DNA of 45,288 bases from Bacteroidota bacterium (GTDB lineage Bacteria; Bacteroidota; Bacteroidia; JABEUT01): positions 1-45,288 of the forward strand of contig JABCZW010000017.1 of NCBI GenBank assembly GCA_013289475.1, in the 5' to 3' direction. Below, piece by piece: positions 1 through 45,288 of the stretch. The position numbers and the translations under genes are program-made. How positions within the stretch are numbered: the stretch's first letter is position 1; each line of letters begins with the position of its first letter. The notes beneath the pieces were generated by a model. The model saw nothing but the letters and a program-made list of their open reading frames with translations, was not told the DNA's origin and ran no database searches.

Positions 1-658
1 TGAGGCTCTTAGCTATGCGGGCAATTAAAAACCCGGTAATAGGTAATAAGATAAACACCAATAGGGTAAGCTGTCCGCTTAAAAAAATAAGGAACCCTAA
101 ATAAACCAATATGGTTAAAGGAGTTATTGTCAGCATTTCGAGCGATTGCATTACCGACCATTCTATTTCCTGTATATCGTTCGTCATGCGGGCCATAATA
201 TCGCCTTTGCGTTCGGCAGAATAGTATGAAAGTGGCAATACGAGTATCTTATCATACATTTCGTTGCGAATATCTTTCACTGTTCCGTTACGTATTGGCG
301 CCATATAAAATATAGCCAGGTACCTAAACAGGTTTTTTACCAGTATTACGGCAACTAATGACACTGAAATTAATAATAAAACATACTCAGCTCCTCTATG
401 GTTAACCATATCGGTAACATAGTAACTGAAATACTTCGATAGGGCATCACCCGACCATTTAAAGGGTGGAAGCCCGTCGGCCAGTATTTTTGCCTGCGCA
501 GCGGCATCGGTGTTAAAAAGTATCTGTAGGAAAGGAATTATCATGGCCAGGGAGAAGATACCGAATATCATGGATAGAACGTTGAAAAGCACATTCAACC
601 CTGCGTAGAGCTTATATCTTGTAAGATATCGAAGTATTTTCCCTAAGTCTTTAAACAT
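1..658 (-). CDS. ABC exporter, N-terminal part (partial)
   Basis: The minus strand is open from an ATG at 658 to the window edge, giving 219 codons of the amino-terminal membrane domain of an MsbA-like ABC exporter. The protein begins MFKDLGKILRYLTRYK. Hydrophobic segments lie near residues 17-45, 95-125 and 180-215. Between the second and third is the typical loop with SYYSAERKGDIMARMTNDI, which in this family links the first intracellular helices to the ATPase domain. The ATPase domain would lie outside the window. Such proteins are membrane dimers that export lipids or drugs; the substrate cannot be told from this part. The gene is host DNA, divergent from the tRNA gene 58 bp away. Confidence 0.88.
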   Translation of the reverse strand, partial: MFKDLGKILRYLTRYKLYAGLNVLFNVLSMIFGIFSLAMIIPFLQILFNTDAAAQAKILADGLPPFKWSGDALSKYFSYYVTDMVNHRGAEYVLLLISVSLVAVILVKNLFRYLAIFYMAPIRNGTVKDIRNEMYDKILVLPLSYYSAERKGDIMARMTNDIQEIEWSVMQSLEMLTITPLTILVYLGFLIFLSGQLTLLVFILLPITGFLIARIAKSL

Positions 659-715
659 AAATATCCCTCAAATATACGTTGTTAATTTTATTACATTTGC
701 ACCCCAAGTAAAAAT

Positions 716-789
716 GGTCCTGTGGCCGAGTGGCTAGGCAGAGGTCTGCAAAACCTTGTACAGCGGTTCGAATCCGCTCGGGACCTCCA
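716..789 (+). tRNA. tRNA-Cys (anticodon GCA)
   Basis: The cloverleaf can be folded by hand. The acceptor GGTCCTG pairs with CGGGACC, the anticodon arm is GAGGT-CTGCAAA-ACCTT with anticodon GCA, and the T arm is AGCGG-TTCGAAT-CCGCT. The discriminator is T786 and CCA (787-789) is encoded. The gene serves as the integration site: its last 17 bases before CA (771-787) are repeated at 37366 and 39354. At the far chromosomal copy the core is followed by GA rather than CA and then a terminator, so the uninterrupted host gene probably did not encode CCA and element 1 supplies it. Confidence 0.95.
771..787 (+). repeat. attL core of element 1 (in tRNA-Cys)
   Basis: AATCCGCTCGGGACCTC, the first of three identical 17-bp direct repeats; the others are at 37366-37382 and 39354-39370. 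It covers part of the T arm and the 3' acceptor strand of the tRNA, a standard target for tyrosine integrases. Integration here leaves a complete tRNA at the left end. Confidence 0.93.
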
Positions 790-799
790 GTTTGGAGGT
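783..799 (+). other. Hairpin over the tRNA CCA end and attL
   Basis: ACCTCCA (783-789) and TGGAGGT (793-799) form a perfect 7-bp inverted repeat with a 3-base loop. It starts inside the tRNA acceptor and includes the encoded CCA. It could influence 3' processing of the precursor tRNA, or be a recombination feature of the element end. No U-run follows it, so it is not a classical terminator. Confidence 0.5.
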
Positions 800-802
800 A
801 CA

Positions 803-890
803 TCGAGATTAGTCGAGACAAATAATAGCTTTTTCAGCTATTTTGACCATTTTCATCAAAATTTCGAGATTTTTCAAAGCATTTCGAGAC
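803..890 (+). repeat. TCGAGAY direct repeats, left end of element 1
   Basis: Four direct copies of TCGAGA(T/C) start at 803, 813, 864 and 884. The first pair is 10 bp apart and the second group begins about 60 bp later. Element 2 has its own GTTCATATCA repeats in the same layout (37391, 37401, 37451, 37461). Likely binding sites for an excisionase or integrase; the function is inferred from position only. Confidence 0.55.
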
Positions 891-896
891 AACTTC

Positions 897-937
897 GTTT
901 CACCAGTGTTTCACCAAGAAGCCATTGTTTCACCAAA
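897..937 (+). repeat. GTTTCACCA arm-type sites, left end of element 1
   Basis: Three direct repeats of GTTTCACCA start at 897, 908 and 927, spaced 11 and 19 bp. Two further copies (37289 and 37300, spacing 11) lie the same distance class from the right core. Short direct repeats flanking a core in this way are how arm-binding sites of tyrosine integrases look. No gene is seen in 800-1020; this stretch is the recombination region. Confidence 0.75.
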
Positions 938-1024
938 TTCTTCTTTTTTTTATTGGGTTAATGATTTTTGTGTTTCTTTATGGAAGCAAATTTGTATTCT
1001 TACTTGTATAAAATCTGAACTACA

Positions 1025-2758
1025 ATGCCAGGATTTCAATCACCTATAACAATTCATAATGCAATAGAAAGAATTAATAAAAATGAATTTCTATTGCCTG
1101 CATTCCAGCGAGAATTTGTATGGAAGCCCAACCAAATAGAACAGCTATTTGATTCTCTTATGCAGGAATACCCAATTAGCTCTATGCTTTTCTGGAAGGT
1201 AAAGGAAAATACAAAAGCTGATTTCAGATTCTATCAGTTCCTGAAAAAATATGCAGAAAAACATGCTACCCATAACGATACTATTGGTACAAATGGGGTA
1301 AATGACTTTCATGCAATATTAGACGGACAACAAAGGCTTACGGCTTTATATATTGGTCTATGTGGCAGCTATGCCTATAAAGAACCATATAGGTCTAAAG
1401 AATATAGTGAGTGGAGCTATCCGACAAGACATTTATACCTTAATATTTCCTCAATACACACGGAAGAAGAAAGTGAAAGGAAATATAAATTCTCTTTTTT
1501 AGACAAAGCAGAAACTAAAGAACAAGAAATTTACATTACCAAAGATGAAAAATGGTTTAAAGCGGGTATTGTATTGGATTTATATAAAAATGATGGGTTA
1601 GATGATTTTGCAGAAAAACATCAACTTTCAAAAGAATCTAAAAAAATCATTAAACAATTAGAAAGAGTAATCCATACAGGGCTCAATATTAATTATTATG
1701 AAGAAGATGAACAAAGTCCTGATAAAGCGGTAAATATTTTTGTTCGTATTAATTCTGGTGGAACAACTCTTAGTTTTTCGGATATTTTAATGTCTATTGC
1801 CATTGCAAGTTGGAAACAAAAAGATGCAAGAACAGAAATAAACAACTTAGTTGATAATATTCGAGCTAAAGGATTTAATATTGATAAGGATTACATTCTA
1901 AAATCCTTTCTTTATTTATATCATAAGGATATTCCTTTTCGTATAACAAGTTTTAAAAATGATTTTATTGGCAACATTGAATTAAACTGGGATAACATCC
2001 GTAATTCAATTTTGAGTTTATTTGATTTGATAAAGACATTCGGGTTAAACGATTATACACTTACTACAAATAATGCCACACTTCCCATACTCTATTACAT
2101 CTATCACAGAAACATCTTTACAGATTTTTCAACTAAAACCGGATATAAGGATGATAGAGAAATAATAAAAAAATGGTTGCTTACAATTTTAGTAAGGCAG
2201 ACATTTGGTGGGCAATCAGATATAGTATTAACACAATCAAGAAAAGCATTTACGAGTGATATTGATAGTGCAAAACTTGGAAGCATTGCTCAATTCCCAG
2301 CATTGGAAATAAACAAAGAGATTAAGAAGTTAACAGACATAGGTGACGACTTTATCGAAGAACTACTTCTAACACAAAAGGATTCTCGGTACAGTTTTCC
2401 CATTTTAGCATTGCTTTATCCAGACATGGATTACAAAAACAACAATTTTCAACAAGACCACTTACATCCAGCAGCAAGTTACAATGACCTTTCAGAAAAG
2501 GAAAAAGCAACTTACGGATGGAAAGCATACAACTCAATTCTAAACTTACAAATGTTAGATGCCAATGAGAATATGTCTAAAAATGCAATGAGCTTGAAAG
2601 AATGGGTAGAAAAAGAAACAAAAAATTCTGATGTAAAACGATTCATGGAAAGCCATATTATTCCACAAAATGTAAATTTAGAATTAACGAACTTTACAAC
2701 TTTTATTATAGAAAGGAATGAGTTGCTGGTAAAAAAATTAAAATCATTATTAAATTAA
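1025..2758 (+). CDS. DUF262/HNH (GmrSD-like) type IV restriction protein
   Basis: A 577-residue protein with an amino-terminal DUF262 domain, the ParB-fold domain of GmrS. The signature LPAFQREFVW is at residues 24-33 and DGQQRLTALY at about 100-109. The carboxy-terminal part carries DHLHP at residues 478-482, followed by NSILNLQ and a conserved Asn, which fits the DUF1524/HNH nuclease half (GmrD). Proteins of this class cut DNA with modified bases in a nucleotide-dependent way and protect against phages with modified genomes. That role is inferred from family knowledge. It is the first gene inside attL and runs opposite to the integrase. A small gene follows 14 bp downstream and probably shares its transcript. 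Confidence 0.85.
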   Translation: MPGFQSPITIHNAIERINKNEFLLPAFQREFVWKPNQIEQLFDSLMQEYPISSMLFWKVKENTKADFRFYQFLKKYAEKHATHNDTIGTNGVNDFHAILDGQQRLTALYIGLCGSYAYKEPYRSKEYSEWSYPTRHLYLNISSIHTEEESERKYKFSFLDKAETKEQEIYITKDEKWFKAGIVLDLYKNDGLDDFAEKHQLSKESKKIIKQLERVIHTGLNINYYEEDEQSPDKAVNIFVRINSGGTTLSFSDILMSIAIASWKQKDARTEINNLVDNIRAKGFNIDKDYILKSFLYLYHKDIPFRITSFKNDFIGNIELNWDNIRNSILSLFDLIKTFGLNDYTLTTNNATLPILYYIYHRNIFTDFSTKTGYKDDREIIKKWLLTILVRQTFGGQSDIVLTQSRKAFTSDIDSAKLGSIAQFPALEINKEIKKLTDIGDDFIEELLLTQKDSRYSFPILALLYPDMDYKNNNFQQDHLHPAASYNDLSEKEKATYGWKAYNSILNLQMLDANENMSKNAMSLKEWVEKETKNSDVKRFMESHIIPQNVNLELTNFTTFIIERNELLVKKLKSLLN

Positions 2759-2772
2759 TAAACACGACCTAA

Positions 2773-2994
2773 ATGGAAATCAAAGAGTTAGGAGATATAT
2801 TGTCTCAAATGTATTCCGATGCACCCAAAAGTGAAAAGGTTACGCAAATACTTCTATTTGGAATAAAATACAGCAATGAAGTAAAAAAGGTTGGCATTAA
2901 AAATGTAGTACAACAATCGGTATTACGAGATACTAAATATGGTAGTGAAGTATCTAAAGGTACTAAGCTATCAAAGCACGTGATTTTAAAGTAA
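2773..2994 (+). CDS. Small HTH-like protein behind the DUF262 gene
   Basis: A 73-residue protein starting 14 bp after the restriction gene, so probably in the same operon. The sequence MYSDAPKSEKVTQILLFGIKY followed by a helical, lysine-rich tail ending EVSKGTKLSKHV suggests a compact helical DNA-binding protein. I recall similar small proteins next to restriction or HTH genes in Bacteroidota, but cannot name the family firmly. A control or accessory role for the DUF262 protein is inferred only from adjacency. Confidence 0.6.
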   Translation: MEIKELGDILSQMYSDAPKSEKVTQILLFGIKYSNEVKKVGIKNVVQQSVLRDTKYGSEVSKGTKLSKHVILK

Positions 2995-3021
2995 ATTAGT
3001 TCCTAATCGTAAGTTGCTACC

Positions 3022-4281
3022 TTAATTTAAGCAGATATTCGGTTTAACTACAACCGGCTTTTTATCCACTTTCTCTGCGGCATTAGCCAATAATTTTCTA
3101 CTTACCCGGGCATATACTGCGGTGCTCCTTAAAGAGTTATGCCCCATCATCTTGCTCACAGTCGCAATATCTATATCCTCGTCTAACAATATAGTGTTAC
3201 AGAAGCAATATCGTGCTATATGGTGGGTCACTTTTTTCTTGATGCCGACTAATTCGGCAATAATATGCAGGTAGGTATTCACCTTTTGGTTCGAGAGCCT
3301 GGGCAAAACATAACCGGTGGCCTCACGTAACACTTGGTACTTATAATATATTTCCACCGCCTTTGAAAGTAATGGCAGTTCGATTATTTCTTTCGTTTTC
3401 CGTTGGCGTATTTTCACCCAAAGGCGGTTGTTTTTCTTATCCATCTTTATATCCTCAGCTTTCAGGCATTGGGCATCCATATACCGAAGCCCAGTATAAC
3501 AACTAAATAAAAATATGTCCCGAACTCTTTCGAGCGATGGGTTTTGGCCCAAATCATGCTTGGCAATCAGTTCTATCTCTTCAATAGTTAAAGCCTCCCG
3601 TTGGCTCTTGGTGGCCTTCAGTTTGAAGCCTAAATCAAATGGGCTCCTTTCAATAGCACCGGCACGAACTGCATGTTTTAACACAGTCCTTATCCTGCTA
3701 AGGTATTTGTTCGCGGTACTGCGTAACATACCCCGTTGTAAGGTAGGGTTGATATATTCCGTTAACAGGTATTCCTCAAAGGCCACCAAGTGATTAGTAT
3801 TAAGCTCACGTAGAAGCAGTTGTTTTTGGCCTATGGAATTTAGATACTGCTCAAAATGAACCATCGTAGTCTGGTACTGCACCACTACAGTTGGGCTATA
3901 TTCCCTGGTATGCAGCTTTAATTTATTGATATGCTTCTTAAAGAACTCAATAAAACTCATGTCGTTTATCGTGCTACCATGCTTTAACATGATGCGGACA
4001 TCAATTACAGAGAACCTCTTTCCTGCTCTTTCTTGTGAATCACGCAATTCAAAAACCCTCGCCTCAATATTTGCCAGTTTAAGGTTTAAATAATTATCCT
4101 CTCGTGAAGCTCCTTTCAACCGGCCACTTTGTGCATCCCATTTATTGGGGTCGGCAAAATGGTAAGTAAACAGTTCTATTTTACGCCTGTTTACGATAAC
4201 ACGTACCCAGACAGGATGCTCCCCTTCTTTTTTCTTACGGTCTGGGCGTAAGTAGAATCGTATTGAACAGGCAGTGAGCAT
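3022..4281 (-). CDS. Tyrosine integrase of element 1
   Basis: A site-specific tyrosine recombinase of the Bacteroidota conjugative-transposon/phage type. From the ATG at 4281 it has 419 residues; a TTG seven codons upstream (4302) is less likely. It begins with an Arm-type region (FYLRPDRKKKEG), followed by a SAM-like core-binding domain (about residues 105-210) and the catalytic domain. The catalytic set is visible: R266 (TGLRYMD), K295 (RQRKTKE), H354 and R357 (HHIAR), H381 (MGHNS) and Y390 (AVYARVS). It should catalyse integration at the tRNA-Cys core and excision. It reads towards attL, with an excisionase-like gene directly upstream, a usual arrangement. Confidence 0.93.
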   Translation of the reverse strand: MLTACSIRFYLRPDRKKKEGEHPVWVRVIVNRRKIELFTYHFADPNKWDAQSGRLKGASREDNYLNLKLANIEARVFELRDSQERAGKRFSVIDVRIMLKHGSTINDMSFIEFFKKHINKLKLHTREYSPTVVVQYQTTMVHFEQYLNSIGQKQLLLRELNTNHLVAFEEYLLTEYINPTLQRGMLRSTANKYLSRIRTVLKHAVRAGAIERSPFDLGFKLKATKSQREALTIEEIELIAKHDLGQNPSLERVRDIFLFSCYTGLRYMDAQCLKAEDIKMDKKNNRLWVKIRQRKTKEIIELPLLSKAVEIYYKYQVLREATGYVLPRLSNQKVNTYLHIIAELVGIKKKVTHHIARYCFCNTILLDEDIDIATVSKMMGHNSLRSTAVYARVSRKLLANAAEKVDKKPVVVKPNICLN

Positions 4282-4329
4282 CGGGTTAATGTTTAGTGTC
4301 AAATCTTATTAATTTTTATGAGTGGAATA

Positions 4330-4617
4330 TTATAAATGCCTTTCATTTTCTTTCAAAAGCGCCTCTAAATCACTTAATTTATAATAGACATCACGGCCAC
4401 CAAAACTTGATGAACCTATTTTGAAATTCTTACGTAGTTTATATAAAGTAGATTTTGAAAGACCAGTAATTTCTTTCGCACGAGCCTCGGTTACATAGCC
4501 AGACTGGTTATTATGTTCGGACAATATACGTTCAACTAAAATCTGCAAGCCGTCAACCTTTGAAATGAGGGCGCCCAGTTTCGCCTCATCTATTACTATG
4601 AGTATTTGCTTTTCCAT
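4330..4617 (-). CDS. Excisionase-like HTH protein
   Basis: A 95-residue protein with an amino-terminal helical region and a MerR/HTH_17-type domain: VTEARAKEITGLSKSTLYKLRKN, then FGGRDVYYKLSDLEALL. This is the common helix-turn-helix protein upstream of integrases in Bacteroidota mobile elements. It lies 49 bp upstream of the integrase start and 11 bp downstream of the polymerase-like gene, so the three are probably co-transcribed. Expected role: binding at the element ends to favour excision, or regulating integrase expression. The repeats near both ends would be candidate targets. Confidence 0.8.
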   Translation of the reverse strand: MEKQILIVIDEAKLGALISKVDGLQILVERILSEHNNQSGYVTEARAKEITGLSKSTLYKLRKNFKIGSSSFGGRDVYYKLSDLEALLKENERHL

Positions 4618-4628
4618 GAAACAGCCTG

Positions 4629-6056
4629 TTAACGTGGTTTAAGAAATTCGACCTTGATTTTTGGCGGTATCACCCCTAATACGCGGAACTCATCCTCCAT
4701 GAGTTGCTTTGTCTGCAATTCATATCCCTGCTTTACTATGAAGCTATCATGTATAGTTACGAAAGGGGTAATGCCATGTTCGATTAACTTTGGTGCAATC
4801 CGGTGAATTATAATTCTGGATTCCATTCTCTGCATCATTGCAGAAAGGATTTTATGCGATGCTTTTTGGCCTTCGTAAACCCCTGTGTCTTTCAGGAAAA
4901 GAGACTCGATAAATGGCAAATGCCTGTTTGTAAGATTTTTAATTGTGCGGAAACAACTATAAACAGAGGGGAATTCACTTTTAAAGGCCAATATATGTGG
5001 CCGCTTTTCAATCCGTAAGTTACGGCAAAACATAATTCTAAAAATTTCATTCTTTGCCGTGTCCCTGTCAAAGCCTCTTAACTGCATCCAGTATTCATAG
5101 AGGCAACCGGTGGCACATAGCTCAGCGAACAATTTATAATCAGCATTATTTTTTATTCTATCGAGATACGGAATGCACGGGCTAAATTCAGGCAGAACAT
5201 CATCCACCAATGCTGAGTGTATCGCAATTGAACTAAAATAGACCTGGGAATTCGCCAAATCTAACGCCACAAGGGGCCTGTTAGGTTCATCAGTAAAGTA
5301 CATAAACGGCCTCAACTCTTTCCAAAGGTTGCTTATTTGTGTATGAAACCTCTCGCCAAACTTATCTACCAAATATCTTTCATAGTTCCCTTCATTAATT
5401 GATTCCATTAACATTAGTAGCTCTGAGTAACTCCTTTCAATACCAGACCTGGTTGGCCTCACTGTAATTAATTTCTTTGCCACCTTATTCAAGAAATCTT
5501 CTGCCTTATCAATATCGAAGCGAACCATTTTAAGCATTTCACGCATTGTTCCGTGTATTGGTAATAAGGGGAGGTGCTTGTTATCTGGTTTAAGTCTGAA
5601 TGATTGCTTCAATTCATGTATTGCTTTCAACGTGCTGTGGCTGGTAATCTTTTCTTTCCTGAAATGACGGATACCATACGCAGTTCGTAACAGAGAAATT
5701 GGAATTTTATACTGTACGCTTGAACTGTTTACAGCATAGCTTTTACTACCGGTAATCGTTACCCGAACTTCAATGAGCCTCTTCTTCAACAAAAAGCGCA
5801 TATAGTTGTTATACTTATTTGTTGCAACTTTTGTCAGAAGAATTGAACTCAGCGATACCCATCCTCCCTTATACTTATCGGTCTTTACAACATTATCATT
5901 GCTTGCATCAGCCAACCGTTTCATATAGAATTGATGGTAGATAGCTCTCACGCGGTCGGGCTTTAAACCTGTACCTTCCACCAGTGCATCTATATCCGGC
6001 ATTCCCGCAGGGATATATGCTTTTACTGGAAGGAAACTGATTTCTGGCTTTGTCAT
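4629..6056 (-). CDS. Short family A DNA polymerase-like protein
   Basis: I place the start at the ATG at 6056 (475 residues). The upstream TTG at 6101 would put part of a palindromic repeat inside the coding region. The carboxy-terminal half carries the three family A polymerase motifs. Motif A is LVALDLANSQVYF (D266, Q271). Motif B, the O-helix, reads R331-x3-K335-x3-F339-x3-F343, matching RxxxKxxxFxxxY. A QRMES segment (Q409) matches the Gln helix, and motif C is TIHDSF (H436-D437). No 3'-5' or 5'-3' exonuclease motifs were found, and the first 200 residues are unrecognised, with a wHTH-like feel. A role in replicating the excised element is inferred. The Ser after HD also recalls T7-type RNA polymerase, but motifs A and B favour DNA polymerase. 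Confidence 0.72.
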   Translation of the reverse strand: MTKPEISFLPVKAYIPAGMPDIDALVEGTGLKPDRVRAIYHQFYMKRLADASNDNVVKTDKYKGGWVSLSSILLTKVATNKYNNYMRFLLKKRLIEVRVTITGSKSYAVNSSSVQYKIPISLLRTAYGIRHFRKEKITSHSTLKAIHELKQSFRLKPDNKHLPLLPIHGTMREMLKMVRFDIDKAEDFLNKVAKKLITVRPTRSGIERSYSELLMLMESINEGNYERYLVDKFGERFHTQISNLWKELRPFMYFTDEPNRPLVALDLANSQVYFSSIAIHSALVDDVLPEFSPCIPYLDRIKNNADYKLFAELCATGCLYEYWMQLRGFDRDTAKNEIFRIMFCRNLRIEKRPHILAFKSEFPSVYSCFRTIKNLTNRHLPFIESLFLKDTGVYEGQKASHKILSAMMQRMESRIIIHRIAPKLIEHGITPFVTIHDSFIVKQGYELQTKQLMEDEFRVLGVIPPKIKVEFLKPR

Positions 6057-6080
6057 TTTTAGCTGTTTGTGTATTGGTTT

Positions 6081-6156
6081 AACTTCTGATAATATTATCA
6101 AAGGTTAAATGACCTTTTGTAGTACATTATATAAGGTAAATGCTACTTGTATCGCC
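6081..6156 (-). repeat. 76-bp palindrome-containing repeat, copy A
   Basis: Read on the minus strand, this segment matches copy C (20837-20912) at 66 of 76 positions by my count. It holds an AT-rich TTATATAATG stretch, CAAAAGG-CATTTAACC, and the central palindrome GATAATATTATC (6088-6099) flanked by partly symmetric AACTT/AAGGTT. It ends 24 bp before the ATG of the polymerase-like gene, so here it could act as promoter plus operator. Confidence 0.85.
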
Positions 6157-6205
6157 TGTGGGTTAATATCCGCCTGCTTCTCTAACTCTTATTACTGCTC
6201 TCTTA

Positions 6206-6400
6206 CTATAACTCTGTTTCACTGGACTGCAAGCCATCGGTATCGGCTGCGGGCTTCTTCAATCGCTTATTAAATTCTTCGGAAGAGAATTCTTCAACCT
6301 TTCCTGATCCGTTTTCGGGCTTTTCTTCTTGCTTGTTTGTTTTATCGTCAAGCATTTCATCAAGTTGTTCCCTTGGCGTTTTATTTTTCTTTTTTTTCAT
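6206..6400 (-). CDS. Small charged protein
   Basis: A 64-residue open frame starting MKKKKNKTPREQLDEML, very rich in Lys, Glu and Asp and predicted to be largely disordered. It starts 6 bp after the stop of the methyltransferase gene, which fits a cotranscribed gene. No family is recognised. The A-rich, low-complexity composition leaves some chance that it is not translated, but spacing and strand favour a real gene. Confidence 0.5.
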   Translation of the reverse strand: MKKKKNKTPREQLDEMLDDKTNKQEEKPENGSGKVEEFSSEEFNKRLKKPAADTDGLQSSETEL

Positions 6401-6406
6401 TCTGTT

Positions 6407-7327
6407 TTAGATTAGGTATTGATTTTTAATATGCTGAATAACGGCGTACATTAACGGGGGTGGCAGAGCATTGCCAAGTATCCTGACATTGGTAGTCCTT
6501 GCACTGGATGGCATTACAAAAGATTTCGGAAAGCCCATGAACATCTTCATCTCCGGTATTGTTAATCCTCTCCACTTGCCACCTACAAACACTACTAAGC
6601 CATCGGTGGCTGTTATGGTGCACATGAGATTTGATTTGTCCTTCGGTTTTGCATCAAACTGCTTTGGGTCGAATCTCTCAATGTGCGGTGCTACTACCCC
6701 TATCGTTAGAAATCTCGTGGCCTCCTTATTTGGTTTTGGGAAACTAATCCTAACATTGGGTGCCACATCAATTCTCTTGCCGATGAAGATTAGTCGCATC
6801 CTATCTTGTGGAATACCATAATATGAGCAGTTCATGACCTTGTATTTAAACTCATAATCGTTTAGCCCATGTAGCCTTCTTATGATTTCGTTGAAGAGAG
6901 GTATTTTATTTCCCTTCAACATGCCATCCACGTTTTCGGCAGTAAAGGTCATTGGCCTTAGCTCATAAATCAGCCGTATGAACTCATAAAAATTAGCATT
7001 GGCATCTTCAGGCGGATTAGCCGCGGCTTTGGTATTAGCTGTAGAGTAAAGCTTGCAGGGCGGTGAGCCATGCAGGTGGGTAAGTTCACCATGTTTCAGT
7101 CCGGTAATTTTAAATATTTCCTGTGCTGTAACATATTGCACAGCTTTTTGAAGTACCGGTACATCAGCGTTATTGGCCCTATAACAATCCAGTGCCTGCG
7201 TGTCAGTATCTATGCCCAATTTACTGGTTAGTCCCGCTCTGTGGATGCCCGATGAGGCACCGCCACCCCCGCAAAACAAATCAATAGATGTAAAATGCGG
7301 GGGTGTTATTTCAAGGTGCTTGTTCAT
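6407..7327 (-). CDS. DNA (cytosine-5) methyltransferase
   Basis: A 306-residue C5 methyltransferase. Motif I is IDLFCGGGGASSG (residues 15-27), the catalytic motif IV is HGSPPCKLYS (Cys at 91), motif VI is AENVDG near residue 134, and motif X is ILGNALPPPLM near the end. The catalytic loop reads GSPPCK rather than the classical GGPPCQ, a variant usual in phage and element enzymes. No restriction gene adjoins it. Its start overlaps the stop of the ParB-like gene as TAATG, so the two proteins are translationally coupled. It may protect element DNA from restriction or mark it for regulation; its recognition sequence cannot be predicted. Confidence 0.9.
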   Translation of the reverse strand: MNKHLEITPPHFTSIDLFCGGGGASSGIHRAGLTSKLGIDTDTQALDCYRANNADVPVLQKAVQYVTAQEIFKITGLKHGELTHLHGSPPCKLYSTANTKAAANPPEDANANFYEFIRLIYELRPMTFTAENVDGMLKGNKIPLFNEIIRRLHGLNDYEFKYKVMNCSYYGIPQDRMRLIFIGKRIDVAPNVRISFPKPNKEATRFLTIGVVAPHIERFDPKQFDAKPKDKSNLMCTITATDGLVVFVGGKWRGLTIPEMKMFMGFPKSFVMPSSARTTNVRILGNALPPPLMYAVIQHIKNQYLI

Positions 7328-8343
7328 TATTCCTGTGAATCTTCTTCGTTAATATTCTCATCTTCTTCTTCCATAATCCGAAGTGTCATACCATAGCATT
7401 CGCAGCGAGCAGTCGTACAAACAAATGTCCGAGCATCTTCTTCTTCGGGCTCCTTATGGTTTTCTGTTTCAGGTGCTTCCTCTGATTCTTTATTATCCTC
7501 ATCCTTCTCGTCTGATTCTTCGTCAGGAGCAGGTGTATTGGTTTTTTCAGGTTTTACAACCTTTTTTGCCAGTTCTTTTTCATCATTGCTTGGCTGACTT
7601 TCTTGGCGGGTTTTTGGTTTATTCATATTTGCCAAACCTTTCACTACGTGGAAAAACACTTCTTCAAGCACCAGTTTATTTTGACGGACTTTTTCCAATT
7701 GTTTTGGAGCACGTAGCTCAACAACTGCTTCCTGCATCCTGACATCATTAGGTTCTGAGATGGCTTGAGTATCGAGAAATCTTAACAGGTTATTTGCTCC
7801 ATCTATAGACATATTGCCGCTATCAATATACTTGTATAGGCTGGGCCTCGTATCGAAAATGTGTTCATACTTGCCGACTTGAGCCTCAGCCATCTTGAAG
7901 CGAAGCGCAAGACGGGCACGAGTAGACAAGGGACGTTCACCTTCAGGCGAGTAGAGGTCAGAACGTTCTCCCTGTCCTTTAGCCCAGATACGCTTGCGCG
8001 CATTCATCTCGCTGGCAATCTCGAATTTGGTCTTAGTGCGGTACTCATTGCCGATAAGCAATGCGTTCAGCTCTTCCTCCTCGGTTTCGTATTCTTCAAT
8101 GATACAAGGCACCTCGGTCAGTCCAGCCATTACACTTCCAATATGTCTTAAATGGCCGCTAATAATGATATAGTTGTCAAGTTTGTCTTTATCGGGTTTG
8201 ATGATAATAGGATTAACCACCCCGTGTTCTCTAACAGATTCGGCCATTCCTAATTTGTCCTCATCTGTACTTTTGTAGAAGTTCAGAGGGTTTGGGGATA
8301 ATCGCCCAATCATCATCATAACTGTTGTTTTGTCTGTTTTCAT
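7327..8343 (-). CDS. ParB-like nuclease-domain protein
   Basis: A 338-residue protein with a ParB/Srx-fold amino-terminal domain: IGRLSPNPLNFYKS, then SVREHGVVNPIIIKP and the conserved SGHLRH box near residues 62-67. A helical region follows (to about residue 190), then a long acidic and Lys/Glu-rich tail with a short cysteine cluster (CTTARCEC) near the end. ParB-like proteins in elements serve as partition proteins, nucleases or regulators; CTPase-type ParB cannot be claimed from what I see. No ParA is present. It is the upstream partner of the coupled C5 methyltransferase. The scattered palindromic repeats of this element would be a natural target to test. Confidence 0.78.
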   Translation of the reverse strand: MKTDKTTVMMMIGRLSPNPLNFYKSTDEDKLGMAESVREHGVVNPIIIKPDKDKLDNYIIISGHLRHIGSVMAGLTEVPCIIEEYETEEEELNALLIGNEYRTKTKFEIASEMNARKRIWAKGQGERSDLYSPEGERPLSTRARLALRFKMAEAQVGKYEHIFDTRPSLYKYIDSGNMSIDGANNLLRFLDTQAISEPNDVRMQEAVVELRAPKQLEKVRQNKLVLEEVFFHVVKGLANMNKPKTRQESQPSNDEKELAKKVVKPEKTNTPAPDEESDEKDEDNKESEEAPETENHKEPEEEDARTFVCTTARCECYGMTLRIMEEEDENINEEDSQE

Positions 8344-8400
8344 GTTGTGTTTATTTAATTGTTATTAATCGAGCCATTCTAATTGAAGGGGAAGGGCAAC

Positions 8401-8580
8401 CTATATGGCTTGAGGATAGGTATCTGCTTTGGCACCAAACAGGGCCATTCTGATTTTAAGTTCCATCTGTGGAACGGTAATTTTTCTCGGAATCTTAATA
8501 CCCAAGTCTTTGGCTAATTGTTTCATTTCATTGAACAATTCAGGGCAGGTGGATTTTGTTAATTGTTGTGTGTGTTTCAT
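8401..8580 (-). CDS. Small element protein (59 aa)
   Basis: A 59-codon open frame starting MKHTQQLTKSTCPELF and ending YPQAI, upstream of the ParB-like gene on the same strand. The middle, KQLAKDLGIKIPRKITVPQ, is helical with a conserved-looking Lys/Pro turn. An A-rich tract (AAAAAAG) precedes the ATG. No family is recognised. It probably begins the ParB/methyltransferase transcript. It is shorter than usual gene-calling cutoffs and could be overlooked. Confidence 0.55.
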   Translation of the reverse strand: MKHTQQLTKSTCPELFNEMKQLAKDLGIKIPRKITVPQMELKIRMALFGAKADTYPQAI

Positions 8581-8748
8581 CTTTTTTAATTTAAAGGTTC
8601 TACCCTACCGAAAAAAAAGGGGTTTTGACTTTACTTGGCTTTATGATAAGCATAAAGCCATTTTGCATCTATTTGATTATCAGGACATAAAAAGGAAAAG
8701 AAATTTCCCGATATTTGATGCCGAATAGTGGTACTAAAACTCCAAAGA

Positions 8749-9855
8749 ATGGTTTTGAAGGAAACAAAGCGAGCTCTTAGAAATCTTAGAAGTAAGTACA
8801 GCGATATACTTGCCAGTGCCAAAAGAGACCTTAAACCATCTATAAATGCAGAGCCTGGCGATGAAAATTACTCAGGTATCCAGAAAGAGGATAAGTTGTT
8901 TATTTATAATGCTATCAGCACGCTTTACGAATATGTTATTGATATTCATGGAGCAATAGGATTTGATATAAAAAATGAATTTATAACTGAGAATAGAGCT
9001 TTAGCAGCTTTGAAAGAGACTAATGGATTGATTAAGTTAAATCTCGATAAGTTATCAGAAATTAAAAAGAAATATGACGGTAAACGTGTTGACCATTGGC
9101 CAATAGAATCATGCAATTCACATCATCAAGAAATATACGATGTACTATCTGAAATAATGAATTCTACTGAAGTGAAGACATTCCTTTCAGGCAATGATAA
9201 TGAGGATGGTTTAAAATCAAAATCAAAAAATGCCAGGCTAAGTAAAACCATTGCATTCCATTGGATAGGAAAGATTGGCATAGAGAAGTTGCAAGAAACT
9301 TTAGAGAATAATGGAATCATAGGAAAGGGTGTTGATCCTAAGAAATTTGAAACAGCCTTTTCTGGTGAAGAATTAGATGGTGCCCTTAAAATCCCTTGGG
9401 TATCTGTTACCCAAAAGAAAGAACCTAATAAATTAAACTTATTTTTTCTGCTTGATACTTTGACAAAAAATAAACTTATAGAAAAGACTGACCTACCCCG
9501 TAAGGGCGACTATGGTACAGATTTGTTTAATAAAATCAGGAAAATATTCGTAGATATAAATGGAAATGAAATAGAGAACTTGGGCGAATCGTTTAAAACA
9601 TTTAACCATTTTATGAATATCGAAGCGCTTAAAGAAAAAATAAGGGATGCGGCAGCCAGAGAAGTTAAAAATAGCGAGGATTTATTATTTGATAGTGACG
9701 AAGATTCTAACAAGCATAAGGTTATGATTTACGAGAAACTACGGGATGCTTTGTGTAAAGAACATAATATTTCTCGACATGCTTATGAAAAGGCCTTAAA
9801 TACTATTGAAGAGAAAAGAAAGAAATTTGAAGCAATTTTAAAAGGGTTACGTTAA
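8749..9855 (+). CDS. Unknown 368-aa protein
   Basis: The likely start is the ATG at 8749 (MVLKETKRALRNLRSKYSD); a GTG seven codons upstream is also open. The first third is helical and charged. Around residues 150-180 is AFHWIGKIGIEKLQETLENNGII. The section IPWVSVTQKKEPNKLNLFFLLDTLTKNKLIEK, followed by TDLFNKIRKIFVDINGNEIENLG, recalls the winged-helix-like module found at the end of RteC-like and other Bacteroidota element proteins, but this resemblance is weak. The carboxy end is a long Lys/Glu helix. It stands alone on the plus strand between the divergent 59-codon gene and the next unknown gene. The function is unknown. Confidence 0.6.
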   Translation: MVLKETKRALRNLRSKYSDILASAKRDLKPSINAEPGDENYSGIQKEDKLFIYNAISTLYEYVIDIHGAIGFDIKNEFITENRALAALKETNGLIKLNLDKLSEIKKKYDGKRVDHWPIESCNSHHQEIYDVLSEIMNSTEVKTFLSGNDNEDGLKSKSKNARLSKTIAFHWIGKIGIEKLQETLENNGIIGKGVDPKKFETAFSGEELDGALKIPWVSVTQKKEPNKLNLFFLLDTLTKNKLIEKTDLPRKGDYGTDLFNKIRKIFVDINGNEIENLGESFKTFNHFMNIEALKEKIRDAAAREVKNSEDLLFDSDEDSNKHKVMIYEKLRDALCKEHNISRHAYEKALNTIEEKRKKFEAILKGLR

Positions 9856-9921
9856 ATTACTTTAAACCTCAAACCATATTATTTAACACGTAAATAAATT
9901 ATCAAACTAAAACCAACAGTA

Positions 9922-10374
9922 ATGAATACAACTTTTACAGCCGCCAATATTATTTGGATTAAAAATGTAAATGACCCTAATAGTGATTCCAGTATTGTAT
10001 ATGCAGAAATGGAGCCATCAGATAATTTCGTATTGCATTTCCCTGAAAGAAACAAGAATAGCTTACTAAAACCACCGAGCAATACTGAACTTATTCTTCT
10101 TTTCCAAAATATAGATGGAGAAAAATACTTTACACATATAGTTACCCCTATTCATGATGCACTAATTAAGACAGAAAGTAGCGAGCATCCATGTGGAAGA
10201 GTTGTAAAGGTAGTTGCGAAAAAAAGGATACTTGTTTCCGACACATTACTAAATCCTAACACAGGAGGAGTTGTCATGGGTGATGTTGTTCAGATTGCAA
10301 ACTTAGAAATCATTAAAAAGGAAGGCAGTTTACATAGCATCCAAGATAATATTTGGAACAAGTTCCACGAATAG
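9922..10374 (+). CDS. Unknown 150-aa protein
   Basis: Starts MNTTFTAANIIWIKN. The composition is beta-rich and includes YFTHIVTPIHDALIKT and CGRVVKVVAKKRILVSDTLLNPNTGGVVMGDVVQIANLE; the latter looks like a small beta-barrel with a Gly-rich turn. It follows the previous gene on the same strand after 66 bp. No signal peptide or membrane segment is present. I do not recognise a family. Repeat copy B begins 12 bp after its stop codon. Confidence 0.6.
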   Translation: MNTTFTAANIIWIKNVNDPNSDSSIVYAEMEPSDNFVLHFPERNKNSLLKPPSNTELILLFQNIDGEKYFTHIVTPIHDALIKTESSEHPCGRVVKVVAKKRILVSDTLLNPNTGGVVMGDVVQIANLEIIKKEGSLHSIQDNIWNKFHE

Positions 10375-10386
10375 TATTCAATTCCA

Positions 10387-10462
10387 ATTCAAGCATACAC
10401 CAAATACATTATACAATGTTTTACAAAAGGGCATTTAACCTTAGATAATATTATCGAAAGTT
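10387..10462 (+). repeat. 76-bp palindrome-containing repeat, copy B
   Basis: Aligned to copy C without gaps: the right 54 bases agree at all but seven or eight positions, the left 22 only weakly. The central palindrome GATAATATTATC is at 10444-10455. It lies between the 3' ends of two convergent genes, so a role as promoter of a neighbour is unlikely here. It marks the border between the core genes and the nucleotidyltransferase cargo. Confidence 0.85.
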
Positions 10463-10479
10463 GTCCAAATGTTATCCGG

Positions 10480-10785
10480 TTAAAATCCTCTGTGTTTATG
10501 TTTTTGTAAGTAAGCCTCTATCCAGTCATGCTCATAGTATATTTTCTTCCCTATCTTAATATAACCTAACCCATTGGCTCTCCACTCAGAAGCCGTTGTC
10601 CTTGAAATATGATATTGCATCATGAGGTCTGCATTGTCAATCATTGCAGTCCTGTTCGGCGGCAATTTTGCGAGCATATTTTTCAATGAGGCAATTTCGC
10701 TGCGAAGTTGCTTTACCTGCTTAACGGCAGGACATATAAATATTCCCTGCTCATCAGCTATTTTATCTACTTTATTATTTTGCAT
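10480..10785 (-). CDS. HTH DNA-binding protein (HTH_17-like)
   Basis: A 101-residue protein with an amino-terminal coiled-coil-like stretch (VKQVKQLRSEIASLKNML) and a carboxy-terminal helix-turn-helix: LMMQYHISRTTASEWRANGL, then IKIGKKIYYEHDWIEAYLQKH. This is the excisionase-like HTH_17 type common in Bacteroidota elements, and is distinct from the copy next to the integrase. It stands alone beside the nucleotidyltransferase operon. A regulatory or excision-directing role is likely but unproven. Confidence 0.75.
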   Translation of the reverse strand: MQNNKVDKIADEQGIFICPAVKQVKQLRSEIASLKNMLAKLPPNRTAMIDNADLMMQYHISRTTASEWRANGLGYIKIGKKIYYEHDWIEAYLQKHKHRGF

Positions 10786-10823
10786 TTTTCAGCATAATTA
10801 GTGTAAAAAAAGCTACATTTGAA

Positions 10824-11075
10824 ATGCAACTTTTAAGAATCATGCTTACTAAAGAATTTAATGCTTTAACACTTGCTGAAAGAAGCAAGATTGTATTTGG
10901 ACAGGGAAAACTAATTGGTATTTCCCAAGAGCATACGGTACAGAAAGGTTTTTTCTACAAACTTAATGACCTAAAGATAGATGTCATTTACGATAAAGTT
11001 CGCAACCAATTGCTTGATATTATTGCCTGGGAAACAAGTAGTGATAGGGTCGCATTCCTGAAAATGCCAGTATAA
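10824..11075 (+). CDS. Small unknown protein
   Basis: An 83-residue frame; the second ATG at 10842 (MLTKEFNALTLAERSK) may be the true start. The remainder, IVFGQGKLIGISQEHTVQKGFFYKLNDLKIDVIYDKVRNQLLDIIAWE, looks like a small alpha/beta protein. It is divergent from the HTH gene across 38 bp. Similar short single-domain proteins occur in Bacteroidota genomes, but I cannot name the family. Its stop is followed by a C-run and then the convergent end of the nucleotidyltransferase operon. Confidence 0.5.
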   Translation: MQLLRIMLTKEFNALTLAERSKIVFGQGKLIGISQEHTVQKGFFYKLNDLKIDVIYDKVRNQLLDIIAWETSSDRVAFLKMPV

Positions 11076-11124
11076 TTCTGCCCCCCCTACCTGCGAAACA
11101 ATAAGCACAACAAAATATCTTATT

Positions 11125-11928
11125 CTAAAGCGGCAATATATGACTCAACCAAGTATTAGCTTGGTCAATGTTATTATTATAAAGTGCTTGAACTACCCTA
11201 TTTGCATTCTCTTTCAAAGCTATAACTTTCTGACTGGCATTCGTTGAATCGCGATAGGTTGAAATACCCCTTATAAAACTAAAGAAATATTCTTCAAGAG
11301 TTGAAGAAAAATAACCATCATTCACTATTTCCTTCTCCAATGTAAATGATTCAATAGGATAGCCCACCTTTGCATTCCAGGCCTTCATTAACCTAATAAG
11401 AGGTTTGATCTGATTATAATTATTCTGGTTCTTCTGCGTTAAAGATGTATTGAACCCATGAGGATCAGTTTCCATCCAGTCCCTATCCGATTCAGGAATA
11501 TAAGTTACTACCGATGAAGAAAAAACATAGCCTGCTCTTTGGTATGCAGGAACTAAATCATATTTAATATGATCTAATTCAAGAACTAATGTAGGCAGGG
11601 ATTTATAAAATATGGAATTGCCATAGTAATCTTCAGAAAATTCCACCAAATAATTCCGATATGTGGATGGATTAACATCTATATTTTCATGGTCAAAAAC
11701 AACCATTAAATCAACATCAGAATTATCGTCGTAATAACGCGGCAATATCGTATCTCGTTTATACGAGCCAAATTCTATTACGTCTATTACTTCCTCTTCA
11801 AAATATGATTTTAGTCTTTTTTTTAATGTATTGACTGATGCAACTATTTTATTTGCCTCATTTGTACCTGCACTTATATAATACTCTCGACTAAGAGTAA
11901 CAAGCTGGTTATTAATAGACATTGACAT
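11125..11928 (-). CDS. OAS/SMODS-like nucleotidyltransferase (active-site intact)
   Basis: 267 residues. The Pol-beta-type signature is GSYKRDT (G54, S55) followed by DNSDVDLMV (D71, D73); the third catalytic acid is D124 in HIKYDLVPAYQ. WMETDPHGF (from W151) and the helical PLIRLMKAWNAKVGYPIESF section are typical of the OAS/CD-NTase substrate-binding half. Enzymes of this class make cyclic or linear oligonucleotide signals, and in CBASS these activate an effector on infection. It is the last gene of the five-gene operon, 27 bp after the second nucleotidyltransferase. The product nucleotide cannot be predicted. Of the three nucleotidyltransferases here it has the most standard active site. 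Confidence 0.85.
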   Translation of the reverse strand: MSMSINNQLVTLSREYYISAGTNEANKIVASVNTLKKRLKSYFEEEVIDVIEFGSYKRDTILPRYYDDNSDVDLMVVFDHENIDVNPSTYRNYLVEFSEDYYGNSIFYKSLPTLVLELDHIKYDLVPAYQRAGYVFSSSVVTYIPESDRDWMETDPHGFNTSLTQKNQNNYNQIKPLIRLMKAWNAKVGYPIESFTLEKEIVNDGYFSSTLEEYFFSFIRGISTYRDSTNASQKVIALKENANRVVQALYNNNIDQANTWLSHILPL

Positions 11929-11955
11929 ATTTCTCTGATTTAATATAATATTAAT

Positions 11956-12735
11956 TTACGGAAATGGAAGGAATAAGTTTAACTCATGTTCAAGGTATTC
12001 TGATAACTGTTCTTTCTCCAAAGCAAGTAACCTTCTCCTGTTTTCATATAAATTAGTAACAAGCCCGCCTAATTCGTTTTCAAACCCCTTATTATTTAAA
12101 TCACTGATGACTTCATACACATATTCTTTTAAAACTGAACAATAAGAATATGAATGGGTGATAATAAAATCTTCGAGATAATAGGAATCGAATGGCCTTC
12201 CATTAAGATAGTTCCAATATTTCAGTATTCGAATAGTTGGAAGAATCATATTACCATTATTTGAGTTCTTAGTTAGTACGTTTTTTTTGAATACTGTTGG
12301 TGAAGTTTTAATCCATTTTAATTCTTTGCCACGTGGCGCAGGTATTTTTACCGTATCACCTGAATACTGGTAAGCCGGTATAATTTCAAATTTCACATGC
12401 TCCAATGGTACAACAACCGAAGGATGGTCAGAATAAACTTCCGTTCTCGGGTAAATTTTCTTATCACATAATTTACGAATTTGATTAAGATAAGTATCAG
12501 GTTGGTATTCATCATTTTTGAAAATGACCAGAATGTCTACATCAGAATTCTCATCCTCTGATATAAATGTACCCCTGTCAAATGAACCAAATACAGTAAC
12601 AATGTGAAGCTTGTCTTGAAACAATCCCCATATTTCCTTCTTTAAATACTCTATAGAGTTTTCAATTTTGCCCTTTAAATTGCTATCAATCTCAAGTGCT
12701 TTGGAAAGTCTTGTAAGGTAAGAATCTACATCCAT
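11956..12735 (-). CDS. OAS/SMODS-like nucleotidyltransferase (third acid Glu)
   Basis: 259 residues, clearly homologous to the gene downstream. GSFDRGT is at residues 50-56, SDVDILV gives D65 and D67, and the third acid is E117 in HVKFEIIPAYQ. WIKTSPTVF and LPTIRILKYWNYLNGRPFDSYYLEDFI match the carboxy-terminal helical half. All three metal-binding positions are acidic, so it is probably active. It lies between the SLATT gene (12-bp gap) and the last nucleotidyltransferase. Why two apparently active copies are kept is not clear: separate products, heteromers, or different triggers are possible. Confidence 0.85.
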   Translation of the reverse strand: MDVDSYLTRLSKALEIDSNLKGKIENSIEYLKKEIWGLFQDKLHIVTVFGSFDRGTFISEDENSDVDILVIFKNDEYQPDTYLNQIRKLCDKKIYPRTEVYSDHPSVVVPLEHVKFEIIPAYQYSGDTVKIPAPRGKELKWIKTSPTVFKKNVLTKNSNNGNMILPTIRILKYWNYLNGRPFDSYYLEDFIITHSYSYCSVLKEYVYEVISDLNNKGFENELGGLVTNLYENRRRLLALEKEQLSEYLEHELNLFLPFP

Positions 12736-12747
12736 TATCAGTAATAA

Positions 12748-13269
12748 TTATAGGCCTAATTCCTTTGTAGTATATTCTTCTTCACCATTTTCAATACCGC
12801 GTTTTGCTCTTTGATAATCATCATCCGAAGTGGGATACTGCTCGGCTTCCTTATTAATTTCATCTATTTCATTAGCAATTAATTCCATTTGCTTAACTAT
12901 ATCCGTACCCGAAGTATGCCCATCGCTAATGTACCCTTGAAGCCTATCGGTCTTTTTCATAACAGCTAAATAACGGTTACCAATCCTTCTATGCCCTTCA
13001 ACTTTTTTGTTGAAATTGAAATAGGTCTGAAAACCACTTAAAAATGCCGCAATGAAAGCAAGAAATATCGGAACAATTTTCACCCAATCCTTTGCCCCAT
13101 CTGTAAGTACAAAAAACAAAACTGTACCCGTTAGTATGTTAATTATTATTAAAGGTACACCAATCCAATAATGATATGTTTCTTTCCTATCTGCCGCATT
13201 AAAGTGCTTCTTCTTACCATATAAGCAGTCAACTTTTATCTTCTTTATATTGTCTTCGGTTGTCGCCAT
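12748..13269 (-). CDS. SLATT-domain two-TM effector
   Basis: 173 residues. KKHFNAADRKETYHYWIGVP leads into two membrane segments at about residues 34-56 and 62-86, then a cytoplasmic tail with EGHRRIGNRYLAVMKKTDRLQGYI and acidic helices. This is the layout of SLATT domains (SMODS- and SLOG-associating two-TM effectors), which are predicted to form membrane pores or disrupt the membrane when activated by a nucleotide signal. The gene starts 1 bp after the stop of the degenerate nucleotidyltransferase and precedes two more nucleotidyltransferases, which supports an effector role. It is the only recognisable effector for three nucleotidyltransferases. Confidence 0.82.
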   Translation of the reverse strand: MATTEDNIKKIKVDCLYGKKKHFNAADRKETYHYWIGVPLIIINILTGTVLFFVLTDGAKDWVKIVPIFLAFIAAFLSGFQTYFNFNKKVEGHRRIGNRYLAVMKKTDRLQGYISDGHTSGTDIVKQMELIANEIDEINKEAEQYPTSDDDYQRAKRGIENGEEEYTTKELGL

Positions 13270-13270
13270 A

Positions 13271-14044
13271 TTATTTTTTATTAATGAACATTGCCCACTC
13301 TGATTTCAGGTAATCACCAGTAGACATTAGCATCATAGAATGTATTTTAGAAGCCTCTGCTTGAAATCCGTTATTACTCATATAAGTCCAAAGCCAGTCA
13401 GGCAAATCTGTTAGCGTACTGCTAACCGAAAACGGAGATAAAAATAAATTACACACTTTTCTCTCTATCTCATAATTCTTAATTCCTTTCTTATAATTGA
13501 AATTCCACAACTTCAATATTTTAATAAGGTCTATAAACTTCGGGTTCTTTTGCCTAAGCCTAATTATTAAGTTTTCCAGCTCTCCAAAATTTATGGATTT
13601 CCAATACTGTAAATAATTATCAGGAATACTCAAATTACCTACGGAGTCTTCTTTATATGGGGTTATATTAATAGGAATTTTCTCGAAGTCAACTAAAAGA
13701 GAAGGCTTATCTTGCTTAACAGTTGTATTTGGATAGCATTCCATCAGACGTGCTTTTAGTTTTGCCAATGCAACCTGTGAATACCCACTACCTGAATATC
13801 GAAAATATACATCAACATCGCTAACTCCTTTTACCATAGTAGCTCTTTTATAAGAGCCACCTAAAAATGGTGCGCCAAAGTCAGGCTCCTTATTAATAAT
13901 TGATTTTAAATTGCTTAATGTAGCAGCAATATTATTCAATTCATTTTGAGAATATGAAATCTGCTCAGCTTTGTCTTTAATTAACTTAGTAAACATCCTC
14001 CATGTTTTTATAATTAATATAAAAATAAGCAATTTCCACGTCAT
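13271..14044 (-). CDS. Nucleotidyltransferase-like protein, third catalytic acid missing
   Basis: 257 residues from the ATG at 14044, which overlaps the upstream stop as ATGA. An ATG at 13996 (MFTKLIKDKAEQ) would remove a hydrophobic leader KLLIFILII and is an alternative. The motif GGSYKRAT (G63, S64) and SDVDVYF (D76, D78) are present. However, the position aligned with D124 and E117 of its two paralogues is N126, in KIPINITPYK. In Pol-beta-fold transferases this acid holds the catalytic metal, so the enzyme may be inactive, or may act as a scaffold or regulator. The carboxy half retains LIKILKLWNFNYKKGIKNYEIE. First nucleotidyltransferase of the operon, translationally coupled to the recombinase. 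Confidence 0.8.
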   Translation of the reverse strand: MTWKLLIFILIIKTWRMFTKLIKDKAEQISYSQNELNNIAATLSNLKSIINKEPDFGAPFLGGSYKRATMVKGVSDVDVYFRYSGSGYSQVALAKLKARLMECYPNTTVKQDKPSLLVDFEKIPINITPYKEDSVGNLSIPDNYLQYWKSINFGELENLIIRLRQKNPKFIDLIKILKLWNFNYKKGIKNYEIERKVCNLFLSPFSVSSTLTDLPDWLWTYMSNNGFQAEASKIHSMMLMSTGDYLKSEWAMFINKK

Positions 14045-14628
14045 AGTTTCAAATATACATCTGCAATAACCTTATCGGTTATGCCTATGTACCTTTTAGT
14101 TACGGCAAGGCTACTGTGTGAAAATATCTCACTCAGGTACACCAACGCCCGCTCGCTTTTGTTATCGCTTTCCCACACCCGCTTACCAAAGGTCTTTCGT
14201 AAAGTATGGGTAGATGGATTCTGTAATTTAATACTATAGTCCCGCGTTATATCTTGCAGCAATAGGTTAATAAACTGCCTTGATAATTTATTGCCATGCT
14301 TGTTGCAGAAGATATATCTCTGCGGATTGAATATACCTTTCTGTGTTAAAGTATCAGCTCCGTACTTTATTGCTTCCTTCACAAATCGGTTGATGGTAAT
14401 TTTACGTTGTTTACCAGTCTTGCTCTCCGTAATATAAAACTCATCCTTTTCCAGTATATCTTCCCATTTTAGGCTTAGCAAATCGCCTATCCTCAAACCA
14501 AAATAACAGCCGGTTGCGATTAATAAATACTCCCGTAATTTACCATCATTCTTAAGCCGTGCTAATAATCCCATCATGGTGTTCCACTCCATGCCACTAC
14601 ATGTGGTTTTTGTCCCTTTAGTGCTCAT
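14041..14628 (-). CDS. Short tyrosine recombinase (FimB-sized, catalytic domain only)
   Basis: 195 residues, the size of FimB/FimE-type invertases and far below a typical 400-residue integrase. The catalytic set is complete: R46 (FGLRIGDL), K70 (SKTGKQRK), H141 and R144 (HTLRKTFG), H171 (FSHSSL) and Y180 (KRYIGI). The Arm and SAM-like core-binding domains are missing. Its stop overlaps the start of the first nucleotidyltransferase (ATGA), so it is the leading gene of the nucleotidyltransferase/SLATT operon. Possible roles: inverting or excising a nearby segment, thereby switching the operon, or moving the cargo cassette. Several inverted AAGTGAAA repeats lie just upstream. Confidence 0.85.
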   Translation of the reverse strand: MSTKGTKTTCSGMEWNTMMGLLARLKNDGKLREYLLIATGCYFGLRIGDLLSLKWEDILEKDEFYITESKTGKQRKITINRFVKEAIKYGADTLTQKGIFNPQRYIFCNKHGNKLSRQFINLLLQDITRDYSIKLQNPSTHTLRKTFGKRVWESDNKSERALVYLSEIFSHSSLAVTKRYIGITDKVIADVYLKL

Positions 14629-14690
14629 ATCAGTTATTATTGGTTCTGCCTTGAATATAGCCTTTCCCGGGCCTGCTTACACTAACTATA

Positions 14691-14807
14691 AAAAGTGAAA
14701 GTAACTTCCCGTTTTTCTCTCATTGATTTCCAGTGCATTAAGTGAAAAGCAGTGTTTTCACTACCGTTATTGCTTTCACTTTTAGCATTCTTATACATAA
14801 GTGAAAG
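14691..14807. promoter_or_regulatory. Cluster of inverted AAGTGAAA repeats
   Basis: The intergenic region between the divergent recombinase operon and the 14846 gene holds five copies of AAGTGAAA or its complement: 14693 (+), 14740 (+), 14755 (-), 14774 (-) and 14799 (+). They form nested inverted pairs: AAAAGTGAAAG (14691-14701) with CTTTCACTTTT (14773-14783), AGTGAAAA/TTTTCACT (14741-14762), and CTTTCACTT/AAGTGAAAG (14773-14807). Operator clusters and recombinase crossover sites both look like this. Their location upstream of a FimB-sized recombinase makes either plausible. Confidence 0.6.
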
Positions 14808-14810
14808 AGC

Positions 14811-14838
14811 CTGCCGGTTCAGGAATATATAAAGTAAA
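14811..14838 (+). promoter_or_regulatory. GATATATAAAGTAAA-type start-proximal motif
   Basis: A segment ending ATATATAAAGTAAA lies 7-20 bp before the ATG at 14846. Similar blocks precede the ATGs at 17798 (17763-17783, CTGGCCGATATATAAA) and 38052 (38021-38036, CTGGACAGATATATAA). Sharing between two different elements suggests a common promoter or an A-rich translation signal. Confidence 0.45.
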
Positions 14839-14845
14839 CACTACT

Positions 14846-15196
14846 ATGAATAAATTTCCACGTTATAAAGATTATAATTCTGCTGCGGAAAATGAAGAAG
14901 ATGCAGATAAGCCCAAATGGACACAAAAGGTGACCTTCCCGCTAAAACCTGATGTATACAACTATATGAAAAGCAAAGAAACATCCTCTGGAACCGCTCA
15001 ACCAGATGAAGAAGATGTTTCGGGGGCGGGGAAGCACAAAGAAGTCCAAGCAACAATTAATTTCAGCCATGAACAGGCAATGTATATGTTTTATCTCGCA
15101 ATAGGCTCATTCGGCATTAGCCCTTCTCAGTTCAAGAAATTTGCTGATGACATAGAGGCCGGTAATATTGAGGAGCCGGTATATAGCACAAAATAA
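14846..15196 (+). CDS. Small element protein, MNKFPRYK family
   Basis: I choose the ATG at 14846, giving 116 residues beginning MNKFPRYKDYNSAAENEED. It aligns with the start of the 38052 protein of element 2: (M-K-PR), an acidic stretch, then W(T/Q)QK(V/I)T(F/L)PL-P--Y-Y. The carboxy part, QAMYMFYLAIGSFGISPSQFKKFADDI, is a helical bundle different from the element 2 homologue. The next gene begins with a similar MNKHLHYKEYNPALEE. No catalytic motif is visible. Its presence in both tandem elements points to a role in element biology rather than cargo. Confidence 0.65.
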   Translation: MNKFPRYKDYNSAAENEEDADKPKWTQKVTFPLKPDVYNYMKSKETSSGTAQPDEEDVSGAGKHKEVQATINFSHEQAMYMFYLAIGSFGISPSQFKKFADDIEAGNIEEPVYSTK

Positions 15197-15207
15197 ACAT
15201 CACTATT

Positions 15208-15393
15208 ATGAATAAGCATCTGCATTATAAAGAATATAATCCTGCTTTGGAAGAGAAGGAAAGTAAAAACAACACTGTTGAAAGTGATCATTTTCGTAAG
15301 ATGTACTTATTACTCTGCATTATGGATACTTTTCAAATCAATGAAGTGGAGTTTTTCAACTACCTGAGTGACCCGAATAACAGAATAACCTAA
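15208..15393 (+). CDS. Small element protein, related to its upstream neighbour
   Basis: 61 residues, MNKHLHYKEYNPALEEKESK, then a helical part FRKMYLLLCIMDTFQINEVEFFNYLSD. The first 16 residues resemble those of the gene 11 bp upstream, and both are preceded by an AACA-TACTA-like leader, so the pair looks like a diverged duplication in one operon. The carboxy helix (IMDTFQINEVEFFNYL) parallels the GISPSQFKKFADD helix of the neighbour. No function is known. Confidence 0.6.
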   Translation: MNKHLHYKEYNPALEEKESKNNTVESDHFRKMYLLLCIMDTFQINEVEFFNYLSDPNNRIT

Positions 15394-15453
15394 CTGTTTC
15401 CAGCATTTGAGCAATGGCGAAATATGAGACAGGGACAAGTATGGCGAATACTA

Positions 15454-16491
15454 TTAGTCAAAATAAATTCTTGTATTCGGCAGCTTTCTTCTAAGCTCTC
15501 TTATGCTTTTATTGCTTAACATATTATTCCCGGTCAACCCGAGCCATTGCAATTGCTGCAATTCATTAAGTGACTGAGGAAGGGACTGGAGCCTGTTATG
15601 AAACAAGAAAAGTGTTCTCAAATTGGTCAGCAACCCAATAGTTTCAGGAAGGGATTCAATTTTGTTCTCCGATAATGTCAATCTTTCGAGTTGTACCATA
15701 TTCCCAATCTCATCCGGTACCCTGGTAATATTGGCGCCTGAAATATCCAGTTCATGCGCCTCATCATCTTGCATGTATACTAACACATCTGCCATTCTCT
15801 CATCTATGCCTCGCGGAATGAACATAGAGCCATCAATGTGCAGTGCTTTAAATAATTCATCAGGCGGAACAAACTTCTGCAAGCGGATATTCATACCGGC
15901 TACCTGGTGGTCGGCTGAATCATATATTTCTAATCTCCCGTCGCGGTATACCACAACAGCCATTTTCCATAAATCAGGATTCAAGCTCCTTTTAATATCT
16001 TCTGAACGAACCTGAACAAAGTAGAAAGTAATAAACTGCTCAAAATAATATTTTTGAAAATGTACACTGTTAGCCATTGTGATGCACCATTTTGTATTAG
16101 CCCCATAGAGTCGTGATGCAGGAAAGCTATATGGGCAAACAATGAAAATATCGGCGGTATCTAAAACAATTTCTGCATCTTTCTTTAACTCACGTTTCAA
16201 TTCCTTCGTGCTGCTGATGTTATTAAGCTTCTGAACATATTCATCAAACTGCTGGAATGTTCTAAATGCGTGTATGTCTTTTATAATAACCTTGTTTCGG
16301 CTTAATATAGTGTGATGCTCAAATATTCGGCTCTTAAGTAGGTCAAGGGAGGTATCAGCGATATATGACTTTATAATAAAGGACAGGTATTTTTGGTTTG
16401 GGGACGGGTCGAACTCTGCCAGGAACTCAAGGTCAGCCTGGCTTATCAGCCCCTTTTTAACATACTGTTGTGCACTGCTACTTCTGTTCAT
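15454..16491 (-). CDS. Phage-like TKWC-motif protein with leucine-rich repeats
   Basis: 345 residues. The central region has SRLYGANTKWCITMAN, followed by FQKYYFEQFITFYFV and a beta hairpin ending RDGRLEIYDSADHQV. This YG--TKWC pattern is frequent in uncharacterised Bacteroidota phage and element proteins. From about residue 255 there are four leucine-rich repeats (ITRVPDEIGNM, IESLPETIGLL, LQSLPQSLNEL, then the last turn). No signal peptide is present, so it acts inside the cell. LRRs suggest protein binding. Whether it is a defence sensor, an anti-defence factor or a structural protein cannot be decided. Confidence 0.68.
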   Translation of the reverse strand: MNRSSSAQQYVKKGLISQADLEFLAEFDPSPNQKYLSFIIKSYIADTSLDLLKSRIFEHHTILSRNKVIIKDIHAFRTFQQFDEYVQKLNNISSTKELKRELKKDAEIVLDTADIFIVCPYSFPASRLYGANTKWCITMANSVHFQKYYFEQFITFYFVQVRSEDIKRSLNPDLWKMAVVVYRDGRLEIYDSADHQVAGMNIRLQKFVPPDELFKALHIDGSMFIPRGIDERMADVLVYMQDDEAHELDISGANITRVPDEIGNMVQLERLTLSENKIESLPETIGLLTNLRTLFLFHNRLQSLPQSLNELQQLQWLGLTGNNMLSNKSIRELRRKLPNTRIYFD

Positions 16492-16512
16492 GATTGTCTT
16501 CGTTTCAATTGT

Positions 16513-16824
16513 TTAGTTACTCATCAACACGATTTTTTCATTTGTTAGTTTCAGGGCTGCACGGTAAGCACAATTAAAAGCCTGTCGGTTGTCACCTTCT
16601 GCTGGCACTTTAAAAAGAGCCGTGACCCTTCTATCCTGGTCTGCTATCTCCTCAAACTCCCAGCCCTTTAGCGGAGGTTCATCCAGGATGGCGAAGAGTG
16701 TATTCCTGTCATCTTCTGAAAGATTATATAAGGCTGCCATCAGGAGCATACTGGTATGCTTAAGATAGCTCTTGGGGTACTTCTTTTTATATGAGACTGT
16801 TTTTAGTTCTTCCTTCTTTTTCAT
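16513..16824 (-). CDS. Small unknown element protein
   Basis: 103 residues starting MKKKEELKTVSYKKKYPKSY. A helical first half (HTSMLLMAALYNLSEDDRNTLFAIL) is followed by WEFEEIADQDRRVTALFKVP and a helical end. It lies 21 bp before the LRR protein on the same strand and probably shares its transcript. No family is recognised. Confidence 0.55.
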   Translation of the reverse strand: MKKKEELKTVSYKKKYPKSYLKHTSMLLMAALYNLSEDDRNTLFAILDEPPLKGWEFEEIADQDRRVTALFKVPAEGDNRQAFNCAYRAALKLTNEKIVLMSN

Positions 16825-16845
16825 AGGTAGTAAAGTTTATAAATG

Positions 16846-16879
16846 AGAAGGGCCCCGTTTAAGGAGCCCTTCTTTTTTT
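16846..16879 (+). terminator. Hairpin with T-run between two minus-strand genes
   Basis: AGAAGGGC (16846-16853) pairs with GCCCTTCT (16866-16873), followed by seven Ts on the plus strand. On that strand it has the form of a Rho-independent terminator, although both neighbouring genes run on the minus strand, where no U-run follows. It may stop antisense readthrough, or separate the 17549 gene from the next by RNA processing. Confidence 0.5.
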
Positions 16880-16889
16880 GTTGTGATTA

Positions 16890-17549
16890 TTACTCAGCTT
16901 TAATCTTCATACCTAAAGAAGCTGCAATCTTTAAGAATGGTTTGAGTGTGTCTGCACTCCACTGGTTGCACACTGCAATTTTCTTGTCACCAACTTTCAG
17001 GATGTCCTCAGGTTTTAAGAAATAGCGGTCAACATTGTTCTTGGTCATTTTCTTTGCAGCCGAATGCTCAGCGATAACTCCGAAACGAGGCTGTATCTTC
17101 TGAGAATCAAATACCTCTTCAATTTTGGTAAGGGATGATTTAGGGTTGCTTTCCGTGTACTTCTTTATTACCGAGTGTACAAGCCTGCCTTTGCTGAGTT
17201 TGTTTTGGCCGTTAAAAGCGTATTTAGTATTGTCGCGGCCCGTAACGGTAGGTGCTCCCAAATCTTCTTCCTCGATCTTTTTAGCAGCATCCTTTTTCTC
17301 TGTCTTCTTATCATCTTTAGCGTCTGCTTTGGGCTCAATAGCGGTAGCATTCTTTTTAGAAACAAATGTATGCTCACCGGCATCACTGACTGTAAGAAGG
17401 TTCTCTGCCTGCAAGTCCTTCAAGGCTTTGACTACCATAACATGTGATACTTTGGGGTTGCCTTCTTTAATACCATCCAGGGTTGCGCCAGGATTTGCTT
17501 TGATGTAATCTGCAATTACCTCCGTGTACTTTGAATTTGTGTTTTTCAT
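16890..17549 (-). CDS. Winged-helix protein with charged linker
   Basis: 219 residues. The first 60 form a winged-helix-like unit (YTEVIADYIKANPGATLDGIKEG, then VMVVKALKDLQAENLLTVSDAGEHTFVSK). A Lys/Glu/Asp linker covers about residues 75-100. The carboxy-terminal domain has KYAFNGQNKLSKGRLVHSVIKKYTESNPKSS, a pattern I have seen repeatedly in Bacteroidota hypothetical proteins but cannot name, and ends IKIAASLGMKIKAE-like. A DNA-binding regulatory or nucleoid role is likely. It is the first gene of a three-gene minus-strand group reaching 15454. Confidence 0.6.
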   Translation of the reverse strand: MKNTNSKYTEVIADYIKANPGATLDGIKEGNPKVSHVMVVKALKDLQAENLLTVSDAGEHTFVSKKNATAIEPKADAKDDKKTEKKDAAKKIEEEDLGAPTVTGRDNTKYAFNGQNKLSKGRLVHSVIKKYTESNPKSSLTKIEEVFDSQKIQPRFGVIAEHSAAKKMTKNNVDRYFLKPEDILKVGDKKIAVCNQWSADTLKPFLKIAASLGMKIKAE

Positions 17550-17638
17550 TTTGTTGTTGTTTTAAGTTATTAATTTGATTTCACAAAACCCGTGAAACAT
17601 ATATAAATAGGGCCTCACGAGTACTACCTTGAAATTAG

Positions 17639-17669
17639 CCTGTTTCTTTTTCCGTGTGGCGGAAACAGG
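17639..17669. promoter_or_regulatory. Inverted repeat in the 17550-17797 intergenic region
   Basis: CCTGTTTC (17639-17646) and GAAACAGG (17662-17669) form a perfect inverted repeat with a 15-bp spacer, midway between divergent genes. No T-run follows. It may be an operator for either gene. The rest of the 248-bp gap contains only the shared GATATATAAAGTAAA motif. Confidence 0.4.
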
Positions 17670-17762
17670 AAGGTTTTTACCGGATGGATACCAGTGGCTT
17701 GTACGTATCTGCCTCTCCGTATGGCATTACAGGGCTGTTAGGGAAGGTAATTTCTACTTTTT

Positions 17763-17783
17763 CTGGCCGATATATAAAGTAAA
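17763..17783 (+). promoter_or_regulatory. CTGG-C-GATATATAAA motif upstream of the 17798 gene
   Basis: CTGGCCGATATATAAAGTAA lies 15 bp before the ATG at 17798. It matches the motif at 38021-38036 in element 2 (CTGGACAGATATATAA) and the one at 14824-14838. Probable shared promoter element; a true transcription start is not known. Confidence 0.45.
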
Positions 17784-17797
17784 TAATCACAGATAAT

Positions 17798-18634
17798 ATG
17801 GAACAAGACCCTTGCAAAGAGCTACATTCCGACGATACAATTGAACTTACTCAATGGGGCTTAGAGCACCAGGGCGAGAGCGCCATGTATGAAAAGGACG
17901 GATGGTTGCTTACCGTTATTTCCGATAAGGTGGACTTGTGGAAGATTGAAACACCGGATGGTGCACTTATTATGGCGATAGGGAATATTCTTGACCACAA
18001 GGGTTACAATGATGAACTTTTTCATATCAGCTATGGGAATGAACTTCTCTTGGAATGGATGGCCACTATTGTCAAAAAACATGGGCTGGTAAAACGGGCG
18101 CCACTGATGTTTTATGTCAAAGGCACTACGAGGCTTATAAGCAACGGCAGTGGCCTATGGAGGCTCTGCCTGCCTGATGGTACATATACTGCCGGTAGCG
18201 GAGATGTGTTTCAAGACGATGCCTTTGATGCAGTAAGGGCGAGTAATATTTCGCAATACTGTGAGAAGTTTATTGGGGTGTTGAAGAGAAGGTTCGGCAA
18301 ACTTTATGGAAGTGAACCGTCAAATTATGATTTCCACTGTATTCCACAAGAACAAGTATGGACATTGAGCTTCTCTCGCATTCAAAATTATATGGGTTAC
18401 GGTGACCCATTTTGCGATGGAGTATTTGCCAATGTATTCGATATTTGGGATGATGGCAAGCTATCCGCATGGCTTAAGGCAAGACTTGCTCAGCATAATA
18501 TCACTCATAGCGATTGCAGGCTTTGGCATAAAGTCAATGGCAAGTACCGGTCGATCGTAGGAGAGTTGTCGGGAGGGAAGGTGATCAATTTTCCTGCCGC
18601 CAAAACATCATCATTGTATTCAAAATCTATTTAA
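17798..18634 (+). CDS. Unknown 278-aa protein
   Basis: Begins MEQDPCKELHSDDTIELTQWG. Recognisable traits are an aromatic-rich central part (DGWLLTVISDKVDLWKIETPDGALIM, GLWRLCLPDGTYTAGSGDVF) that suggests a beta-rich domain, and a later part with LKRRFGKLYGSEPSNYDFHCIPQE and DIWDDGKLSAWLKARLAQHNI. There is no signal peptide, membrane segment or catalytic motif I can name. It carries the element-type upstream motif, so it is probably an element gene rather than recent cargo. Confidence 0.55.
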   Translation: MEQDPCKELHSDDTIELTQWGLEHQGESAMYEKDGWLLTVISDKVDLWKIETPDGALIMAIGNILDHKGYNDELFHISYGNELLLEWMATIVKKHGLVKRAPLMFYVKGTTRLISNGSGLWRLCLPDGTYTAGSGDVFQDDAFDAVRASNISQYCEKFIGVLKRRFGKLYGSEPSNYDFHCIPQEQVWTLSFSRIQNYMGYGDPFCDGVFANVFDIWDDGKLSAWLKARLAQHNITHSDCRLWHKVNGKYRSIVGELSGGKVINFPAAKTSSLYSKSI

Positions 18635-18653
18635 TATCAATTAGTATAGGAAG

Positions 18654-19952
18654 CTACTCTTTAATGAATTTTGCAACTAATGTAGTTTGGTCTGTAATCG
18701 CTTTCACAAAATATATTCCCTGGGTGAGTGTGCCAATATCTATTGGAATTAAATTACCGTTAGTGACCGTTGAATTCTTACTCAATACTTCTCTGCCTGT
18801 TATGTCAATTACTTTTATTACTGCCGCATCTGATAAGATTTGCATATTGAATGACAGATATAGGAGATTATTTGCAGGGTTGGGATAAAGTGAAATAGAT
18901 GCTGGCATAGGAGCTAATTCGTTCATAGATGTTGGGATAGAGCTTATCATTCTTATTAAGTTGTTCTCTTCGTCAGCTACATATAGATTACCGCTTGCAT
19001 CTATTGTTATTCCACTCGGTTGGTGAAAACTTGCGGCCGTTCCCGTTCCATTGCCATTGCCCGCCGTGGTAGAACCTGCAAGGGTCGTTACCGATGCACT
19101 GGAAATAACAATCTTTCGTATCTCCTGATTGCCTCCATCAGCTACATATAAATTGCCATTCCCGTCACAGACTACATCGTATGGAATGCTGAAACCTGCT
19201 GCTGTACCAATTCCATCGGCTGAACTTGCTGTAGTTGAACCGGCCAATGTGGTGACAACCCCACTGGAAATAACTATTTGCCGTATTTCGTTGTTCGCAT
19301 AATCCGCCACATATAGGTTGCCTTTCCCATCCGTGGTCAACCCGAACGGATAGTTGAACCTTGCTGCCGTACCGGTTCCGTTTGCTGAGCCTGCTGTAGT
19401 GGAGCCAGCTAAAGTGGTAACAACGGCACTGGAAATTACAATCTTGCGTATTTCATTGTTGCCCATATCCGCCACATATAGATTGCCGCTACCATCATAG
19501 GTAATTCCATAGGGCTCTTTGAATTTTGCTGCTGTTCCAGTTCCATCTGTGGAACCGGGATAACCAGAGCCCGCACCAGCTAATGTAGTAACCACACCCG
19601 TGGAAATAACAACTTTCCTAATCTCATTGTTACTCCAATCAGCAACGTATAAATTACCACTTCCATCATAAACTACCCCTGTCGGCTCATTGAAGCCTCC
19701 AGCCAATACGGTCACTGCCGCGGTGGAAATATCAATCTTGCGTATTTGATCGTTTAGCTGGTCAGCCACGTATAAATTACCTGCACCATCGGTGGCTACT
19801 CCTATTGGCTGATCAAAGCTTGCGGCCGTACCAATTCCATTGGCATCAGTGTTTCCGGTAAACCCTCCCGCTAAGGTGGTAACTATTTGAGAATTTGCAA
19901 AGCCAGCCAGACAAATAAAGGTGGTTAAAAGTTTAAGGTTTAGATGTTTCAT
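18654..19952 (-). CDS. Secreted NHL-repeat protein with type IX sorting domain
   Basis: 432 residues. A signal peptide (MKHLNLKLLTTFICLAGFANSQ) is followed by about six NHL-type propeller repeats, each reading roughly GNLYVAD--NN-IRK--IS---VTTLAGS. A carboxy-terminal Por secretion domain follows: LYPNPANNLLYLSF, ITGREVLSK, then LTQGIYFVKAI and VAKFIKE. In Bacteroidota such proteins cross the outer membrane through the type IX system and stay on the surface or are released. NHL propellers bind proteins or ligands. It is unusual among intracellular defence cargo. The gene is divergent from a regulator-like gene across about 220 bp, with repeated TTCATTTCGTTC-like sequence between. Confidence 0.85.
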   Translation of the reverse strand: MKHLNLKLLTTFICLAGFANSQIVTTLAGGFTGNTDANGIGTAASFDQPIGVATDGAGNLYVADQLNDQIRKIDISTAAVTVLAGGFNEPTGVVYDGSGNLYVADWSNNEIRKVVISTGVVTTLAGAGSGYPGSTDGTGTAAKFKEPYGITYDGSGNLYVADMGNNEIRKIVISSAVVTTLAGSTTAGSANGTGTAARFNYPFGLTTDGKGNLYVADYANNEIRQIVISSGVVTTLAGSTTASSADGIGTAAGFSIPYDVVCDGNGNLYVADGGNQEIRKIVISSASVTTLAGSTTAGNGNGTGTAASFHQPSGITIDASGNLYVADEENNLIRMISSIPTSMNELAPMPASISLYPNPANNLLYLSFNMQILSDAAVIKVIDITGREVLSKNSTVTNGNLIPIDIGTLTQGIYFVKAITDQTTLVAKFIKE

Positions 19953-20175
19953 AGCTTGTTTAATTTTGGTTAGTAAGTAAAATTATCCCGCTTCCACGAG
20001 TGGAAAAAACCGCTACTAATTAAGCTCCTCGATGCAATATTCATCAATAAAGACGAGACTTACAAGAAGCATTTAGTTCTTTTGAGTTCACTTCATTCGT
20101 ATCGTTCATTTCGTTCAAAACGGTTATTTTTTTCATTCGGTAAAACCATCTGTTTTGCATTATATTTTTGGTGCC

Positions 20176-20727
20176 ATGCTATCCGAAATCATAAAAAAGA
20201 AAATCGAACAGAAGGCCGGGCAACTTATCCGTTACTCCCGCGACTGTGATACCCTTGCTGAAAAAATACAGACTGACTGCAAATGCAGGATCAGCAGTTC
20301 CACCTTAAAGAGGCTGTTCGGATTTGTCAAGGGCGAAAAAGAACCCCGTGCATATACGCTTGACATATTAGCAAACTATATCGGGCATCCATCCTGGGAT
20401 GAATTGCTTTTGTCATTTAATACAGAAGGCAGTCAAGCGCCAAAAGAAATATCAGAGTTAAAAATCCCAAAGCTTAAACCCGGCCAGAAATTTGAATTAA
20501 GCTTTAAGCCTAATATTATTATAACTGTTGAGTACATTGGTAAATCAATATTCAAAGTACTTACATCTAAAAATAGCCGTCTTAAAGAAGGTGATGTTTT
20601 CAAAGCCTCTGTCATAACCTTGCACCATCCCCTGTTTATTCTTGAAGTAGAATCAGGCGGAAAACGTGAAAGTAGGATTATTGAAGGCAAGGTCAGTGGG
20701 GTTACATCTATCAGGAAGCTATATTAA
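20176..20727 (+). CDS. Putative DNA-binding regulator
   Basis: 183 residues from the ATG at 20176 (MLSEIIKKKIEQKAGQLIRYS). An upstream GTG- or ATG-like start at 20155 adds only seven residues. The amino-terminal region, CDTLAEKIQTDCKCRISSSTLKRLFGFVKGEKEPRAYTLDILANYIGHPSWDELL, is a helical segment of the kind that precedes LytTR or peptidoglycan-binding modules in Bacteroidota, and behaves like an HTH domain. The rest is beta-rich, FELSFKPNIIITVEYIGKSIFKVL. It is divergent from the NHL protein and may regulate it. A DNA-binding role is inferred. Confidence 0.6.
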   Translation: MLSEIIKKKIEQKAGQLIRYSRDCDTLAEKIQTDCKCRISSSTLKRLFGFVKGEKEPRAYTLDILANYIGHPSWDELLLSFNTEGSQAPKEISELKIPKLKPGQKFELSFKPNIIITVEYIGKSIFKVLTSKNSRLKEGDVFKASVITLHHPLFILEVESGGKRESRIIEGKVSGVTSIRKLY

Positions 20728-20836
20728 ACGGTGTGCCCCAGCAGTAGTATCGGATTACAGTAATAAGTAGGCGTACGACACGGGGTAATAAGCTATTAGG
20801 AATAACTAAGGATAGAGATTTGTGGCAGAGACCGTA

Positions 20837-20912
20837 GCCGATACAAGCTGCGTATACCTTATATAATGTAGTCCAAAAGGACATTTAACCTTCGATAATA
20901 TTATCGGAAGTT
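20837..20912 (+). repeat. 76-bp palindrome-containing repeat, copy C
   Basis: The reference copy. It contains GATACAAG, TTATATAATG, the small inverted repeat GTCCAAAAGGAC, CATTTAACC and the palindrome GATAATATTATC (20894-20905). With flanks, the imperfect palindrome spans about 26 bp. It sits between convergent genes (ending 20727 and 20921) and marks the start of the second defence segment. The remainder of the 193-bp gap shows no gene. Confidence 0.87.
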
Positions 20913-20920
20913 CAGTTGGT

Positions 20921-21154
20921 TTATTTAATCTGGTGCAGCTCCTTGGCTTTATCAAACCCAACCCACTTGCCGTCTCTATCAAGGCCCCTATTTGCAAGTT
21001 GCCTCTTGATTAAATAAGTAATATCGAACTCTCCTTTCAGGGCCTCGGTAAGTAATTGAGTGGCTGTCATATTGAAAATATAACGAGGGTCGAGTTCATC
21101 ATTTCGCCCATCAAATTTCTTTAAATCCTGTTCTTTGCCAATCTTCTTTGTCAT
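20921..21154 (-). CDS. Small element protein next to N6 methyltransferase
   Basis: 77 residues, ending LIKRQLANRGLDRDGKWVGFDKAKELHQ. I recognise this tail (ANRGLD-DGKWVGF-KA-ELH) from small proteins accompanying N6 methyltransferase genes in Bacteroidota conjugative elements and plasmids; their function is not known to me. Its start overlaps the stop of the next gene upstream by 4 bp (ATGA), so it is the third gene of a coupled trio. Confidence 0.65.
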   Translation of the reverse strand: MTKKIGKEQDLKKFDGRNDELDPRYIFNMTATQLLTEALKGEFDITYLIKRQLANRGLDRDGKWVGFDKAKELHQIK

Positions 21155-21396
21155 AGATTTTTTGGTATTACGTTCAGTTCGATTACTATTACACCCTCCA
21201 CTTCAATAGGTTGGTCAGAATTACTGCATGTGAAAACATCTTGTATTTTGTAGTGCTTGTATTCCTTGAAGCCACGCGAGCTGATTGTTTTCACATCAGG
21301 CATTATCTTTTTCAGTTCTGTTTCCAATTCTCCCAAATCCGCCAACCAGTGGTCAGATATAAGTGACGGGATAAATTTCACATAGATTGTCTCCAT
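21151..21396 (-). CDS. Small unknown protein of the N6 methyltransferase trio
   Basis: 81 residues starting METIYVKFIPSLISDHWLADL, with a small alpha/beta pattern and a basic YKHYKIQDVF segment. It starts 5 bp after the methyltransferase stop and overlaps the next gene by ATGA. No family name can be given. Conserved placement with the methyltransferase suggests a shared role in element DNA metabolism. Confidence 0.55.
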   Translation of the reverse strand: METIYVKFIPSLISDHWLADLGELETELKKIMPDVKTISSRGFKEYKHYKIQDVFTCSNSDQPIEVEGVIVIELNVIPKNL

Positions 21397-21401
21397 TGTT
21401 T

Positions 21402-22118
21402 TTAAAGGTCGAGTTTGGGCTGTATTACCGTAATGACTTTGGGTGGGTCTATCTGTTTTCCGGCTTTTTCATTTATTGACGCCCTGTTATAAATAATTCC
21501 CTCGTTGGCAGATAGCTTGGTTATAATAGGAATATGCAAACGTGGATCAGTATATCCAATAGTATAACCGCCCCAATGTTCCATACTTAGTGTATTCATC
21601 CATGCTACTTCACCAGGAAGCGCATTGAGACATAGGTTTATTGCTGTCATTTTTACACACCTGTAATCTATATCGGAGCCATAAAAGGTGTTATTCCGCG
21701 AAATTTTGGCCGCACTCAATAACATTCTGCCGGAACCACAGCAGGGGTCTAAAATGGTTTTGTTCTTTTCACCCTTATTTATTAGCATGGCTGACATGGC
21801 ATCGCAAACATGCTCCGGTGTAAAGAACTGGCCATTCTTTCCCCTGCTGATGTTGTTCTGAAAAAACTCACCAAGACAATCCTGCAATCCTGTTCCTTCG
21901 TTATCCATTATTATTAGCATCTCTGCCAGCAATTCACAGAACAGGTTTACTTCCTCTTTCTTATACCGCTTTACTATTGACAGGTACTCTTCCTCATACT
22001 GGCCCAATGATAATGCACATATCACCATATCAAGGAAGTCGGTAAAAACACTGTCTTCCGATTTGCTGTGGGCTATCCTATTAAAAGTTGCAGTGAAGTT
22101 TTTAATATCTGTTATCAT
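21402..22118 (-). CDS. N6-adenine methyltransferase-like protein lacking motif IV
   Basis: 238 residues. The HsdM-type GQFFTPEHVCDAM (motif X) and the SAM-binding DPCCGSGRMLLSAA (motif I) are clear, followed by YGSDID (motif II). The catalytic (N/D)PP(Y/F) motif is not where expected; the sequence after motif III reads YTIGYTDPRLHIP. The protein also stops well short of a full HsdM. Such short forms are common in Bacteroidota mobile elements. It may bind SAM without methylating adenine, or use the DPR segment in place of motif IV. First gene of a three-gene coupled group. Confidence 0.75.
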   Translation of the reverse strand: MITDIKNFTATFNRIAHSKSEDSVFTDFLDMVICALSLGQYEEEYLSIVKRYKKEEVNLFCELLAEMLIIMDNEGTGLQDCLGEFFQNNISRGKNGQFFTPEHVCDAMSAMLINKGEKNKTILDPCCGSGRMLLSAAKISRNNTFYGSDIDYRCVKMTAINLCLNALPGEVAWMNTLSMEHWGGYTIGYTDPRLHIPIITKLSANEGIIYNRASINEKAGKQIDPPKVITVIQPKLDL

Positions 22119-22311
22119 CCGTATTCAGATACGGGTATTGGCTTATGTTCCGTATCAGGCAAATAAATCAATTATCCCCGAGCGGAAAAAATCGAATAAC
22201 AAACGCTTGGCTCGAATTTTTGCTTCTCTTATTCAGTTAATTTATTTTCAGCAAAAGGAAGCGGGATGCAATACGATAACTAATTTCATCATACTTTGAG
22301 CTTATAGCAAT

Positions 22312-23223
22312 ATGAAAACAGATTTAGCAACGATTAAAGCAAAACTTGTTTCTTTTGAAAAGAATAAGAACCTGCCTGGCATTAATACTATTGCAAAGCT
22401 TGATTGCTTTACCAGGCATATAGTGGATAGCATTAAACGGATTCAACTGATAACAGATATTCGGGATAAAATTCAAAGCCAGGATAGCATAGATGTTACC
22501 AGAAATAATTTTAACCCACTAAAGGCTGCTATCTATCACAAGCAACATGGCAATATTGATGAGGCCTTTTGGTTGGTTTTTCTTGCTACTCACTTCGGAG
22601 AAGATGAAAAGAAAACAAAATGGCGCTGGGTTCAAGATGTATATAGTGGTTTAGGCGGTGAAGTATGTTGGGACTGGAAGAAAACGAGTATCGACCCTAA
22701 TAGTTTTCGCACATGGCTTGATGCAAACAAGAGCATCCTACTACAAAGGGGTGCTTTTGGGAACCATCGGAAATACCTGAGCCTGAATGATAGTCATACG
22801 GGTATGGCAGTTGCCACCTACGTTAATTGGATTGGGCCAAAACATACGCACCATGATTTAATTAATACAATGCAGGCAAAAACTGGAGTATCTCCTCATG
22901 TATTATTTGATGCTTTATACAAATCAATGGATGCAGTCTTTCAGTTTGGCAGGGTAGGAAGGTTCGATTACTTATCTATGGTTGGGAAACTTGGATTGGC
23001 AATCATTGAGCCTGGGAATCCATATCTGCACGGGGCAACTGGCCCACTTACTGGCGCACGGTTGCTATTCGGGGACGGCAAAATGCCCGATAACACCTTA
23101 AATTATTACTTGCAGGAACTGGGAGAACACTTAGAATTATATTTTGGGATGCAGGTAATAGAAGATGCTGTATGTAATTGGCAAAAAAGCCCTGATAAGT
23201 ACATTACTTCTTTAACAGCATAA
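22312..23223 (+). CDS. Putative alpha-glutamyl/putrescinyl thymine pyrophosphorylase (clade 3-like)
   Basis: 303 residues. The segments GAFGNHRKYLSL, TGMAVATYVNWIGPKHTHHDLI, LFDALYKSMDAVFQFGRVGRFDYLSMVGKLGL and MQVIEDAVCNWQKSPDKY match my memory of the predicted clade 3 alpha-glutamyl/putrescinyl thymine pyrophosphorylase family, related to HhH-type DNA glycosylases. These proteins were predicted from phage and bacterial contexts to act on hypermodified thymine; the bacterial role is untested as far as I know. The gene stands alone, convergent with the Z1 gene 50 bp away. A link to restriction or to modified-DNA handling is inferred from place only. Confidence 0.6.
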   Translation: MKTDLATIKAKLVSFEKNKNLPGINTIAKLDCFTRHIVDSIKRIQLITDIRDKIQSQDSIDVTRNNFNPLKAAIYHKQHGNIDEAFWLVFLATHFGEDEKKTKWRWVQDVYSGLGGEVCWDWKKTSIDPNSFRTWLDANKSILLQRGAFGNHRKYLSLNDSHTGMAVATYVNWIGPKHTHHDLINTMQAKTGVSPHVLFDALYKSMDAVFQFGRVGRFDYLSMVGKLGLAIIEPGNPYLHGATGPLTGARLLFGDGKMPDNTLNYYLQELGEHLELYFGMQVIEDAVCNWQKSPDKYITSLTA

Positions 23224-23272
23224 TCCAACCATTGCCTGCACTGATTAACATCTTGATGGCTTTATTACTATT

Positions 23273-26200
23273 CTAACTAACATCCTCCTCCGGATCTTCT
23301 TCAGCATCTTCAGGAATAGCAAACATATTTTCCAAAAATTGCTGGTTTACTTTATAGGGAATTTTTTCATCATTTTCGATTTCGGGGAAACTTAATGCAT
23401 ATCCAATAGCTGGAAGCCCTGTTGACCCTCCAAACCCATCTGTATCTAAAACATATATTAATAGAAGCGCATTTGCGGATCCCCGATATTTTCTTATGTA
23501 TTTTCCAACAGGGTTCTGGGGTGGAGTTTTTGCTTTACTTTCGTTTTGTGTTAAAATTGTTGCATCGATGTATCTTTTATCTGTTTCTTCCATATCAAGA
23601 TATTCATGCGGAGGACTAATTATATGAGATTTTCTTATGATGTATTTCTGTTGATCAATAATTAAATTACCAGATGCATCTTCTTCAATAACTTCCTTCC
23701 GGAATGTACATCCAACATTGATTGCTCCATTTGAGGTTTTAATCTCATACACTTGATTTGCTTTTGAATTATTAATCAAAACAACTGTCCAATTATTTAA
23801 ATTACCATGCTTTAATTGCTGCCCAATATATCCTCGAATATAATTAGTGTTTATATTTAACTGTTTTATCCTATAATTTGCAATAAAATCATCTATTTGG
23901 CTATATTTAATATTTTCCCAAATATAAGGCTGCATTTGCCGTATGATTCCTGAGACAGAACCTAATTTTTCAACTAAATTATTTAATTCATGTAAATTTT
24001 TACGTAACGAATCCTCCGATTTACTTATCATATAAGTTTCAATAAGATCGCCAGAAAAACTAAAACTAAGATCTGTTGCCCCTTTAATTTTTGCCGCAGA
24101 AGAAATCATTAGCATTCCTGGGGCAGATCTAACTTTTAGTCCAAAATTTTCTGGAGTGCGGTCAGCAAGCTCCATCATATCAAACTGTTCCTTTAACTCA
24201 TCTGTGGCATTAGCAATATATTGATACCATGTAATCAATTCCTCAGTTGTAAAAAGCCTACATAAGTCAGCATAACCAGGTCTATATCCGAACCATCTAC
24301 CCATTTGAAGTAATGTATCATAAAACCTACTTGCTCTTAAAAAGTAACTAATTGATAATCCTTCCAAAGTAAGCCCCCGTGATAATTTATTCCCACCAAC
24401 TGCAATAACATACAAGCCATCAACATAATCTTTATAATTCAGCGGTGTATTATTTGCATAAACCAAATCTTTTTTGGCACCATGAACTGCTCTTACTTCA
24501 ATTTTTTGAATCGCTATTAAAAGAAATGGCTGGATTTCATCCCAAGTATGCTCTATTAAGAGAGGGTCATTATAATCCAATTGTTTAATAATATTAGCTG
24601 TTTGGTTTTTGAATTCCTTCTCCCAAACTGATTTTAATTCAGAAATAAAAGAAGGTTCTTGTTCGACAATAAGTTTTTTTGCATTTGCAGTATATTTATA
24701 AATCAGATAGGCGCACATATCTATCCACTTCACATACCAGGAAACGTGCACAAGCATTGAATTATGTTCTTTAGGCTCACCTCTTGCAGATCTAATCGCA
24801 CAAACAATGATAAAAGCATTAATAGCAGTTTGCATACTGGGCGGGATACTACTTGGAAGTTCATCATCTTTACTATGCCCTTGTGGAATATAAGATTCAT
24901 AGTCATTAATAATATTTATCATTGGTAAATCCCCCTCATTGTATTCTTCAGTAGTCTTTAATTTGGTATCAAATACTTTAGAATAACCAATATAGTTTGA
25001 TGGAGGTGGAAGATTAATAATAAAATCCTTTGGAAATAAGTCTGCACCTAATTTATACTTTTTGCCTTCAATTACCATTTCCTTCCCTTCTGTTTCATTA
25101 TAATCTGAAATAAAAACATTAGCAAATGGAGTAGCAGTATATCCGACAAATGCACTCTGCTCAAATAAAGATAATGTAGCTCGAATAGACCCGTTGATTT
25201 GTGAAACAAATTCTTTATCAATATTTATAGAAGCATAGTCAGCCTCATCATCTATTACTAATAGTGGAATATTTTTTATTATTTTATAATTGCCATCACT
25301 TTCTGCTCTTGTATGAAGCCAGTTTAATAATGTCTTCAATACCGCCGGATTCTTCTTGGCAACAATTGCATAATAATCATTTGTAGTGATTGGAAGATTT
25401 GGAAGCGCTGATTTTCGCAAGTCACCAGCTTCACCAGCACGTGTAATGGGGTGAACGGGAAGTTTTTTAGGAGTTCGGTAAAGCTCAACTCCAATTGGGT
25501 TATGAACATCCGGATTTTTTAAATCCGAGATATATCCTGTAAAACCCTCATCTATTCTCTCTTGTGTTTGTTGTCTTAAATTCTCATATAATCCGGAGAA
25601 AATAATAACAATGCGAAACCCTAAATCAGCAGCCTTATTGATTAAACCTACGTAGTTACTTGTTTTCCCTGATTGTACATCTCCAACTACCATACCTTTT
25701 TTTTCCCATTTACCCCCTTTTGATGGGTCTCCTATGCGAGTTAATATATCGTCGGTAAGTAAATCAAGCTTTTTTATAGTAGTACTTGCAAATTTCTTTT
25801 TATCTAAATATACTTTATATGCTTTCCAGAAACTCCATGTTAAGCTGCCTTTTTTATCATTTATCCAATTTTTATTAAGAGGTGGCGCATCTTCAAATAT
25901 CTGGTAGTCAGGATTTGAAACTATATTTTTACTTTCAAGGAAAACTTCTATCGCTATGCGATTTAAAAATTCATCAACAGTTTCTTTACCAAATTGTCTT
26001 TCTAATGCTGCAAATGAACTTTGCATCGCATGATTTACATCTTCAGGGGTTAATTCGTCCTTATCCAAAAGAACCTGGGAAATAGCAAGAGATTTAGACC
26101 TGATTTCTTCCCTCCTTTGTATTTTAGAATTTAACTTTTCTAATTCTTCTTTTATATGTAACGGTGGATTTCCTTCAAGTGCTTCACGTATCAATTGCCT

Positions 26201-26446
26201 TGCCTCATCAAAAAGGTCAAGGTTAAGTGCTAAATATGTTGCACTTTGAAATAAAATTGATCTTGTAGGCTCTAATTTAAGTTCGTTCATTAATGTCCTT
26301 GCCGAGGCTTTTTCATAATTTAATGCCCTATGAATATATTTCCAATATGAATACAACTCACTACGTTTTTTAGCAAAGAAGGCCATCTCAGCTAAATCCA
26401 TTGCTTCTTCATGCCAAGAATTTATTTTATTTTCAAGTTCATTCAT
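23273..26446 (-). CDS. Z1-domain superfamily II helicase/endonuclease-like protein
   Basis: 1057 residues. TPR-like helices occupy about residues 1-110. The Walker A motif is GDVQSGKT (255-262), motif II reads IDDEAD (398-403), motif III is GYTATP (435-440), and the Z1 signature AVGGNKLSRGLTLEG starts near 682, followed by QMGRWFGYR (714-722), which acts like motif VI with arginine fingers. Z1 proteins occur in restriction systems with GHKL/MORC-like ATPases and cytosine methyltransferases (described by Iyer and Aravind). They probably translocate on DNA and control a nuclease. It is the last gene of the operon and overlaps the preceding gene by 4 bp. Confidence 0.9.
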   Translation of the reverse strand: MNELENKINSWHEEAMDLAEMAFFAKKRSELYSYWKYIHRALNYEKASARTLMNELKLEPTRSILFQSATYLALNLDLFDEARQLIREALEGNPPLHIKEELEKLNSKIQRREEIRSKSLAISQVLLDKDELTPEDVNHAMQSSFAALERQFGKETVDEFLNRIAIEVFLESKNIVSNPDYQIFEDAPPLNKNWINDKKGSLTWSFWKAYKVYLDKKKFASTTIKKLDLLTDDILTRIGDPSKGGKWEKKGMVVGDVQSGKTSNYVGLINKAADLGFRIVIIFSGLYENLRQQTQERIDEGFTGYISDLKNPDVHNPIGVELYRTPKKLPVHPITRAGEAGDLRKSALPNLPITTNDYYAIVAKKNPAVLKTLLNWLHTRAESDGNYKIIKNIPLLVIDDEADYASINIDKEFVSQINGSIRATLSLFEQSAFVGYTATPFANVFISDYNETEGKEMVIEGKKYKLGADLFPKDFIINLPPPSNYIGYSKVFDTKLKTTEEYNEGDLPMINIINDYESYIPQGHSKDDELPSSIPPSMQTAINAFIIVCAIRSARGEPKEHNSMLVHVSWYVKWIDMCAYLIYKYTANAKKLIVEQEPSFISELKSVWEKEFKNQTANIIKQLDYNDPLLIEHTWDEIQPFLLIAIQKIEVRAVHGAKKDLVYANNTPLNYKDYVDGLYVIAVGGNKLSRGLTLEGLSISYFLRASRFYDTLLQMGRWFGYRPGYADLCRLFTTEELITWYQYIANATDELKEQFDMMELADRTPENFGLKVRSAPGMLMISSAAKIKGATDLSFSFSGDLIETYMISKSEDSLRKNLHELNNLVEKLGSVSGIIRQMQPYIWENIKYSQIDDFIANYRIKQLNINTNYIRGYIGQQLKHGNLNNWTVVLINNSKANQVYEIKTSNGAINVGCTFRKEVIEEDASGNLIIDQQKYIIRKSHIISPPHEYLDMEETDKRYIDATILTQNESKAKTPPQNPVGKYIRKYRGSANALLLIYVLDTDGFGGSTGLPAIGYALSFPEIENDEKIPYKVNQQFLENMFAIPEDAEEDPEEDVS

Positions 26447-26973
26447 TCCACATGAGTTATAGATTTAGGTGTGCCAAATTCAACTATGATAACACATGAC
26501 AATAGCGCAGGTTGAGCAGACCTTCTAATTTGATCTGTTTTTATTTTTAATCTGGCTTCAACTTCAGCATCAGTCCCCTTCAAGTCTCCACTTATTTCAA
26601 GTTTCAAATATTCTTGGAAGAGTACAGCACCATTAGAATTTCCTACCCAAAAATCAAAATAGGTTCCTTTCCAGGCACGTTTAACTTGCCATTGAGTTTG
26701 GTCATGAATTATAGCAATTGCAACTCCCATTGCTCCATACTCTGTCGCCTCTTCTAAATCACCAAAGCTTTTCCTATCAGCATCTGTAATTGCACATCGC
26801 ACTAAATTGTATTCCTGGTTAATATATCCCCGGACATGAAAACTTGAAATTAACGCATGCTTGCAATGATCAAGACACACAGATGCAGCCCCATGCATGT
26901 ACCCTCCATTTCTTGGAGATAATCCGGTACTCATCGTATCTTCCAGTACTTCTAATTTTAAATCTTTAATCAT
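26443..26973 (-). CDS. Accessory protein of the Z1 restriction operon
   Basis: 176 residues from the ATG at 26973 (MIKDLKLEVLEDTMSTG); an upstream TTG is unlikely. It overlaps the methyltransferase stop by 8 bp and the Z1 start by 4 bp, so it is tightly coupled to both. SFHVRGYINQEYNLVRC, EYGAMGVAIAIIHDQTQWQVKRAWKGTYFDFWVGN and LLSCVIIVEFGTPKS suggest an alpha/beta fold with a possible nuclease-like core, but no complete (D/E)-(E/Q)xK set is obvious. Proteins in this slot accompany Z1 genes; the function is unproven. Confidence 0.6.
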   Translation of the reverse strand: MIKDLKLEVLEDTMSTGLSPRNGGYMHGAASVCLDHCKHALISSFHVRGYINQEYNLVRCAITDADRKSFGDLEEATEYGAMGVAIAIIHDQTQWQVKRAWKGTYFDFWVGNSNGAVLFQEYLKLEISGDLKGTDAEVEARLKIKTDQIRRSAQPALLSCVIIVEFGTPKSITHVE

Positions 26974-27937
26974 TGTAACATAAAGAATTAACAATTGAAG
27001 TCATGACCGGGGGGCAAACCCCGTTTCCCATTAGCATGATTTTTTGCCTGCGCGTTAATTCAAGATCAAGAGTAAAATTCTTATCATAGCCCATTGCAAG
27101 CTTTAATTCTTCCGGCTGAAGCATTCTCATCTTGTGGTCTTTACCATTAGGTAATACCAATGCGAATCTATCAAGCGTGGTAATAGTTCTGAGAGGCTTA
27201 TCAATACTTTGCCAGCCATCACCAGTACCGTAATAAACCATTATAAAAGGTTTATTCCTTCCAAGAGCCTCAATAGCATTATTGGCCCTCTTCAGTGTCT
27301 TTTTTGCTCTTCCTTTCTTATTAAGCGGAGTAAATCTGTACTTATCAGACCAATCAATAACACTTGATACAGGAATGGGTTTCCTATTTTTCGTAACAGG
27401 GATTTTTGACTCTTTTGACAATGAGCAAAGTAAAAACAATCGCTTCCTTGCCTGGGGTACACCAAAGTTAGAAGAATTTAATTTAAGTTCTTTGACAAAA
27501 TAATTCAAATTCCATAATTCCTCTAATAGTTTCGGGTGCTCACTCCATGAAGCCATTTCAACTACATTTTCAATTACAATCCATTTAGGCCTAAATACTT
27601 CAGCATACCGTGTAACCTGAAAAGCGGTCATCTTACTTTCTTCACTGCGTTCTCTTGCCCCTTTTGCAACAGAGTGATTTGTACATTCTGGAGAAGCCAA
27701 TATTAAATCAATCTCCCCAATTTCTTTCTTGACCTTTTCCGGCATTAGATTTCTTATGTCACTTTCATAAACCTTCGCTTTGGGGAAATTAGCTTTATAT
27801 GCAATAATTGCAGGGTTCCAAATATCAAACCCGGCAATAATTTCTGCTCCGGCCTTTTTCGCCCCATAACTACTGCCACCTGCTCCACAAAAAAGATCAA
27901 TCGTTCTTAAATTACCATGAATTCTACTGCTGCTCAT
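26966..27937 (-). CDS. DNA (cytosine-5) methyltransferase, SPECT type
   Basis: 323 residues. Motif I is TIDLFCGAGGSSYGAKKAG (about 13-31). The catalytic motif is ASPECTNHSVAKG, in which Cys follows Pro-Glu rather than Pro-Pro, a known variant in phage and element enzymes. Motif VI is VIENVVEM and motif VIII region FGVPQARKRLFLLCS. The end has MLMGNGVCPPV (motif X). It overlaps the genes on both sides, placing it firmly with the Z1 helicase. It should mark self DNA for the Z1/GHKL restriction system, separately from the SinI-like methyltransferase farther upstream. Confidence 0.9.
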   Translation of the reverse strand: MSSSRIHGNLRTIDLFCGAGGSSYGAKKAGAEIIAGFDIWNPAIIAYKANFPKAKVYESDIRNLMPEKVKKEIGEIDLILASPECTNHSVAKGARERSEESKMTAFQVTRYAEVFRPKWIVIENVVEMASWSEHPKLLEELWNLNYFVKELKLNSSNFGVPQARKRLFLLCSLSKESKIPVTKNRKPIPVSSVIDWSDKYRFTPLNKKGRAKKTLKRANNAIEALGRNKPFIMVYYGTGDGWQSIDKPLRTITTLDRFALVLPNGKDHKMRMLQPEELKLAMGYDKNFTLDLELTRRQKIMLMGNGVCPPVMTSIVNSLCYND

Positions 27938-28418
27938 ATATACTTTCTCCCTGCTTTAATGCTTTTATTGTTCGTGGAATGTACCACGCATTCATCGTCT
28001 TATCCCATTGCCTTACTTTTAGAAATTGCTCCCAAGAAAACCCATGCAAGGCGCTCAATTCATAATTGTCATTAAGCTGTACGACAAGAAGATACTCGAA
28101 TAATTGTTTGTTTTTATTAGCTGGATCAGGATAAACAGTCCCAGTTTTACTGCCATCTTTAATTGTTTTAATTGAATATCGTTCTCCATTTCTTGACAAT
28201 GCATCCACATTTTTAGTTCCTGTTGGTGCTTTTTGAAGATTTGAAAGCCGGGGTGTATCATTGAAATAATTTATAGCAATCGTTTCTCCAATTTCCCCCA
28301 CAGAGAATTTGATATTCCTTCTTTTAAATTCTTTATCAACCTGAATTCTAAAAGCTATGACATCTTCATCCGTGTATTTCTCCAAATCTATAGTCTTCCT
28401 TTTTAGTGTCATTTTCAT
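27924..28418 (-). CDS. PD-(D/E)XK nuclease-like protein
   Basis: 164 residues. VGEIGETIAINYFND, then NVDALSRNGERYSIKTIKDG, has the layout of a restriction-like nuclease: an early Glu helix, D72 and the S-I-K84 pair, where a Glu or Gln is more usual before the Lys. It overlaps the upstream gene by ATGA and the downstream methyltransferase by 14 bp. A role as the DNA-cutting subunit of the Z1 operon is plausible, but the atypical catalytic triad leaves this open. Confidence 0.6.
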   Translation of the reverse strand: MKMTLKRKTIDLEKYTDEDVIAFRIQVDKEFKRRNIKFSVGEIGETIAINYFNDTPRLSNLQKAPTGTKNVDALSRNGERYSIKTIKDGSKTGTVYPDPANKNKQLFEYLLVVQLNDNYELSALHGFSWEQFLKVRQWDKTMNAWYIPRTIKALKQGESIYEQQ

Positions 28419-28975
28419 ATTAATCTATTAAAACAAGGATTACGTATATCTAAGACAAAGCTTGATTTGGCATTACCTTTATTATCATAACGACGCTGCT
28501 GGTATTCATGCAGCGGGCATGTTTCTAAATAATTGTCCAGTTCCTTAAATGAGGTTTTCCATACTCCGTATAATGGTTGAGCAACTATTTCCCTTCCACC
28601 CATCATAAATTTCACAGCAATCCAATCTACCCAATAATAAATATCTATGTCTGGATATAAGTTTTGATAACGGGTTCTATCCTTTAAATTAAAAACGACT
28701 ACAAATGTGGGGTCAATTCCAAATAATCGTTGTGCTTGAAAAAATGGAGTGTTTTGTGTTTTGAGATCACCCCTAATATTATCCATTACGTGCAAAAGAT
28801 CTGGCGCGTAAGCATTATTTTCCTTTTCTGGATTTATTAATATACCCAAAGCCTCTCCATGAATCCGCACAAAAGATTGCTCAACCTTTTCACCATCTTT
28901 ACACCACTTAGTTTTATCTTGTAAGTCGTGATGCGTTATCTCAAGTCCATTCTGATCATATAAAGTATACGCCAT
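28415..28975 (-). CDS. Unknown protein of the restriction operon
   Basis: 186 residues starting MAYTLYDQNGLEITHHDL. KVEQSFVRIHGEALGILINPEKENNAYAPDLLHV could be a nuclease beginning (Glu, then a PD pair), and YYWVDWIAVKFM with PLYGVWKTSFKELD follows, but the expected E-x-K is not clear. It lies 2 bp after the SinI-like gene stop and overlaps the next gene by ATGA. No family is recognised with confidence. Possible restriction subunit, judged from position. Confidence 0.5.
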   Translation of the reverse strand: MAYTLYDQNGLEITHHDLQDKTKWCKDGEKVEQSFVRIHGEALGILINPEKENNAYAPDLLHVMDNIRGDLKTQNTPFFQAQRLFGIDPTFVVVFNLKDRTRYQNLYPDIDIYYWVDWIAVKFMMGGREIVAQPLYGVWKTSFKELDNYLETCPLHEYQQRRYDNKGNAKSSFVLDIRNPCFNRLI

Positions 28976-28977
28976 CG

Positions 28978-29712
28978 TTAAATATTTAGTTTGCTATCCT
29001 CTGCTATAAATACGCAGGCTGGGTTATTCTTTACAACTCCAGCAACATATTTCCTGAAATCTTGCTCTGTTAAATCTTTCCTCCCTACAAGTTCATGCAA
29101 CTTATCCCACATAAAAGCTTCTTGTTTTGTAGATTTACGACGATACCATTTTAATATTGTAGTTCCTAAACGAACTCGACTACTCGAACTATTTTCAGAA
29201 TTATCACTATTTTTTACTTGCAACAATGTTCCATCCACCTTACAAAAATCAACTGCATCTATGGTATTTCCCCAACAACAGCACCACCCATCTTTACATA
29301 ACTTATCTGCAAGATATTCTTCCAGCAATTCACCAACCAAGTTTTCAATATTCATTATAATTTGATGGCCGGCTTCTAATTGCTCTATAAATTTTTCATT
29401 AGCCATTGATAACCTGGCTTGTAATATGGTCTTCATTATAGGATCAGGATATGTTCCGCTCGGTTTCTTTTTTCTAATAGAGGGGCGATTTTCATACGCC
29501 TTTAAGTATCTCATAACCCATTTTTCAACATACTCCTTATTTGAGATAGGAGTATCCTGTTTAAATCCAAGGGCTGGTAAGTTCCGTATATCGGAAAACG
29601 CAACTGTAATTACCGTTTCCAACTCAATAGTATAGGCCTTTTGAGCAACGGCCTTTGCTGTTATTATAGCAAGCCGACTACTTAAAGTATCAAATTTTGC
29701 GTTTTCTTTCAT
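28978..29712 (-). CDS. SinI-like type II restriction endonuclease
   Basis: 244 residues. NLVGELLEEYLADKLCKDGWCCCWGNTIDAVDFCKVDG, followed by LLQVKNSDNSENSSSSRVRLGT and ILKWYRR, corresponds to the SinI restriction endonuclease family as I remember it. VDF and QVK give the Asp and Gln-x-Lys of a PD-(D/E)XK-type site. SinI recognises GGWCC; whether this homologue has the same specificity needs testing. Its partner methyltransferase is immediately upstream (40-bp gap), making a complete type II pair inside the larger operon. Confidence 0.78.
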   Translation of the reverse strand: MKENAKFDTLSSRLAIITAKAVAQKAYTIELETVITVAFSDIRNLPALGFKQDTPISNKEYVEKWVMRYLKAYENRPSIRKKKPSGTYPDPIMKTILQARLSMANEKFIEQLEAGHQIIMNIENLVGELLEEYLADKLCKDGWCCCWGNTIDAVDFCKVDGTLLQVKNSDNSENSSSSRVRLGTTILKWYRRKSTKQEAFMWDKLHELVGRKDLTEQDFRKYVAGVVKNNPACVFIAEDSKLNI

Positions 29713-29752
29713 ACCATGAAAAATATGGCATAAAAGTATGGGAATTAAGGAA

Positions 29753-31036
29753 CTATACCAAATCTAAAACAGTCTGCTGTTTTTTCTTCGATTCTTGGTG
29801 GGACTGCTTTGCCCTCTTAAAGAAATCTGCCTCCCAAGTGACTTCTGATGTATTAACGTATCTTGAATAGGTAAACCCAGGTATAATTTTAAAAGCCTTA
29901 TTCTGATGATGCTTAATGATTGTACTACCAATTGCAAATCCAAGGCCTACCGGCACAGCATTACCTATCTGCTTATACTGGTCAATTATTGCGCCACATA
30001 TTTCCCAATTATCTGGAAACTGCTGGATTCTTTTATACTCTTGGACAGAAAGTGGCCTATCTTCTTCGGGGTGTCCAAGTTCTGTAGCAGGCATTGCAGG
30101 GTGTGTAACTACAGTTGGGGAGGGCTTATTCCAAGCAAGTCGCCTAAAAAACCCTGTCTTACCACCGCCAAGATGGTATGAATTTCCTAAAGCAATAAGC
30201 TGTATATCCTTGGGCAAATCTTTCCAATATTGACCTTCCTTTAACATTCTAAAATATACCAGCCGTTTTTCTGAAAAGTTAACATACTCTGCTTCTTTTG
30301 TATTAAGTCCGATTACAGCATCTTTAAATGTCCTCCATGGCTTAAGATTAAACTTAGGGTCATTTGAATGCGTAGGTTCTAAATGGGGTACGGGTTTCTT
30401 TAACCGGGTGCAAATCATAACCACCCTTTCTCTAACTTGTGGTGTTCCAAAATTCGCTGAGTTGTATAAATTGAATGTTACCGTATAACCACCAAGTTCG
30501 AGTTTTTTCTTAATGTAGTATAAGGAAGAGCCTGCAATATTTTTATAATCTACAGGGAATGATTGCGTAACTTCATCATTAATATCAATGGTCATTGTGG
30601 ATGAAAGTAAGCCACGCACATTCTCAATTATCGCATATTTAGGCCTCGCTGTCAATAAGAGATCAATAAATTTCAAAAACACATTACCGCGCACATCCTC
30701 AAATCCCATTCTTTTCCCGGCAGTACTAAAAGCCTGACAAGGAGGCCCGCCGACAATTAGGTCTATTTCCTTGTATGACTTTAGGCCGGAGTGTTTAAGT
30801 ATTTCCTCATAGCTATAATCACGTATATCTCCGATTAAGCCTACTTTTTTATCATTTGTTATTATAGTTTCCCGGCTTGCATTATCTATCTCACAGGCAA
30901 GAAGAACATTAATGCCTGCCTTTTCCAATCCAATATCTAATCCCATAGCCCCAGAAAAGAAAGAGAGGCAATTAAGCTTCGTCTCACTTTTTCCCCTCGT
31001 TGCTATTCTATCTTCAATAGTTTTTTTCTTCATCAT
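29753..31036 (-). CDS. DNA (cytosine-5) methyltransferase, SinI-type partner
   Basis: 427 residues with canonical C5 motifs: motif I FFSGAMGLDIGLEKAG (about 26-41), motif IV VGGPPCQAFSTAGKRMGF, motif VI IIENVRGLLS, motif VIII region TPQVRERVVMI, a long target recognition region, and motif X YKQIGNAVPVGLG. The catalytic loop is fully standard, unlike the other two C5 enzymes of the element. It lies directly upstream of the SinI-like endonuclease, so it probably protects the same site (GGWCC if the family assignment holds). A 31-residue basic tail follows the last motif. Confidence 0.92.
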   Translation of the reverse strand: MMKKKTIEDRIATRGKSETKLNCLSFFSGAMGLDIGLEKAGINVLLACEIDNASRETIITNDKKVGLIGDIRDYSYEEILKHSGLKSYKEIDLIVGGPPCQAFSTAGKRMGFEDVRGNVFLKFIDLLLTARPKYAIIENVRGLLSSTMTIDINDEVTQSFPVDYKNIAGSSLYYIKKKLELGGYTVTFNLYNSANFGTPQVRERVVMICTRLKKPVPHLEPTHSNDPKFNLKPWRTFKDAVIGLNTKEAEYVNFSEKRLVYFRMLKEGQYWKDLPKDIQLIALGNSYHLGGGKTGFFRRLAWNKPSPTVVTHPAMPATELGHPEEDRPLSVQEYKRIQQFPDNWEICGAIIDQYKQIGNAVPVGLGFAIGSTIIKHHQNKAFKIIPGFTYSRYVNTSEVTWEADFFKRAKQSHQESKKKQQTVLDLV

Positions 31037-31044
31037 TCCAGTGC

Positions 31045-31344
31045 TTACTTTAGCAATATTCCATTGTTAAGTAATCGATTGCGGGTTCTTAACATTTGCA
31101 AAAAAACATCATCATTTTTGGCTTTGCAAAGTTCATCATATATGGCTTTATGTTCTTGATTCTTAATTACCTTATCATAAGTCAATTTCATAAAATCCCC
31201 TATTCTTCCTTTTACAATCTCAGGGTGTTCGGCAATCTGGAAAGAATCTATTGTAGTGCTGCCACCGGATATTTCATGATAAGATAATGCCACATCGTGA
31301 CACAATATCATCAATTGGGCAAATTGCTTGATTTTATATTCCAT
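31045..31344 (-). CDS. Small helical protein of the restriction operon
   Basis: 99 residues starting MEYKIKQFAQLMILCHDVAL. All-helical with a conserved-looking SYHEISGGSTTIDSF and TRNRLLNNGIL end. It starts 37 bp after the SRAP gene and stops 8 bp before the methyltransferase. It does not look like a classical C-protein HTH repressor. Unknown function; position suggests an accessory of the restriction-modification pair. Confidence 0.5.
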   Translation of the reverse strand: MEYKIKQFAQLMILCHDVALSYHEISGGSTTIDSFQIAEHPEIVKGRIGDFMKLTYDKVIKNQEHKAIYDELCKAKNDDVFLQMLRTRNRLLNNGILLK

Positions 31345-31381
31345 ATAGCAAATTTACTAAATTGCAAGATACCATTGCTAT

Positions 31382-32095
31382 TTACTTATTCCAATAGTAC
31401 AATACTTCGTTTTGGATGTCAGGGTAATTAGTATTCATGTTTGGATGAGAAATTGTGTGAGAAATCGTATGATAGCTTAATATCTCATTTGGCGAAGGTT
31501 TTAATAGGCCTTGAATTTCTTTTTTTGTGCTTTTAGGATTAATCCATTGTTGCCATCCCTTATCATCCAGTATTAGTGGCATCCGTTTACCAGAATTGAT
31601 CATTGCCATTACTTCATTTGCTTCAGTAGTAATAATACTAAATGAGTTAACTACTTCTCCGGTAGCCTCACTAATCCATGTGTCATAGATACAACCCAAT
31701 GAAAAGACACCCTTATCTTTAGGGTATATGTAATGAGGGTATTTCATTTTACCTACCTCCTTCCATTGATAATAACCATCAACTGGAAGAATACATCGGC
31801 TTTTAGCAATAGATCGCATATACATCGGCTTTTCAAAAATTGTTTCAGCTTTTGCATTTAATGTCATATTACTAACCTCTTTTGCCTTCTCCTCGCCTTT
31901 TGTCCAAGAAGGTATCAATCCCCACCGCATTAGCTCGAACCTTTTACCGCTTTTCCATATTAACACAGGCAATATAGGGTGAGTGTAGCCACTTACATGA
32001 TAATATTTATGTGCATCAAGTTCCACATTAGGTTTTATGCCATATTTTTTCTCTAAGTCTTCAGTACGCTGTCTTGCAGCAACATTATAACACAT
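31382..32095 (-). CDS. SRAP-family protein (YedK/HMCES-like) with altered active site
   Basis: 237 residues. The catalytic MCYN (Cys2), the RWGLIPSW motif and the N-A-x-E segment (N80, E84) define the SRAP family, which shields abasic sites in single-stranded DNA through a covalent Cys2 link. Two usual residues differ. The family GxYEW reads GYYQW (Q110 in place of Glu), and the His normally just before the RMP motif is missing (MINSGKRMP). The protein could still bond to abasic DNA but may be slow to reverse it. It is inside the restriction operon, between the GHKL gene and the SinI-like pair. Confidence 0.82.
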   Translation of the reverse strand: MCYNVAARQRTEDLEKKYGIKPNVELDAHKYYHVSGYTHPILPVLIWKSGKRFELMRWGLIPSWTKGEEKAKEVSNMTLNAKAETIFEKPMYMRSIAKSRCILPVDGYYQWKEVGKMKYPHYIYPKDKGVFSLGCIYDTWISEATGEVVNSFSIITTEANEVMAMINSGKRMPLILDDKGWQQWINPKSTKKEIQGLLKPSPNEILSYHTISHTISHPNMNTNYPDIQNEVLYYWNK

Positions 32096-32140
32096 TCTAA
32101 TTAAAGTATGCTTTCGATTAATTAATTAAGTGATTCTAAA

Positions 32141-34174
32141 TTAATCCTTTTTGAGCGGAACAGGTATTTCAACTTCTTTGGGCTGAATTGCCGAATTTTC
32201 CTGGGCTGCCTTAACAACGGCCTTCGCTGTTGTCAATTCATTTGTTAGTTGGTCTCTTTCAAGTTTCAGTTTAGCATCCAAAAACTTGTGCTTAATCTCG
32301 AATTCCGTAAATACTTCACTCCACTTCTTAGCATAAATTTTTACACGCCCTTTGTCATGCCAGTGGATTAATGATTTGATGCCATGATTTGCGTTCGTTT
32401 CTATTTGTCGCTCAATAAACCCAGAGGTGTCAAAATCTTTCCCTACAAGATAGAATTCCCAAGACATAGTGTTTGCATTGAATTTAGGTTCCTTGAGAAT
32501 AGTTTCTAAATATTTATCTACTTGGATATATTGATTTCTCCCCAGATTAATATCTGGATGCTTTAATTCAACAACAATGTTTTCAATCCTGTCAACCAAA
32601 ATATTTTGGCGACAAGCGAAAATATCCATTTCCTTGTATTTATTTGGGTGTTCAATTTTTTTATCCACGTCTTCTTGATATAAAAGATAGTGATAACGCC
32701 TTAAAGCCTCGTCAAATTTAGGTTCCGCTGCTGTTACTAAGTGATATTGCTCTCCAAAAAACCAATAATGGCTTTCAATTACCTTCTGTAAATGATCCAC
32801 CTCGTTTGCTTTCAAATCAGGATTGAAAACCAAATCGCTTAATTGATAGTAGGTTTTATAACGATCCTCAATCAACTTAACACACTCTATAATTCTACTA
32901 AGATGTGTGGTTTTAAATAAATTTGCCAAATCCTCCCTTTCTTCGGGCTCAAGTTCAATTATTTCTTCTAAAACTCTAAATAAATTCCCTCTCTCATTTG
33001 AATCAAGAATCAAGTCTAAAAGCCTTACGAACGTCTTTTTCTGATCAATATTTAAGCTGCTGAATAATTTTGGCTGAGCTTCATATAGACCAATTAGGGT
33101 TTCTTCTAATTGTGGTTTTTTAAATTTTGTCTCCCATTCATTTTCATAAGTTGGTAAAATCCCCTCTTGCTCATATTTTTCAACAAGCCTTGAAGCAAAT
33201 ACTCTAAGAAACGGTTTTCTTTTGTCTCTTAAATACTGGTTTATCTCTTTAATTAGAAATTTATATTCGGGGGAAGACTTGGCTTTCCCGAAGAAATTCA
33301 CCTGTCCACTCTCCTCAGAACTCTTAAAATCAAAATCATCAAAAAGGTCACTTTCAATAAAAAGGCTATGATAAAATTCGTCCCCTTTCTTATTTAACGC
33401 AGTAAAATCTTTATATACCTCCTGCTCTTTACTGTTTAAGAAGTAGTATTTGGAAAACTCTTTGTAAAGAGACTCCTTCCACTGAATGTACCTGAAACGA
33501 AAGGTTGTTTTACTTTCTTCATAAACTATTTCTTGGTCTGCTTGGTAATCTGCAATATTATTGGTATAGTCAAGAGGGGTTCCGTTTACTAAAATCCTAA
33601 AATTATTTTTCTTATTTAATTCCAAATACCAACAAAACTCACACACCAAGAAAGGTAAAATGGAATTTTCCATTTCTTCCTTCGAAACAGAAACATCCTG
33701 AAAAGAAACGCTTGTTCCGGTTTCTTTAGATAAAGGAATTTTTAAAAGTTCTGGCTGATAAGTATTTAATTTTTCAATACTTATTCGAATAGAATAACTT
33801 GAAAGGCCCTTGTTGTCACGGTATGTAGTTAACCATTTAGCATTTTGAGCAAATGTAAAAAATGTAAGTCTACCAACCCCATTTTTTCCATGCAGGGTAG
33901 AATGGTGTTTTGGGGAGGTGATTTCAATGACTTTCTCTGATTCATAGAAAGGCTTAAATTTTTCTGTGAGTTTATTATAATCTATTCCATATCCATTGTC
34001 TGTAATCTTTATTTCCTTTATCAAACCAAGCTCATTAGTAACATAATCAAGTTGAACCGTATCTGCATGAGCATCAAAGCCATTCCAGATATACTCGGCA
34101 ATTGACAATTGAGAATTATACTTTCTCAGTATCTTGCTTATGCCTTTCGAGGTTATTTTCACATTATTCTCCAT
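32141..34174 (-). CDS. GHKL (MORC/MutL-like) ATPase fused to a PD-(D/E)XK-like domain
   Basis: 677 residues. The Bergerat ATP-binding fold has E27-x3-N31-x2-D34 (EYIWNGFDAHA), DNGYGI (59-64) and HGKNGVGR (95-102). Helical linkers follow. The carboxy third has MDIFACRQNILVDRIENIVVELKHP: D517, then E536-L537-K538, and Q-rich helix QYIQVDKY, matching a PD-(D/E)XK nuclease. GHKL ATPases are known partners of Z1 helicases in restriction systems. It should act as an ATP-gated clamp or nuclease on DNA. It is the first gene of the minus-strand operon, preceded by 650 bp without a gene. Confidence 0.85.
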   Translation of the reverse strand: MENNVKITSKGISKILRKYNSQLSIAEYIWNGFDAHADTVQLDYVTNELGLIKEIKITDNGYGIDYNKLTEKFKPFYESEKVIEITSPKHHSTLHGKNGVGRLTFFTFAQNAKWLTTYRDNKGLSSYSIRISIEKLNTYQPELLKIPLSKETGTSVSFQDVSVSKEEMENSILPFLVCEFCWYLELNKKNNFRILVNGTPLDYTNNIADYQADQEIVYEESKTTFRFRYIQWKESLYKEFSKYYFLNSKEQEVYKDFTALNKKGDEFYHSLFIESDLFDDFDFKSSEESGQVNFFGKAKSSPEYKFLIKEINQYLRDKRKPFLRVFASRLVEKYEQEGILPTYENEWETKFKKPQLEETLIGLYEAQPKLFSSLNIDQKKTFVRLLDLILDSNERGNLFRVLEEIIELEPEEREDLANLFKTTHLSRIIECVKLIEDRYKTYYQLSDLVFNPDLKANEVDHLQKVIESHYWFFGEQYHLVTAAEPKFDEALRRYHYLLYQEDVDKKIEHPNKYKEMDIFACRQNILVDRIENIVVELKHPDINLGRNQYIQVDKYLETILKEPKFNANTMSWEFYLVGKDFDTSGFIERQIETNANHGIKSLIHWHDKGRVKIYAKKWSEVFTEFEIKHKFLDAKLKLERDQLTNELTTAKAVVKAAQENSAIQPKEVEIPVPLKKD

Positions 34175-34742
34175 AGCACAAAGATTACATTAATTTTCAT
34201 TCCGTTTTCATTTATGTATGCTGCTTTCTTTTGCCCCTTTACATATTCCCTGTCACTTACCGCCTCCACTATTTTAGCAACCCACTGTTTTTGGGCAACA
34301 AAAGTACGATGCATTTAATCCGTTGTCAAAATGTACTTGGTGGAATGCTTACCAATTAAATAAGAAAGCATACGGAACCGCATTATTTTCATGTTGACGG
34401 ATTATATTGCTTTGGTCAAAAGCACCTTCGTATGATACGGGAGTGGCTTTGGATGGCAATTTAGGGCATTGTGCTATCTGCTGTCGCATTATTTATAGCT
34501 TTTTATAGGCTTATGTGCATTCGCAAGTATTTTTCAGCATGCTTGAGCATATTTCCATCATATCTTGCATTAATACTGGGTTATAATATATGTTTTTTTA
34601 TCATAGCTCACTGGCTTGCAATACTATATACGCTATAGCTCCGTAGCCGAAGCTGACATTATAGTATATACAGGTTCATTTATAGAGGTCGCCGGTAGGC
34701 TAATGTTAGGATATAAATAATACAATTTGCTATGAAAGTACA
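34175..34742. other. Gene-free stretch upstream of the restriction operon
   Basis: I see no convincing gene. The region contains the promoter area of the GHKL operon and AT-rich inverted sequence (ATACTATATA near 34620 and TATAGTATATA near 34663). It also has CCGTAGCCGAAGCTG (34641-34655), which resembles CCGTAGCCGATACAAGCTG beside repeat copy C (20832-20850). It may encode a small RNA, or hold leftover sequence from an IS or cargo insertion. Confidence 0.5.
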
Positions 34743-34774
34743 TTCAACCTCCGATAATATTATCGGAGGTTGAA
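34743..34774. repeat. Palindromic repeat, copy D (perfect 32-bp palindrome)
   Basis: A perfect inverted repeat spanning 34743-34774 around the same GATAATATTATC centre (34753-34764); the half-site reads TTCAACCTCCGATAAT. The tail to its left (ATACAAT-TGCTATGAAAGTACATTCAACC) is a diverged form of the tail of copies A to C. It lies 47 bp from the istB stop codon. Confidence 0.8.
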
Positions 34775-34821
34775 TTAATACGCATTTACGAACGTTTCTC
34801 TTTTGAAACTTCCTTAATAAC

Positions 34822-35559
34822 TCAAGCAGCAATTCTTGCATCCTTCTTTCTCATGGATTCCCCTTTAATCTCTAATCGGTGTGCTTGGTGAATAATCCTA
34901 TCCATTATGGCATCAGCCACTGTTTGTTCTCCGATTATATCATACCATTTATTTACAGGAACCTGCGATGTTATAATAGTCGAGGCCTTCCCGTGCCTGT
35001 CTTCAATGATTTCCATTAGTATTGACCTACTTTGCTGGTCAAATGGCTGTAATCCGAAATCATCAAGTATCAAAAGGCTCTGCCTCTCTATTTTAGCAAT
35101 CTCTCTTACGTAAGAACCTTCGCCCTTGGCAATTTTAAGCTTGCCCATAAGTTTCGCCGTGTTATGATACATAACTTTATGGTTAAGACTGCAAGCCTGA
35201 TGGCCAATTGCCGAAGCAATATAACTTTTACCAATGCCTGTACTGCCGGTAATTAATATATTTTCATGCTTACCGATAAAAGTGCAATCACCAAAACGCA
35301 TTATTTGATTCTTATCCAAGTTACGATCGGTGCCATAATTGAGTTCCTCAAGTGAAGCTTTGTAACGAAACTTGGCATTATTAAGTTGCCGCACTATACC
35401 ACGGTTACGCCTGTCGTCTGACTCCGATTCTATAAGAGTCGATACCATTTCATCAGCAGTATAATCCTCCATTTTACCGGATTCAATACTTGTTTTAAAA
35501 GCCCTGTGCATACCATGCAGGTTCATCTTCTTCATTTTGTCTAACGTTGTGTCATTCAT
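34822..35559 (-). CDS. istB: IS21-family ATP-binding helper protein
   Basis: 245 residues. The Walker A motif is ITGSTGIGKSYIAS and Walker B is LLILDDFGLQPF, both typical of IstB, an AAA+ protein related to DnaC. The sequence RQLNNAKFRYKASLEELNYG before the ATPase core and IMDRIIHQAHRLEIKGESMRKK at the end are family signatures. IstB oligomerises on target DNA and activates the IstA transposase. It follows istA on the same strand after 34 bp. Confidence 0.93.
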   Translation of the reverse strand: MNDTTLDKMKKMNLHGMHRAFKTSIESGKMEDYTADEMVSTLIESESDDRRNRGIVRQLNNAKFRYKASLEELNYGTDRNLDKNQIMRFGDCTFIGKHENILITGSTGIGKSYIASAIGHQACSLNHKVMYHNTAKLMGKLKIAKGEGSYVREIAKIERQSLLILDDFGLQPFDQQSRSILMEIIEDRHGKASTIITSQVPVNKWYDIIGEQTVADAIMDRIIHQAHRLEIKGESMRKKDARIAA

Positions 35560-35593
35560 GTTTTTTAGTTTTTAAGAAAATTAATACTATCGT

Positions 35594-37117
35594 TTATTGG
35601 TAATATTCTTTGCCCCGGATATTATTGTGTTCGGGCATCTTTAGGTGTTCAACTTCCTCCTCTTGCATATCTAATCCTTGTTCCAATATCTTTTTTATAA
35701 TTCTGTAACTATAGATGCCACAGCTTGTAGCACGCTGGCATGCCTTGGTTAGACGTTCATTTCCCACCTTCTTAGCTAAATCAAGAACCCCTGTACATAT
35801 TCTATATGCTTGGTCACGATGCCGTTGGCTCTCAAGTATCACACAGATGTAAGTCTTTACATCTGGGTGTATTCCTTCTGCCTGTAAAACGAATCTGTCC
35901 GAGGCCAACTCGGTTGTAAAACGAAAGGCAGGGAATAAATGCTCATTAACCGTTGTATAAGTAAATGGCAGCCTGTCCCGTTTGTGAAAACAAATGCGCT
36001 CGAAATGGTAAAACATTTCAACAAGCTGACTGGAATAATGAACCTTTATGCTTTTACCTATAAACTGGTAGGGCACACTATACCAGTGTTTATCAGGGGT
36101 CAGGCAAACATGTCCATTTTTAGGGACAGTTATATACATCTGCCTTTTTAATTCGTAACGCAATACAGGGAGGGACACCAAGGCCACCTTTTCTATTTCA
36201 TTGAACAATTGTCTTCGGCTGCATTCTTTCCCTGTTATGATTTGGTTATTATGTTCTTCCAGTGCTAACCAAATAGCTTTGTTCAAATCTTCCAAGGAAT
36301 AAAACTTCAAGTCTCTTAATTTGGCATAGATGCGGGTGTACATAATTTTAACGGCAATCTCAACAGGGGCTTTATCTGTGGGTCTATATACCCTTGCGGG
36401 CAAAATGGCCGTATTGTAATGTTCTGCAAAATCAGCAAAAGTCTCATTTATGGAAGGTTCATACCTGCTACTCTTCTTTACCGCTGATCGCAGATTATCA
36501 CAGACAATTGCCCCAGGAGCACCGCCATAAAATTGCAACGCATTTTCACAGGCCGGAATAAAATCCTCCTTCTTCTGTGTCATAACAGCCTCAACATAGG
36601 TTAGTTGACTGGCACCAAGAATAGCCACAAAAACTTCAACATCTATGCTCTCTCCCGTTTTCTCATCTGTGATGGTCAATTTTTGGCCTGCGAAATCAAT
36701 GAATAGTTTATCACCTGCCTTATGTTCTTGATGCATAGTAGGTTTTATACGGGACGTCCATTTTTTGAAATACCTGTTGAACCTACTATAGCCATAACCA
36801 TCAGGATATTTTTTAATGTATTCTTCCCATAATGTCATGCGAGTAACACCTGTACGTCTAAGTTCTTTCTCCATTGCCGGAAACAAGCCAAGGAGTTTTT
36901 GCAGCATTATATCAACAGGTTTTTCTTCGGGTTTCAAAAAAAGCTCCTCCAAATCTTTGTCACTTAACTCATTTATATCTTCAAAACTCAGGCCGCTTTT
37001 TTTGAAATCAGTAATACATTTTCTCAGCGTGGTACGAAGTATACCTGTTTGCTTTATTATCTCAAAGAAGGCTATCTTTTGAGTATGTAAGCGTAATATA
37101 TGACGTATGTTGCTCAT
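35594..37117 (-). CDS. istA: IS21-family transposase
   Basis: 507 residues. An HTH region near the start (FFEIIKQTGILRTTLRKCITDFKKSGL) is followed by a DDE integrase core: D in GDKLFIDFAGQ, D in AIVCDNLRSAV and E in TDKAPVEIAVKI. The carboxy part (KNGHVCLTPDKHWYSVPYQFIGK) is typical of IstA. It cuts and joins IS ends together with IstB. No frameshift or deletion is seen. Confidence 0.93.
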   Translation of the reverse strand: MSNIRHILRLHTQKIAFFEIIKQTGILRTTLRKCITDFKKSGLSFEDINELSDKDLEELFLKPEEKPVDIMLQKLLGLFPAMEKELRRTGVTRMTLWEEYIKKYPDGYGYSRFNRYFKKWTSRIKPTMHQEHKAGDKLFIDFAGQKLTITDEKTGESIDVEVFVAILGASQLTYVEAVMTQKKEDFIPACENALQFYGGAPGAIVCDNLRSAVKKSSRYEPSINETFADFAEHYNTAILPARVYRPTDKAPVEIAVKIMYTRIYAKLRDLKFYSLEDLNKAIWLALEEHNNQIITGKECSRRQLFNEIEKVALVSLPVLRYELKRQMYITVPKNGHVCLTPDKHWYSVPYQFIGKSIKVHYSSQLVEMFYHFERICFHKRDRLPFTYTTVNEHLFPAFRFTTELASDRFVLQAEGIHPDVKTYICVILESQRHRDQAYRICTGVLDLAKKVGNERLTKACQRATSCGIYSYRIIKKILEQGLDMQEEEVEHLKMPEHNNIRGKEYYQ

Positions 37118-37212
37118 GCCGTTGGGTTATTATTCTGCAAAGCAAACTGAAAGAAAAATGAGTGGTCGGGGCGTAACTTTGCTATGACCGCCAAGTTACG
37201 AACAAGAAAAGG

Positions 37213-37241
37213 GGGGAATTTAAAAATCGAGAAAATTCCCC
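37213..37241. other. Hairpin near the IS/element edge
   Basis: GGGGAATTT (37213-37221) and AAATTCCCC (37233-37241) form a perfect 9-bp inverted repeat with an 11-base loop, upstream of istA. It may belong to the IS end or act as a terminator that shields istA from outside transcription. Confidence 0.45.
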
Positions 37242-37288
37242 TTCGTTTCTAATCATCTAAATTGAAAATGCCGTTCGGTATCTTCTCT

Positions 37289-37310
37289 GTTTCACCCACG
37301 TTTCACCAAA
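37289..37310 (+). repeat. GTTTCACC arm-type sites, right end of element 1
   Basis: Two direct copies, GTTTCACCC (37289) and GTTTCACCAAA (37300), spaced 11 bp and ending 55 bp before the 17-bp core at 37366. They have the same orientation and sequence as the left-end sites at 897, 908 and 927. Confidence 0.75.
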
Positions 37311-37365
37311 ATAAATCGGCACTATATATATGATTGTTATCCAGCCTAATATAGCATAAGGTACA

Positions 37366-37382
37366 AATCCGCTCGGGACCTC
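37366..37382 (+). repeat. Middle tRNA core repeat (attR of element 1 / attL of element 2)
   Basis: An identical copy of AATCCGCTCGGGACCTC without the rest of the tRNA. It is the junction between the two tandem elements and would be the exchange point for loss of either one. Confidence 0.92.
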
Positions 37383-37390
37383 ACTTTGGG

Positions 37391-37520
37391 GTTCATATCA
37401 GTTCATATCAAGCCACCGCTGCACCTTTGACAGTAAGGCTTTTCATACCGGTTCACATCAGTTCATATCGAGACACTTTTGTTTTGGCAGTGTTTTGGCA
37501 AGTAAAAAATGTTTTGGCAG
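37391..37520 (+). repeat. Two families of direct repeats, left end of element 2
   Basis: GTTCATATCA-type repeats start at 37391, 37401, 37451 and 37461. GTTTTGGCA repeats start at 37481, 37492 and 37511, spaced 11 and 19 bp, the same spacing as the GTTTCACCA sites of element 1. Probable excisionase and integrase binding sites of element 2. Confidence 0.72.
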
Positions 37521-37591
37521 CTCCTGCCCTAATATTCATCTCTGTCGGCAAAAAGTAATTTTCCTTAAGTTTACATCCAAAATCTCTTTCC

Positions 37592-37945
37592 ATGGGAATA
37601 AGCAAAATTACTTTTGAGAACTATAAAGCCTTCAAAAACAAGCAATCTATTGATATAAAGCCAATTACGATATTGATTGGCAAAAATAGTTCCGGTAAAA
37701 GTGCTATTGCTAAGTTATTAACATTGATTGACAATGCACTCTCTTATGAAATAAAGGAACCTTTATTAATACAAATAAATGAGAGGAAAGTCCTTTTTAC
37801 CGCAATAATTAAAGTTATAAGGACAGGAAAGAAGGGCGCTTTGACTAAACTACTGGTTATCAGTCATAGTCCCACTATGTACATTAGTGGGACTATTTTA
37901 GCCCTAATTCTCCAGGGCGCGAAAGTCGCCGCCTCGCTTTCATAA
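37592..37945 (+). pseudogene. Truncated AAA ATPase (OLD-like N-terminus)
   Basis: The first 65 or so codons encode a clear ATPase start, MGISKITFENYKAFKNKQSI, with Walker A LIGKNSSGKSAIAK (about residues 28-41). Such ATPases normally run to several hundred residues with Walker B and often a nuclease domain. Here coding similarity ends near 37800. The remaining frame runs through a perfect hairpin terminator (37866-37899) and reads as non-coding translation. I conclude that an internal deletion fused the 5' end of an ATPase gene to sequence downstream of another gene. Confidence 0.75.
37866..37899 (+). terminator. Rho-independent terminator inside element 2
   Basis: ATAGTCCCACTA (37866-37877) pairs perfectly with TAGTGGGACTAT (37885-37896) over a 7-base loop and is followed by a short T-run. 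It lies inside the apparent open frame of the truncated ATPase, which supports a deletion junction upstream of it. Confidence 0.7.
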
Positions 37946-38020
37946 TACCCCAACGGCGTACGTTCCCATTTATACTTAGATGGACATATTTCCAGTATAT
38001 GTTCAGATAAGTACTTAAAA

Positions 38021-38036
38021 CTGGACAGATATATAA
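38021..38036 (+). promoter_or_regulatory. CTGG-C-GATATATAA motif in element 2
   Basis: CTGGACAGATATATAA ends 15 bp before the ATG at 38052. It matches the motifs at 17763-17783 and 14824-14838 of element 1. Sharing between the two elements suggests a common promoter type. Confidence 0.45.
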
Positions 38037-38051
38037 ATGAAAACGTTCACC

Positions 38052-38375
38052 ATGTATAAACTACCAAGATTCAACTCATTCCGTTTAGTCAACGAAGCAG
38101 AGGAAGACAAATCAGAAAAAGATTGGCAACAGAAAATCACTCTACCGCTTCCACCATCCCTTTACCGGGACTACGCAACTCAGGCATCTGAACCGGAACT
38201 TGTAAGTAAAAGCGCGAAACTTACTTCAGCAAGGAATAAAGCCAGGCTTGGCAATGAGCATATATTAAGTGCGCTTGGTGACCTAATCAGAGCAATGGAT
38301 TTAGATGGGAAAGAAGTGATTGATTACATCTTGGCAAACGATTTGGTGAAAGGCGAAAGTACTGACGAGCCTTAA
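38052..38375 (+). CDS. Small element protein, MNKFPRYK family (element 2 copy)
   Basis: 107 residues from the ATG at 38052 (MYKLPRFNSFRLVNEAEED); an ATG five codons upstream is also open but overlaps the conserved upstream motif. The region EEDKSEKDWQQKITLPLPPSLYRDYATQ aligns with the element 1 protein at 14846 (DKPKWTQKVTFPLKPDVYNYM). The carboxy part, GNEHILSALGDLIRAMDLDGKEVIDYILAND, is helical. Conservation in a 2-kb remnant and in the large element suggests a core element function. No enzymatic motif. Confidence 0.7.
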   Translation: MYKLPRFNSFRLVNEAEEDKSEKDWQQKITLPLPPSLYRDYATQASEPELVSKSAKLTSARNKARLGNEHILSALGDLIRAMDLDGKEVIDYILANDLVKGESTDEP

Positions 38376-38393
38376 TACCATTGGATAGGCAGG

Positions 38394-38717
38394 TCAAGGG
38401 TAAGCATTGAACATTTCATCCCAGCAACCGTAGGTCTTATACCGAACGCCAAGTATAAGCGCTTGCCGGCTGTTGTATCTTACTACATTATCTATTTTGC
38501 CCATCATATAATAGAGTGCCTTTGGCATAATAAGTTTTGCACCATTACTGTAATCATAAACAAGCTCCTGATATTCCAGCCACGCATGAACATATTGCAA
38601 ATCCTTAACCGGACCGGCAGTACCGGTTACTACACCATGACATAAAAACCAACCTTTGTTAAATGGCTTGGTAAGCAGAGCATCGTAATTGGCTTTAAAG
38701 CAATCTCCTTTCTTCAT
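38394..38717 (-). CDS. Small unknown protein of element 2
   Basis: 107 residues. KKGDCFKANYDALL, HGVVTGTAGPVKDLQYVHAWLEYQELVYDYSNGAKLIMPKALYYMMGKI and RYNSRQALILGVRYKTYGCWD suggest a compact globular domain with conserved Cys, His and Tyr positions, reminiscent of small papain-like or transglutaminase-like proteins seen in phages. I cannot assign it. Convergent with the MNKFPRYK-family gene. Confidence 0.6.
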   Translation of the reverse strand: MKKGDCFKANYDALLTKPFNKGWFLCHGVVTGTAGPVKDLQYVHAWLEYQELVYDYSNGAKLIMPKALYYMMGKIDNVVRYNSRQALILGVRYKTYGCWDEMFNAYP

Positions 38718-38722
38718 TACAC

Positions 38723-38989
38723 TCAGTTACTTATTGTTTCTAATGTATACCCGAAGCTCTTTACGAACCTCTTAAACTTCCTGTCAGTTTTGCTTTCTTC
38801 TTCAATAAGTGCAGGTAAATTTTTCACAAAGGCATCTTCTATTTTTTTATGCTCATGCCCAACATAATTATTCGGTCTTAACACTTCCGCAATTATCCAA
38901 TAATAGCAGTGCAATAATTTGTCATCTATGGCCCTTGCCCTCCGCTGCATTAAATACATACAGGGAACGAACACAATCGCAAGCACCAT
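38723..38989 (-). CDS. Small unknown protein of element 2
   Basis: 88 residues; the start may be the ATG at 38989, or 38959 (MYLMQRRARAIDDKLL), which would remove a hydrophobic leader. The remainder is helical: YYWIIAEVLRPNNYVGHEHKKIEDAFVKNLPAL, then KFKRFVKSFGYTLE. It lies 5 bp upstream of the 38717 gene on the same strand, so both are probably one transcript. No family is recognised. The 247 bp upstream to 39236 hold no gene that I can see. Confidence 0.5.
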   Translation of the reverse strand: MVLAIVFVPCMYLMQRRARAIDDKLLHCYYWIIAEVLRPNNYVGHEHKKIEDAFVKNLPALIEEESKTDRKFKRFVKSFGYTLETISN

Positions 38990-39236
38990 AGCGGTAGAAA
39001 GGATGGTTATATTGTACCGTTCTAAATAGCACGTAATTATCAGGGTAGAAGGAAGGTCAGAAATGGAGTAACTCTATAAGACTCCAGTCTATAATATCCT
39101 TACCACCACTTATAGAAATAAGTTGCAGTTGTAGCATTTTTGAAATAAGAAACTGCTTGGCCTAAAACAACCTTCGGTACACCGTAGATTTTAATTCAGA
39201 AAAATGGGAAAACGGAAAGGCCTTTTTGACCGAAAC

Positions 39237-39297
39237 GTTCATATCCGTTCACATCTGTTCACCTCTATTCACCGATGTTTTGGCTATGTTTTGGCAG
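39237..39297 (+). repeat. Direct repeats at the right end of element 2
   Basis: Four GTTCAYATC-like repeats start at 39237, 39247, 39257 and 39267 with an exact 10-bp period. Two GTTTTGGC(A/T) repeats follow at 39277 and 39288 (spacing 11), ending 56 bp before the core at 39354. This mirrors the right end of element 1 in spacing and distance. Confidence 0.75.
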
Positions 39298-39353
39298 ATT
39301 AAAATATGCTTTTACAATGGCTTGCCAACCAGCAACATGCGAGGCAGGGTACC

Positions 39354-39370
39354 AATCCGCTCGGGACCTC
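39354..39370 (+). repeat. Outer attR core (element 2 / host junction)
   Basis: Third copy of AATCCGCTCGGGACCTC. It is directly followed by GA and the host terminator, so this is the original 3' end of the host tRNA-Cys locus. Confidence 0.93.
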
Positions 39371-39371
39371 G

Positions 39372-39409
39372 AAAAAGACCCAAAAACATTGAGTTTCCGG
39401 GTCTTTTTT
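39372..39409 (+). terminator. Original tRNA-Cys terminator, displaced
   Basis: AAAAAGACCC (39372-39381) pairs with GGGTCTTTTT (39399-39408), followed by Ts. It starts one base after the outer core repeat, so before integration it ended the tRNA-Cys transcript. It is now some 38.6 kb from the tRNA. Confidence 0.8.
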
Positions 39410-39526
39410 ATTGATTCTATCAAATATACGGTCAAACTTCCTGTGTATTCCTTAAGGAAATTGATTTCAGAGAGGAGTCGGTTATAAAATGGAAAGTTCA
39501 TTACTTTTGAAGATATAAAAACAATA

Positions 39527-40321
39527 ATGCACAATAGCTTTTCTTTAAGAACGGTAAATGTAACACGCTATATTCAGCCTTTACGCGAAGGTGGGTCTTT
39601 GCCTGCATTAGCCGAAGCTGACGATGACCTTAAATACGTTTTAAAATTTAAAGGTGCCGGACACGGTGTAAAAGCTTTAATTGCAGAGTTAATTGGCGGA
39701 GAAATAGCACGTGCTTTAGGTTTACTTGTGCCTGAACTTGTTTTCGCAAATCTGGATGAAGCCTTTGGCCGAACTGAAGGTGATGAAGAAATTCAGGACC
39801 TGCTTCAGGGCAGCAGGGGATTAAATTTAGCCTTACATTTTCTATCGGGCGCAATTACATTCGACCCGGTTGTTCAAAAAACAGATGCAAAACTAGCCTC
39901 GCAAATTGTATGGCTCGATGCATATATAACTAATATTGACCGTACATTTAAGAATACTAATATGCTTATGTGGCACAAGCAATTATGGCTTATTGACCAT
40001 GGAGCATGTTTATATTTCCATCATTCCTGGTCAACCTGGCAAAAGCATGCGCAAAGTCCTTTTGCACTTATAAAAGACCATGTATTGCTATCACAAGCCA
40101 CTTTACTTGAAGAAACAAATAACGAATTTACGAAGCTATTAATCGAAGAAAAGCTAAGGAGCATTGTTGCGCTTATACCTGATGAGTGGTTGCACTGGCA
40201 AGGCACAAAGGAAAGCCCAGAATCTATAAGGGAGGTGTATCTGCAATTTCTACTTATCAGATTAAAGCATTCAGAAATTTTTACAAAAGAAGCACAAAAT
40301 GCAAGAGAAGTACTTATATGA
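39527..40321 (+). CDS. HipA-like kinase family protein
   Basis: 264 residues. KYVLKFKGAGHGVKALIAELIGGEIARALGL holds the kinase Lys region, VWLDAYITNIDRTFKNTNML provides the catalytic loop (Asp and Asn), and LWLIDHG is the DFG-like metal motif. These match the short HipA-like proteins that pair with DUF3037 genes. It is shorter than toxin HipA and has no HipB partner, so a classical toxin-antitoxin role is doubtful. Host DNA; it overlaps the next gene by 23 bp and the two are surely coupled. Confidence 0.82.
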   Translation: MHNSFSLRTVNVTRYIQPLREGGSLPALAEADDDLKYVLKFKGAGHGVKALIAELIGGEIARALGLLVPELVFANLDEAFGRTEGDEEIQDLLQGSRGLNLALHFLSGAITFDPVVQKTDAKLASQIVWLDAYITNIDRTFKNTNMLMWHKQLWLIDHGACLYFHHSWSTWQKHAQSPFALIKDHVLLSQATLLEETNNEFTKLLIEEKLRSIVALIPDEWLHWQGTKESPESIREVYLQFLLIRLKHSEIFTKEAQNAREVLI

Positions 40322-40682
40322 GTATGCTGTAATTCGTGTTTTACCTTTTGTAGAACGTGAAGAATTCATTAATGTGGGTATTATCCTCTTTTGCAAAAAA
40401 GAAAAATACATCCGGGTGCTTTTTGGTATTAATGAAGCCAAGCTTCGTTCATTTTCAAAAGACCTCGACCTTGATCAGATAAAACTCAACCTTCAATCGT
40501 TTGAAAAAATAGCAATGGGTACCAAAAATTGCGGACCAATAGCCCAACTTGATGTTCCATCCCGCTTCAGGTGGTTAACTGCTGTAAGGAGTTCTGCTAT
40601 TCAAACATCAAGACCACACCCTGGCCTATGTAATGATTTAGAGCAAACCGCAAAACGTTTGTTTAATGAATTGGTTTCTTAA
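40299..40682 (+). CDS. DUF3037 protein
   Basis: 127 residues: YEYAVIRVLPFVEREEFINVGIILFCKKEKYIRVLFG, then an acidic helix, DVPSRFRWLTAVRSSAIQTSRPHPGLC and an ending helix. This is the DUF3037 pattern. These proteins occur regularly beside a HipA-like kinase, as here with an overlapping start. The function of the pair is not established. Confidence 0.88.
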   Translation: MQEKYLYEYAVIRVLPFVEREEFINVGIILFCKKEKYIRVLFGINEAKLRSFSKDLDLDQIKLNLQSFEKIAMGTKNCGPIAQLDVPSRFRWLTAVRSSAIQTSRPHPGLCNDLEQTAKRLFNELVS

Positions 40683-40764
40683 TTTGTAAGGAACTATGAC
40701 AGCTATTAGGCTTTCCCTCCCCGTCTCATGATTTTGGAAGATGTTTTGTGCCAAAATCACATCG

Positions 40765-41550
40765 CTATTTTGAACTATTGTTTTTAGTAGCCCCTGCAAT
40801 TACAAATGCAATTCCGCTATATGCCAAAGCTAAAAATGCGCTGGTAACTTCACTACCTCTATAAGCAAAAGGAGAAGCTATAACTTTTGGGATATGGACG
40901 AGAATAAACCAACTAAGTATCATTATCCCTAAAAGAGTAGCGATTAGCCTGAGTTTGATCTTCAAAATAATTGCAATGCCGGAACCAATTAATGCTGTAC
41001 CTGTAAAATAAGCCCAGAATATTTTGAAGGGTATCCAGGATGGCATATAGTCAGCAACATCTGTTGGATATAGGAGATGTGAAATGCCAAAACAAATGAT
41101 CGCCAGGGAAAATAAAATAGCCCCGAGAGGTATTAGCTTCGTCAAAAAAACGATAATGAAATTTTCGCTTTCCCCAGAAAAATAGCCGGCAATTACAAAT
41201 GCACTACCCGCTAATGCCAATTCTTTCTCAGCATTCTCCCATTCCCCAAATTGCATAAAATTGGGGTTAGCCATAAATTGATAGGGGATAAAGTAAAAAC
41301 AAAATATTAATAGAAGTATACTTCCTAACAGGAGAGAAGCTGGCCTGATCTTTTTTTCAAAAACAATACATACCCCTGCCAAAATAAGCATGGCTCCAAA
41401 AACATAAGCGATTATTCCCAGGCCGGGTATCGAAGAGTGCTTGGGTGGTATTAGCATATATGGGAAATCGCTATAATAAATAGTCTGAAGCCCCATAACG
41501 GCTATTGCTATACCATAGAAAATACGGCCAATAACCGGTAGATTTCTCAA
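40765..41550 (-). CDS. Multi-TM membrane protein with internal duplication
   Basis: 261 residues, about eight membrane segments. The two halves look homologous: each has a first segment ending in a Tyr/Pro-rich loop, an A-LI-G--I helix, a short basic loop (KKIRPASLLLGS and KIKLRLIATLLG), a helix ending in IP, and the ending LALAGSAFVIAG or LALAYSGIAFVIAG. This is a tandem DoxX-like layout. Role unknown; host gene, expressed singly. Confidence 0.7.
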   Translation of the reverse strand: MRNLPVIGRIFYGIAIAVMGLQTIYYSDFPYMLIPPKHSSIPGLGIIAYVFGAMLILAGVCIVFEKKIRPASLLLGSILLLIFCFYFIPYQFMANPNFMQFGEWENAEKELALAGSAFVIAGYFSGESENFIIVFLTKLIPLGAILFSLAIICFGISHLLYPTDVADYMPSWIPFKIFWAYFTGTALIGSGIAIILKIKLRLIATLLGIMILSWFILVHIPKVIASPFAYRGSEVTSAFLALAYSGIAFVIAGATKNNSSK

Positions 41551-41640
41551 AATGAAATTTTAATGTTTAATCAATTTATTCTCTCATCAAATATACTAAT
41601 CATTTAACCCTCTTCCATTGAGAATTAGATTAGAGGAATA

Positions 41641-41672
41641 AAAAAGGGCTTTCGTATTGAAAGCCCTTTTTT
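41641..41672. terminator. Bidirectional Rho-independent terminator
   Basis: AAAAAGGGCTTTC (41641-41653) pairs with GAAAGCCCTTTTT (41659-41671) across a 5-base loop, with A- and T-runs on both sides. It lies directly behind the stop of the secreted esterase gene and upstream of the membrane protein gene. Confidence 0.85.
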
Positions 41673-41692
41673 ATTTGATAAAATCGTATCTG

Positions 41693-42994
41693 TTAGTAGA
41701 AAATAATCTTCTTAACAGTAGTCATTCCTTTAGTATCAGAAACTTTCAGGAAATAAACACCAGGAGATAAACCTGCTTTTTCAATTACATAAACAGATTT
41801 GTTAGTAGCACCATTACTAATCATTCTACCCGAAATGTCAGAAAGCTGGATTGTATAAACTCCGTTGTCATTTGCTAACTCAACAGTTACCTTGCTGTTA
41901 GATGGATTTGGATAAGCCTGTAACACTAATCCTGAACCATCTATTGGCGCAATGCCAAGAGGGCATGGAGAAAATGAATACAAATTAGCAGTTCCATAAG
42001 GTGCATCAGCTGGTTGCAAAGGAGGATTAGTACAACCCATTTGAGCAATTAAAAAATCACGCACGAAATTTACAGTTGTATCCATATAGGCCAATTCAGT
42101 TGCAGTTGTACCCGCATATGGTACGTGCGGAGCTCCTACCCATGTATAAAAATTATTTTGTACACCTACTTTTTTTGCTTGTGCATAAAGCATCCTGTCG
42201 CCATCTGTATACATAAGCGGAATACCAGGGTTTATAATACCACGGCCATAAGGTACAGTAGCATCTGAAGTTCCATGCATTGAGCATAATGGCATATCAC
42301 CAGCTTCCAGCCAGCCATAAACTCCAAGGCAACCACATAAACTAATACATCCTTTTGCTTTATCAGAATACCCTGCATTTCCGCTGGTTCCTTCAAGGCC
42401 ACCCATAGCTGTCAGGTTTGGCTCAGTAATATAACCGGCAGAAACGATCTCGCAATCTCTTGTTAAATATGCTGCATGATCAACTGCAAGTGCGCCTGCT
42501 GAACTACCACCAATAAAAATATTATTGGTGTCTATCTTATATGTATTAGTAGTTTTCCTGTCCTTATAAAAGAAACGGATTGCAGCCTTCAAATCCTGAA
42601 CTGCTCTTATAACAGCCAGAATTGCATTAGAAGAATCTATCGAATTCATACCTAAACGGTAGTTAATAGAAGCGCATACGAATCCTTTTTTTGCAAAATG
42701 ACTTGATAAACTTGCCACATCAACATCGGTACTGCTTCCACTAAGAAAACTTCCGCCATGCACCCAAATAATTAATGGCCTTGCAGTACATGTATCACCT
42801 GCTGCCTCGTATTCATCAAGAGTAAGTGTTTGGGGGCTACCGGTGTATGTTAGGTTTGAGCCATAAGTTATAGCACTGTTCGTAGTAACAGTGGTATATA
42901 CATCGCTTTCATAACGGCCTCCGTTACAAGCCTGGGCCGATGCTGCTGTAGCAATAGCAAGCATGGCGCAAATTGATAAGTAGATCTTTTTCAT
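41693..42994 (-). CDS. Secreted alpha/beta-hydrolase (esterase) with type IX sorting domain
   Basis: 433 residues. A signal peptide (MKKIYLSICAMLAIATAASAQ) precedes an esterase domain with the oxyanion motif WVHGGSF, the nucleophile elbow GGSSAGA, a candidate acid in HGTSDATVPYG and the His in GAPHVPY. The last 80 residues, YPNPSNSKVTVEL to SPGVYFLKVSD and VKKIIFY, form a Por secretion domain. The protein should be exported by the type IX system and hydrolyse an ester substrate at the surface or outside. Host gene with its own terminator. Confidence 0.88.
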   Translation of the reverse strand: MKKIYLSICAMLAIATAASAQACNGGRYESDVYTTVTTNSAITYGSNLTYTGSPQTLTLDEYEAAGDTCTARPLIIWVHGGSFLSGSSTDVDVASLSSHFAKKGFVCASINYRLGMNSIDSSNAILAVIRAVQDLKAAIRFFYKDRKTTNTYKIDTNNIFIGGSSAGALAVDHAAYLTRDCEIVSAGYITEPNLTAMGGLEGTSGNAGYSDKAKGCISLCGCLGVYGWLEAGDMPLCSMHGTSDATVPYGRGIINPGIPLMYTDGDRMLYAQAKKVGVQNNFYTWVGAPHVPYAGTTATELAYMDTTVNFVRDFLIAQMGCTNPPLQPADAPYGTANLYSFSPCPLGIAPIDGSGLVLQAYPNPSNSKVTVELANDNGVYTIQLSDISGRMISNGATNKSVYVIEKAGLSPGVYFLKVSDTKGMTTVKKIIFY

Positions 42995-43041
42995 GATTTT
43001 GTTTGTTTTAATTAATGTTTTGGTTTTACTGAGTTTAGAAA

Positions 43042-44382
43042 TTAAGGAAACACAACACCGCTATATTGGGTTGCATCTACCTGGGGGATTGTTGAACTGT
43101 ATTGACTATTAATTGCTATTATAAATTGATTTGCCAGCATGGCTTGTCCAATAGGGTTTAAATTTATTCCATCTAACGAAAAAGCCCCTCCGGTTACAAA
43201 ACTTGCATTCATAGCTACACCATTATAAACAATACCGGTCTGCAGGTTTTTAAAAAAAGTATTCAGGTCTACGTAAGCAAGTCCGTTAGCCAATGCGGTT
43301 GCCTTAATTATTGTATTATAATTGGTTATTGCATTTTGAATATTGGCTATTTCAGTAGTTGTTAAAACATATTGATTAGGTATGCCTTCATAATATGATC
43401 CCATACCATGACACTTGATAGAATCCAATGGTACATCAAGCAGTAAATGCTCATTGGCCTGCATAAGCCTTATGCCATAAGGAGCAATTGGGTCTTTTAT
43501 AAGAAATGGGTTGTTACCAATATGGAAATAAATATTCCTGGAATTATAGACCAGGTTCATAAGTGAAGCATTTGATGAATCAAGTGCCAGGCCATTATAA
43601 GGTATAGTGGTAAAAAAAGGCATAAGAGTAACATCTGGAATATTAGCAATAGCCCCTTTTGCACCCTTTGCCACTAAGCCATTTACTATAACTGAGAGCG
43701 CTGCTGTAAAATTAGCTGTTGAAGTAATTGAATCAGATGCACCTCCCGCCATTGCATAAGCAAGTACATCATCAGTACCAATAAATAACGAAAAGAATGT
43801 AGGGTTTGCTGCAACTACATCAGATAAAATTGAAGCCGTTGCAGGGTTTGAAGCCATACGATAAAAGAACGGATTGTAATTTCCAGGACCATTAGCCGGG
43901 TTACCATAACCCGGAAGTACAGTTGTAATAGTCTTTGCACCAGGTACACCCATATTATTAAATGGTCCTTCAGTACCATATACAGAAGTAGAAAAAACAC
44001 TTAAATCTCCCGATGAAGCTACTGGTACAGGTATTAAAGATGAAGCACCTAAGCAATCGGTTGCATAACCTAATTTAAACGGTGCAGTTCCTCCCGCACC
44101 AACCCCAATAGAACCTGCATCTAATAGAGGTTGATTAAAATTACCGCCGCCAATTAGTTTAAACTGTCCTGCCAATAGACTCACAAAAGAATTTTGTTGT
44201 GCCTTGTAATATAAAGCTCCATCGGAATAGCCGGCAGTCATAGAACTGCCAATAGCTACAAAACGTGTAGCATCTACATTTCCTTTATTTGGAGTTGGTG
44301 CAGTTAAAGTTGGCTTGCACGATACCAATAATACAATGCTAAAAAAAAGAAACAATAATTTATTTAGAGTATTTTTTTTCAT
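43042..44382 (-). CDS. GDSL/SGNH-like lipoprotein
   Basis: 446 residues. A lipoprotein signal (LLFLFFSIVLLVSCKP, lipobox ending at Cys22) is followed by FVAIGSSMTAGYSDG, the block I of SGNH hydrolases (Ser in GSS). FSLFIGTDDVLAYAM resembles block III (G-ND), and LDGINLNPIGQAMLANQ near the end is block V (D-x2-x-P/H region). It lies 2 bp downstream of the FadL-like gene, and the two are a known Bacteroidota pairing suggesting a lipid or fatty-acid uptake function. Outer-membrane anchored. Confidence 0.83.
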   Translation of the reverse strand: MKKNTLNKLLFLFFSIVLLVSCKPTLTAPTPNKGNVDATRFVAIGSSMTAGYSDGALYYKAQQNSFVSLLAGQFKLIGGGNFNQPLLDAGSIGVGAGGTAPFKLGYATDCLGASSLIPVPVASSGDLSVFSTSVYGTEGPFNNMGVPGAKTITTVLPGYGNPANGPGNYNPFFYRMASNPATASILSDVVAANPTFFSLFIGTDDVLAYAMAGGASDSITSTANFTAALSVIVNGLVAKGAKGAIANIPDVTLMPFFTTIPYNGLALDSSNASLMNLVYNSRNIYFHIGNNPFLIKDPIAPYGIRLMQANEHLLLDVPLDSIKCHGMGSYYEGIPNQYVLTTTEIANIQNAITNYNTIIKATALANGLAYVDLNTFFKNLQTGIVYNGVAMNASFVTGGAFSLDGINLNPIGQAMLANQFIIAINSQYSSTIPQVDATQYSGVVFP

Positions 44383-44384
44383 CC

Positions 44385-45288
44385 TTAGAATAAATAAATA
44401 ACAGAAAGGCCAGGGGCTAAAATGTACGTTTTATATGTTCCGTTTAACTGCAAAGCAATGTTGTCGTCTTTTCGTGTCAGGTTCTCAAAAGTAAGTGAGG
44501 CATCAGCTACAAAATGCTTGCTTGCATTATATCCTAATCCGCATGTTAAGTTTACTTTATTGGCATCAGGCACTTCGGGTGTAACATAACCTGCTTTAAC
44601 TGGTGTAAGAGAAAGTGCAACCCCTGCCCGGGCTGTTAACTTATCAGTTACTCTATATTGTCCACCCAAACGAAATGCAAAAGTATTTTGATAATCACGC
44701 GGCAATTTTGTATTCTGTAAAGCCGTAGTAGTGTACTTGTAATAAAAAGCGAGTGTATCCAGAGCCTTCCATCCAATAAAATTTGCATCAAAAGCCAGTG
44801 ATAATTTATCATTTAAAATATACCCAAGTCCTAAGGTAGCAACCTGCGGCAAAGGCAGTGTAGAAGTAAATGGGCCCGATGGAAAATTTGACTCTAACGA
44901 TGGAGGAACGGTAAAAGTAGCCGAGCCATTTTTTACATCCATAGTTATTTGTGAACGATAGGCAAGACCAATAGAAAGTTTTTCGCATGGCTTGTAGTAT
45001 ATACCAATATTATAGCCGTAGTTAGATGCCGATGCTTTTAAATCTGCCTGTCCGTAATTTCCGTTTGCATCAACTGTAGGCAAGTCCTGTTTGAATTCTA
45101 CATCGCCTGTACCATATACTAGGCCGGCACCAATGCCCAATTTGTTACATAGCTTATAACTAACTGTTGGTTGGAAATATATCGATTGTAATTTCATATA
45201 GGTTAACGCAAACCGTCCGGTCCAGCCATTTTCCCAACTGGCAATACTTCCAAAAGGAGTATAAACTCCAAAGCCGAATTTAAATTTA
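44385..45288 (-). CDS. FadL/OmpP1-type outer-membrane channel (partial)
   Basis: The frame is open to the window edge. Codons beyond the internal Met at 45197 read FKFGFGVYTPFGS and then GRFALTYMKLQS, typical of FadL. It continues with SYGYNIGIYYKPCEKLSIGLAYRSQI-like beta strands and ends in the aromatic YLF of outer-membrane barrels. FadL proteins take up hydrophobic compounds such as fatty acids. The amino end and signal peptide lie outside the window. It is translationally close to the downstream GDSL lipoprotein gene. Confidence 0.88.
   Translation of the reverse strand, partial: KFKFGFGVYTPFGSIASWENGWTGRFALTYMKLQSIYFQPTVSYKLCNKLGIGAGLVYGTGDVEFKQDLPTVDANGNYGQADLKASASNYGYNIGIYYKPCEKLSIGLAYRSQITMDVKNGSATFTVPPSLESNFPSGPFTSTLPLPQVATLGLGYILNDKLSLAFDANFIGWKALDTLAFYYKYTTTALQNTKLPRDYQNTFAFRLGGQYRVTDKLTARAGVALSLTPVKAGYVTPEVPDANKVNLTCGLGYNASKHFVADASLTFENLTRKDDNIALQLNGTYKTYILAPGLSVIYLF

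Follow-up and report, generated by a model that had tools for sequence, protein, structure and literature searches.

Whether an integrative element may carry its own polymerase for copying itself after excision is the question raised by a gene in the 45,288-nt window from a Bacteroidota bacterium (the whole stretch of DNA that was analysed). This gene (4629-6056, minus strand; ATG at 6056, stop codon at 4629-4631) encodes a predicted compact family A-type polymerase of 475 aa, or of 490 aa if an in-frame TTG at 6101 is used as the alternative start. Its stop codon is separated by only 11 nt from the start (4617) of a gene in the same operon for a 95-aa HTH_17 excisionase-like protein (4330-4617, minus strand; Pfam E 4e-7), and next to it lies a tyrosine integrase gene (3022-4302, minus strand) with the Pfam domains Arm-DNA-bind_5, Phage_int_SAM_5 and Phage_integrase. 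The polymerase gene is the first gene of this operon, which agrees with the integrase/HTH operon described in the initial annotation of this DNA. Upstream of it are genes for a C5-cytosine DNA methylase (6407-7327, minus strand; Pfam) and a ParB_N-domain protein (7327-8343, minus strand; Pfam), giving the minus-strand order ParB, C5-methylase, polymerase, HTH_17, integrase. In the closest relative (L126), ParB, methylase and polymerase are found in the same order, with other genes separating the methylase from the polymerase.

The operon belongs to a tyrosine-recombinase-type integrative element, as shown by its integrase and by direct attachment repeats at a tRNA gene. The integration target is tRNA-Cys(gca) (716-789, plus strand), the 3′ end of which serves as the left attachment repeat (765-787, plus strand), and the right repeat (37360-37382, plus strand) is identical to the tRNA copy at 21 of 23 positions. 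The element between them covers approximately 788-37382 (36.6 kb), and its integrase operon is close to the tRNA gene. The tRNA-Cys 3′ end occurs a third time at 39348-39370, where it delimits a 2-kb unit (37383-39370) beside the main element, which is perhaps the remnant of a second element; a 112-aa ORF in this unit (38037-38375) resembles, by eye, the ORF at 14801-15196. The cargo includes HEC-05/GmrSD, MzaC/Z1 and a SinI-type restriction set, as well as a CBASS-like cluster and an enzyme of thymine hypermodification. This last enzyme is encoded at 22312-23223 (aGPT-Pplase3 / amino acid:DNA transferase, E 7e-88), in an element that has many restriction genes. Three cyclase ORFs of SMODS/CBASS type, with a 2TM effector lying between, are found at 11125-14044, and an IS21-like IstA/IstB pair, recognized by eye from the sequence, lies just within the right attachment repeat (34822-37117). 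Among the ~20 larger window ORFs scanned, no relaxase, conjugation apparatus, helicase, or phage structural or packaging gene was seen. Defence-cargo islands with tyrosine integrases that are transduced by jumbo phage likewise have an integrase, flanking repeats at an RNA gene and defence cargo, and, like the window element as far as its ORFs were scanned, they are without recognized transfer genes; they insert at tmRNA in Pseudomonas rather than at a tRNA gene, and the available portion of that report does not mention a family A polymerase (PMC12595487). The same genome has, on contig C37 (L241:3525-6878), a 1117-aa fusion that adjoins a tyrosine integrase and consists of an N-terminal helicase-like part, a DEDD (3′-5′) exonuclease and a full DNA_pol_A domain. 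This is a second, different PolA-bearing element, and it shows that PolA-type replicases travel with integrases in this lineage.

The catalytic motifs read from the gene in the initial annotation were all found at the residues given there and are conserved in relatives. On the minus strand, motif A (D266-L-A-N-S-Q271; 5244-5261) aligns to DYSQIE without a gap and is followed by the O-helix pattern R331-x3-K335-x3-F339-x3-F343 (5028-5066), the Gln helix Q409-x-x-E412 (4821-4832) and motif C, H436-D437-S438 (4743-4751). In an alignment of 26 sequences, for which relatives were gathered by whole-protein similarity and not by motif, R236, R249, D266, K335, P363, Q409, E412 and D437 are invariant, and S270, Q271 and H436 are conserved at 90% or more. 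Since this alignment was built by whole-protein similarity, the invariance shows that the motifs are not due to chance. Among 75 members, R236, R249, D266, K335, Q409, E412 and D437 are present in all 75, H436 in 74 and R or K at 331 in 72; part of the larger sets, this one included, was fetched with D-x-x-NSQ or Q-x-x-E patterns, so that conservation there is partly built in, and the conservation of R236, R249, K335 and D437 is unaffected by this. The canonical DYSQIE with its Glu steric gate is replaced by DxxNSQ, with Gln at +5 in 74 of the 75. From the gapless register of DLANSQ on DYSQIE, we take Q271 to be at the steric-gate position, E710 of Klenow.

We found that the protein is, by sequence comparison, a member of a large unnamed family of Bacteroidota, their relatives and huge phages. 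When searched as a single protein against Pfam, NCBIfam and PDB sequences, it gave no match, and Pfam detected no exonuclease domain in its 475 aa, neither the 5′-3′ nor the 3′-5′ exonuclease of Pol I (PolA1), as had been claimed. A weak match (E 5e-4) was obtained to phrog_4756, an entry to which PHROGs assigns neither a function nor a fold and which is matched by 7 of the 26 members (best E 1e-5). The DNA_pol_A (PF00476) cut-off was reached by none of the 26 members, nor by the window gene in a scan of its own genome. Whole-protein searches gave distant relatives on two Hymenobacter plasmids and in two huge uncultured phages. Pattern scans of viral and genome contigs with the single protein gave nothing; patterns from sub-alignments later succeeded and added 51 viral and 22 genome loci, the latter from Bacteroidota, Ignavibacteriota, Chlorobiota and Verrucomicrobiota. 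Of the 395 genomes searched from this class, 16 carry the gene, the window's own among them, and within the genus only the window's genome has it. In the tree, the window protein pairs (support 99/93) with a homologue that is 46-48% identical to it and comes from a palsa Bacteroidetes MAG; this pair lies inside a clade of Bacteroidota elements, the phage members mostly form one group, and deeper placement is unsafe because of long branches. One family member (L119:9022-11079) has a C-terminal GIY-YIG/NUMOD1 homing-endonuclease-like extension. In L019, the idea of a homing endonuclease inserted in frame at the active site was rejected, as this part proved to be a C-terminal GIY-YIG/NUMOD extension. 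One Bacteroidetes MAG has two copies of the gene (L086, L087), one intact and one broken by a stop codon. No published description of the compact family was found in the literature searched; it may stand in the 2023 reclassification of family A.

The predicted structure agrees with a family A polymerase. The AlphaFold model of the whole protein, made from a 49-sequence alignment, has a pLDDT of 90.6 and a pTM of 0.88. In the model, D266 closes the strand 262-267, residues 331-343 form one helix, Q409 and E412 are on the helix 402-426, and D437 is in the beta turn between strands 433-435 and 438-442, so that the motifs follow the family A order with their residues placed on secondary structure as in Pol I. 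Foldseek listed 50 PDB matches, every one of them to a family A DNA polymerase (probability 1.00, E 3e-5 to 3e-4), including Pol theta, Bst, Taq, M. smegmatis Pol1, T7 DNA polymerase and the apicoplast polymerase. Among viral structures the best match has E 5e-20, an uncultured marine phage protein named 'Putative DNA polymerase I' has E 6e-17, and a nameless 409-aa protein with TM-scores of 0.66/0.76 is among the best matches. With global TM-scores of only 0.26-0.39 against solved polymerases, the likeness is confined to the core and does not extend over the entire outline. The family HMM matched only three PDB chains, all of them Pol I (E 0.3), in register at the O-helix, the Gln helix and motif C. 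Comparisons by hhalign with three sequences were too thin to decide and were repeated with deeper profiles, in which the C-terminal part of 75 members matched PolA with P 3.6e-5 (71.5%). As negative controls, column-shuffled, reversed and integrase profiles all gave P of at least 0.11. The low TM-scores together with the profile probability of 71.5% indicate that the homology is deep. The listed fold matches being family A, an AEP catalytic fold was not found, and Pfam gave no match to a plasmid Rep_3-type initiator (Rep3_N / Rep3_C) in the protein; in two loci, Rep3 is encoded by a gene of its own nearby. The initial annotation would have given up its claim of a family A-like protein for a fold without a palm domain, and the model has a PolA-type palm. 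Taken together, these results show that the predicted fold is the palm-fingers fold of Pol I type, and the protein is very probably a reduced and deeply diverged relative of DNA polymerase I that has a putative DNA-binding head.

With family A DNA polymerases such as Pol I (Klenow), Pol theta and T7 DNA polymerase, the protein shares this predicted palm-fingers fold, the order and register of motif A, O-helix, Gln helix and motif C, and a GR motif upstream of motif A that is conserved likewise in the compact family. In contrast to them, it has neither the 3′-5′ nor the 5′-3′ exonuclease domain, lies below Pfam detection, has DxxNSQ for DYSQIE and HDS for HDE, and has an added N-terminal winged-helix-like domain. 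The groups of a 2026 survey are PolA1, PolA1-like, PolA2 (APEX) and PolA3, and no compact wHTH/NSQ family was found in the portion of it that is available (PMC12926913).

The first 200 residues (5457-6056, minus strand) had been called unrecognized, which holds as far as Pfam is concerned, in which they have no match. When they were modelled separately (pLDDT 88.5), they looked like a winged-helix domain together with the start of the thumb. The top Foldseek matches are mostly MarR-type wHTH proteins, the best with probability 0.87 and E 0.03 and none at E 1e-3 or below, and DnaD_N and Lin1244_N gave weak matches, each in single members. The model thus hints at a winged-helix domain that may be a DNA binder. 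A 26-bp palindrome, AACYTYNGATAATATTATCNRARGTT (6081-6106), lies 25 bp upstream of the polymerase start codon, and further copies are found at 10437-10462, 20887-20912 and 34746-34771. With up to two mismatches, there are exactly four such sites in the 2.6-Mb (57% complete) assembly, all of them in the element, against a chance expectation of 0.00, and the palindrome sits within a longer conserved repeat of ~59 nt. Three of the copies are between convergent genes or downstream of operons and not at promoters; therefore, the palindrome is a candidate parS for the ParB of the element, as likely as it is an origin or an operator for the polymerase. No palindromes common to the relatives' loci were seen in four relatives.

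The association of the gene with integrases is not confined to the window. In 20 genome loci that were found without motif selection, a tyrosine integrase is present within 10 kb in 10 (0.83 expected, binomial P 2e-9) and within 20 kb in 15 (1.6 expected, binomial P 3e-13), and among the nearest neighbours Phage_integrase is the family that occurs most often, with HTH_17 recurrent too; some relatives are without a nearby integrase. Six elements of 10-37 kb, including that of the window, could be delimited by repeats of tRNA 3′ ends, and the other five (tRNA-Glu, 35 kb; tRNA-Arg, 10.8 kb; tRNA-Asn, 16.9 kb; tRNA-Arg, 20.8 kb; tRNA-Leu, 10 kb) each contain both an integrase and the compact polymerase. 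These results show that the compact polymerase is a core gene of integrative elements, as the initial annotation had proposed. Small conserved unannotated proteins (~71-83 and 107-113 aa) adjoin it in two delimited elements of the smallest class (L102:5435-5992, L253:8694-9032, L253:11026-11274). In one group of huge phages, two unannotated proteins flank the family gene (L080:9128-9661, L045:6025-7353); they are present in 48 and 47 of 52 loci and have no Pfam match.

Beyond the computed family membership, conserved active site, predicted fold and association with integrative elements, we infer DNA binding, nucleotide choice, a replication role and action at initiation. In the reading that we prefer, to which we give a probability of about 0.5, the gene encodes a catalytically competent, exonuclease-less family A polymerase with a winged helix, which as a core gene would take part in copying the element mainly at initiation. 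The protein would consist of a winged-helix DNA-binding domain at the N-terminus joined to palm, fingers and a small thumb, and would act after or together with the excision driven by Int and the HTH protein. The winged helix would bring the palm to a site on the element, for which the 26-bp palindrome beside its own promoter is a candidate, and the palm would there make or extend the first strand, by priming or by primer extension. Bulk synthesis would be left to host polymerases or, in some elements, to a separate exo+ PolA and a helicase-like protein. The winged-helix-like head joined to a palm, the integrase/HTH operon and the coexistence of relatives with other replicases argue for such a role, as does the analogy with the PrimPol-PV1 families, AEP primases on cryptic tRNA-integrated elements without phage and conjugation genes (PMC5862659). 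In these mobile-element primases the polymerase domain is joined to a DNA-binding domain, as is predicted here, whereas the compact polymerase has a family A rather than an AEP fold and is without PriCT or a fused helicase (PMC5862659). A more specific proposal, which we hold only tentatively and consider doubtful, is that the whole family consists of Pol I-fold primases or initiators, in which the winged helix would pick the origin of the element or phage and the NSQ palm would start chains, as AEP or DnaG does elsewhere.

It is unlikely, in our estimate, that the protein is the element's own replicative DNA polymerase, copying the whole circle after excision. It is the only recognizable polymerase in the element of the window and in the smallest delimited elements (10-11 kb; L102, G274), and in its own assembly DNA_pol_A matches were found on contigs C65 and C37 only; it could still be the sole polymerase of these elements. 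In contrast, it has no exonuclease, no helicase or primase was recognized beside it in the small elements, and other members coexist with full replicases. In at least three elements (L108, L114 and L120), a second, exo+ polymerase of family A and a DUF5906-type P-loop protein that has the look of an SF3 helicase (Walker motifs by eye) lie 0.3-4.4 kb away from the compact gene, and a DUF3127 protein, presumably an SSB, recurs there as well. In the 595-kb phage LR756511, the compact gene is directly upstream of a truncated PolA, and PolIII alpha is also encoded; split family B polymerases are found in LR745206 and in four other viral contigs. Another replicative polymerase is thus present in each of the six phage records tested, and no DnaG N-domain was found in the six, which may hint at another primase. 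The separate exo+ PolA of L108, L114 and L120 may be of the PolA3 kind, which the available part of the 2026 survey describes as carried by phages and prophages (PMC12926913). A conventional Rep is present on both Hymenobacter plasmids, either of the Rep_3 type or annotated as a replication initiation protein. Both have a gene with this annotation as well as ParA, for which reason the compact polymerase was rejected as their sole Rep. The coexistence with full replicases means that the compact polymerase is not an obligatory bulk replicase. Thus, of the earlier proposal that excised circles replicate by their own polymerase, a role in replication of the element stays the best guess, and the part that made this protein the sole enzyme is not supported, since relatives coexist with an exo+ PolA, phage polymerases or a plasmid Rep. 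By analogy, initiation, priming or accessory synthesis in the replication of the excised element is more likely than the work of a sole replicase.

An RNA polymerase or RNA primase, related to the single-subunit RNA polymerases and either transcribing element promoters or making RNA primers, seems improbable as well. T7-like RNA polymerases share with the compact polymerase a family-A-related palm and the motif C sequence HDS, which is not HDE; the steric-gate position is Q and not E, the N-terminal domain resembles a DNA-binding domain, and PF00940 is weakly matched by 2 of the 26 members (best E 0.021). However, no significant profile or fold match to these enzymes was obtained, with no RNA polymerase among the 50 PDB matches listed by Foldseek, and the spacing from the GR motif to motif A is PolA-like. 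When compared with 28 phage RNA polymerases, the family gave P 0.026 (1.9%), so that PolA is preferred in the profile comparison with a P some three orders of magnitude lower, and T7-type RNA polymerases were rejected as the closest kin.

We consider it distinctly unlikely that the gene is cargo, a repair, translesion or defence polymerase carried on islands. The element is packed with defence genes, and family A enzymes without proofreading can serve repair. Against this, the gene sits in the integrase/HTH operon and not among the cargo, is present in small elements with unrelated cargo, and has a syntenic core position in the huge-phage group; PADLOC gave no match, and a defence-system component was rejected on this ground. 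A protein that has lost catalysis and only regulates the integrase operon by binding DNA would fit the operon position, the winged-helix-like domain and the palindrome at the gene's own promoter. This is very improbable, since all 75 members, highly diverged as they are, retain both metal-ligand aspartates, the Lys of the O-helix and the Gln of the Gln helix.

Few enzymes have been studied as well as the family A polymerases, yet a deep, exonuclease-less branch of them with a winged-helix-like head, a palm and DxxNSQ has no Pfam or NCBIfam model. The compact family marks a class of tRNA-integrated elements, some of only ~10 kb, and links them to phages of at least 600 kb; the presence of the gene in both small integrative elements and huge phages could reflect a satellite-helper relationship. 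If the protein primes, it would be a primase with a family A fold, and if it copies the element, it would be among the smallest self-contained element polymerases. Under either reading, replication of the excised element is now directly testable.
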